44,050 bases of DNA, from assembly GCA_938005475.1 (NCBI GenBank), contig CALLNY010000012.1:1-44050 (forward strand), written 5' to 3'. Under the pieces are notes generated by a model that saw nothing but the letters and a program-made list of their open reading frames with translations, was not told the DNA's origin and ran no database searches. Source of the stretch: an uncultured Bacteroidia bacterium. Its GTDB lineage: Bacteria; Bacteroidota; Bacteroidia; J057; CALLMJ01. Each line of letters starts with the position of its first letter. Position 1 is the stretch's first letter. The position numbers and the translations under genes were made by a program. Below, piece after piece: positions 1-44,050 of this stretch.

Positions 1-110
1 CATTGATAAGTTATATCTCCACCCATCAAGTGCGAAGCGTAATCTAACATAGGAAATAATAACCACCACCATGTTATCGCAAGTTTTCGGTATTTATAAT
101 ACGATTTCAT
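1..110 (-). CDS. Secreted protein, N-terminal fragment (cut by left edge)
   Basis: Only the first 36 codons are in the window. The ATG at 110 opens a peptide with a basic start, a hydrophobic stretch (TWWWLLFPML) and then ASHLMGGDITYQ. An N-terminus with a signal peptide followed by a (H)LxGGxITY motif is familiar from large secreted, gliding-motility-associated repeat proteins of Bacteroidota, which are usually T9SS cargo. That family link rests on this short motif only. A well-formed Bacteroidota promoter lies just upstream (134-165), giving a leader of under 20 nt and supporting this start. The rest of the gene lies to the left of the window, so length, domains and sorting signal cannot be judged. 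Confidence 0.6.
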   Translation of the reverse strand, partial: MKSYYKYRKLAITWWWLLFPMLDYASHLMGGDITYQ

Positions 111-133
111 TTAAACTCTTTGCTTTTAGCTTG

Positions 134-165
134 CAAATATAAACATGATTTGCAGAAAAACGCAA
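134..165 (-). promoter_or_regulatory. Bacteroidota-type promoter for the left-edge gene
   Basis: On the minus strand, TTG (163-165) and TATATTTG (134-141) are separated by 21 nt, fitting the phylum's -33/-7 pattern (TTTG and TAnnTTTG). The predicted start of transcription is a few bases downstream, about 17-20 nt before the ATG at 110. Confidence 0.6.
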
Positions 166-358
166 TAAAATTATATTTTTTTTAAGGTTATATTGTTTTG
201 AAACCATAAAATTTTAAAATTATCAAAAAACAATGAATTAAAACTAAAACAAATTATAAAGTTTTAAAAAATAGGTTATAAAAAATTAAATTTATAAGCC
301 ACTTAAATATGGCTCTATCTGAATTATAAAGAATTATTTATGAATTACTTAAAAAAAC

Positions 359-3300
359 TCACTCTATCACCGAAAACTGACCTATAAATTCAGATCCATT
401 AAATTGGGCTTTAAAAATATAAGTTCCAGTATGTACTCTTCTACCCTCAATATCTTTTAAATCCCAGTCCACGCCGCCCAGCCCATTTTGTTCTCTCACA
501 GTTTGAATATAACGACCTGTTAAACTGTAAATATGGACTTCGGTTGTGGGAGGTATTTGGGCAAAGGTAATTTTATCATGCTTAGATAAAACCACAGGAT
601 TAGGATAAACCACAGACTCTTTTAACTCCGCAGGGCTACTTGCAAATACCGCTATATCGCCTATGTTCTCGTAGGTTTTATAACCATCATCGTTCCATAA
701 ATCCCTAATTTTTACACGAACTTCGTAGCCCATATTACCTAAAATTGCTTGGTCAAAGATCAATAAAATTTCATTTGGGCTTAATTTTTCATAATGAACA
801 ATCTTTCCAACAGAACTTTGAAATTTCACTAATGTTAAACTATTATCTGCCACAGGCTCATTAAAACGCAAAATCGCTTTTTTAGGATTGATAGCTTGCC
901 ATTGCTCCAAAAATAAAACCAACCTCTGTTCTGGAACATATAAAAAATGGAAGCTATCTTGAAACTCGCTCAAACAACCCCCATATTTATCTTGTAAATC
1001 GCTTGAAAAATATATTTGGTTTAAACCTACTCGTAGAGGTTCGTATAAGTGAATGACCGCAAAGTAAGGATGCACCAAAATGTTTTGAAAAGGATTTCCA
1101 TTCACTAAGATTTGGTGGGGTAGCGTCTGTTCATGTAAAGGCTGACTGCTAAATATTTTCAGCATTTTTTCATTTACAGCCTGCACACTATCAATCACAA
1201 AAGGACTATGCGGATAAGCATATACCGCATAACTTAAATTACTGAATGGTGGACTATACGTTGTATTGTAACTACTTACACTAATCCATTTAGGGCTTTG
1301 CAAAGTGTCTGACCAAAAATTTTGATTTATCACCTGATAACTACTAAACATAAAATTAGAAGGTTCCGCTTTCCATATAAGATATTGATGAATATTCGGC
1401 AAACTACTCCAGCTCACGTATACGCTGTCATTACATGTTTGGAGCTGTAAATGGGCTACATCGGGTAAATTTACTGCGGCTAAATTCCATTCAAAAAATT
1501 CTGTGCTATCCGCAGTAGTCAAACCAATTTCAGGAAAGCCATTATAATTCGCGTCTAAAACCGGGTGAGTATTTTGTTTACTACCATAATGGAACCAACG
1601 AAATACATATTCTCCGTTTACATAATCCATCAAATAACTGACTGGAAAGGGAGAAAATAACCATTCAGGTGTACCGTCATTATCCACATCAATCATAGAA
1701 CTAGCGTTCCATGTATCAGAATGATGATTATAAAGATAGACTTCACTAATCTGTTGATAGGTATCATTGGCTGTTGCTTCCCAAATTTTAATTTTCCAAT
1801 AAGGGACATCATATTCAAAATCGGAATTTCGTAAACTCGAAGTTCTCACTGCAGTAATAAGTTCAGGGAAACCATTAGCGTTTAAGTCCCCAGCAATAAG
1901 CACATCCGAAGCCTTTTCTAAACTATCCGGGAAATAGGCTTTAAGTTCATACTGATTATTAGCCACATTCTCATAAATAAAAATATCCCCATCATAATCA
2001 CCAAAAACGACTTCCAAATTACCGTCATTATCCAAATCTTTTACTACTACACGTGGTGCAGTAGAGCCTATATAATCTAATGAAGTATCTGCAAGGGTAG
2101 CGATTACCTTCCAATCTCCATCACTTTGTCTTTCTAAAATCACGTAATTCCTGTAGTCTTTTGCAATGATTTCTATTTGCCCATCCAAATCCGTATCAGC
2201 AAATTGAGCAGGGAAATACTTATCAGAGAAACTATTGACCAATTTAGGTAAGAAAGGATTGGGATTTTGAAACAAAAAGATAGTATCACGTAAGTTACAT
2301 AGCAGTTCATTATTCAAAAAATCTTTGGGGATACGCGGCCCAGGAGTTGTTATACTATCCAGCTTAACAAATTGATTAGCATTGAGTTCCGATAAAAAAA
2401 TTTTATTAGAATAACTTCCTGTACTATCAAATTCATTGTAAAGGATTTCAGGGAGATTATCGTTGTCCAGGTCCCAGGCAGTAGGTAAATAATAACCTGC
2501 GGGAATTTTATATGATTTAGGTTGCAAAGTAGTTAAAGGAATGGAATAAGGAACGAAAGTAAAAGTACCTGTAATAGAGGAATCGATTAATCCTGCAAAA
2601 TTGCGTGCAATGATTTTGTATTGGTAACTTCCCGCAGAGAGGTTTTGATTACCGAGTAAGAACATACCGTTCTGAGTGATTTTATCGTAAGGAATTTCCT
2701 GAATTTGTTGAGTAGTTGTATTTTGGATTTTAATTTTTACAAAAACGGGTTCATCCGCACGATACACAATAAACCATTTACGTTCTTGGTTTTCATAGGC
2801 GTAGTCACTTAATTTGAGTTTTAATACAGGAGGCGTCCTATCGATGAAAATTTTACTTCGGATTTGTAAGGTATGTCCATTTCGTAAAATTACTTCTAAG
2901 CCTAAGGTATAAATTCCATCGGTAAGGTTTTGTATATTCCATTTAAATAATTGGTTATAAAGGTGCTGGAAATCTCCTGTAAACAAAGTAGTGGTATTAT
3001 TACCGATGGAGTCTCCATTAAAATAAAAAATACGAAAGTAACGCAGTAAGGGGTGAATAACAGTTGTAATAATGGGGATAGTATCTTGAAAGAAACCTTG
3101 TAGATTGATAGGATTGTGGATTTGAACGTTTACGGAAGTTGGAAATTGTAGGGCTTTTAGGATATTGAGCCTGCCGGCACCTGTGAAGTAATCCCAGCCA
3201 GGGTTTTGGATATCATGAGCAGAGGAAGTTAAAATGCCTTTGATTTGAACGGGAGAGAGGTTGGGATACAACGATTTGAGCAAAGCCACTGCCGCAGTAA

Positions 3301-4477
3301 CCATAGGAGCAGAAGTAGAAGTACCTGAAAATTCATTATAGGCGTTTCTATTAGAGGAGTCGGATAGTGTGGTGGTGTAGATACCGGCCCCGGGGGCGCA
3401 CAAGTCTACCGTACCACCGTAAGAACTTAAAGGCCATAAAAATTCACGGTCATTTTGGTACATGGAGGCAGATACGCTGATAACCTGCTCAAAACCTGAG
3501 GGGTAATGTGGGTTATCACCTGTTGCATTTCCTGCTGAAGCTACCATCGTTACGCCCTTTTCGTAAGCATACTGGATAGCCGCATACATGATTTGCGAAG
3601 GGTAAATATCGCCAAAACTAAAATTTAATACGTGTACACCGTTATCCACTGCATACACAATAGCCCTTGCGATATCGTCATCTTCACCATTTCCTGAAGC
3701 GGCAAAAGCCCTTAAAATCATTAACTTACTATCTGGCGCAATACCACAGCCCCCCAAATGATTATTAGGTTTAGCCCCAATAATTCCTGCTACAAGCGTT
3801 CCATGCTGATTATCATCATAAGGAATAGGGTCTTCATAAAGGTAGTCCCCCCCACCTAACAAACGAGGTTGGTCTGTAAAATCGTAACCAATAACATCAT
3901 CCACATAACCATTTCCGTCCTGGTCTATGCCGTCTAAATCCCCATAAACACCGTTTCTTATACTATCTTTATCCCAAAAATCAAATTTTCCGTTTCCATT
4001 AATATCTTCCAAGGTATTAATCCACAACGGGTCTTTCAATTCTTCATGAAAAAAATCAATTCCTGTATCAATAATCCCGACAATAACTCCCTGCCCCCGA
4101 GTAAGCTGGTGCGAAGGAAAAGTCTGTATTAAGTTATGATGATACTGCCTAGGAATGTCAGGGTCATTATAGGTATCCAATTGAAAATTACGAACCTGCT
4201 CTGCCGATATAATAAAATTCTGATTTTGTTGTAACCAAGTATTGAAAGTAATAGAATCTTGAAAAGTAATTGTGAACCAATTACTTAAAGCATGCTCTTG
4301 GCTAGTAACCAATGGCTGTAAACGCATAAAAGGTAAATTCTTATATCGCTCCGGAAAAGCGTAAATATCCCATAATTGCTTTTGATAAAAATTGGAAGCA
4401 ATACCTACATTAACATTGATTTGGGATTTTAAACCATAAAAAGCAAGCCATATAGAAAAAAAAAGGACTTTTTTCAT
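359..4477 (-). CDS. Subtilisin-like (S8) serine protease with FG-GAP repeats and T9SS sorting domain
   Basis: A 1372-residue secreted protease. After a signal peptide (MKKVLFFSIWLAFYG) comes a peptidase S8 domain with the full catalytic set: Asp137 in IIDTGID, His225 in HGTLVAG, oxyanion Asn317 in SAGNATG and Ser387 in GTSTSAP. The middle carries FG-GAP/VCBS-like repeats of the DLDNDGNLEVVFGDYDGD type (about residues 700-950), usually beta-propeller or calcium-binding modules. The C-terminus has YPNPV, then HIYSLTGRYIQTV and TGTYIFKAQ, the layout of a type A T9SS sorting domain, so the mature enzyme should be exported and surface-bound or released. I start at the ATG at 4477 rather than the in-frame upstream codon at 4522 because a promoter at 4491-4518 lies between them. 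Substrate is unknown. Confidence 0.93.
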   Translation of the reverse strand: MKKVLFFSIWLAFYGLKSQINVNVGIASNFYQKQLWDIYAFPERYKNLPFMRLQPLVTSQEHALSNWFTITFQDSITFNTWLQQNQNFIISAEQVRNFQLDTYNDPDIPRQYHHNLIQTFPSHQLTRGQGVIVGIIDTGIDFFHEELKDPLWINTLEDINGNGKFDFWDKDSIRNGVYGDLDGIDQDGNGYVDDVIGYDFTDQPRLLGGGDYLYEDPIPYDDNQHGTLVAGIIGAKPNNHLGGCGIAPDSKLMILRAFAASGNGEDDDIARAIVYAVDNGVHVLNFSFGDIYPSQIMYAAIQYAYEKGVTMVASAGNATGDNPHYPSGFEQVISVSASMYQNDREFLWPLSSYGGTVDLCAPGAGIYTTTLSDSSNRNAYNEFSGTSTSAPMVTAAVALLKSLYPNLSPVQIKGILTSSAHDIQNPGWDYFTGAGRLNILKALQFPTSVNVQIHNPINLQGFFQDTIPIITTVIHPLLRYFRIFYFNGDSIGNNTTTLFTGDFQHLYNQLFKWNIQNLTDGIYTLGLEVILRNGHTLQIRSKIFIDRTPPVLKLKLSDYAYENQERKWFIVYRADEPVFVKIKIQNTTTQQIQEIPYDKITQNGMFLLGNQNLSAGSYQYKIIARNFAGLIDSSITGTFTFVPYSIPLTTLQPKSYKIPAGYYLPTAWDLDNDNLPEILYNEFDSTGSYSNKIFLSELNANQFVKLDSITTPGPRIPKDFLNNELLCNLRDTIFLFQNPNPFLPKLVNSFSDKYFPAQFADTDLDGQIEIIAKDYRNYVILERQSDGDWKVIATLADTSLDYIGSTAPRVVVKDLDNDGNLEVVFGDYDGDIFIYENVANNQYELKAYFPDSLEKASDVLIAGDLNANGFPELITAVRTSSLRNSDFEYDVPYWKIKIWEATANDTYQQISEVYLYNHHSDTWNASSMIDVDNDGTPEWLFSPFPVSYLMDYVNGEYVFRWFHYGSKQNTHPVLDANYNGFPEIGLTTADSTEFFEWNLAAVNLPDVAHLQLQTCNDSVYVSWSSLPNIHQYLIWKAEPSNFMFSSYQVINQNFWSDTLQSPKWISVSSYNTTYSPPFSNLSYAVYAYPHSPFVIDSVQAVNEKMLKIFSSQPLHEQTLPHQILVNGNPFQNILVHPYFAVIHLYEPLRVGLNQIYFSSDLQDKYGGCLSEFQDSFHFLYVPEQRLVLFLEQWQAINPKKAILRFNEPVADNSLTLVKFQSSVGKIVHYEKLSPNEILLIFDQAILGNMGYEVRVKIRDLWNDDGYKTYENIGDIAVFASSPAELKESVVYPNPVVLSKHDKITFAQIPPTTEVHIYSLTGRYIQTVREQNGLGGVDWDLKDIEGRRVHTGTYIFKAQFNGSEFIGQFSVIE

Positions 4478-4490
4478 GTAATTGAATTTA

Positions 4491-4518
4491 CAAACATACA
4501 AAAAATTTAGAAAAACAA
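4491..4518 (-). promoter_or_regulatory. Promoter of the S8 protease gene
   Basis: Minus-strand TTG (4516-4518), a 17-nt spacer and TATGTTTG (4491-4498) match the Bacteroidota -33/-7 pattern. The site lies 13 bases before the ATG at 4477 and overlaps the upstream alternative start, which argues against the longer reading. Confidence 0.55.
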
Positions 4519-4558
4519 TCACTATTTTTAGTGTAAATGCATGAATTGTGTTGGATGA

Positions 4559-4792
4559 AACGGTCTGGGTGATTTAATTCAATCTAAAATACATCTAAAA
4601 AAGAAATTCTATCCATCCCTCATAAGTAATTTGAATACCACTTTCCTGATAACTAAATATAGTTTCTATTGTAAGTTGGAGCAAATAAGTAAATACCTCC
4701 AATGCTTCAACATAAAACAAAATGATATTGAAATTGTAAATGACGAAGGATTGTATCTGGATACCGAAGGCTCAAAAATAAAAATAATCAGA
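4559..4792 (+). other. Gene-free stretch with an open plus-strand fragment, possible gene remnant
   Basis: The roughly 375 bases between the protease promoter and 4895 hold no convincing gene. The only coding-like signal is a plus-strand frame open from 4559 to the TAA at 4790-4792 with no ATG start. Its last 40 residues (for example NDIEIVNDEGLYLDTEGSK) read like real protein, while the first half does not. I recognise no family. It may be the tail of a decayed gene, which would fit the two pseudogenes that follow, or chance. Confidence 0.25.
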
Positions 4793-4894
4793 TAAGGTAA
4801 TTTTTGTTTCTTCAATCATTTTTAAGGTAAATGGTCTTGAACGAATAGCTCTTTAAACCAAACTAGGTTTATTCGTATTTTTGATTTCGCAAAA

Positions 4895-5371
4895 CTATGC
4901 ACGAATAATTCGCTTATCCCTTAACGTTTGGGTATCAAGGTATTCTGCAGTATAAGATTGATATTTTAAAGTTCGAAAAACATGTAAATAATGGTCACCT
5001 GTTTGCAATGAGGTTTCTTTTTTTATAAGAACTCTTGCACTCGTATTCTTTAAAACGCACAAACCTTCCCAACAAGTTAAATAACCTTTTTCTTGTAAAA
5101 ATTTGTGCTTATCAAAATCTAAACCACTGATTTTCCCTAACTTTTTTACCAAACTTATATGTGTAGGGTGCAATAATTGAAGTACTGCAATAGGATTAAC
5201 CAAAATATTTTCTAAGGTTTGAGTATTTTCATAAATTGCGATTGCATAAAATTTAGGTTGCATACTTATTGCAGAGACATAAGTGCAAATATTCATATTT
5301 ACTTTTCTTTCATTGGAGTAAGTAGCTAAACTATACACCGGAAGATTTGGGATATTCCAAGGCTTATGCAT
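4895..5371 (-). CDS. Flavin reductase-like (FMN-binding split barrel) protein
   Basis: A 158-residue protein resembling the flavin-reductase-like DIM6/NTAB family, cytosolic FMN-binding split-barrel proteins. Visible family features are NICTYVSAISMQP followed by FYAIAIYENTQTLENI (FMN-binding region) and LLHPTHISLVKKLGKISG. Length is normal for small single-domain members. No signal peptide or membrane segment is seen. The ATG at 5371 sits 3 bases past the stop of a dehydrogenase remnant (5375-5475), so the gene was probably the second gene of a two-gene operon whose first gene has decayed. No separate promoter is evident, so its present expression is uncertain. Substrate is unknown. Confidence 0.7.
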   Translation of the reverse strand: MHKPWNIPNLPVYSLATYSNERKVNMNICTYVSAISMQPKFYAIAIYENTQTLENILVNPIAVLQLLHPTHISLVKKLGKISGLDFDKHKFLQEKGYLTCWEGLCVLKNTSARVLIKKETSLQTGDHYLHVFRTLKYQSYTAEYLDTQTLRDKRIIRA

Positions 5372-5374
5372 GAA

Positions 5375-5475
5375 TTAAATTTTAAGCGTACTTATGCCAC
5401 CATCAACATGAAAAACTTGTCCAGTATCCATAGACTTTCACTAGATAATAAAAATCGTGCCATGTAGGCGATATC
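5375..5475 (-). pseudogene. C-terminal remnant of a short-chain dehydrogenase (SDR), frameshifted
   Basis: Minus-strand translation gives DIAYMARFLLSSES in one frame (about 5434-5475) and then, after an apparent loss of one base, MDTGQVFHVDGGISTLKI and a TAA stop. Joined, this is the standard SDR ending (DIAxxxxFLxSxxSxxxTGQxxxVDGG). Everything upstream, including the Rossmann glycine motif and catalytic Tyr/Lys, is missing. The remnant ends just before the flavin-reductase-like ATG, implying a former operon. Confidence 0.8.
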
Positions 5476-5515
5476 ATTAAAACAACAAAAAATCTTGTAA
5501 GGTTCTTTGTAATTT

Positions 5516-6079
5516 TTAGTTGTGCCATTCTTTCCATTCCTTTTGATAAAGTTCAACTAATACTTGTTTTTCAATAGCTTGAATAGGGACATCTACTTTT
5601 TCACAATCTTTTCCTAAAAAGAATAAAGCCTGTATTTCATTGGCTTTAAGAAATTTAAAGTTTATGGTAAAACTTTTCATTTGTTCACGAATATTTTGTA
5701 TTAGAAATCTTGTAGGGAATAGCAACATTAAATCCCCAATCTCCAGCTTGTTACGTAAGCATGAAAAGGAAAACAATATAAAAACACAGATAAATTTTTC
5801 TAATATAGGTTCATCAAGATATTTACTTATCCAAGAACCTACTCCCATAAACGTCATAAAAAATCCGATAATAACTGAAAAATGTAAAACTCCAGAACCT
5901 AAAAAATAAGTAGATAACGTACCGATAAGCAACTCATAAAGTATTCCACAAAAAGCAGTAACAAAGACAGAAAATAAAAGAACCGCTATTTGATAAGGAG
6001 TATAATGATTGGAATTACTTGGTTCAATTATAGTATTAAATACTACGGATTTTAGTCCGCTATAATTTTTGTGTATAAT
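5516..6079 (-). pseudogene. Decayed membrane-bound spermidine synthase (SpeE-like)
   Basis: Pieces of a polyamine aminopropyltransferase of the membrane-anchored type lie in order but in different frames. The open frame from 6079 encodes AVLLFSVFVTAFCGILYELL, then GTLSTYFLGSGVLHFS and MGVGSWISKYL, the usual first transmembrane helices. The central membrane and catalytic regions are deleted. Near 5736-5765 other frames give HAYVTS and GDWGFNVAIP, the family's HxYVPSFGxWGF region, with a shift between the two. The original frame resumes with NFKFLKANEIQALFF and ends VLVELYQKEWKEWHN, the typical SpeE tail. No ATG is present in the open frame. At least one large deletion and two frameshifts make it non-functional as an aminopropyltransferase. 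Confidence 0.82.
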
Positions 6080-6104
6080 CTATTGAGCAAGATAATTTTA
6101 GGGT

Positions 6105-7076
6105 TTAAATTTCTGTTTTTACCATTGGTTTTTGAGCAAATAAACCTAATGTTTTGAACATGAATTGGTCAAAATCGGTGGTATTATTTGGGGTAGTAAG
6201 TAATTTATCACCTGCAAAAATAGAATTAGCACCTGCTAAAAAGCATAAAGCTTGTTCTTCCATGCTCATATTCACTCTTCCTGCCGATAAACGGACTTTT
6301 GCTAATGGCATCAAAATCCTTGCCGTAGCAATCATTCGTAACATATCCCATATTTCTACTCTTTTTTGGTTTTCTAATGGAGTACCTTCAATAGGGACTA
6401 ATGCGTTGATTGGAACAGATTCCGGATGTTTAGGCAAAGTTGCAAGGGTATGTAACAAACTGATTCTGTCCTCGTGAGTCTCCCCCATTCCAATAATTCC
6501 ACCGCAACAAATAGAAATATTAGCTTTAGCAACGTTTTGTAAGGTTTTTAATCTATCTTCATAGGTTCGGGTAGAAATAATATCGTCATAATATTCACGA
6601 GAAGTATCTAGATTGTGATTATAAGCATGTAGACCAGCTTTTTTCATTTTGAGAGCTTGTTCCTCAGTTATCATTCCCAGGGTACAACATACCTCTAAAC
6701 CTAACTCATTGACTCCTTGAATCATTTCAAGTATTTTATCAAAATCTTTATTATCACGTACTTCACGCCATGCGGCACCCATACAAAAACGAGTAGAACC
6801 ATTCGCTTTAGCTTGTTTAGCTGTTTCTATAACTTCTTGCGGATTCATCAATTTATGAACATCTAAACCCGTCTGATATTTTACAGACTGTGGACAATAA
6901 GCACAATCCTCAGGGCAACCGCCTGTCTTTACCGATAACAACGTACATACTTGTATTTCATTAGGATTATGGTACTGCCTATGTACAGTAGCACCCTCAA
7001 AAATTAAATCTAATATCGGCTTATAGTAAATTTGTTCTATCTCTTGTTTTCTCCAATCTGTTCTTATTACTGACAT
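6105..7076 (-). CDS. bioB: Biotin synthase
   Basis: Radical-SAM enzyme inserting sulfur into dethiobiotin, the last step of biotin synthesis. From the upstream in-frame TTG the protein would be 329 residues; I prefer the ATG at 7076 (MSVIRTDWR, 323 residues) because the TTG overlaps a promoter-like TAGATTTG. The [4Fe-4S]/SAM motif CPEDCAYC is intact. The ligands expected for the [2Fe-2S] cluster are present in FCMGAAWR, LEVC and SICCGG, with the conserved Arg in VRLSAGR. Motifs YNHNLDTS and GGIIGMGE are canonical, so the enzyme should be active. The gene stands alone, without other bio genes nearby, and follows the PHP/PolX gene by about 80 bases. A biotin carrier protein encoded at 35392 is one possible user of the product. 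Confidence 0.97.
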   Translation of the reverse strand: MSVIRTDWRKQEIEQIYYKPILDLIFEGATVHRQYHNPNEIQVCTLLSVKTGGCPEDCAYCPQSVKYQTGLDVHKLMNPQEVIETAKQAKANGSTRFCMGAAWREVRDNKDFDKILEMIQGVNELGLEVCCTLGMITEEQALKMKKAGLHAYNHNLDTSREYYDDIISTRTYEDRLKTLQNVAKANISICCGGIIGMGETHEDRISLLHTLATLPKHPESVPINALVPIEGTPLENQKRVEIWDMLRMIATARILMPLAKVRLSAGRVNMSMEEQALCFLAGANSIFAGDKLLTTPNNTTDFDQFMFKTLGLFAQKPMVKTEI

Positions 7077-7091
7077 ATCTATTAAATGATG

Positions 7092-7118
7092 CAAATCTAA
7101 TACTTTTTGAAATACAAA
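7092..7118 (-). promoter_or_regulatory. Possible bioB promoter
   Basis: Minus-strand TTTG (7115-7118) and TAGATTTG (7092-7099) resemble the phylum's promoter, but the 15-nt spacer is short. It would start transcription about 10 bases before the ATG at 7076. I see no BirA-type operator. Confidence 0.35.
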
Positions 7119-7154
7119 ATGTTTCTATTGACCCCAATCATCTCCGATTACAAA

Positions 7155-8783
7155 CTATTTATTTCGTAACCATTGCTTAAATTCTTGAAGATTTCGAGTA
7201 TTTACTATCTCATTTGGAGTCAAAAAAGCTTTATAAGCCATTTTTATGCCCCATTGTATATCTTGAATACCCTCCACTGAATGTGCATCAGGATTGATAA
7301 AAATACTTACTCCTTTATCAACTGCTTTACGCAGCCATTTCCAATCTAAATCTAATCGGTAGGGATTTGCATTGATCTCAATTGCTACTTGATTTTGAAC
7401 ACATGCATCAATAATTTTCTCATAATCAATAGGATAACCTTCTCTAATTAAAAGTAATCTACCCGTTGGATGTCCCAAAATACGCGTATAGGGATTTTCT
7501 ATCGCCTTGATAATACGTTGCGTTGCTTGTTGTATATCCATTTTAAAATGAGAATGAATACTCGCAATCACACAATCCAATCGTTTTAAAATATCTTCAT
7601 CATAATCTAATGAACCATCAGCCAATATATCTGCTTCAATTCCCTTAAAAATAAAAAAATCAGTAAATTGAGCATTAAGCTTATCAATCTCGTTCCATTG
7701 CGTTTCCAACCGAGCTGGACTTAACCCGTTAGCATAAAATGCGGACTGAGAATGGTCACTTATCACCATGTATTCATACCCCATTTTAATACAAGCATTT
7801 GCCATCTCTTGTAATGAATGTTTTCCATCAGAATATTGTGAATGACAATGTACTAGCCCTTTAATATCCTCATCTTTGATAAAATTACCTTTTGCCCTCT
7901 GATAATACTCAAAACAATTATCATCATAACGATGGGGTGGTAATATAACAAATGGAAAATTAGCATATAAGCTTCTCAAAGTCTGTGACGAACGATTAGG
8001 GTTATATTTAATAAAGACATTATGCGAAGATGTCGTTGCATGCAAGAAGATAGTATTCTCTATATCTGTTTCACTACAAAAATAAAATTGTACGGTAACA
8101 TTTTCTAAATTTCTTGCAGTTAAAACATCAGCATCTTCATCAATAATAAGAAAACGATATTTTGATAAAATAGATTTAACTTGCGCAACAGTAGCGGTTG
8201 TAACGAACTCCAGAATATCTACAAAATTATCCCAAGTAAGTAATGTACCTGTTTCGTGAATAGGAAAAGGGAAATGGGATTTAAACCATTCAAGCCACTC
8301 AAAAGCTGTATGCAGATGTAGTTTACCTTTGGATAGGTAATAAAATTCAATTGCTTTACGAATAGAATCCTGTGTTTTCTGTCCAAACCCTTTTACCTCT
8401 TTCAAACGATTTTCATAACAAGCATGCAGTAAATCTCCTAAATTATCTATACCAAGCCTTAACCAAATTGTTTGTATTTTCTTAGGACCCAGCCCTTGGA
8501 TATTGAACATTTCAATCACCCCTTGCGGAGTTTTAAGTAGTAAATCTTTTAAAATAGACAAAGTGCCTGTCTGAATAATTTCCTTAAACTTTTCTATGGT
8601 ACTTTTTGTAAAAGGTAACTCATAAAATTTACCTTCTGCTAACAAGACACTCACTTCCTGCGGGAATTTTTCTAATTCAAATACTGCATTTTCATAGGCT
8701 TTAATTTTAAAGGGATTTTCCCCATGTAATTCTAATAATTTAGCAGTTAACAATAAAATATCGGCTATTTCTTGATTAGTCAT
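7155..8783 (-). CDS. PolX-like protein with intact PHP domain and degenerate polymerase domain
   Basis: A 542-residue protein with the PolX architecture. The N-terminal helix-hairpin-helix domain (1-80) and a second HhH pair (IQGLGPKKI at 95-103, VKGFGQKTQ at 130-138) should bind DNA. The C-terminal PHP domain (about 305-520) keeps its metal ligands: HCH at 312-314, DH at 343-344, GIEAD at 381-385, HSH at 410-412, GHP at 437-439 and PDAH at 498-501, so it could act as a metal-dependent 3'-5' exonuclease or phosphatase. In between, the polymerase-beta-like palm has GTLLTWDNFVDIL where PolX has GSxRRxxxxxxDID, and VTVQFYF where the third Asp is expected. It is therefore unlikely to polymerise DNA. 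The start overlaps the MATE gene by 8 bases, indicating co-expression. Confidence 0.85.
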   Translation of the reverse strand: MTNQEIADILLLTAKLLELHGENPFKIKAYENAVFELEKFPQEVSVLLAEGKFYELPFTKSTIEKFKEIIQTGTLSILKDLLLKTPQGVIEMFNIQGLGPKKIQTIWLRLGIDNLGDLLHACYENRLKEVKGFGQKTQDSIRKAIEFYYLSKGKLHLHTAFEWLEWFKSHFPFPIHETGTLLTWDNFVDILEFVTTATVAQVKSILSKYRFLIIDEDADVLTARNLENVTVQFYFCSETDIENTIFLHATTSSHNVFIKYNPNRSSQTLRSLYANFPFVILPPHRYDDNCFEYYQRAKGNFIKDEDIKGLVHCHSQYSDGKHSLQEMANACIKMGYEYMVISDHSQSAFYANGLSPARLETQWNEIDKLNAQFTDFFIFKGIEADILADGSLDYDEDILKRLDCVIASIHSHFKMDIQQATQRIIKAIENPYTRILGHPTGRLLLIREGYPIDYEKIIDACVQNQVAIEINANPYRLDLDWKWLRKAVDKGVSIFINPDAHSVEGIQDIQWGIKMAYKAFLTPNEIVNTRNLQEFKQWLRNK

Positions 8784-10128
8784 GGATATTACGCTCGTTT
8801 AAATTGATTTTTATGTTCTTCCAGCGGTTACTATTAATATAAAAATAGCTCAATGAAACCATAACCACCATATAAATAATTTCACAAAACCAAATATAAT
8901 AGATATTTTGAGTGTAATAGTATGCACCAATAATATAAAGTAAATAAACGACCAAAGCGAATAGTTCAATGAGAAAGGCAACATAGGTAGCACCTGTTCC
9001 AATTACCGCACTAACCCAAATCCATGCAAAACTATAAATAAGTAATGCAACAGCAACCGTTCTTGCAACTAAAATAGAATCATTGATGATAAGTATATCG
9101 TTCGTTAAAAGCCAATAATATAGCTTAGGAAACAACAACAACAACAAAATAGGGAACAAACTAAACAAAAAATTTTGCCAACTTATAATTTTTATAATCG
9201 GCAACACCAAACGTTTATTGCCCTCACCTATCGTTCGACTGATAATAGTACTTGCGGCAGTACCAAATCCCCAAGTAGGTATCATTAAAAAAATATAGAT
9301 ATTTTTGGTGATTTCTGATATGGATAGATAATGCGTTCCCAAGAACTCCGTTATTTTTATAAAAACAAAAAAAGAACCAATACTCATGAAATTTTGAAAA
9401 CTTATAGGTAATGATAACTTTACGGCTTGCCAATAAATCAAACCATTAGAAAACGAAAAAGGAAATCGTATCCTTAATTTCAGAATAAAAACAAAGTTGA
9501 AAACAAAAATAATAAAAACTATAAATTGACTAATGACCGAAGCAATTGCAATTCCTTTGGAGCCCAACGCAGGAATTCCGTAAAATCCAAATGCTAACAC
9601 ATAATTCAAAATAAAATTGACAAAAAACAACAACAAAGCAGTATACCCAATAATTTTATTTTTAGCTATACCATTATAAAAACCTCTAAAAACGAAATAA
9701 TAGGTCATAGCAAAAGCGTCAAAACTTCTTATTTTGAGATATTGTTCAAACTCTAAAAAAACTACATCGTTATCAAAAGTATTTTTTAGAAACGAAGCAC
9801 TAAAAAACAATAATGAAAATTGTAATAAAACTAATGCAAATGAAGGTACGAGAAATAATAAAAAACGAGAGTACGCATACTGAAAATCATATTTACCAAT
9901 AGCTCTTGCTATCAAAATTTGAATAGCAGTGCCCCACCCCATAGCCAAAGAAATCACCACATACAACCACAAAACTGCCAATCCACCTCCTCCAAGAGCT
10001 TCTTTACTAATTCGTGCTAGAAATGCTGTGTCTGTTAGACCTATTAAATTATTTGAAAAAGATGCTAATATAACAGGCCATGCAATGTTCCATGAATCTT
10101 TTTTTATATGATGGTATATCGATTTCAA
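8776..10128 (-). CDS. MATE family multidrug/sodium antiporter
   Basis: A 450-residue inner-membrane protein with about twelve hydrophobic segments. It has the MATE N-terminal signature ([22 protein letters not shown]) split around Asn-Asn, and the loop [20 protein letters not shown] proteins extrude cationic drugs or metabolites using Na+ or H+ gradients. The substrate cannot be predicted. The start codon is TTG at 10128: it overlaps the TGA of rfaE2 (TTGA), and the 3' end overlaps the PHP/PolX gene, so three genes are translationally linked on one transcript. No other plausible ATG lies near the N-terminal hydrophilic stretch. Codon use is AT-rich like the neighbours. Confidence 0.9.
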
Positions 10129-10595
10129 GTTTTAATTTTATTTATAATATTGCTAGTAGAATATCCTTCCACTAAATCAATTGTAACAACTTGACCTCCA
10201 TTGGCTGTAACCCAATCCGCTCCCACAATATTCTCATACTTATAATCTGAACCTTTAACCAAAACATCTGGTGTAACAGCTTTTATTAAGTTTATGGGTG
10301 TATCTTCTTCAAATGGTATAATATAATCTACAAAACTAAAATATGATAAAAATAAAGCACGGCTTTCTAATTTATTTACAGGTCTATCTTTCCCTTTAAG
10401 CCTAGCAACAGATGAATCTGTATTTAATCCTACTATTAAAACATCTCCCCAAAAACTGGCTTTTCTTAAATAATCTAAATGACCTACATGAACAATATCA
10501 AAACAGCCATTAGTAAAGACTATCTTTTTACAGAAAAAACGCAACTTATATAACACAGAACTAACAAAATCCTCTAAAAGAAATATCTTTGACAT
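10125..10595 (-). CDS. rfaE2: D-glycero-beta-D-manno-heptose 1-phosphate adenylyltransferase (RfaE domain II)
   Basis: Cytidylyltransferase-fold nucleotidyltransferase activating heptose-1-phosphate with ATP to ADP-heptose for lipopolysaccharide core synthesis. Visible features: [17 protein letters not shown] with the HxGH nucleotide-binding motif, [10 protein letters not shown], and KGSDY near the C-terminus. It is the stand-alone adenylyltransferase half of HldE; the kinase half is not in this window. With the ATG at 10595 ([10 protein letters not shown]) the protein is 156 residues, the usual size. The in-frame codon at 10631 would add 12 residues encoded by a terminator hairpin, so I reject it. 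The ATG follows the terminator's U-tract with no gap, so the source of its transcript is unclear. It overlaps the MATE gene start. Confidence 0.92.
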
Positions 10596-10619
10596 AAAAA
10601 AACCCCGCAAAGTGCGGGG
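10596..10619 (-). terminator. Rho-independent terminator of the gldKLMN operon
   Basis: A perfect 7-bp GC-rich stem (10603-10609 with 10613-10619) with a 3-nt loop is followed on the minus strand by seven T (10596-10602). It lies 20 bases after the gldN stop and should end the T9SS transcript. The T-tract abuts the rfaE2 ATG. Confidence 0.88.
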
Positions 10620-10638
10620 CAAAATTAACAAATCTTTT

Positions 10639-11478
10639 CTAAAACTCCCAGAGATAATGCTCGAATTCTACCATTTGATTGTTACGCTTTTCAGATAACT
10701 TTAGGTCTAATTCCTCTCCAGAAAGTTCGGTTAAAACTGATTTAAACAAACGTAATTCTAAAATCTCTCGCATAGAACGATATTCAGCATCGTTATTTCT
10801 ATTTTTCCATTGAGTATCATCTAAAGTATCCATGACATCCTTATAGGAAAAACAAACTTGAGTCTCGTATCTCCCTAACTGCTCATCATAATCAATCAGA
10901 CAGATATACTGAATATCATAATACATATCAGATTTATTTTTATCAAAGATACGATCTTCAATAATACCTATAAATTTCTCATAACGTAATAAATCTGAAT
11001 TCTGAGAAGATTTACCTTTTCCACCCATGGTATCATCTTTACCTTCTCCATCGGTTGTAGCTTGTTCTCCGCCACCACCTTCCTCCATGTCTTCGCCTTC
11101 ATCCTCAAATTCTTCCTCTTCATCTCCTCCACCTGATATATCTCCACCGACAGCGCTTGACCCACCCTGCCCCTGCATGATTTTTTGAAAATCATTATAG
11201 GTTACAGGTGTTTGCAAACTACCATATTTATAACCAATATACTTACCATCTTTATATCCATTTATTAATGCTCTAACTATTCCATCTGTTTCACCATACT
11301 TGCCTTTTGTGTAAATTTTTGACTCAGATGCAATAAGTGGTGAATTTAACTTTTCTTCTAAATCAATTCTCTCAAATACTTTTTTCCTCCAAAAATGATC
11401 TTCAACCCTAGGAGGAAATTGTGCATATAATTGATTTATACCCAAATAAACAACAACTAAAAAAAATACTTTTCTCAT
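10639..11478 (-). CDS. gldN: GldN/PorN, T9SS periplasmic ring protein
   Basis: Periplasmic component that joins lipoprotein GldK/PorK in the outer-membrane-associated ring of the type IX secretion machine. From the ATG at 11478 ([13 protein letters not shown]) the protein has 279 residues with a signal peptide ending near YAQ. Family features are [17 protein letters not shown], the [21 protein letters not shown] block and [18 protein letters not shown]. Between the two conserved halves (about residues 108-160) sits a low-complexity insert of Gly, Glu and Asp ([20 protein letters not shown]), likely disordered. It is last in the porP-gldKLMN locus and is followed at once by a strong terminator. 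Confidence 0.95.
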
Positions 11479-11499
11479 ATTCATAAAATTAATTCAAAA

Positions 11500-13203
11500 C
11501 TATTTAACTGTTACACGTTTTATTCTTTCTTGTCTATACTTTTGTCCTTCTAAAACACCTACCTCAGTATTAATACAAGTAACCCTTTTTATAGCCTCTA
11601 TATCTATAAAAATAATACCAGACTGTGGGGGAGCCTTCATGTAATTCCCAAGGTTTACATTTACTTTAGCCTTGGAGTCCACTTTATCGGATGCAGGTAT
11701 AGTCGTAATTTCTTCCACACCTCCAGCCAAAGTCTGTCTTGATATCTTAACATTTACTAATTTATATCTACAATCTTTAGGATGTGACTTTTCAAACTCC
11801 TTATCAGGATCTACAGCTACCTCAAATGGAGTTCTAAAAGAGATTGGCGTTACACCATCCCATCTTTTATTACCTGATACAATTACAATATTAGGATCAG
11901 GTGGAGATTTTACCACAAAAGACTGATCACCTAATTTTATAGTTTGACCACTTAAATTAGCAGAAACAGATACAACAGCTTTGTCACCAGAAGGAATTAA
12001 TGTAAACTTATACTTTGAACCTGGTTTTTGGTTAGCTTTGCCAGGATTTAATCCTAATATTACATCAAAGTTAGCACCACAACCAGGGTCTACCTCAATA
12101 TCTGTACAACAGTCACGGTATAAACTTAAACCTTGGTCTGATTTTATTGAAAACGAAGGTTTCAATACTTTGAATTTCTTCGTAAGTGTCATATTAGAAA
12201 AAGATCCATCTGCTTTAGGCACTTTTGCACTTACAGTATATGATTGAAAACCTTCCGATTTACCAGGTGGAATTACTGATGCATTGGCAATAACCTTAAT
12301 GGTTGCAGTACCTCCTGGGTTATTTTTCAAACCAGGCCCACTAAATTGAGGTTTGATATCTTTAGACATAACTGTTACATAAACTTCAGACTCAAAATTT
12401 GTACCCGCTAAAACTGCATTAGCAATAGGAGCATCTTTCAAAACTAATGAGTCAATTTTGAATGGAACCTGACCTACTAACGTTTCTAAATGGGCTAACA
12501 AATCTGTTTGTACATTCAGTACATTATTTTTAAGCATTTGAAGAATAGCAACATTCGCTATTATCGGTGCACCATGAAAAATAGTATATTCCCAAGTTTT
12601 TCCCAACAGCTCTCTATTCTTAGGATTTTTTTTGTCAATAGTGGGATCATCTTTGGGATCCAATGCTATGTATTGTAATTTCATTTTTGATTTATGCTTG
12701 GATAACCAATCATTTGCCCAATCAATAAAATTATTAAGGTTATCTCTCATCTCTTTTGCTCTTCCCCCTCCACGACCAGCATTAGCAGTTTCACCACCAT
12801 TTTTCCCTATCATCCAGAAACGATAGTTTTTCTCAGTTTCATTTAAATTTTTTATCTTTCCCGTTTCTGGGTCCTTCTCTCCAATAACATACAGACTGTC
12901 TATTAGAGATTCAAGAAAATCTAGTTGTTCTTTAGTTTTTTGAGCAATAATTTCCGCCTCTGCAATGTACTTCTCGTTCTTTCTATTACCTTGCTTTATT
13001 TCATCTTCAATAAGCTTCTTAATATCATCCGCGTGATCTAAATTTTTTGCTGCGATTTTTGCGGCAGAAGTTTTTAATGAGTCTCCAATAGTCTCAAAAC
13101 TATGCAATATCTCAGAACTTACTTGAAGAGCTAACAAGGCAGTAAGAACAAGATACATCATGTTAATCATTTTCTGCCTTGGGGTTAACTTACCACTTGC
13201 CAT
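11500..13203 (-). CDS. gldM: GldM/PorM, T9SS motor protein
   Basis: Inner-membrane protein that pairs with GldL to form the proton-driven motor of T9SS and gliding, with its long periplasmic part reaching the GldK/N ring. The 567-residue sequence has the expected short cytoplasmic start (MASGKLTPRQK), one transmembrane helix (MINMMYLVLTALLALQVSSE) and a helical region followed by beta-rich repeat domains; the CCTDIEVDPGCGA segment carries paired cysteines. It lies 29 bases after gldL and 21 before the gldN start codon used here, in a single operon. Confidence 0.97.
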   Translation of the reverse strand: MASGKLTPRQKMINMMYLVLTALLALQVSSEILHSFETIGDSLKTSAAKIAAKNLDHADDIKKLIEDEIKQGNRKNEKYIAEAEIIAQKTKEQLDFLESLIDSLYVIGEKDPETGKIKNLNETEKNYRFWMIGKNGGETANAGRGGGRAKEMRDNLNNFIDWANDWLSKHKSKMKLQYIALDPKDDPTIDKKNPKNRELLGKTWEYTIFHGAPIIANVAILQMLKNNVLNVQTDLLAHLETLVGQVPFKIDSLVLKDAPIANAVLAGTNFESEVYVTVMSKDIKPQFSGPGLKNNPGGTATIKVIANASVIPPGKSEGFQSYTVSAKVPKADGSFSNMTLTKKFKVLKPSFSIKSDQGLSLYRDCCTDIEVDPGCGANFDVILGLNPGKANQKPGSKYKFTLIPSGDKAVVSVSANLSGQTIKLGDQSFVVKSPPDPNIVIVSGNKRWDGVTPISFRTPFEVAVDPDKEFEKSHPKDCRYKLVNVKISRQTLAGGVEEITTIPASDKVDSKAKVNVNLGNYMKAPPQSGIIFIDIEAIKRVTCINTEVGVLEGQKYRQERIKRVTVK

Positions 13204-13232
13204 TTTTCTTTCTGATAATTATAAATTTTAAA

Positions 13233-14126
13233 CTAAATATCTTTAGATGCAGAAGCCATCGCAGTAAGCATACTGCCATAAATCCTATTTAATCTTGACA
13301 TATTCTGTGTTAATGATGAAACTTCCTGCTTCAATGCTTCAGCCTCTTTTGATGTTTCTACAATGTTATTCATAACCGCAGTTAAATTACCATAATATTC
13401 CTTGATACTCTTTGAATGAGCTGATGCATCTTTAAATTCAGCTTCATAAATTGCATTTAAACTAGATAGATTTTGAGTAAGAGTATTAACCTGCTCTTGA
13501 TAGGCTTTCATACTTTCAACAGATCCTCCAATTACACTATTTACCGAATTGGTTAGCTTAGTAGCGGCATCAAAAGCAATAGAATAACTTTTATTCATTT
13601 CATCGATTTTTTCAGAAGCTGATTTTAGTCTATCTGAATAATCTTTTGATGCTTTGGCTACATCTGCTATCTCACTTAAATTGGATACATTCGAGCTTAG
13701 TCCTTTTATAGAAAGTGATAAAGACTCGAAAAGGTCAGGAGTAAAGGACTTATTTATAGCTTCCATACTCTTATTTAGACTCTCAACAGGTTGAGTATTA
13801 ATTGAAGTAACTTTCACTACTTGATTGTCTAAATTTAATTCCTCATTACTTGCTTCCTCACTCGCTAAAGCTGGATAAACCTTTTCCCACTCATAATGTA
13901 CGTCCAAATCTGGTATAGGTTCAAAAGCTGAAACAAAGAATATAAGCGCTTCTGTACCCATGCCAACAATTAACATTTCGTTTGCAAAAGGCCAGTGCAA
14001 AATTTTAAATAATGCACCTAAAATTACAATAGATGCCCCTAAACCGTACAGCATTGCTGTACCCTTTCTAAATCCATCGGAATAGAAAAATGATGATGCT
14101 TTCTTTTTTTCTACTAATACTGACAT
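13233..14126 (-). CDS. gldL: GldL/PorL, T9SS motor protein
   Basis: Inner-membrane partner of GldM in the T9SS motor. Two transmembrane helices lie near residues 22-68 (MLYGLGASIVILGALFKI and MLIVGMGTEALIFFVSAF), separated by the conserved LHWPFAN turn. The cytoplasmic C-terminus (about 110-297) is rich in heptads (TNSVNSVIGGSVESMKAYQ, QNLSSLNAIYEAE) and probably coiled coil. At 297 residues it is of usual to slightly long size. The conserved glutamate in GTEALIFF, implicated in proton transfer in this family, is present. It lies between gldK and gldM. Confidence 0.96.
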   Translation of the reverse strand: MSVLVEKKKASSFFYSDGFRKGTAMLYGLGASIVILGALFKILHWPFANEMLIVGMGTEALIFFVSAFEPIPDLDVHYEWEKVYPALASEEASNEELNLDNQVVKVTSINTQPVESLNKSMEAINKSFTPDLFESLSLSIKGLSSNVSNLSEIADVAKASKDYSDRLKSASEKIDEMNKSYSIAFDAATKLTNSVNSVIGGSVESMKAYQEQVNTLTQNLSSLNAIYEAEFKDASAHSKSIKEYYGNLTAVMNNIVETSKEAEALKQEVSSLTQNMSRLNRIYGSMLTAMASASKDI

Positions 14127-14191
14127 ATTAAGTTACTTTTTATTTTTAATTTAGCTAATAATGAAATAATCTAACAACTATTTTTCGATTT

Positions 14192-15298
14192 TTATAACTT
14201 CGCTGCACCAGATCTACCTAACAAGGTTACAACACATCTAAATCCTATGAAAGATTTGGTAGTATCAGCGTACTCGTAAGTTCTTGTACCCACAGACAGG
14301 AAATATGCTACATCTTTCCATGAACCTCCACGAATTACTCTTCTCCTCTCTAAATGTTTAGGGTCTCTGTAAATAGGGTTCAAGTCGTGTGCATACGAAT
14401 AACCTGTTTCTTCAAAGTCATCTTCGCACCATTCTGCAACATTACCAGGCATACAATATAATCCGTAATCATTAGGCCAGTATGATTTAATTGGACATGT
14501 ATACTCAAAATTATCAGCTATATAATCACCTCTACCTGGCTTAAAGTTTGCTAAAAAACAACCTTTAGAATTTCTGATATAAGGACCTTCCCATGGATAT
14601 ATTTTGTGTTCAAATCCTCCTCTTGCAGCGTATTCCCATTCAGCCTCAGTAGGCAATCTAAATCTTGGTAATTTGGGACGTTTTTGAGAATCTCTATAAT
14701 TATTATAACGAATAGTTCTCCAAATACAGAACGCTTGAGCGCCATACCAATTCACACCCACAACAGGATAATTATCAAAAGCAGGATGCCAATAATAATT
14801 TTCGGTTAAAGGTTCATTGTAAGAATACGTAAAATCTCTAATCCATACTAAAGTATCAGGATAAATCAATTTTTGAAGATCTTGAGCAGAAACAGTATAG
14901 TCATAATACTGTTTTAAAAACTTAATCATAGAATCTTCAACCGTCAAACCATTACCAGCAGGATCGTTTACATTTTCAGATGCCGCCTTACCCGTCAACA
15001 TATAATCAACGAATTGTCTATATTCGTTATTTGAAATCTCAGTATCGTCCATATAGAAAGCACTTATGGTTATTTGTCTATTATGGGCAATTTGTGAACT
15101 ATTCACATCTTGGTCATTTTGACCCATGTGAAAACTTCCTGGTGGAATCAATACCATTCCATAAGGATTGGGTTGGTCCCACTTTGGGCGATTCGTTACA
15201 CCTGTTAACTCTCCTCCTTTTCCAGTTTTGTCACCAAACATACCACAACCGGATAAAACATAGGAAATCAACGCAAAAGCTACTAATATTCTCTTCAT
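14192..15298 (-). CDS. gldK: GldK/PorK, T9SS outer-membrane lipoprotein ring component
   Basis: Outer-membrane-anchored lipoprotein that builds the large T9SS ring with GldN. The signal peptide ends in LSGC (Cys18, lipidation site). The rest is an FGE/sulfatase-modifying-factor-like domain: GMVLIPPGSFHMGQND, FYMDDTEISNNEYRQF, PVVGVNWYGAQAFCIWR, LPTEAEWEYAARGG, MPGNVAEWCEDDF and RRVIRGGSWKD. In this family the fold is structural, not catalytic. At 368 residues it is complete. Its promoter is probably at 15343-15375; it is preceded by porP and leads gldL, gldM and gldN. Confidence 0.97.
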   Translation of the reverse strand: MKRILVAFALISYVLSGCGMFGDKTGKGGELTGVTNRPKWDQPNPYGMVLIPPGSFHMGQNDQDVNSSQIAHNRQITISAFYMDDTEISNNEYRQFVDYMLTGKAASENVNDPAGNGLTVEDSMIKFLKQYYDYTVSAQDLQKLIYPDTLVWIRDFTYSYNEPLTENYYWHPAFDNYPVVGVNWYGAQAFCIWRTIRYNNYRDSQKRPKLPRFRLPTEAEWEYAARGGFEHKIYPWEGPYIRNSKGCFLANFKPGRGDYIADNFEYTCPIKSYWPNDYGLYCMPGNVAEWCEDDFEETGYSYAHDLNPIYRDPKHLERRRVIRGGSWKDVAYFLSVGTRTYEYADTTKSFIGFRCVVTLLGRSGAAKL

Positions 15299-15342
15299 AT
15301 CTTCTGAAAGAATTTACTTATTATGATTGTTAAAAATTTTTA

Positions 15343-15375
15343 CAAATATAGAAAGCAATTTAATACAAACTACAA
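15343..15375 (-). promoter_or_regulatory. Promoter of gldKLMN
   Basis: Minus-strand TATATTTG (15343-15350) with TTG 22 nt upstream (15373-15375), or TTTG 15 nt upstream (15366-15369). It lies between porP and gldK, so gldKLMN can be transcribed apart from porP, with a leader of roughly 40 nt. Confidence 0.55.
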
Positions 15376-15406
15376 TTATTTTTATTTTTTTTTGTAAGTC
15401 CCTGAA

Positions 15407-16348
15407 TTAACGGAATCTACGTTTATCACGAGTACCTAAATCTGGTGGATAATACTTCACAATCGTAGGGAACGTATAGGTTAGAACTAATTCATGAGAA
15501 CCACTTGTCCCTGCCCCCAAGCCCGAAATCGTGTAGTCATAAGAATATGCAGTAAACAAATTCTCTGTAACATGAAAACCTACTATTCCAATGAACGAAT
15601 CTCTTAATCTATAAGAAAGACCCAATACCATGGGCTTAATGTCTACATTAGCATTAAAATCTAACTGCATTTGGTTTTTAGTCATCTTTCCGTAGAAACT
15701 TGGAGTTAAACTTACTCTATCATTAAAATCAAACCGATAGCCTGTCATCAAACCGATTCCTCTACTCACTTTAGAATTTTTAGTCTGAGTAAAAGCATCT
15801 AATTTAGGTTCTAACAAGTGAGCTCCTGCCACACCAATATAAAATTTATCATCTGGAAGCGTAAAATAGATTCCCGTAGATAAATCCCCTTTTGTTAAAG
15901 AAATATTTTGATTCAATAAAGTCAAATCTCCTGCCATTTCAGGCCTCCAGTTTGTACCATCAAGAGATTTCTGGAGAATTCCACCTTCTAGCCCTAAATG
16001 AAGAGACGCTCCATTAGAACCCACTGGCAACTTAAAAGCATAAGCAAATTTTGCCGCAACAGTTGATAATGGACCTATTTTATCTGCCATAACATAACCA
16101 CCAATACCTCCTCTTAATAGTTGTATCGGAGAACTGGCGCTGATTGTAAATGTGTTAGGATGCCCATCTATACCGACCCATTGCGACCTCCCAGCGGCTG
16201 TTATACTAAATGGATTAGAACCCGCATACGCTGGATTTAAAACCTGTCTATTAAACATATACATGCTAAACTGTGGATCCTGTTGTGAATATGACAGTTT
16301 AGGCACAATAGACAAGAGCATAATTACTCGTATTACGATTTTTTTCAT
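15407..16348 (-). CDS. porP: PorP/SprF-family T9SS outer-membrane protein
   Basis: A 313-residue outer-membrane beta-barrel of the PorP/SprF family. A signal peptide (MKKIVIRVIMLLSIVPKLSYS) is followed by the family hallmark QQDPQFSMYMFNRQVLNPAYAGS and alternating beta strands. Its place directly before gldK matches the porP-porK-porL-porM-porN order known from Porphyromonas, so it is likely the core paralogue of the secretion locus, not a cargo-specific SprF copy. In that role PorP helps attach the GldK/N ring to the outer membrane or the translocon. Confidence 0.93.
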   Translation of the reverse strand: MKKIVIRVIMLLSIVPKLSYSQQDPQFSMYMFNRQVLNPAYAGSNPFSITAAGRSQWVGIDGHPNTFTISASSPIQLLRGGIGGYVMADKIGPLSTVAAKFAYAFKLPVGSNGASLHLGLEGGILQKSLDGTNWRPEMAGDLTLLNQNISLTKGDLSTGIYFTLPDDKFYIGVAGAHLLEPKLDAFTQTKNSKVSRGIGLMTGYRFDFNDRVSLTPSFYGKMTKNQMQLDFNANVDIKPMVLGLSYRLRDSFIGIVGFHVTENLFTAYSYDYTISGLGAGTSGSHELVLTYTFPTIVKYYPPDLGTRDKRRFR

Positions 16349-16432
16349 TACTCTTTATGGTGATTTATAAAATGACAGCTAAATTAGGAACTTTTTTTAT
16401 TCAAACGCAAGTTTTTTTTAAAAAAAATTATT

Positions 16433-17182
16433 TTATTTCTCACACTGCTGTAGATAGCTCTCTATTGCCATTGCCATAGACGGTAAATTCGGCTGTGGAG
16501 CCTCTATATCCACTCTTAAACCTTTTTCTTTTGCCGCCTGGCAAGTAGTCGGTCCAAAAACAGCTATTCTTGTATCTGCTTGTTGAAAATCAGGAAAATT
16601 TTTGAATAAAGATTCGATTGCAGAAGGTGAAAAAAAAGTAATCAAATCATAATGCTTACCTTTAATATCGGATAAATCAGAATAAACCGTTTTATAAACT
16701 ATTGCCTCTTTTATATGATAACCGTTTTCATGCATAAATTTAGTAAGCTCCGTCCTTGCCATATCACTACATGGAAATATATATTTATCTTTTGTATGTT
16801 TCTTCACTAACTCAATTAAATCTTCTGCAGTTTTAGTTCCTACAAACAATTTTCTTTTCCTTATCACTATGTATTTTTGTAAATATTGCGCCGTAGTATT
16901 GGATATACAAAAATATTTCATATCCGGTGGTAGCTCCACTCTCAACTCTTTGCATAAACGAAAATAATTATCCACAGCATGCTTACTCGTCAGAATAACA
17001 GCTGTAAAATCTAACGGATGTATATTTTGCTTCCTAAACTCCGAAACACTCAATCCCTCAATATCAATAAAATTTTTATACTCAATTTTTACCTTAAATT
17101 TCTTTTCAATGTTTTTATAAGGTGAATTTTCATCTTGAGGCGCTGACTGTGTAATCAATATATGTTTAACTTTTGGATACAT
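16433..17182 (-). CDS. hemD: Uroporphyrinogen-III synthase
   Basis: Closes and inverts ring D of hydroxymethylbilane to uroporphyrinogen III in heme and corrinoid synthesis. The sequence is divergent, as is normal for HemD, but shows the two-lobed layout: ILITQSAPQDENSPY at the start, FTAVILTSKHAVDNYF in lobe one, and DLITFFSPSAIESLFKNFP plus IAVFGPTTCQAAKEKG in lobe two. I use the ATG at 17182 (MYPKVKHIL, 249 residues); an upstream in-frame start at 17206 would add 8 residues and enlarge the overlap with hemC. The overlap with hemC (17166-17182) shows co-translation, and the pathway partners confirm the call. Confidence 0.93.
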   Translation of the reverse strand: MYPKVKHILITQSAPQDENSPYKNIEKKFKVKIEYKNFIDIEGLSVSEFRKQNIHPLDFTAVILTSKHAVDNYFRLCKELRVELPPDMKYFCISNTTAQYLQKYIVIRKRKLFVGTKTAEDLIELVKKHTKDKYIFPCSDMARTELTKFMHENGYHIKEAIVYKTVYSDLSDIKGKHYDLITFFSPSAIESLFKNFPDFQQADTRIAVFGPTTCQAAKEKGLRVDIEAPQPNLPSMAMAIESYLQQCEK

Positions 17183-18080
17183 AGATAAGTTCTTTCCCTC
17201 CTTCATTTAATACTTTTTTCGCTAAATTTATTCCTAAATTATTCGAATCTTGAACTTCACTTTTTAATTCATACTGAATAATACGCTGACCATCTATTGA
17301 TGCTATCCCTGCTAACAAACTCATTTCATTCATAAAAATTCTTGCATAACCAAAAACAGGTAATTGACACCCCCCCTGAATAGTCTTTAAATAAGACCTT
17401 TCACATGATATCTCCAAGAAAGTTTGTTCATGATTAATTTGCTTTACTACTTTATCTGTTTCTTTATCTTCCTTCCTTATCATTACAGCCACTGCACCCT
17501 GACCCACCGCCGGAACAAAAACCTCTGTACATAGTCTTTGCCTAATATATTTTTCTAAACCCATTCTCTTAATCCCTGCATAGGCTAATATTAAAGCATC
17601 ATAATCGCCACTCTCTAACTTTGCTATTCGAGTATCTAAATTACCACGAATATCTTTTATCGTATGTTGTGGAAAATAACGTTTTAAAAAGGCAACCCTA
17701 CGAACCGATGACGTCCCAATTATAAAACACTTAGACTGATTCTCTAAATGAACCGTTTCCTCTAAAGATAATAAAACATCATGTGGAGACTCTCTCTTTA
17801 ACACCGCAGCAATCATTAAGTTGGGATTTAACTCTCCTGGAATATCCTTACAACTATGAACCGCAACATCTATTTTATTTTCTAATAAAGCCTCATCTAG
17901 TGCCTTGGTGAAAATTCCTTGTCCCCCTAACTGATGTAATGGAAACTGCGTTTGTTGATCTCCATAAGTTTGAATAATTTCTAACTCAGTATCATAACCT
18001 TTCAACTCTAATAAATTTTTGACGTTATTGGCTTGCCATAAAGCTAATTTAGACCCCCTTGTCCCTATCCTTATTTTCAT
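17166..18080 (-). CDS. hemC: Hydroxymethylbilane synthase (porphobilinogen deaminase)
   Basis: Cytosolic enzyme that condenses four porphobilinogen molecules. Canonical features: IRIGTRGSKLALWQA at the N-terminus, HSCKDIPGEL, RRVAFLKRYFP, IRGNLDTRIAKLESG, AYAGIKRM and VPAVGQGAVAV. The dipyrromethane cofactor cysteine is Cys238 in QGGCQLPVF. I start at the ATG at 18080 (304 residues); the longer frame from 18122 adds 14 non-conserved residues and would overlap the upstream membrane-protein gene. It lies 10 bases after that gene and overlaps hemD, so the three probably share a transcript. Confidence 0.96.
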   Translation of the reverse strand: MKIRIGTRGSKLALWQANNVKNLLELKGYDTELEIIQTYGDQQTQFPLHQLGGQGIFTKALDEALLENKIDVAVHSCKDIPGELNPNLMIAAVLKRESPHDVLLSLEETVHLENQSKCFIIGTSSVRRVAFLKRYFPQHTIKDIRGNLDTRIAKLESGDYDALILAYAGIKRMGLEKYIRQRLCTEVFVPAVGQGAVAVMIRKEDKETDKVVKQINHEQTFLEISCERSYLKTIQGGCQLPVFGYARIFMNEMSLLAGIASIDGQRIIQYELKSEVQDSNNLGINLAKKVLNEGGKELIYVSKS

Positions 18081-18090
18081 GCAATTAGAA

Positions 18091-19635
18091 TTAGATGAGT
18101 AACAACCATGGTAGTATTTCAAAGCCGCAAATATAAAAAAAAATTACAGAAAATGGAATTTTAAAATTCATATTATAAACAATTATCAGATAATATTGTT
18201 TTTTTAAAATCATCAGTAAGTAGCAACCTATAAATAACCAAAACCATAAAGGCTCCCCTATTAGTACAGTTGCTAATAAACCTACATAAGCCAAAAAAAG
18301 AAATGGCATCTCCCCATAAATTTCAAGAATTAAATTCTTATTCCGATAGTCCTTTAAATCGTATATCCATTCCGCAAACTGCCAAATCATAACTTTGATA
18401 ACATTGAACCCCACCAAAAATACCATCACACCGCCTAAACTCCATACTATAGAATCCCCATACTCCCTTGCAAAGCTGTAAATAGAATTATTCTTGTGCC
18501 AAAAATTTAAAACTTTCAAATTATCCGTTGAGTATAATTGATTGATAAACAAACTAAATATCAGAGATTTTATAAAAATCCTAACCCAATAAAAATATTT
18601 TAATGAAATAGAATTTAGCAATTGAAAATCATGAATTAAAAGTTGTATCTCCCTTGTAGACGGTAGAACAGTCCATAAATTTTGATAATTAGTTACGTTC
18701 GCTAACCGATATATTAACAATAATATCAAAACCGATATCCCCAATATGACAATCAAAGGTTTATATAACTCTGATGCTACTTTAAATAATTGATTATTTC
18801 CAATATATATATACTTACCCCAAAAATCACTTCTTTCATTATCCTCTTTAAACCAAAAAGGAAATATATTCGTTTCTGAATGGCTTCTATAAATCGCTAC
18901 TTGCTTTGCATGCTCATAATGATCTACTAAATGAATATTATATTGATTCAAAAGTTCTCTAATTCGTGGAGATATATAATAAGGAATATAAATCGCCCTA
19001 ACACCATAATTTCTCATAAATTCTAGATCTTTAATTAACATGCTCTCCGAAATATTATACTTAAATTCTCTCGAAAAAGGAAAATAAATTAAAACAGAAT
19101 CGGATTTGATATAAGCATTTTGTATAATATTTTGGGGTTTATCCCTCTGAAGTAAAAAAACGGATTTATGAATTCCAATAAAAGGTGGTGTCCACCATTC
19201 ATCTGTACGATTCTCGTATTTTTTTAAACTTACTTCTATCCAGTTCCATTGAATATTAAACAGTTCTGCTGGTATAGGAATTACTATCTCCTCGAAAGGT
19301 CTCTCATAAATCAATAATAGTTTACCGTTCAAATAGATTTCAGCTTCCCAACTAATTCCTCCAAAGTATAAATATAACGTATCTTTTATCCTTTCTTTAA
19401 GAAAAAATTCTTTCCTTAAAGTTAATATATTTGCCTCATCCTCCACAAATGGTACTCTATACACCTCATCAGAAGAAGTTCTCCATACACCATTTAAATT
19501 TTGGAATGCTTTTAAATTTCTCGTTTTCCATGTGGGTTTAAAAATTAAATCAGGAGTAAACTGAATTTGCTTCCCAATTAAACAAAAATTAAACCATAGA
19601 AAAAAAAACAATAAAATTACAATTTTAAAAAACAT
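18091..19635 (-). CDS. Membrane protein with glycosidase-2-like N-terminal part and DUF4271-like C-terminal part
   Basis: A 514-residue protein of unknown function. From the ATG at 19635 it has a signal or anchor (FKIVILLFFFLWFNF), then a beta-rich region (about 45-165) with FQNLNGVWR, YLYFGGISWEAEIYLNGK and NWIEVSLKKYENR, which resembles the sugar-binding jelly roll of glycoside hydrolase family 2. Residues 203-242 (DLEFMRNYGVRAIYI ... HLVDHYEH) mimic the first strands of the GH2 barrel, but the catalytic remainder is absent. About six transmembrane segments follow from residue 292. DUF4271 membrane proteins are often encoded beside hemD in Bacteroidota, so I suspect this half is DUF4271-like; that is inference. 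The start codon at 19635 has a TAATTTTG promoter-like box (19650-19657) just upstream. The longer frame to 19704 would run into ispF. Confidence 0.75.
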   Translation of the reverse strand: MFFKIVILLFFFLWFNFCLIGKQIQFTPDLIFKPTWKTRNLKAFQNLNGVWRTSSDEVYRVPFVEDEANILTLRKEFFLKERIKDTLYLYFGGISWEAEIYLNGKLLLIYERPFEEIVIPIPAELFNIQWNWIEVSLKKYENRTDEWWTPPFIGIHKSVFLLQRDKPQNIIQNAYIKSDSVLIYFPFSREFKYNISESMLIKDLEFMRNYGVRAIYIPYYISPRIRELLNQYNIHLVDHYEHAKQVAIYRSHSETNIFPFWFKEDNERSDFWGKYIYIGNNQLFKVASELYKPLIVILGISVLILLLIYRLANVTNYQNLWTVLPSTREIQLLIHDFQLLNSISLKYFYWVRIFIKSLIFSLFINQLYSTDNLKVLNFWHKNNSIYSFAREYGDSIVWSLGGVMVFLVGFNVIKVMIWQFAEWIYDLKDYRNKNLILEIYGEMPFLFLAYVGLLATVLIGEPLWFWLFIGCYLLMILKKQYYLIIVYNMNFKIPFSVIFFYICGFEILPWLLLI

Positions 19636-19671
19636 TCCATAAATTGCCACAAAATTAGTAAAGATTTTATC

Positions 19672-20148
19672 ATGATACGAATTGGAATGGGCTACGATGT
19701 ACATAGCTTTACTACCAATAAACCTTTATTTTTAGGGGGAGTACAAATTCCTTACAAGAAAGGATTAAAAGGGCATTCTGATGCCGATGTCCTACTACAT
19801 GCTATTTGTGATGCTTTACTCGGTGCCGCCGCTTTACGCGATATTGGATTCCACTTCTCTAACCAAGATTTACAATGGAAAAATATCTCCTCCTTAATCT
19901 TACTCCAAAAAACATGGGACTTAATACAACAAAAAGGTTATCAATTAGGAAATATAGATGCTACTATCATCGCTGAAGAACCCAAAATTAACCCCCATAT
20001 CCCTGCTATGCTAATAGAAATCTCCAAAGTTTTACAATGTGAACCAGAACAAATCTCTATTAAAGCTACTACCAACGAAAAAATGGGATTTGTCGGTAGA
20101 AAAGAAGGTATAGCCGCTCTCGCCGTCGCCTTAATACACAAAAATTAA
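19672..20148 (+). CDS. ispF: 2-C-methyl-D-erythritol 2,4-cyclodiphosphate synthase
   Basis: Non-mevalonate isoprenoid pathway enzyme that cyclises CDP-methylerythritol phosphate with release of CMP. At 158 residues it is the normal trimer-forming size. Zinc ligands are Asp9 and His11 (GMGYDVH) and His43 (DVLLHAICDALLGA); GHSDAD and DIGFHF are conserved, as are KATTNEKMGFVGRKEG and EGIAALAVALI at the end. The start ATG is clear. It is divergent from the membrane protein gene at 19635, with 36 bases between them, and reads toward the lipoprotein gene 54 bases downstream. Confidence 0.97.
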   Translation: MIRIGMGYDVHSFTTNKPLFLGGVQIPYKKGLKGHSDADVLLHAICDALLGAAALRDIGFHFSNQDLQWKNISSLILLQKTWDLIQQKGYQLGNIDATIIAEEPKINPHIPAMLIEISKVLQCEPEQISIKATTNEKMGFVGRKEGIAALAVALIHKN

Positions 20149-20202
20149 AATAACTTCCCCTTGGATAATTCCCTTTTTATCACTTATTTTGTAAAGTTAA
20201 AA

Positions 20203-21234
20203 ATGGCTTACGATTGGATTAAAATAATTCTAATTATTGGAATTATATTCATCTCTTGGGGTTGTAAAAAAGAAAAACTACCACAAAACCCAACAGGCAA
20301 CGTTGAGGAAGCTATGCTCGTACTCAACGAAGGTAATTTTATGTCCGGAAATTCTACACTCTCCCTAATCTTAAACTTACAAACCGTTCAAGAAGATGTT
20401 TTCCGAGAAAAAAACGGATACGGATTAGGGGATGTTGGGCAGTCTTTATGTTATCATCAAGGATTTTTATACCTAGTTGCTAACAATTCTAATAAAATTT
20501 ATCAATTAGATACTGATTTTAAGGTAAAAGGAATTATATCAGGATTAAACTCTCCCCGATATTTTCTCCCCTTTAATGATAGCCTTGCCTTCGTAACAGA
20601 TTTATATGAAAACGGCGTTTATGTCGTAAATTTTAAAACCTTTACGAAAGTAAAATTCATCTCTATCCCCGGTTGGACCGAAGAATTGATATTTTACCAA
20701 AACAAAGTTTGGGTTACTAACCCTTATTCTGCCTCCTTATATATTCTTAATCCTGAAACGCAAACTTTGGAAGATAGTCTTGCTTTACCTAGTAGTTTCG
20801 GTGCCACAGCCTTAGAAGTTGACGCGTTTAATAATTTGTGGGCTTTATGCTGGGGTAATCACAGCCTAGGAATTCCTCCCACTCTCGTAAAAATAAAAAA
20901 TAAAAACGTAGAAAAAACTTTTGTTTTCCCTAATGGCTCCAACCCTTCCCATCTAGAAATTTCTAATGACAAACAAAACTTATTCTGGATTAATGACGGT
21001 ATTTACAAAATGCCTGTCAATAAAAATGAACTATCCGTCGTACCTATGATTGAAAAAGGAAATAGAAATTTTTATAATTTCTACCTTCACCCAAATAATA
21101 ATGAAATTTGGATAGCAGATGCTAAAGATTATGTACAAAAAGGTCACGTATTACGTTACTCTCCCTCTGGAGAACTTTTAAATACCTTTAAGGTCGGAAT
21201 TATTCCTTCTACAATATTATATTTCAAAAAATGA
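20203..21234 (+). CDS. YncE-like beta-propeller lipoprotein (DUF5074-like)
   Basis: A 343-residue lipoprotein. From the ATG at 20203 a signal peptide ends in FISWGC (Cys21), so it should be anchored in a membrane, probably the outer one. The body has repeated blade-like units: SLCYHQGFLYLVANNSNKIY, DSLAFVTDLYENGVYVV, NKVWVTNPYSASLYILN, NNLWALCWGN and NEIWIADAKDYVQKGHVLR. This is the pattern of surface YncE/DUF5074 propellers of Bacteroidota, some of which sit near cobalamin or other TonB uptake genes. No such receptor is adjacent here; the nearest lies at 22635. Its stop overlaps the next ATG (ATGA), so it is translationally linked to the small membrane protein downstream. The ligand is unknown. 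Confidence 0.75.
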   Translation: MAYDWIKIILIIGIIFISWGCKKEKLPQNPTGNVEEAMLVLNEGNFMSGNSTLSLILNLQTVQEDVFREKNGYGLGDVGQSLCYHQGFLYLVANNSNKIYQLDTDFKVKGIISGLNSPRYFLPFNDSLAFVTDLYENGVYVVNFKTFTKVKFISIPGWTEELIFYQNKVWVTNPYSASLYILNPETQTLEDSLALPSSFGATALEVDAFNNLWALCWGNHSLGIPPTLVKIKNKNVEKTFVFPNGSNPSHLEISNDKQNLFWINDGIYKMPVNKNELSVVPMIEKGNRNFYNFYLHPNNNEIWIADAKDYVQKGHVLRYSPSGELLNTFKVGIIPSTILYFKK

Positions 21235-21539
21235 TTGTAAAAATTTTAATAGGATTATTTTGTTTATGGTTGTTTTTCAAATTGTTTGGAAAAAGAATTT
21301 TACTATACCTCATCAAAAAGATAGTTCAAAAACTTGAACAACAAACTTTAAAAGATATGAAACATTTCCATAATCTTTATGATGAAAATGCAAGACAGTC
21401 TTATCCATTAAATAATGAATACTCTGTAATTGTCCCCGAACCTTGTCAAAAAAGCAGACGCAAAGAAAAAGTTATTGAAGATGTAGAATTTACAGAAATA
21501 CCTAATGACTTTCTAAATGAAGGAAATACCACCTATTGA
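21231..21539 (+). CDS. Small membrane protein, DUF4834-like
   Basis: A 102-residue protein with one N-terminal transmembrane helix (KILIGLFCLWLFFKLFG), then a basic amphipathic stretch and a polar tail ending VEFTEIPND. This is the build of the DUF4834 family, common in Bacteroidota and without known function. The family assignment is from general resemblance only. The ATG overlaps the upstream stop by 4 bases and the tail overlaps the next gene by 23 bases, so three genes are packed together. Confidence 0.6.
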   Translation: MIVKILIGLFCLWLFFKLFGKRILLYLIKKIVQKLEQQTLKDMKHFHNLYDENARQSYPLNNEYSVIVPEPCQKSRRKEKVIEDVEFTEIPNDFLNEGNTTY

Positions 21540-21753
21540 TGCATCTATTGTGATTATCAATGAATTTAAAGAATTCGGTAAGTATAATATCATCTACAAA
21601 AATGATAAGCAAATTATTTATACACACGAAATTGACTATCCAACTTTCCTTCAATTCATCAAAGACCCTAATTTTAAATTGGTATTAGAATCTGCTACTT
21701 TAAGAACATGGAAGAAAATTCGTTACCGAAAACAAAGTTTATTTGATTTATAA
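21517..21753 (+). CDS. Small conserved-looking protein of unknown function
   Basis: A 78-residue soluble protein (MKEIPPIDASIVIINEF ... WKKIRYRKQSLFDL) with no signal peptide, membrane helix or motif I recognise. It begins inside the DUF4834-like gene in another frame and ends one base before the convergent gene at 21755. The tight packing with upstream genes and a sensible amino-acid mix argue that it is real. Confidence 0.55.
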   Translation: MKEIPPIDASIVIINEFKEFGKYNIIYKNDKQIIYTHEIDYPTFLQFIKDPNFKLVLESATLRTWKKIRYRKQSLFDL

Positions 21754-21754
21754 C

Positions 21755-22444
21755 TTAATCGGCATCATCAAAATCCAATAAATCATCACTCTTATCCAAT
21801 TCTGCATCTATATCTGCACCCGTTTCTATATCTTCTGTATCAATATCATCGTCCTCTATATCATCAAAATCATCTTTAGCTGTACTAGGTTTCCCATTAG
21901 AATCTTGACCCGTTGGATTAGATTTTGTTGTGTTTGTATTGGTTATAATATTAGGTTTAACATTCACTGTATTTTGATTTTTCTGAACATTCGGATTGGA
22001 TTTACTTTGATTTTGAGCAGTTAGTTGCTTTTGATAATCTGCTTTTAAAGCTTGCACGTTCGGATTAACAGCAGAAGTGATATAAAGTTTTTTGGAAGCT
22101 AATGTTTGTTTAGTTTTAGGACTAATTACGAATACTTTATAAATACCATCTTCTTTAATTCTTAAAGTCGCCAAAGCATCCATTTTACTGACGGAGCGCT
22201 TCATCACAAACTTGTGGGATCCATGTAAATTTTTTATTACTATAAAAAAGGTATCCTCCTGTAATGGGGTTTTACTAAAAATCTTCGCATATAAGGTATG
22301 AGGGATATTTTCTAAACGAAAAATAGTATCCACCATCACCAAATTGCCCGTACCATCTAACTTAGCACCAAATCGTAAGATTTGACCATTCAATTGATAC
22401 AATAGCAGGTAAAATACTAAAAAACTATATAAAACTCTATACAT
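21755..22444 (-). CDS. Secreted protein with Asn/Gln-rich linker and acidic tail, function unknown
   Basis: A 229-residue protein I do not recognise. A signal peptide (MYRVLYSFLVFYLLLYQLNG) is followed by a compact, probably beta-rich domain of about 110 residues (LENIPHTLYAKIFSKTPL, TFFIVIKNLHGSHKFVMKR, ATLRIKEDGIYKVFVI). From residue 145 the chain becomes a low-complexity linker (QSKSNPNVQKNQNT) and then a strongly acidic tail (DDFDDIEDDDIDTEDIE). No T9SS sorting domain is seen, so the protein is probably periplasmic. TATCTTTG at 22467-22474 could be its promoter. It converges with the plus-strand gene ending at 21753. Confidence 0.7.
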   Translation of the reverse strand: MYRVLYSFLVFYLLLYQLNGQILRFGAKLDGTGNLVMVDTIFRLENIPHTLYAKIFSKTPLQEDTFFIVIKNLHGSHKFVMKRSVSKMDALATLRIKEDGIYKVFVISPKTKQTLASKKLYITSAVNPNVQALKADYQKQLTAQNQSKSNPNVQKNQNTVNVKPNIITNTNTTKSNPTGQDSNGKPSTAKDDFDDIEDDDIDTEDIETGADIDAELDKSDDLLDFDDAD

Positions 22445-22587
22445 TTGAATATTATAGATTAAATAACAAAGATAAAATATTTTTTTTAAACTTACACCAT
22501 GAATTTTAAAAAATTCTTCACATTAAATTCTAAATAACAAAATTTATACCGAATTATCTACTGTAAAATTTATTCTAACTCTTGAAG

Positions 22588-22617
22588 TTGTTATTATTCA
22601 AAAAAAAAATATTTTTG
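22588..22617 (+). promoter_or_regulatory. Promoter of the TonB receptor gene
   Basis: TTG (22588-22590), 19-nt spacer, TATTTTTG (22610-22617): a close fit to the Bacteroidota -33/-7 pattern, 17 bases before the ATG at 22635, implying a very short leader. Confidence 0.62.
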
Positions 22618-22634
22618 TATGCAAATTAAACAGT

Positions 22635-25600
22635 ATGTTTCACTTTAAATCATTTGCACTCATCGTTGGGATAATGATTTTCAGTTTGCATCAATTTTTG
22701 ATGGCACAGCCCGATATTCGTAAAAAAGGCACCAAAGAAGACAAAAAAAATACGAACATAGAAACTCCTTCACAACCTGAAAAAAAATTTTTTCAAATAT
22801 CAGGTAAAGTATTAGATGAAAATAAAGAACCCATGTCAGGGGTTTATGTCATTATAGACGGAACTACTAACGGTACCATTACAAATAACGAGGGAATTTT
22901 TACATTAACCTTAACCGACAATAAACCAATCAAAATTAAATTTTCCTATATTGGGTATGCAACACTATTTATTGATGTAAATCCTGAAATCAATCAGGAG
23001 ATTTCGGTATCTATGAAAGAAGAATTTTTACAAGCTAATGAAGTAGTGATTAGTGCTTCAAGGATACCAGAACGTATTATAGAGTCTCCTGTTAGTATTG
23101 AAAAAATGGATTTAACCTACATAAGAGAAACGCCTGCCACCAATGTTTACGAAGGAATGGTCATGTTTAAAGGAATAGACCAATTAGGAGGCTCTATGTT
23201 ATTTAAGACTTTGAATACAAGAGGATTTAACTCTTCAACAAACCCTCGTTTCGTTCAACGATTAGATGGTATGGACATGCAAGCACCTGGACTAAATTTT
23301 CCATTAGGTGTTTTAAATGGTGCATCTGATTTAGATATTGAGAGTGCCGAACTTATTCCAGGAGTAGCTTCTGCTTTATATGGACCTAACGCTTTCAATG
23401 GTTTGATTAACGTCTATACCAAAAGCCCTTGGCAATATCCTGGCGCCTCTGCCTCCCTTAAACTTGGGGCTAACCATCTTGATAAACACGACCCCACCAC
23501 AAGTCCTTTTTTAGATTTTAGCGTACGTTATGCAAAACTATTGAACGAAAAAATCGCATTAAAAGTCAATTTCGGTTATATCAAAGCTAATGACTGGCAT
23601 GCGACCGATTACCGTGACGTAGCTAATTATGCTGGCACTATCAACCCGACCTTAAATGATAAACCCGGTTATGACGGCTTAAACCTTTATGGAGATGAAG
23701 TATCCGCTATCTTTGATGCCGCCTCCACAGGAAATTCAGTCTCTCAGCCTATTCGTATCGCCAGAACAGGATACAAAGAAATTGATTTAGTAGATTACAA
23801 CACCTACAACATGAAAGCAGATGCAAATATACATTATAAAATTAAACCTAATTTAGAACTCATCGGGCAAGGACGATGGAATACCGGAACTACCGTCTAT
23901 CAAGCTGTAAACAAAATCTCCATAAAAGACTTTCTCTATCAGTTGTATCGTTTAGAACTTAAAGGAGATAATTTCTACGTAAGAAGTTACGCAGGATTAG
24001 AAGATGCAGGTAAAACCTACGACTCACGCTTCACAGCCATTAACCTCAATAGGATGGCTAAGCCAGATGAACAATGGTTCACCCAATATTTGTTAGTTTA
24101 TGGCAATAATAATTTTCTTATTAACGCAATAAGAGGTTTTGCAGGATTAGACCCCCTCCCTGCGGGAAGTGATGCCGTCGCTCGTGCCTTCGCCGATGGA
24201 GATAACACAAACGTAATTCGTATCCTTCAAGAAACTCAAGACCCCTTCTACCTCGCTAATGAATCTTTTGTAGAATATGTCTTCGGTGGTAGAGCCCGCC
24301 TTCAACCTGGTACCCCTGAATTTAAAAATGCTTTGCAAACAATCACTTCTAAACCCGATTTCTTAAATGGAGGCTCCTTATTTGTTGATAAAACCAAAAT
24401 GTATTTCACTGACGGTCAGTATGACTTCAAAAATCTAATAAGCTTCGTCCACTTGATTGCAGGTGGAAATATTCGTATTTTTGATTTGAACTCTCAAGGT
24501 ACTTTATTCTCCGATACTACGGGAAATCCCATTCAAGTCTGGGAAGTAGGTGCCTTCTTACAAGCAACTAAAAACTTACTAAATGACCGCCTTAAAATTA
24601 TTGCATCAGCCCGTGCCGACAAATCTAAAAATTTCCAAGTAGTATTCAGCCCAAGAGTAGCTACCGTTTACGCCCTCGGAGAAAATAAAAATCATAATAT
24701 TCGTGTCAGTGCTCAAACAGGTTTCCGTAATCCCTCCCTCCAATCTCAATATATTGACCTCAATTTAGGCTTTTCTAAGTATATTGGTGGTGTAAAAGAA
24801 GCTTTTGAGCCTTATGGTGTACAGAATAATTATTCTCAAGTATCGGTCAATGAATTTTTAAAGGCTTACCAAAACCTTTTAAGCCAGGGAGTGGATACGG
24901 CTAATGCTATCGCCCAAGCAACACCTTTACTACAAACTTTAGAAATGAAAAACGTACGCCCCGAAGTCATCAAAACTTTTGAATTAGGTTACAAAGGTTT
25001 AATTAACCAGAAACTCTTTTTGGATGCCTACGCTTATTATAGTTTATATGACCATTTTGAAGGGGCTATAGATTTAGTAGCACCCGCAAGAACATGGAAC
25101 GATAATACTCGCTCTTGGGAATTTTCAGAATTTAATCCCAAAGTTATCGCAGATAATAAAGCCCCCAAAGCCTACTATCGTAGATATTACAATGCTACCA
25201 AACAAGTAAGTGCATGGGGAGCTTCTCTGGGTGTCAACTACAATGTTAATAATAAGTGGTCATTTAATGCCGCTTATACCTACACAGACGCCCTTTTTGA
25301 TAAAAATGAAGAAGACCAACTTATCGCTAAATTCAATACTCCACCTCACAAAATCAATGCGGGAATAATCGGTAGAGATTTATTTAAAAACTGGAGATTT
25401 TCTATACAATACCGTTGGCAAGATGCTTTTGAATTAGAAGAAAGCTACGCTCAAGGAATCGTTCCCTCCTTTCATAATGTAGATGTTCAAATTTCCTATA
25501 AAATTCCTTCCTTGAAAACTACACTTCGCCTCGGCTCCACCAATTTACTAAACCAAAGAAGAGTAGAAATGTTAGGTGGTGGAACTATCGGAGCCTTAGT

Positions 25601-25637
25601 TTATTTCCAAATAATCTACGACGAATTTCTAAAATAA
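22635..25637 (+). CDS. TonB-dependent outer-membrane receptor with carboxypeptidase-regulatory-like domain
   Basis: A 1000-residue outer-membrane transporter. Order of parts: signal peptide to about residue 25; a Lys/Glu-rich linker; a CarboxypepD-regulatory-like domain (about 54-130, SGKVLDENKEPMSGVYVII ... FSYIGYAT); a plug domain (about 135-265, VVISASRIPERIIESPVSI ... GVASALYGPNAFNGLINVYT); then a 22-stranded barrel rich in aromatic strand ends. The C-terminal strand ends LVYFQIIYDEFLK. It has no SusD-like partner, so it is not a SusCD pair; substrate is unknown (siderophore, cobalamin, peptide or other). It has its own promoter at 22588-22617 and stands alone. No Fur-box-like site was identified. 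Confidence 0.93.
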   Translation: MFHFKSFALIVGIMIFSLHQFLMAQPDIRKKGTKEDKKNTNIETPSQPEKKFFQISGKVLDENKEPMSGVYVIIDGTTNGTITNNEGIFTLTLTDNKPIKIKFSYIGYATLFIDVNPEINQEISVSMKEEFLQANEVVISASRIPERIIESPVSIEKMDLTYIRETPATNVYEGMVMFKGIDQLGGSMLFKTLNTRGFNSSTNPRFVQRLDGMDMQAPGLNFPLGVLNGASDLDIESAELIPGVASALYGPNAFNGLINVYTKSPWQYPGASASLKLGANHLDKHDPTTSPFLDFSVRYAKLLNEKIALKVNFGYIKANDWHATDYRDVANYAGTINPTLNDKPGYDGLNLYGDEVSAIFDAASTGNSVSQPIRIARTGYKEIDLVDYNTYNMKADANIHYKIKPNLELIGQGRWNTGTTVYQAVNKISIKDFLYQLYRLELKGDNFYVRSYAGLEDAGKTYDSRFTAINLNRMAKPDEQWFTQYLLVYGNNNFLINAIRGFAGLDPLPAGSDAVARAFADGDNTNVIRILQETQDPFYLANESFVEYVFGGRARLQPGTPEFKNALQTITSKPDFLNGGSLFVDKTKMYFTDGQYDFKNLISFVHLIAGGNIRIFDLNSQGTLFSDTTGNPIQVWEVGAFLQATKNLLNDRLKIIASARADKSKNFQVVFSPRVATVYALGENKNHNIRVSAQTGFRNPSLQSQYIDLNLGFSKYIGGVKEAFEPYGVQNNYSQVSVNEFLKAYQNLLSQGVDTANAIAQATPLLQTLEMKNVRPEVIKTFELGYKGLINQKLFLDAYAYYSLYDHFEGAIDLVAPARTWNDNTRSWEFSEFNPKVIADNKAPKAYYRRYYNATKQVSAWGASLGVNYNVNNKWSFNAAYTYTDALFDKNEEDQLIAKFNTPPHKINAGIIGRDLFKNWRFSIQYRWQDAFELEESYAQGIVPSFHNVDVQISYKIPSLKTTLRLGSTNLLNQRRVEMLGGGTIGALVYFQIIYDEFLK

Positions 25638-25795
25638 TTTTTCTTTATGACTCTTTTTTCTCTGTATTCTTTGTGGCAAGTTTTTTTACCACAGAGAGCC
25701 CTGTGATACATAGAAGTCTTTTCAGTACGAAACCATAGGTCGTCTCATTAAAATACTAGTATATCTTCTGCGTTCAATTTAGCTAATGATTAAGC

Positions 25796-26902
25796 TTATT
25801 TAGGTGCTCTCCACAACAAATAAATACCAATAACCCAGAATAGAACATTAGGTATCCAAAGGCTAATCTCGGTAGGAATACCTTCTATATGAATAGATTT
25901 ACTCAACTGAACAAGAACAACAAATACAAAAGCCAGTACAATCCCTACTCCTAACTGCATAGCGATTCCACCACGCTTTTTTGCAGTAGCCAAAGAAAAA
26001 CCGATAAGCGTAAGAATAAAAGCCGCAAACGGAAAAGCAAACCGCTCCATTCTATTAACTAACAATTCAGGAAGAAAATCAGAATTACGCATCGTCTCTA
26101 ATGCAATATATTCATCTAGTTCATCTAATGTCATCATATAAGCAAAATACTCTTTACGATAAATATCATCAGGAGTCAATAATAAGGCGGTATCAATTTG
26201 AACGTATTGCGTAATTTTTTCAGGAATGAATTGAGGTGCGTCCGAAGTTCTTGGTGAATTTACTAAATAGTCTCTTATAGTTACATTATCCAAACGCCAC
26301 TTACGTAGACTATCAATATAAACCCCACGCGTAGCCAATAATTTCGATTCTAAACGTCCATTCACAATTTTCTCTAACGAAAACTGATACGCAGTCTGTT
26401 CATACTGATTATAACTACTACAATAAAAATATTGATTTTGAGCAATTTTCTTATGAATATCTCTTTCACCATAGGTCATTTGAAGTTTTAAGTATTTATA
26501 TTCAAAATCCATACGTTTTGCAGTTGCTTTCGGTACTACATACGCATTCAAATAAAAAGTCAATATACTTATTACAATACTCGTAAAAAAATAAGGTAAG
26601 TACAACCTATACAAACTAATTCCCGCACTTAACATAGCTACAAACTCCGTATCATTAGCTAATTTAGAAGTAAAATAAATAACGGCTAAAAAAACGCATA
26701 TTGGAGTCAATAAATTGACAATGAACGGAATAAAATATATGAAATAATCAAAAACAATGGCATGAAGCGTAAGTTTATGCTTACGAAAATCCTCCATCTT
26801 CTCAGTTGCATCAATCACAACGGTTATGATAATCAATATCACAACCATAAAAATAAAAGTCCCAATAAATTTCCTAACCAAATACCAATCTAATTTTTTC
26901 AA
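25796..26902 (-). CDS. LptF/LptG family lipopolysaccharide export permease
   Basis: A 368-residue inner-membrane protein of the YjgP/YjgQ family, which with LptB moves lipopolysaccharide from the inner membrane to the periplasmic bridge. The N-terminus LDWYLVRKFIGTFIFM is typical, with helices near 12-32, 50-75 and 95-120, a periplasmic beta-jellyroll in the middle (about 140-260), and three C-terminal helices (FAFPFAAFILTLIGFSLA, VGIVLAFVFVVLVQL, IPNVLFWVIGIYLLWR). LptF and LptG cannot be told apart here. It lies 2 bases after the phosphopantetheinyl transferase gene in a minus-strand operon. Confidence 0.92.
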   Translation of the reverse strand: MKKLDWYLVRKFIGTFIFMVVILIIITVVIDATEKMEDFRKHKLTLHAIVFDYFIYFIPFIVNLLTPICVFLAVIYFTSKLANDTEFVAMLSAGISLYRLYLPYFFTSIVISILTFYLNAYVVPKATAKRMDFEYKYLKLQMTYGERDIHKKIAQNQYFYCSSYNQYEQTAYQFSLEKIVNGRLESKLLATRGVYIDSLRKWRLDNVTIRDYLVNSPRTSDAPQFIPEKITQYVQIDTALLLTPDDIYRKEYFAYMMTLDELDEYIALETMRNSDFLPELLVNRMERFAFPFAAFILTLIGFSLATAKKRGGIAMQLGVGIVLAFVFVVLVQLSKSIHIEGIPTEISLWIPNVLFWVIGIYLLWRAPK

Positions 26903-26904
26903 GT

Positions 26905-27543
26905 TTATTCAAAAATTAAATTGTTTACTTCAAAATGAAAAGGCTCATAAGCCGCTATCGTAATCAAATGTTTTTCATGAAAAAAATATTTCGTGTAGAT
27001 TTTTTGTTCTTCAAAGAACCATTGTTTTTCTTTATAATGAACAAGTTTGATGTGATTAGCTAAACCAATCCCTTTGAGTTTGAGGATAGCTTCAATGTGA
27101 GTCCAAGACCAAAGAAAGCAATTTAATGCATCTTCCTCATGAATAATTTTACTCCAAACAGATGAAGATAGCCGAGACTCAAAAATTCTCCAGTCCGTTT
27201 TTCTATCTAGGTATTCAATATCAACTCCCACATCAATTTCCCAACTCCATCCTAAAACTACTTTTCCAATCGATTTACTGTAACTAAAAAAAGGGGGAGT
27301 GTTAGGATAATGAATATAAGGCTTTTGATTTTGAATATATTTCAAATCCCCATAATCATAACCCCAAGCCTTTAACATCCTTTGAACCAACACTTTCGAT
27401 ACTAATGATTGATGTTGCTCCTCACAATATTTGTACCTACGTACTTCTTTCTGTAAGTGTGAAGGTAGGCTTTGTATCAAGTGTTCTTTTTCTGAAAAAT
27501 GATTATCTTTCCACGAAGCTATCCAAATAAATACGTTATTCAT
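26905..27543 (-). CDS. 4'-phosphopantetheinyl transferase (Sfp-type)
   Basis: A 212-residue enzyme of the Sfp superfamily, which transfers phosphopantetheine from CoA to carrier proteins. It has VGVDIEYL (Asp108, Glu110, Mg binding) and WTHIEAILKLKGIGL (Trp147, Glu151, Lys155), matching the WxxKEAxxK motif apart from Ile in place of the first Lys. The upstream F-S-x-S-H-S motif reads FSYSKS, with Lys where a His normally contacts CoA. The core Mg-binding acids are intact, so it is probably active. Whether it serves fatty-acid ACP or a secondary carrier is unclear. It is 6 bases from the PASTA gene and 2 from the Lpt permease. Confidence 0.88.
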   Translation of the reverse strand: MNNVFIWIASWKDNHFSEKEHLIQSLPSHLQKEVRRYKYCEEQHQSLVSKVLVQRMLKAWGYDYGDLKYIQNQKPYIHYPNTPPFFSYSKSIGKVVLGWSWEIDVGVDIEYLDRKTDWRIFESRLSSSVWSKIIHEEDALNCFLWSWTHIEAILKLKGIGLANHIKLVHYKEKQWFFEEQKIYTKYFFHEKHLITIAAYEPFHFEVNNLIFE

Positions 27544-27549
27544 GCTTTT

Positions 27550-28362
27550 TTACTCATGGGAAGATTTTTCTTCTCCAACTATCCATAAATCAAAAGTAGT
27601 CCCCTTAGGAACAGAATCATTTTCAACATATTTAGGGTTTTGTTTGAAAATTTCACCCTCCTTATATTTTTTATGCTTTTTTTCATATTTTGTACCTCCA
27701 ACACTTAACCCTTTGCTGTACAACAAGTTCGTTGCATCATTGATATTTAGACCTACTAAATCAGGAATAGGTACCTTCTCTTCCCCTAATCCCTTACTAA
27801 CTACAATATCTAATGCCGTCCCCTCTAATACTTTGTCCCCTGGTTTTACCGCTCTGCCCTTATACTGAATACCAATCACCGCATCCTTTGCTTCACCATG
27901 TTGATATATCAATCTACCTATTTTTAATTTCCAATTTTCTAACATGTACTTAGCCTGCTGTATATTCACGTCCATAATTTCAGGAATTTTTACCATCGGC
28001 GGCGTAGATTGATTTACAATTAAATACACTTTCCTCCCCGGTTTTACTTTTTCAAATGGTAACGGCTCCTGAGCTAGCACAGTCAACGGTGCAAGATTTG
28101 CTTGATACTGTGAATCCTGTACCTCATAACCTAAATTAGCTTCATAAAGCATTTTTTTTGCCTCTAATAAATTTTTATTGACTACCTCAGGTACCGTAGT
28201 TGATTCTCCGTGCTTCGTAAAAAATGGTAAAAAAACATAAAAGAAAAAAAGCATCAAAAGCAATGTAACTCCAATAAGCGTCACCAACAAAACCCAAAAC
28301 TCCCGAGATTTAAAATACTCCTTCCACGTTGGAGTAACATTTTTTTCAGTTTCTAAATCCAT
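27550..28362 (-). CDS. Membrane-anchored protein with three PASTA domains
   Basis: A 270-residue protein with a cytoplasmic N-terminus, one transmembrane helix (about 24-50, VLLVTLIGVTLLLMLFFFYV) and three extracytoplasmic PASTA domains: 58-118 (VPEVVNKNLLEAKKML), about 125-190 (IPEIMDVNIQQAKYML) and about 198-265 (IPDLVGLNINDATNLL). PASTA domains elsewhere bind peptidoglycan in Ser/Thr kinases and penicillin-binding proteins. No kinase or transpeptidase part is attached, the usual form in Bacteroidota. It leads the three-gene minus-strand operon; TAACTTTG (minus strand, 28379-28386) is a possible -7 box. Confidence 0.92.
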   Translation of the reverse strand: MDLETEKNVTPTWKEYFKSREFWVLLVTLIGVTLLLMLFFFYVFLPFFTKHGESTTVPEVVNKNLLEAKKMLYEANLGYEVQDSQYQANLAPLTVLAQEPLPFEKVKPGRKVYLIVNQSTPPMVKIPEIMDVNIQQAKYMLENWKLKIGRLIYQHGEAKDAVIGIQYKGRAVKPGDKVLEGTALDIVVSKGLGEEKVPIPDLVGLNINDATNLLYSKGLSVGGTKYEKKHKKYKEGEIFKQNPKYVENDSVPKGTTFDLWIVGEEKSSHE

Positions 28363-28594
28363 TTATCAATATATTCCGCAAAGTTAATCCATTTCCCTGA
28401 ACTTTAAAATGGTCATCTTACCAAATTTTTGTTTGTAGTTTACAAAAAATTGCAATTAGATTCATTTTGGAAGGATTGTATAAAAACCAGGTCATTGAAT
28501 AATAAGTGAAGCAAATGTACCGAAACGACCGAGTTCACCCAATCACAGGTAATTATCAAATGTGATGAAATAAGCATTTATTAAATAATCTTAC

Positions 28595-30769
28595 CTAATG
28601 CGTTTTCCAAATTTTTAATGTCCAAAAGTCCTTTTTATTATGAACAACTAAAATATACATACCCTCTGAAAGAGGTTTCTCGTATTTGAGATGGTCATAG
28701 AAAAAACCCTCATCTACTTTCTCACCGTACACATTCCATAAGTTCCAATAATATATATCACTTTTTGGACTCATCTGTACTTCAAAATAATCTGTAAACG
28801 GATTTGGATAAACCCTACCGAACTGGGTATTTATTTTTTGGCGCTCAACATATCCTTTTTGTTCTTTAAAAAGATAAACTCCACCTTTTGCGTTACCCAC
28901 AAAAAAGTAAAGGCTATCTTGAGTAAGTTGTGCAACAAAAGGTACGGCTTGTGTTGTTAGTCTAACTCCAAATAATTCCCCCAAATATACAAAAGTTTGA
29001 TTTTTTTGGTATTCATATACCTTAATAAAACCACTACTGTTCCCAATCAATAAGTTAGAGGTTCCATTTTTATCGTAATCAAACCAAAAAGGCTTTGCAT
29101 TGCCTACAATTGGATTCTGCTCATCCGTCACATTTATGTTGCTCCAATTGGATAAAGCACTACTCCATTGTGCAAAATGTGGTCCTCCTATGTTCTCGCA
29201 ATACGTTATCGTTCCATTCGATACTCCAATCAACAAATCTAAATCATTATCTCCATCAATATCCGCAAAATGAGGAGCACTATTCGCTTGAACTTGGATA
29301 TTAGCATAGTTAGACGATTGGAATACATATTGAGCCGAGCCATTAAATTGATTCTCTAAAAAGATTATTCTCCCATCGCGATGACCAATAAAAAAATCTG
29401 TATCCCCATCTTTATCAATATCTGCTACCGCAGGATGAACATTTTTTAATGTATCCAAAAGCGGTAAATCGTTCCAACCTTGGTAGTTATTCGTTTTTAA
29501 AGAAAACACGGGTTGAAGTGTTGTACCAATATTTTCATATAAATTCCACTGTTTTTTAGATTGATATCGGTTATCTTGTAAAATAGTGTGTTGATTTACG
29601 AATAAAAGTAAATCCAAATCGCCATCTAAATCTTCGTCAAATAAAACAGGGGAGGAATAACTACCTCCGTCAAGGGCTTGTTCATAAAAAAAATTTTTTT
29701 GTAAAAGTTTAAAATGAGGACTTTGGGTGGTACTATGATTAAGATACAACCAACCTGCATCGGAGTGGTTCAAAAAATACAATTCATTACTAGGCATGTT
29801 GTAACCATTTGGGGAAAAAATCAGGTCTTTTTGATTGTCTCCATTTACATCTACATGAAACATAGCAGGATAATATTGTAAATCTACCGTAACGTCATAA
29901 CTTGGGAAAAAAGTATCTTGATAAACCATATAAGCTAAAGCATTTGTTCCTCCATTATAAAGTGCTACCACGTTATTAGGACCTTGGTCGGAGAGTAAGG
30001 CATCTATTAAACTATCCCCGTTGAGGGATAAAGCCAAAATAGTACCGCCCACATGTTGGGTCTTTTGGTCAAAATTACAAGGTTGATGAAGATTGACTTT
30101 CAAAATGCTATCTGCATTATCAGTAAACCTTCCCCAACAAAATGAACGTATTCTTAAATCTAAAATTTCTGGTTCATTGGAAACATTTCTGTAGAGTTCT
30201 ACTGTAAATCCTGAGGGGCTCACTGCCAATATATCTATATCTCCATCATTATCTACATCAGTGATGGAAGGTATATCCATGACAGAAAGCGGTGCAAATG
30301 TGCCTGGAGAAATCTCTGCTTGTAACGGATTATAAATTAACTCAAAACCAAGTTGCCCTGTTTGTTTTCGTATATTTTTGTAGACCAATATATTATCTGA
30401 ATTCTGATTACAAGTAAACAAATCAGGTTCATTATCTTGATTGTAATCTACCAGTAAAATCCAGCGAAATAGATTGTCAGGAAAATAAGCAATGTACTCA
30501 GGAGCAAAAATAAATTCAGTTGAAAGGACATTTGTGGTATACAAAAAGGTTAATAACTTATGATCAACAGCATCAAAAACAACAAGATCTTGGAAACCAT
30601 CCTGGTTTAAATCAATATTTTGAAAACGGGGATTATCTAACCCTCCTATCCAAGGAAAATGAAGTTCTAAATTACCATGGTAAACGGGAATATCATTCGT
30701 ATAAGGCTGAGACATCAAGTTTGTATACCAAAAACTAATCAAAATACCTAAATATTTCAAACATTTCAT
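28595..30769 (-). CDS. FG-GAP/VCBS repeat protein with T9SS sorting domain
   Basis: A 724-residue secreted protein. After a signal peptide (CLKYLGILISFWYTNLMS) it has many FG-GAP-like repeats with calcium-loop-style motifs: DLNQDGFQDLVVFD, DVDNDGDIDILAVS, DVNGDNQKDLIFS, DEDLDGDLDLLLFV, DIDKDGDTDFFIGHRDG and DIDGDNDLDLLIGVSNG. Such repeats fold as an integrin-like beta-propeller. The C-terminus (VYPNPFTDYFEVQMS ... LSEGMYILVVHNKK) is a type A T9SS sorting domain, so it should be exported by the machinery encoded at 10639-16348. No enzymatic domain is visible; a binding or adhesin role is likely. It is divergent from glmM. Confidence 0.92.
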   Translation of the reverse strand: MKCLKYLGILISFWYTNLMSQPYTNDIPVYHGNLELHFPWIGGLDNPRFQNIDLNQDGFQDLVVFDAVDHKLLTFLYTTNVLSTEFIFAPEYIAYFPDNLFRWILLVDYNQDNEPDLFTCNQNSDNILVYKNIRKQTGQLGFELIYNPLQAEISPGTFAPLSVMDIPSITDVDNDGDIDILAVSPSGFTVELYRNVSNEPEILDLRIRSFCWGRFTDNADSILKVNLHQPCNFDQKTQHVGGTILALSLNGDSLIDALLSDQGPNNVVALYNGGTNALAYMVYQDTFFPSYDVTVDLQYYPAMFHVDVNGDNQKDLIFSPNGYNMPSNELYFLNHSDAGWLYLNHSTTQSPHFKLLQKNFFYEQALDGGSYSSPVLFDEDLDGDLDLLLFVNQHTILQDNRYQSKKQWNLYENIGTTLQPVFSLKTNNYQGWNDLPLLDTLKNVHPAVADIDKDGDTDFFIGHRDGRIIFLENQFNGSAQYVFQSSNYANIQVQANSAPHFADIDGDNDLDLLIGVSNGTITYCENIGGPHFAQWSSALSNWSNINVTDEQNPIVGNAKPFWFDYDKNGTSNLLIGNSSGFIKVYEYQKNQTFVYLGELFGVRLTTQAVPFVAQLTQDSLYFFVGNAKGGVYLFKEQKGYVERQKINTQFGRVYPNPFTDYFEVQMSPKSDIYYWNLWNVYGEKVDEGFFYDHLKYEKPLSEGMYILVVHNKKDFWTLKIWKTH

Positions 30770-30841
30770 ACTTCAAATAAACCTAAAATTTTTTTAGATG
30801 ACACAAAAAAAGTGTATAAAAAGTTTATTTAAAAAGAGCGA

Positions 30842-30871
30842 TTGATTGTAATTTATTTTTTAGTAAATTTG
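30842..30871 (+). promoter_or_regulatory. Promoter of the glmM-like operon
   Basis: TTG (30842-30844), 19-nt spacer, TAAATTTG (30864-30871), 17 bases before the ATG at 30889. It should drive the four overlapping genes to 34487. Confidence 0.62.
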
Positions 30872-30888
30872 CAAGCTAAACGTTTAAA

Positions 30889-32283
30889 ATGCCCTTAATT
30901 AGTTCAATTTCTGGGATAAGAGGTACTATAGGAGGAAAGGTATCAGAAAACTTAACACCGATTGACATAGTTAAATTTGCGGCGGCTTATGGTATGTGGA
31001 TAAAAGACCTATCTAGGAATGGTTCCTCTCAAACAATAATTATAGGTAGAGATGCAAGACCTTCTGGGAAGATAGTCTTTGAGTTAGTTGCTAACACCCT
31101 AATTGGTATGGGCTTTAACGTCTTAAATTTAGGGATTACTACGACCCCCACCGTAGAAATGGCAGTACCCTATTATAATGCTTTGGGCGGCATCATCTTA
31201 ACTGCTTCGCATAATCCCGTAGAATGGAACGCCCTAAAATTACTTAATGCTAAAGGCGAGTTCGTCTCTGCTCAGGAAGGTGAAAAAATCCTTCATTTTT
31301 ATCACCAAAATTTAGCGCAATTTTCTCAAATCAATCAACTTGGCATGATTTGTGAAGAACCCAATTTCCTTGCAGTACACATTGACAAAATCTTAGAACT
31401 ACCCTACGTAAAAAAAGATTTCATAGCTACAAAATCCTATAAAATAGCTTTTGATGGCGTAAACTCCTCAGGAGAAATTGCTATCCCTACTCTACTAAAA
31501 GCACTCGGTATCCCCGAACATAATATTTTTAACGTTCAAGAAAAAATGGACGGTTGGTTCACTCATAATCCTGAACCCCTCAAACAAAACTTACAAGACC
31601 TTTGTAATTTAGTAGAAAAACATCAATGTGATTTAGGTATTGCTGTTGACCCTGACGTGGATAGATTAGTTTTTGTAGATGAAAAGGGAGAGCTATTCGG
31701 AGAAGAATATACTTTGGTAGCGGTTGCGGATTACATTTTATCCCAGAAACCTGGTGCTACTGTATCTAATTTATCTTCTTCACGTGCATTAAAAGATTTA
31801 ACTGAAAGTTACCAACAAAACTACTATACTGCGGCAGTCGGGGAAGTACATGTTGTGGAAAAAATGAAAACGGTAAACGCAGTAATAGGTGGTGAAGGAA
31901 ACGGAGGTATTATCCTGCCTGACTTACATTATGGTAGAGATGCACTCGTAGGTATCGCTTTATTTTTATCTTACCTTGCCCAATCAAACTTAAAATGCTC
32001 TGAACTTCGTAAAAAATATACCCACTATGAAATGGTCAAAGATAAAATAGAACTAACCGCTGACCTTCCTCTAGAACTTATCTTAAAATCTATCGCAGAA
32101 CACTACAAACATGAAAAAGTAACAACCATTGATGGAGTAAAAATTGATTTTGAACAAGGCTGGGTACATTTACGAAAATCAAATACCGAGCCTATCCTCC
32201 GAATTTACTCCGAAGCTAAAACTGAATCTGAAGCTTTTGAATTAGTAAATCAAATAAAATCATTAGTCATGGCAACCTTATGA
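30889..32283 (+). CDS. glmM: Phosphoglucosamine mutase / phosphohexomutase
   Basis: Alpha-D-phosphohexomutase of 464 residues. The catalytic phosphoserine is Ser107 in TASHNP, the metal loop is DPDVDR (254-259), the sugar-binding loop is GGEGNGG, and the phosphate-binding loop is RKSNTEPILRIY near the C-terminus; the N-terminus SGIRGTIGGKV is typical. In Bacteroidota this type is usually named GlmM (glucosamine-6-P to glucosamine-1-P for UDP-GlcNAc), but substrate within the superfamily (mannose, glucose or glucosamine phosphates) cannot be fixed from motifs alone. It leads the operon and its stop overlaps the cysteine desulfurase ATG (ATGA). Confidence 0.93.
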   Translation: MPLISSISGIRGTIGGKVSENLTPIDIVKFAAAYGMWIKDLSRNGSSQTIIIGRDARPSGKIVFELVANTLIGMGFNVLNLGITTTPTVEMAVPYYNALGGIILTASHNPVEWNALKLLNAKGEFVSAQEGEKILHFYHQNLAQFSQINQLGMICEEPNFLAVHIDKILELPYVKKDFIATKSYKIAFDGVNSSGEIAIPTLLKALGIPEHNIFNVQEKMDGWFTHNPEPLKQNLQDLCNLVEKHQCDLGIAVDPDVDRLVFVDEKGELFGEEYTLVAVADYILSQKPGATVSNLSSSRALKDLTESYQQNYYTAAVGEVHVVEKMKTVNAVIGGEGNGGIILPDLHYGRDALVGIALFLSYLAQSNLKCSELRKKYTHYEMVKDKIELTADLPLELILKSIAEHYKHEKVTTIDGVKIDFEQGWVHLRKSNTEPILRIYSEAKTESEAFELVNQIKSLVMATL

Positions 32284-33434
32284 CCAAACAAACCTTCATT
32301 TATTTAGACAATGCCGCATCAGGAATGTTAGATGGAAGAGTATTAGAAGCGATGCTTCCTTACCTAACAGAATTTCAAGGAAATCCTTCTTCTATTCATC
32401 ATCATGGAAGAGTCCTACGTGCCGCAGTAGAGAAAGCCCGTAAAACGGTAGCCGATCTACTAAACTGCTCTCCTTCTGAAATCGTATTTACTTCTGGAGG
32501 AACCGAAGCCGATAATTACGCATTAAAATGTGCCGCAAAAGATTATCAAATCAAACAACTCATTTCCTCACCCACCGAACACCACGCCGTCATCCATACC
32601 CTTGAACAAATAGCCCACGAAAAGCACATCCCACTGATATGGTTATCCGTAGATAACAAAGGGAACATTAATCTTGACGAATTAGAAAACTACTTAAAAA
32701 AGGAACCCCGTTCATTAGTTTCGTTGATGCATGGAAACAATGAAATTGGTACCTTACATCCTATTGAAACCATCAGTAATTTAGTAAAAACTTACGGTGG
32801 TATATATCACTCTGATACAGTGCAAACCATGGGGCACTTCCGTTTCAATACCCAAAATTTGAATATTGATTTTATGGTAGGCTCCGCTCATAAATTTTAT
32901 GGTCCGAAAGGAATAGGTTTCCTATACCGAAAAGCAGATAAAACCCTTTCCCCTCTGATTTGTGGTGGCTCCCAAGAACGTAATCAACGAGCAGGCACCG
33001 AAAACGTCGCAGGAATTATCGGTTTAGCTAAAGCATTAGAACTGTGTTATAGAGAATATAATAACTACCACCAACATCTGTGGAACCTAAAAAATACCTT
33101 CAAACAAGAGCTCCAAAAAGTAGTACCCCATGTAATTTTTAATGGAGAAACCTCTGAATCTTACTCCCTACCCACTATTCTCAATGTAACCTTTCCCTTT
33201 GAACAAGATAAAATGATTCTATTAAATCTGGATATGCATGGAGTTTCTGCCTCCGGTGGCTCTGCTTGTACCTCAGGCTCCAATAAAGGCTCTCATGTAT
33301 TGCAAGCAATTGGTGTAAAACCTAATCATATTGCGAATTCGATTCGCTTTTCGTTCGGTGTCCAAAATACGCTCGATGATATTCATAAAACTATTCAAAT
33401 AATCAATGAAATTTTGGAACTACAAAATGCATAA
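32280..33434 (+). CDS. Cysteine desulfurase (NifS/IscS family)
   Basis: PLP enzyme of 384 residues that moves sulfur from cysteine to a persulfide for Fe-S clusters or thio-modifications. It has YLDNAASG at the start, TSGGTEADN, TEHHAV, HGNNEIGT, HSDTVQ, the PLP lysine Lys205 in SAHKFYGPKG and the catalytic Cys330 in SGGSACTSGS on a flexible loop, as in class I (NifS/IscS) enzymes. It lacks IscS-specific context such as iscU, so whether it serves Fe-S or tRNA thiolation is open. It overlaps glmM upstream and the secreted protease-like gene downstream. Confidence 0.95.
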   Translation: MTKQTFIYLDNAASGMLDGRVLEAMLPYLTEFQGNPSSIHHHGRVLRAAVEKARKTVADLLNCSPSEIVFTSGGTEADNYALKCAAKDYQIKQLISSPTEHHAVIHTLEQIAHEKHIPLIWLSVDNKGNINLDELENYLKKEPRSLVSLMHGNNEIGTLHPIETISNLVKTYGGIYHSDTVQTMGHFRFNTQNLNIDFMVGSAHKFYGPKGIGFLYRKADKTLSPLICGGSQERNQRAGTENVAGIIGLAKALELCYREYNNYHQHLWNLKNTFKQELQKVVPHVIFNGETSESYSLPTILNVTFPFEQDKMILLNLDMHGVSASGGSACTSGSNKGSHVLQAIGVKPNHIANSIRFSFGVQNTLDDIHKTIQIINEILELQNA

Positions 33435-34062
33435 CGCTAATCTATTAAAAACCATTTTCTTTGCTCTATTATTCAATTTTTATTGCGGTTTGGCTCAAAC
33501 CCTAGAAGACGAAAAATGGACTTACAATAAAATTTTGCCCTTTAGCTTTGAAGAAGAAGCTATTGAAGTTCTGAAATATTATCCTGAATTAAAAGCAACT
33601 TACATACGCTTTCAATATAAAAGGCTACCCGATGCTATTATGCAAGTACAACCTACTTGGTGGTCTTTAATCTTTAAAAAGAAAGAAAATAGAAAATACA
33701 AAATTTTTATCAATATTCTACCCAGTATTGATGCACCATTAGAGAGTTTCCCCAAAAACGTAATTAAAGGGATTTTTGCCCATGAATATGCCCATATTGT
33801 TTACTATCAACAAAATTCTAATATTCGATTGATTTTAGACTTCATTCGTTACCCTATCAATTGTCCCTTCAAAAAAGAATTTGAAAGAAATGCAGACATT
33901 ATCGCTATACAACATGGCTTAGGAGTATACTTAAAAGAAGCATGGCAATATACAGGATTTGATGCTAATCTATCGGATGTCATGAAAGCTAAAAAAAGAT
34001 TCTATTATTTAAGCCCTCTTGAAATACAAAAATTGATGTCTCAATATTCAAAGAAACAATGA
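33427..34062 (+). CDS. Secreted HExxH metalloprotease-like protein
   Basis: A 211-residue protein with signal peptide (LLKTIFFALLFNFYCGLAQ). Residues 119-123 are HEYAH, a zinc HExxH motif within FAHEYAHIVYYQ, and 28 residues on comes EFERNADIIAIQ, where an E..xxAD pattern can supply the third ligand, as in gluzincins of the M48 style. No name can be given and no close family was recognised; the protein lacks the membrane helices of HtpX. I start at the ATG at 33427, since the in-frame ATG at 33406 would precede the signal peptide by 7 residues. It overlaps the cysteine desulfurase stop and the GNAT start (ATGA), so it belongs to the operon. Confidence 0.72.
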   Translation: MHNANLLKTIFFALLFNFYCGLAQTLEDEKWTYNKILPFSFEEEAIEVLKYYPELKATYIRFQYKRLPDAIMQVQPTWWSLIFKKKENRKYKIFINILPSIDAPLESFPKNVIKGIFAHEYAHIVYYQQNSNIRLILDFIRYPINCPFKKEFERNADIIAIQHGLGVYLKEAWQYTGFDANLSDVMKAKKRFYYLSPLEIQKLMSQYSKKQ

Positions 34063-34487
34063 GTGTACGAATAGAGCCCGTTAACCGTTTTAATTGGGAA
34101 GCTTGTGCCGCTTTAAAACCCTCAAATGAACAACTTCAATTTATACCTTCTAATCTTTATACTATTGCCCAATCTAAATACGAAAATTTAGATTTGTATG
34201 CCCTTTATTTGGATAATTTCCCCATCGGAATGGGTGCTATTGGCGTCTTCTCAAAAGTACATTGGATTTCCCGTATCATGATTGACCATAAATATCAAAA
34301 CCTAGGCTATGGTAGCACTTTCTTAAAACTTCTTCTAGAAATCATTTCTAACGATAGGCTTGCTCATGAAATTAGAACTGCCATCCACCCCCAAAATCTA
34401 AACGCTCAAAAACTGTTTAAAAACTACGGCTTTAAATTACTCGGTGAAATGGAAGACGGAGAACTCATTTTCCATAAACGGATATAA
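34059..34487 (+). CDS. GNAT family N-acetyltransferase
   Basis: A 142-residue cytosolic acetyltransferase with the acetyl-CoA motif A (SRIMIDHKYQNLGYGSTFL, Q-x-x-G-x-G) and the C-terminal beta-bulge region (NAQKLFKNYGFKLLGEM). The substrate, which could be a small amine, a spermidine-type molecule or a protein N-terminus, is unknown. It is last in the glmM operon and overlaps the previous stop by 4 bases. It converges with the VOC gene 13 bases away. Confidence 0.88.
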   Translation: MSVRIEPVNRFNWEACAALKPSNEQLQFIPSNLYTIAQSKYENLDLYALYLDNFPIGMGAIGVFSKVHWISRIMIDHKYQNLGYGSTFLKLLLEIISNDRLAHEIRTAIHPQNLNAQKLFKNYGFKLLGEMEDGELIFHKRI

Positions 34488-34500
34488 TAAATTGTAAAAC

Positions 34501-34884
34501 TTATTTTCCATAGAACTCCGTACCTTGTTCTACGAAGCATATTTTGTTACCAAAAGGATCTATTAAATAAAAACTTCTTTCGCCCCATGGCATTTTTTGA
34601 ATTTGAGGGCTTATCACCAAAGGACTTTGATTTTTCACTCTCTCATAAGTTTCGTATATATCTGATGTCGTAATATAAATGTGTTCAGGATTAGAGGAAA
34701 CCCGATACCCATCTCCATCCGCAATACTATCATAACAAACTAAAACCACAGACCCCAACATAAAATAGTATCTCCCATCACTTACTTTTTTTGCGGTAAT
34801 TCCAAAAATAGGTTCATAAAAAGCAAGCGCTTCTTGAATGGGATGACAAGGTAATACTACTCTAAATACCTGAAATTCAACCAT
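34501..34884 (-). CDS. VOC (glyoxalase/bleomycin-resistance-like) family protein
   Basis: A 127-residue single-domain protein with the paired beta-alpha-beta-beta-beta modules of the vicinal-oxygen-chelate superfamily: VEFQVFRVVLPCHPIQEALAF near the N-terminus, then HIYITTSDIYETYERV and GERSFYLIDPFGNKICFVEQ. Such proteins include dioxygenases, glyoxalases and binding proteins; the function here is open. It is 4 bases after the SPOR gene and ends the aminotransferase-fabH cluster. Confidence 0.82.
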   Translation of the reverse strand: MVEFQVFRVVLPCHPIQEALAFYEPIFGITAKKVSDGRYYFMLGSVVLVCYDSIADGDGYRVSSNPEHIYITTSDIYETYERVKNQSPLVISPQIQKMPWGERSFYLIDPFGNKICFVEQGTEFYGK

Positions 34885-34888
34885 AACA

Positions 34889-35392
34889 CTAATTTATTTT
34901 TATTTTATCACTAACTACAAAAGCGGCTGGAAACTTCTTCATTAAAACATACACCTTCTGTTCCGCTTCAAACTTCGTAAGAAAATCCCCTACTCTCAAC
35001 TTATAGTAAGGTCTATCATATACCTGATAAATTTTTAAATCCGTATCTAACTCTGAAAATTCTATACGAGCTTTCCTTATAACATCTTGGTTAGTCGTTG
35101 ATACAATCTGTATTCTAAAACCATCCTGCTCCTTTTGTTTTACTATCCAATTTTGATGTAACCTCTTTAACTCCTCTATTTTAGGTGAATTTGTGATTTC
35201 TACGGGTACTTTACTATAAATAATATGCCTAGGCTGTTGATTTATATTATCGTTACGAATGGGAATAACGGAAATAGGATTTACAAAATCGTACCTTATA
35301 CGATAATTTTGTGGTGATTCAAAACTCGGCTGTGCAAAAAGGTAAAAACTACACAAAGCCCAAAACCCAATCATCCTACTTACCTTTAACAT
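34889..35392 (-). CDS. Secreted SPOR-domain protein
   Basis: A 167-residue protein. From the ATG at 35392 it has a signal peptide (MIGFWALCSFYLFAQP) and, from about residue 90, a SPOR-like domain (FRIQIVSTTNQDVIRKA ... YYKLRVGDFLTKFEAEQKV). SPOR domains bind denuded peptidoglycan glycans at the division site. The ATG at 35392 overlaps the TGA of the biotin carrier gene; a GTG three bases upstream is less likely. It sits oddly between acyl-metabolism genes. Confidence 0.85.
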   Translation of the reverse strand: MLKVSRMIGFWALCSFYLFAQPSFESPQNYRIRYDFVNPISVIPIRNDNINQQPRHIIYSKVPVEITNSPKIEELKRLHQNWIVKQKEQDGFRIQIVSTTNQDVIRKARIEFSELDTDLKIYQVYDRPYYKLRVGDFLTKFEAEQKVYVLMKKFPAAFVVSDKIKIN

Positions 35393-35868
35393 CACTCAAA
35401 AACAATTAAAACCTGATTTTTTTCCACTGCACTACCCTCCTCAACTTTGATTTGAGCTATTTTCACGTCAGTGGGAGCTTTCAGAATATTTTCCATTTTC
35501 ATAGCCTCCAAAGTAAGTAATGAATCTCCCTTTGAAAGGATTTCTCCTTCTTTTACCATAATTTTTTTTATAAGCCCTGGCATCGGCGATTTTAAATCTT
35601 TGATTTTCCTCTGACTCTGATTACTCAATCCCATGGATTGTAGCAGTACGTCTAACTCGGATTGATATTTAGCAAAAACCGTCTTTCCATTGATACGCCA
35701 CTCCGCTGTTTTCTCTTCTAAGTTTTTTGCTATCAATTTCAAAGAAATTGATTGATTATGATACAACAAATGCCAGTGATTCTCTTCTATTTGCTCGATA
35801 GATAAATCCTTCTTTATAGCTTGCAAATCTTGAATGTAAAATTCTTGATCTTCTATGATTACCTTCAT
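35392..35868 (-). CDS. Biotin carboxyl carrier (biotinyl-lipoyl) protein
   Basis: A 158-residue carrier whose C-terminal domain (about 90-158) is a biotinyl fold with the biotinylation lysine Lys124 in EAMKMEN and the conserved MPGLIKKIMVKEGEIL and NQVLIVF ends. The N-terminal 80 residues are not a biotin-carboxylase domain. It could serve acetyl-CoA or propionyl-CoA carboxylase, or a decarboxylase; no other carboxylase subunit is in the window. It lies 3 bases after the fabH stop and overlaps the SPOR gene. The bioB gene in this window could supply its cofactor. Confidence 0.9.
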   Translation of the reverse strand: MKVIIEDQEFYIQDLQAIKKDLSIEQIEENHWHLLYHNQSISLKLIAKNLEEKTAEWRINGKTVFAKYQSELDVLLQSMGLSNQSQRKIKDLKSPMPGLIKKIMVKEGEILSKGDSLLTLEAMKMENILKAPTDVKIAQIKVEEGSAVEKNQVLIVFE

Positions 35869-35871
35869 ATA

Positions 35872-36867
35872 CTACCAAATTAAAGCGGCTGAACCCCACG
35901 TAAACCCTGAACCAAATGTAGCTACAATAACCTTATCCCCTTGCTTCATAAAGCCCTCACTTAATGCTTCATGCATACAAATGGGTACTGTTGCCGCTGT
36001 CGTATTACCATATTTATGAATATTTATAAAAAACTTACTCATAGGCTGATTTAATTGCTTAGCTATTGCCTCTATAATCCGTGCATTGGCTTGATGTATC
36101 AAAAATACGTTTACCTCCTCAGGGGACCAGTTCTGATGCTTACAAGCCTCCCAGATAGCTTCTGTCATGCGCGTTACAGCGTGCTTAAACACTTCCCTAC
36201 CGTTCATATAAGGATATAAACCTTTCATATCCGAACTAACTTTGGGTCTTCGTTTGGTAGTAGGTTCAGGTACCCATAAACTTTCAGCGTACTTACCTTG
36301 CGTATAGAGATGAGTAGATAAAATCCCTACTGGTTCTTCTGTAGCCTCTACCACTGCGGCTCCCGCTCCATCCCCAAATAACACGCCTACCGTCCTTCCT
36401 TCATTACTGAAATCAATTGTAGTGGATTGAACCTCAGCTCCCACTAATAATATCTTTTGGTAACGCCCAAATTTAATGTACATCTCCGCAATAGACATCG
36501 CATACAAAAAACCCGAACATTGCATTCTGACGTCCAACATGGGCACAGTACTTTCGGGGCTTATTTTAGCTTGTAAAAAACATCCTGAACCAGGAAAATA
36601 AGCATCAGGGCTCAACGTTGCGAAAATACATAAGTCCATCTCATCAAAAGTGTATCCCGCATTTTGGAGTGCCATCTGAACAGCAGGAACCGCTAAATCC
36701 GAAGGTCCTTCTTCTTTCGTCTCCCAATCTATAAAATGCCTTTCTTTGATACCCGAGCGCTCCGTTATCCATTCATCGGAAGTGTCATATATCTTTTCTA
36801 AATCCAAATTAGTTACAACCTTCGGTGGAACATAAAATCCAGTGCCTGTAATACGCGCGTACTTCAT
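35872..36867 (-). CDS. fabH: Beta-ketoacyl-ACP synthase III (FabH-like)
   Basis: Thiolase-fold condensing enzyme of 331 residues that would start fatty-acid synthesis from an acyl-CoA primer and malonyl-ACP. The catalytic triad is intact: Cys117 in MQCSGFL, His258 in IHQANAR and Asn288 in KYGNTTAA. DEWITERSGIKERH is canonical, though SPDAYFPGSG differs from the usual T-PD---PS, so a FabH paralogue for branched or special acids is possible. The start codon is the ATG at 36867; a TTG at 36912 is the only longer option and overlaps a promoter at 36885-36913. It leads the biotin carrier, SPOR and VOC genes. Confidence 0.92.
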   Translation of the reverse strand: MKYARITGTGFYVPPKVVTNLDLEKIYDTSDEWITERSGIKERHFIDWETKEEGPSDLAVPAVQMALQNAGYTFDEMDLCIFATLSPDAYFPGSGCFLQAKISPESTVPMLDVRMQCSGFLYAMSIAEMYIKFGRYQKILLVGAEVQSTTIDFSNEGRTVGVLFGDGAGAAVVEATEEPVGILSTHLYTQGKYAESLWVPEPTTKRRPKVSSDMKGLYPYMNGREVFKHAVTRMTEAIWEACKHQNWSPEEVNVFLIHQANARIIEAIAKQLNQPMSKFFINIHKYGNTTAATVPICMHEALSEGFMKQGDKVIVATFGSGFTWGSAALIW

Positions 36868-36884
36868 TATTCCTAAGTTTATTG

Positions 36885-36913
36885 CAAAAATAAAAAAATT
36901 TTTACTTTTCAAA
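36885..36913 (-). promoter_or_regulatory. Promoter for fabH, inside the gap after the aminotransferase gene
   Basis: Minus-strand TTTG (36910-36913), 17-nt spacer, TATTTTTG (36885-36892), 17 bases before the ATG at 36867. It allows fabH and the genes after it to be expressed apart from the aminotransferase. Confidence 0.58.
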
Positions 36914-36916
36914 TAA

Positions 36917-38176
36917 CTAAAATTGTAACTGCATGATAGCCTTCTCTAACTGTTCCACAATAACTTGAACTGTATTTCTTTCTATGGTTCCTACACTAAT
37001 TCTATACCAATCCGATTGAGGGTCGTCTCCAAAAGCATAAAATGGAACTATGGCTACTTTCGCTTCTTGAAGGAGATAATCATGAACGTCTGCCGCAGCC
37101 CGCAAAATTTTGCCGTCAGGTGTTTTTGCTCCTTGCAAACCAAATTTTACCGTTAAATAAAGCCCCGCCTGCGGCTCTATCGCTTCCACATCATAACCTT
37201 TCGCTTTTATTGATTGTATTCCTTGATAAATCCCCTCCAACCGAATTAACAATTCTTTTTTTAGGTTACTTATAAAGTTTAAAGGTCTTTGTATATCCTG
37301 AAAATATTGTGCCGTAGCAAATTGCTCAGGTTTGGGAGCCCAAGCTCCTATATGCGAAAGCAACGATTTCATTTTCTGAATAACCTTTCTAGGTCCTATA
37401 CTCCAGCCTACACGCACTCCCGTCGCCGCAAGCGATTTGGAAATCCCATCTACGTAAATCGTATAAGGTCGCATCTCAGGATACAAGGTCACAGGATCAA
37501 AATGTCTATAATTCCCGTATGTTAAAGTCCAATAAATTTGGTCGTACATAACATACAAAGGCTTTTGTTCAGAGCTTCTTTTACTATTTTCTTCTAATAC
37601 CAATTCACAAATTCCTTTTAATTGCTTTTCACTAAAAACAGTACCAGTCGGATTTAATGGAGAACATAAAGCAAGTAAAGTAGCTTCCTGAACATACGGC
37701 GCTATCAAAGAAGCATTCGGCATAAAATAGTCTTCAGCCATCGTTCTTAACATCACAGGCTTACCCCTCAAAATATGAGTATAATGATTATTATTCCACG
37801 ATGGAACAGGAAAAATCACTTTATCCCCCTCGTCAATCAGAGCCATAAATATAGTAAAAATAAGCGGTCTTGCTCCGCCAGCCACTAAAATTTCATCAAC
37901 TTCATACTCTAAACCCAACGTTCCCTTTAAAAATTTTTGTATAGCCTCTCTTAAAATCAATAAACCATCAGCTTCAGGATAATTAGTTTCATGAGCCTGA
38001 TAAGCCTGAATAATAGCATTTTCTAACTCTGAAGGAATAGGAAATAGGTTAGAATCAAAATCTCCAATAGTCAGATTATGAATTTTTTCACCTTGCCTAA
38101 TTTTTTCTTTAATAATACCCGCCAATTTGATAATCTCAGACCCAATTAAGGTTTCAGCCATTTGAGAAACTTTCAT
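36917..38176 (-). CDS. PLP-dependent aminotransferase, class I/II (aspartate aminotransferase-like)
   Basis: A 419-residue fold-type I aminotransferase. Key residues: Asn175 in SPLNPTGTVF, Asp212 and Tyr215 in YDQIYW, and the PLP lysine Lys247 in DGISKSLAATGVRVGW; SVGT near the C-terminus holds the substrate-carboxylate Arg (WYRISVGTIE). The substrate is most likely aspartate or another amino/keto pair, but branched or aromatic substrates cannot be ruled out. It is divergent from icmF, and about 50 bases separate it from fabH. A possible -7 box, TATTTTTG (minus strand, 38202-38209), lies just upstream. Confidence 0.92.
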   Translation of the reverse strand: MKVSQMAETLIGSEIIKLAGIIKEKIRQGEKIHNLTIGDFDSNLFPIPSELENAIIQAYQAHETNYPEADGLLILREAIQKFLKGTLGLEYEVDEILVAGGARPLIFTIFMALIDEGDKVIFPVPSWNNNHYTHILRGKPVMLRTMAEDYFMPNASLIAPYVQEATLLALCSPLNPTGTVFSEKQLKGICELVLEENSKRSSEQKPLYVMYDQIYWTLTYGNYRHFDPVTLYPEMRPYTIYVDGISKSLAATGVRVGWSIGPRKVIQKMKSLLSHIGAWAPKPEQFATAQYFQDIQRPLNFISNLKKELLIRLEGIYQGIQSIKAKGYDVEAIEPQAGLYLTVKFGLQGAKTPDGKILRAAADVHDYLLQEAKVAIVPFYAFGDDPQSDWYRISVGTIERNTVQVIVEQLEKAIMQLQF

Positions 38177-38299
38177 AAAACCGTTTTATCTAATAAGTTC
38201 GCAAAAATAATCACAAAGATTTACTTCTACTAATGATATCCACCAAAGACATCATTCCATGTCTAATAGAAAAAATAGCTTAATAGAAATTCCTACCAA

Positions 38300-38332
38300 T
38301 TGAACGAAATAACGAATTTTTTTGTAATTTTG
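38300..38332 (+). promoter_or_regulatory. Promoter of icmF
   Basis: TTG (38300-38302), 22-nt spacer, TAATTTTG (38325-38332), 16 bases before the ATG at 38349. The spacer is at the long end of the range for the phylum. It is back to back with the aminotransferase upstream region. Confidence 0.55.
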
Positions 38333-38348
38333 CCATAAAAGTTAAGAG

Positions 38349-41300
38349 ATGATAGTCAATACAGCACCAGTAAAGCCTTATCAATCTATAAATAAGATAC
38401 GCGTAGTGACAGCAGCATCTTTATTTGATGGTCATGATGCAAGTATCAATATCATGCGAAGAATCCTACAAAGTTCAGGAGCGGAAGTTATTCATTTAGG
38501 GCATAATCGTTCGGTTGCTGAAATTGTAGACTGTGCTATCCAAGAGGACGCACAAGCCATTGCAGTTACTTCCTACCAAGGGGGACATATGGAGTATTTA
38601 AAATACATGTATGACTTACTCCAAGAAAAAGGTGCAGGGCATATCAAAATTTTTGCTGGCGGTGGCGGTACTATCCTTCCCTCCGAAATCCAAGAACTTC
38701 AAGCCTACGGAATTACCCGAATTTACCATCCAGATGATGGTAGAGCTATGGGATTACAAGGCATGATTAACGACCTACTCCAAAAATCTGATTTTAAAAC
38801 GGTTACTTCCCTAAATGGAGAACTACAAAAGTTAAATGTTCATAACCATTTAGCTATTGCAAGGCTACTAACCCTCATTGAAAATCCTAATGAAAATACT
38901 CATAACCTTCTTCAAACCCTTGAAAAACAAATTAAAACACATAATAAAACAATCCCTGTACTAGGTATTACAGGCACAGGAGGTGCCGGTAAATCCTCTC
39001 TAACCGACGAACTCGTCAGACGTTATTTGAGATACTACCCCGATAAAACTCTTGCTATTATATCTATTGACCCCACCAAAAAAAAGACCGGCGGCGCTTT
39101 ACTCGGCGATAGAATCCGTATGAACGCTATTCACCACCCCAACGTTTACATGCGTTCCTTTGCTACTCGTGAAGCCAATTTATCCGTTAACCGCCATATT
39201 CATGATGCAATTAAAGTATTGAAAGCCGCTGATTTTGATATGATTATCGTTGAATCCGCTGGTATTGGGCAATCCGACTCCCAAATTACCGAATTCGCTG
39301 ACGTATCTATGTACGTAATGACCCCCGAGTTCGGTGCCGCTACCCAACTCGAAAAAATTGATATGCTCGATTTTGCCGATATCGTGGCTATCAATAAATT
39401 TGATAAAAAAGGTGCCCTAGACGCTCTTCGTGACGTAAAAAAACAATATCAAAGAAACCATCAACTCTTCTCAACTCCCGTAGAACAAATGCCCGTCTTT
39501 GGTACTATTGCCTCCCAATTTAACGACCCCGGCGTCAACGTTCTATTCGCCAACCTCATAAAAACTATCAACGCAAAACTCAACGTCCATTTTCCTTTAA
39601 CCCAAGAAATAGAAAATACCCTATCCGAAAAAGTTTATATTATTCCTCCCCATAGAACACGTTACCTCGCCGAAATTGCAGAAGAATCCGAACGTTACAA
39701 TGCCTTTGTAAAACAACAATCTGAACTTGCTACCCAAGCCTACCAACTCTACGGCACTATCCAGTACCTTAAACAAAATTCCATTGACCCCAGCCTCATC
39801 GAAAAAATACAAAAAGAATATGATGAAGTTTACGGTAAACTAACCCAAGAATCCCGTAAATTACTAGAAACATGGGAAGAAAGAAAAGCACGTTTCACAA
39901 AACCTGAATATTCTTATTTTGTACGCGGCAAAGAAATTAAAGTAAAGAACTTTACCGAGTCTTTATCCCATCTTCAAATTCCTAAAATAGCCGTACCTAA
40001 ATTTAAGGATTGGGGCGATATCTTACGATGGAACTACCAAGAAAATTTCCCAGGTGAATTTCCTTATGCGGCAGGTGTTTATCCTTACAAACGTACTAAC
40101 GAAGACCCTACGCGTATGTTCGCAGGTGAGGGAGGACCTGAAAGAACTAACAAGCGTTTCCATTATGTCTCTTTGGGAATGCCTGCCAAACGTCTAAGTA
40201 CCGCTTTTGATTCTGTAACTTTATACGGCGAAAACCCCGACTTTAGACCCGATATCTACGGAAAAATCGGTAACTCAGGCGTCTCTATTGCTTGCCTTGA
40301 CGATGCTAAAAAACTATACTCCGGTTTTGATTTATGCGACCCCGTCACCTCCGTCTCCATGACCATCAATGGTCCCGCCCCCATGTTACTTGCTTACTTC
40401 ATGAACACAGCCATCGACCAACTATGTGAAAAACATATCAAACAAAATGGCCTAGAAGAACAAGTCAATAAAAAAATTGCAGAAATCTACCTTGAAAAAT
40501 GGTCTAATCTCGAAGATGAAAAGAAACTATACCAGGCTACCTGGGAACATAATCAAATGAAATTGAAAGTAGAAGATAATCCCTTACAAGTAAATTATGT
40601 TGAATGGAGAAACTTACAAATTCCTCAATTTATTTATGATTTACTGCCCCACTATCACGGAGAACTCCCCGAAGGAAATAATGGGCTAGGTTTACTTTTG
40701 TTAGGCGTAACCGGTGACCAAGTACTTCCGCTGGAAGTTTACCAAAAAATTAAAGCAGAAGCCATTAGTGTGGTTCGGGGTACCGTTCAAGCGGATATCC
40801 TCAAAGAAGACCAAGCCCAAAATACTTGTATCTTCTCTACCGAATTTGCTCTCAAAATGATGGGAGATATCCAAGAATATTTCATTCACAATAAAGTAAG
40901 AAATTTTTATTCCGTTTCTATTTCAGGGTACCATATTGCAGAAGCAGGTGCCAATCCCATTACGCAATTAGCCCTAACCCTTTCTAATGGTTTTACTTTT
41001 GTAGAATACTATCTTGCTCGTGGCATGCATATAGATGACTTCGCTCCTAACTTGTCCTTTTTCTTTTCTAACGGTATGGACCCCGAGTACTCTGTGATTG
41101 GTCGTGTAGCAAGAAGAATTTGGGCTAAAGCTATGAAAAATAAATACGGCGGCAACGAACGTTCTCAAATGTTAAAATATCATATTCAAACTTCTGGTCG
41201 TTCTTTACACGCCCAAGAAATTGATTTTAATGATATTCGTACTACCCTGCAAGCTCTTTACGCTATCTACGATAATTGTAACTCCTTGCATACCAACGCC

Positions 41301-41876
41301 TACGATGAAGCAATTACTACCCCCACCGAAGAATCCGTCCGCAGGGCTATGGCTATCCAATTGATTATCAACCGTGAACTTGGGCTCGCTAAAAACGAAA
41401 ACCCTTTACAAGGTTCTTTTATCATCGAAGAACTTACCGATTTAGTGGAAGAAGCCGTACTCATGGAATTTAAACGTATCTCCGAACGTGGTGGCGTTCT
41501 CGGCGCTATGGAAACTATGTACCAACGTAACAAAATCCAAGAAGAATCCCTCTACTACGAAACTTTAAAACATACAGGAGAATATCCTATTATCGGTGTG
41601 AATACCTTCTTAAGTAAAAATGGCTCTCCCACCATCATTCCCGCAGAAGTAATTCGTTCCACTGAACAAGAAAAATTACAACAAATCCAAAATATTCAAA
41701 GGCTTCATAAGGTCATGAAAGTTGAATCCAAAGTTGCACTTCAAAAATTACAAGAAGTAGCTTTGAGAAATGGCAATATCTTTGAAGCATTGATGGAAAC
41801 CACAAAAGTTTGTTCGTTAGGACAAATTTCTAAAGCCCTTTATGAAGTTGGAGGACAATACCGAAGAAATATGTAA
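38349..41876 (+). CDS. icmF: Fused isobutyryl-CoA mutase IcmF (B12 domain, G-protein chaperone, mutase)
   Basis: A 1175-residue adenosylcobalamin enzyme that interconverts isobutyryl-CoA and butyryl-CoA, linking valine and fatty-acid metabolism. N-terminal B12 domain (about 17-140) with the lower-ligand histidine His29 in DGHDASIN; MeaI-type GTPase domain (about 200-410) with P-loop GTGGAGKSS (209-217), Asp-containing [17 protein letters not shown] and NKFD (349-352); then the mutase barrel. Substrate-specificity residues match isobutyryl-CoA mutase: Phe591 in RMFAGEGG and Gln824 in AQNTCIF, where methylmalonyl-CoA mutases have Tyr and Arg. Compared with my memory of the Geobacillus protein it carries about 90 extra residues between these two positions. 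The sequence [14 protein letters not shown] is intact. It is monocistronic, with its own promoter. Confidence 0.95.
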
Positions 41877-42019
41877 GCATTCTCTAAAATAAAAATGGAT
41901 AAAAGCACCCGCCTCAAGTACCAGCTCATTTTCTAAATAGAAAAATTATTCATTGAAAATTCTAAATATACGTATCCTGATTAATTCATTATACTTTGTT
42001 ATCTAAAACATGCAGGATA

Positions 42020-42392
42020 TCAAGCCAATAGGGTCGGTAATATCTGAAGACCAATGTATTTATTATTGATTTTTATATAAAAATCAACATTAAACAATCT
42101 GTCCCAATCATCAGGGGCAGGTTCTATTTTTACCCCTAGTATTTTTTGTAATTGACCATAAATGGTTTGAATTTCTGTTACATAACCTTCGTAAGTGCGG
42201 TCAATAACTAATTGCATCATATAGTCAATACAATCTTGCTCCGTTATTTCAGCTACTTCGGCTTGAATTACTTCTGTGATTTTGATGTAAAGTCTTTTGC
42301 CAAGTTCAATAATATGTTCTTTTGGCTTCACATTTTTGAAATAATATTCTCTCCATTCTTCAATATTTTTAGGAGCACATTTTCCAATGCCC
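42020..42392 (-). pseudogene. Truncated restriction endonuclease (MjaI-family-like)
   Basis: The minus-strand frame reads GIGKCAPKNIEEWREYYF, then HIIELGKRLYIKITEVI, VIDRTYEGYVTEIQTIYGQL, PAPDDWDRLFNVDFYI and YIGLQILPTLLA before a stop. The last blocks resemble type II endonucleases of the MjaI family (CTAG cutters), from memory. The frame has no ATG, only GTG at 42329-42331, and the protein seems to stop soon after the YIGLQI strand, where the family continues. It starts in a different frame from, and directly inside, the end of the adjacent methyltransferase, consistent with loss of its N-terminus in a deletion. It is probably inactive. Confidence 0.6.
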
Positions 42393-42938
42393 TGTGAAAA
42401 ATGTATTCCATTCTTCTGCTAACATTTTAGATAGTTCCTTTTGTTCTTTCGTAGGTTTGGGGCTATCACCTAATTTTTTGAAAATAAGTATGAATTCATA
42501 ATCTAATTTAATAATTCCATTTCTTGGGTATGGATAAGAACCCATCTGAACACCTCCGCCAGTAGTATTAGAAGTGGTAACTTTTTGCCAGATAATGGCA
42601 CCCATATAATCAAAACCCAGTGTCTCACAAAATTTGATGATTTCTTCTCGAATAGGAATGACTTTATACCGCCCGTAATAAACAGAGCGAGCAAATTGGT
42701 CGCCAATATTTACACATAATCTGCAACCTTTGTGAAGAACCCTATAACATTCTTTCCATACTAAATTCAAATTGTTGATATACGTTTCATAATTGTCGTG
42801 AAAACCAATTTGCTTGTATGAGCCATAATCTTTGAGTTGCCAGTAAGGGGGGGAGGTAATTATCAAATGAACTGAACTATCGGGTAATTCAATCATTTGT
42901 CTGCTATCACCCAATATTATTTTGTGATACGTTTTCAT
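42369..42938 (-). pseudogene. Truncated DNA methyltransferase (TSPPY type), C-terminus lost
   Basis: From the ATG at 42938 (MKTYHKIILGDS) the protein has the catalytic motif TSPPYW (28-33), typical of beta-class N4-cytosine methyltransferases and some N6-adenine enzymes, followed by GFHDNYETYINNL, ECYRVLHKGCRLCVNIGDQ and AIIWQKVTT. It ends EEWNTFFTGHWKMCS. Intact homologues continue from the GHW region into the target-recognition and AdoMet-binding DPFxGSGTT part, which is missing. The frame runs directly into the endonuclease remnant (42020-42392), suggesting a deletion joined the two genes. It is probably inactive. The gene is the cognate partner of the endonuclease. Confidence 0.75.
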
Positions 42939-43012
42939 TCTTTCATTAACAAAATTACAAAATTCCACTGTCAATCAAATATAGGTTGATAGTTTTTATT
43001 TCCTAACATTAC

Positions 43013-43150
43013 CGCTAACGTTTTCGGGCTTTGCGTTCGGGTGGGTTTCGGAGCACAAAACTGTCAACCAGTACCGAACTTAAATAGAAGCACAAAGCTC
43101 CAAGTTTGCACGTCACCTTGCCTGACGCAAAACCCGTGTTAAAGGCAGCC
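43013..43150. repeat. Cassette-like imperfect inverted repeat
   Basis: About 140 bases between the methyltransferase and the HARE-HTH gene have outer arms that pair: TAAC (43016-43019) with GTTA (43138-43141), and GGGCTTTGCGT (43026-43036) with ACGCAAAACCC (43125-43135), ten of eleven positions complementary. The centre holds two similar copies, GGAGCACAAAACTG and AGAAGCACAAAGCTCC. The base composition is much more GC-rich than the surrounding sequence. The layout recalls attC-like folded sites that separate gene cassettes, but canonical integron core triplets are imperfect. It could instead be a small non-autonomous element. Confidence 0.55.
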
Positions 43151-43183
43151 ATTCTTCTCTGTTCGTTATTTTATCCTGTCGAT

Positions 43184-44050
43184 TTAAACACTTGTCTTAC
43201 GTTTTAGAGTTTCAATGTCAAGAACTTGGTTGTATTCCTTTTTGTGAATTTTTTTGCTTGTGATATCAATTTTAACTGTCGAAATAAACTCCTTAAAATC
43301 GGAATTCATTGTCAGTTTATTGATTGTCTCCCAGTCAAGTGCTTCACGATATTTTGCAGGAAAAATAATTTCTGATGAATGTGGGTCGTCAAGATTAAGT
43401 TTGATTACTCCAATACCAAATGATGTTGAAAGTCGAGATAGTTCGCTTCTAAATTCTTCTTCTTCGGAAACTTCGGCAGCAACCAAATAACTTTCGTTTG
43501 CCCAAGATGAGTTTGAAACTGTCTGAAAAAAACTCTCTCTTAAATTCCCAAAACTTAATTCTCGCTTTAGTTCAAATGATAATAGTCGAATTGAAATGTT
43601 TCCAATAGAAGAACTTAATTCATAAACTTCTTGCTTCCAATCTTCAAACGGAAAGTAGCAACCAACGATGTCAGGATGCACCCATTCACCAAATTCTTTT
43701 TTTGAAGACTGTGAATGGTTAATTGTCTTGGTGTAGCAACGCAAATGGTAATAAGCGTAATATGTCAAATATGGGTGAAGGTCTTTCTCTAAAAAGTCAA
43801 ACCGTTTTTTCTTAACTACTGTCGGCTCTTTTGAAATTGCAGAGTCAGAAAGATCAAGTTGGCTTGCTTGTGATTTTAAGTAAAATTTTTTCGGTCTGGT
43901 ATCTGTCTGAGCAAATGGGGAATTTGGATTATCCTTTGCGTTAACATAAATCTGTGCGCCAAGTGTCGCCCAAGGAGTTTTGCCTTCGCTGTTAAGTTGC
44001 TTGTCATAACCTTTTTCTGTCGCCAAAGTCCAAATTTCGTTGGCGGTCAG
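43184..44050 (-). CDS. HARE-HTH domain protein, HrgA-like (cut by right edge)
   Basis: An open frame running off the right edge. The visible N-terminal part (LTANEIWTLATEKGYD, then GKTPWATLGAQIYV and PFAQTDTRPKKFYLK) is a HARE-HTH domain (HB1/ASXL/restriction-endonuclease helix-turn-helix), which recognises DNA in restriction and related proteins. The C-terminal half has IRLLSFELKRELSFGNL and VSNSSWANESYLVAAE, a pattern recalling the E-x-K core of PD-(D/E)XK nucleases and the HrgA family known from Helicobacter restriction loci. That link is a memory-based resemblance. The frame has no ATG in the window before the edge, so its start lies outside. It lies beyond the cassette-like repeat and next to restriction-modification debris, consistent with an accessory defence region. 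Confidence 0.72.
   Translation of the reverse strand: MTANEIWTLATEKGYDKQLNSEGKTPWATLGAQIYVNAKDNPNSPFAQTDTRPKKFYLKSQASQLDLSDSAISKEPTVVKKKRFDFLEKDLHPYLTYYAYYHLRCYTKTINHSQSSKKEFGEWVHPDIVGCYFPFEDWKQEVYELSSSIGNISIRLLSFELKRELSFGNLRESFFQTVSNSSWANESYLVAAEVSEEEEFRSELSRLSTSFGIGVIKLNLDDPHSSEIIFPAKYREALDWETINKLTMNSDFKEFISTVKIDITSKKIHKKEYNQVLDIETLKRKTSV

Follow-up and report, generated by a model that had tools for sequence, protein, structure and literature searches.

A glycoside hydrolase of family 2 (GH2) combines a jelly roll (PF22666/PF02837) with a complete TIM barrel (PF02836) that bears an acid/base and a nucleophile glutamate. DUF4271 (PF14093) is a six-helix membrane domain present in 87 of the 99 Bacteroidia genomes sampled, and we found no description in the searchable literature of its function or of a fusion of this kind; by name, DUF4271 was found only in sea-anemone and blow-fly studies. 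Literature joining glycoside hydrolase, pseudoenzyme, transmembrane and Bacteroidetes was not found either. The window, i.e., the whole stretch of 44,050 nucleotides from an uncultured Bacteroidia bacterium that was analysed, contains a gene in which elements of both families occur in one chain. The best explanation overall, to which we assign a probability of about 0.65, is that the product of this gene belongs to a phylum-wide family and sits in the inner membrane, with an inherited, eroded head and a conserved core. Its parts are known folds; their combination, its phylum-wide spread and the differential loss of the head appear to be unreported.

Build of the fusion protein

The frame runs on the minus strand from an ATG at 19635 to a stop codon at 18091-18093 and encodes 514 residues beginning MFFKIV. 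The following features were assigned to it.

18091..19635, minus strand: the whole gene, 514 aa, with signal peptide, GH2-derived head and six-TM DUF4271 core
19573..19635, minus strand: hydrophobic N-terminal signal sequence MFFKIVILLFFFLWFNFCLIG, covering residues 1 to about 21 and recognised from the letters themselves; the model has a helix at 2-17
19141..19518, minus strand: GH2-type N-terminal jelly roll, residues 40-165 (hhalign; PF22666; model pLDDT mostly 80-92; Foldseek)
18886..19104, minus strand: first beta-alpha-beta elements of a GH2 TIM barrel, residues 178-250, catalytic part absent (HMMER, hhalign)
18094..18774, minus strand: six-TM domain, divergent DUF4271, residues 288-514 (hhalign; model pLDDT 80, pTM 0.78)

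We consider it highly probable that the family and architecture are those of a signal peptide, a GH2 remnant and a six-TM DUF4271 core. The homologue in a congener begins at the same residue, and identity along the entire length is 65%. The same architecture occurs in 20 of the 22 genomes of the window's order, including 18/18 of those at least 90% complete, and three genomes of f46, a different family within the class, also have this head joined to DUF4271. Because the architecture recurs on independent public MAG contigs (L052-L059), the fusion in the window goes beyond chance and is no assembly artefact. Relatives of the protein were not found in viral contigs, nor was a second copy of the head found elsewhere in the window's genome. 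In one deep member of the order (L014, G002:C5:174233), whose frame has 672 aa, the jelly-roll head is kept but the head continues differently in its second half.

The sequence-only reading had proposed a sugar-binding jelly-roll-like region followed by the first barrel elements of a GH2 enzyme without catalytic residues, and both parts of this proposal were borne out. The Pfam domain Glyco_hydro_2_N2 (PF22666) matches the window protein weakly (E 0.005) and a homologue above the cut-off (L012, E 8.7e-8); in the latter, PF22666 and DUF4271 are both matched in one chain. The family profile of the jelly roll aligned with that of 21 GH2-type proteins in hhalign at a probability of 98.9 (E 3.5e-17). 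In the predicted structure of the window protein (mean pLDDT 73), the jelly roll is modelled mostly at 80-92, and Foldseek searches of the model against the PDB retrieved GH2 beta-glucuronidases (best E 2.8e-8). The approximately 100 residues after the jelly roll correspond collinearly to the opening strand-helix-strand unit of the GH2 barrel; the alignment skips the Ig-like domain of GH2s. HMMER matched this barrel start weakly, though at a consistent position in about nine GH2s; in hhalign, the barrel start scored a probability of 57 (E 1e-4) against the ordinary GH2 profile and 94.6 (E 6.9e-8) against full-length membrane-bound pseudo-GH2s. The window family lacks the remainder of the barrel, and both catalytic residues with it; the membrane helices come next. 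Thus, the jelly roll is present and the complete TIM barrel with its acid/base and nucleophile glutamates is not, and the window protein is, as judged from its sequence, not a GH2 enzyme. It is read here as an inner-membrane protein whose outer half is a catalytically dead remnant of a sugar-cutting enzyme. Identity to the congener is 70% in the head and 62% in the membrane part; since the head is conserved at least as well as the core, it is probably used where it is present.

About six helices and a DUF4271-type membrane part had likewise been anticipated, in agreement with our results for the second half of the protein. Six long helices are predicted in the model (pLDDT 80, pTM 0.78), and the membrane profile of 18 homologues aligned with that of 23 genuine DUF4271 proteins over 204 columns (hhalign probability 98.6, E 1.3e-15). 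PF14093 is matched directly by 15 of the 19 family members (best E 2.1e-12), and neither the window protein nor anything else in its genome matched it at E up to 1. We therefore file the window protein, from its sequence, as a remote homologue of DUF4271 and not as a formal Pfam member. As expected, the head gave no match to DUF4271. The Yip1 domain (PF04893) was matched neither by the membrane part of the window protein nor by DUF4271 proteins, and Foldseek found no similar solved fold in the PDB for the six-TM core (best E 2.4).

Neighbouring genes and the linked HEM4 lineage

Downstream of the fusion gene and on the same strand lie hemC, then HEM4, then the type IX secretion genes porP-gldK-gldL-gldM-gldN; ispF is divergent on the other side.

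19672..20148, plus strand: ispF, divergent, 36 bp from the fusion gene (TIGR00151)
17166..18080, minus strand: hemC (porphobilinogen deaminase), between the fusion gene and HEM4 (PF01379, E 2.6e-76)
16433..17206, minus strand: HEM4 (hemD-like) of the DUF4271-linked lineage (PF02602, E 3.5e-37; tree)
10639..16348, minus strand: type IX secretion core porP-gldK-gldL-gldM-gldN with short gaps (Pfam; gene order shared with relatives)

The pairing with HEM4 is nearly invariant in the class sample. Of 90 DUF4271 places, fused forms included, 89 have HEM4 downstream, 87 of them less than about 700 bases from the domain, and the single DUF4271 without a HEM4 neighbour sits at a contig edge. This agrees with the statement in the sequence-only reading that DUF4271 genes often sit by hemD. 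Its identification of the neighbours as hemC and hemD stands in part: hemC and a HEM4 gene are there, and the HEM4 tree shows that the latter is not of the usual heme-pathway HemD lineage. DUF4271-linked HEM4s, the window's included, form their own starred clade (99), outside which fall the HEM4 domains that are fused to hemC or stand alone elsewhere. Among the loci viewed for its position (the window, L005, L010 and L016-L018), hemC separates the fusion gene from HEM4 in only part of the order, and HEM4 follows straight after the fusion gene in the other members.

The linked HEM4 is unlikely to be confined to heme synthesis throughout the class. In 20 near-complete genomes the DUF4271-HEM4 pair is kept and hemC is not detectable, and the linked HEM4 of such genomes must have another job than heme synthesis. 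The window's genome (G000) contains a single HEM4 match; since hemC is present there and another HEM4 is absent, the linked HEM4 may also serve heme synthesis in this organism. The separate clade and its persistence without hemC suggest a non-heme role for many proteins annotated as 'uroporphyrinogen-III synthase'. GldL is encoded 3-5 kb away in 20 of the 90 DUF4271 places, and the DUF4271-HEM4 pair also occurs in genomes without detectable GldL, so a role in secretion only is unlikely.

Relatives in other classes and the fate of the head

Across 395 genomes of the phylum, the best match of the head profile outside the family (E 2.6e-14) was no ordinary enzyme. It is a protein of 845 aa with a signal sequence, a GH2 jelly roll, Ig-like and barrel regions and six membrane helices. 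A GH2-like protein with six TM helices was matched in 113 of the 119 genomes of another class, a count in which some matches are partial and the weaker extra matches are ordinary GH2s. With the membrane profile of this pseudo-GH2 protein, 117 of the 395 genomes gave a match, usually a single one and usually in an ORF of 820-930 aa. The acid/base glutamate is present in 20/20 ordinary GH2s and in only 4 of 38 membrane-bound family heads; the nucleophile column of the pseudo-GH2 heads is less surely aligned than the acid/base column. Yip1 was matched by 14 of 20 pseudo-GH2 membrane parts (best E 9.3e-7), and a short headless relative also scored above the Yip1 cut-off. Among the 30 best loci, smc adjoins the pseudo-GH2 gene in 28 and tpiA in 19. 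The pseudo-GH2 + Yip1-like protein of about 870 aa (L091:3933-6467, L094-L173) lies beside smc, often with tpiA on the far side. Searches with tblastn found no hemD, hemC, porP, gld genes or ispF near the other-class relatives.

The membrane cores of the two groups are likely related, as far as profile comparison goes, though this is not proven. DUF4271 aligned with the other-class membrane part over 191 columns (hhalign probability 91.0, E 1.1e-6), the window-family membrane part did so at probabilities of 82-88 (first alignment 82.2, E 1e-5), and DUF4271 and fusion cores together reached 94.7 (E 6e-8) against a deeper other-class alignment. The barrel-only class gave no direct match to the window-family membrane part. 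For the heads, a single alignment spans jelly roll and barrel start between the window family and the pseudo-GH2s (E 4e-15). Together, it is strongly indicated that the window family and the ~870-aa proteins with pseudo-GH2 head and Yip1-like six-helix part are one family.

Four states of the head were distinguished. The full head with the core is found in most non-Bacteroidia genomes with a match. In families f89 and f78 a barrel without jelly roll precedes the core in proteins of 530-640 aa, and this head matches the full head at E 6.5e-27. Jelly roll, barrel start and core characterize the window's order and f46. The core occurs alone in the DUF4271 proteins of most Bacteroidia and in family f96, where it is still beside smc. 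The barrel-only form of f89 (L154, L156, L157, L158) lies directly after ftsQ-ftsA-ftsZ. A signal peptide and a periplasmic stretch of ~120 aa were observed in four other Bacteroidia DUF4271 proteins (L174, L177, L178, L179). This mini-head was considered as an intermediate, on the strength of an F-[IL]-[DN]-[NG]-[QK]-L motif like the jelly-roll hairpin in the right register, and was rejected, as the hhalign probability was 4.8 and not significant.

The direction of change was inferred by parsimony. We regard it as probable that the head was inherited and worn down differently by lineage (whole, barrel only, jelly roll with barrel start, none) and not acquired. Since related cores in other classes almost universally carry a full GH2-like head, the wearing-down of an inherited head is a more parsimonious account than a fresh fusion. 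The sequence-only reading had assumed that a DUF4271 gene acquired its head, which is probably backwards in view of the near-universal full heads in the other class, even though the trees leave room for it. In the head tree, all fused Bacteroidia heads form one clade (99) and ordinary GH2s another (89-93), and an AU test does not reject a topology that unites the two (p 0.54). In the membrane tree, which is unresolved at the base, the fused forms are one clade and are not placed at the base of DUF4271.

Two other histories have to be weighed against inheritance and erosion. The resemblance of DUF4271 and Yip1-like cores might reflect convergence of hydrophobic helices, which would make the two GH2-headed families unrelated fusions. 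Profiles of membrane segments readily produce spurious matches, the direct links seen by HMMER are weak (DUF4271 is matched by 2 of 20 pseudo-GH2 membrane parts, best E 0.0028), and the other-class membrane profile matched no Bacteroidia genome at E 0.001. However, the collinear alignments of 190-205 columns are absent from the controls (reversed alignments reached E 0.16 at best, and 80 block shuffles did no better than E 0.0015), and the GH2 heads agree and sit at the same chain end, so that we judge convergence improbable. A new acquisition is somewhat easier to entertain and still unlikely: the ancestor of the order and f46 would have joined a DUF4271 protein to the front end of an ordinary GH2 and thereby gained a receptor that senses a glycan or another ligand. 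Such an event would fit the lack of a GH2 head in most Bacteroidia DUF4271 proteins, the single clade of fused forms and the outcome of the AU test. Two events within a single phylum would, however, be needed to place this type of head at the matching end of related cores, and the barrel start is closer to the membrane-bound pseudo-GH2s than to ordinary GH2s (E 6.9e-8 versus 1e-4). As for sensing, no adjoining gene for a kinase or anti-sigma factor partner was seen in the window.

Possible role and comparison with known proteins

An active membrane-bound glycosidase, or a transporter presenting sugars to its membrane part, is very improbable. Constraint on the GH2 sugar-binding domain speaks in its favour, but the window family lacks the barrel strands bearing both catalytic residues, the acid/base residue is gone in 34 of 38 full-length heads, and most DUF4271 proteins dispense with the head. 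Under inheritance and erosion, the signal peptide would export the head, and the first helix would enter the membrane from the periplasmic side; the hydrophobic N-terminus of the window protein points to a periplasmic head. Having lost sugar cleavage, the head may offer a partner protein or an envelope glycan a place to dock in the periplasm, a mechanism that we put forward only tentatively. The six-helix core would be the conserved working part, since the core alone is kept everywhere. It may cooperate with HEM4, a cytoplasmic product of the shared gene cluster, whether in assembling the envelope or as part of a related membrane complex.

A broader interpretation is conceivable, though we do not favour it over narrower ones. 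In it, an ancient six-TM protein of the Yip1-like type, bearing a dead GH2 head, might serve all of the phylum as a core module of the envelope. It would be tied by lineage to chromosome segregation (smc), to division (ftsZ) or to loci for type IX secretion; its partner in Bacteroidia would be a HEM4 protein that does more than heme synthesis, and the window gene would be a half-eroded intermediate. If the link between DUF4271 and the pseudo-enzymes is true, two anonymous genes become one phylum-wide family with a head-loss series, and the HEM4 partner, the type IX secretion cluster, smc and ftsZ provide a testable context. It also suggests that some annotations in the phylum as 'glycoside hydrolase family 2' or 'uroporphyrinogen-III synthase' may name proteins with other jobs.

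Compared with known systems, the window protein shares with GH2 the jelly roll and the first barrel elements in GH2 order, and its head has GH2 beta-glucuronidases as the closest solved folds. It differs from GH2 in having neither the Ig-like domain nor the remaining barrel nor the catalytic glutamate pair, and in its attached membrane core. With DUF4271 it has in common the six-TM core, a C-terminal YLC-LEILP-type motif and the place upstream of HEM4, whereas ordinary DUF4271 members are without a GH2 head and the window sequence has diverged beyond the reach of the Pfam model. The Yip1 domain has matches among the membrane parts of relatives from other classes and in the headless relative; it has no direct match to the window protein or DUF4271 and is linked to them only through this intermediate family. 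The ~870-aa pseudo-GH2 + six-TM proteins (e.g., L091) share with the window protein a signal sequence, a GH2 head and a six-TM core in the same order, but they have a complete GH2 fold and a Yip1-like core and are encoded next to smc, often also tpiA, instead of HEM4.
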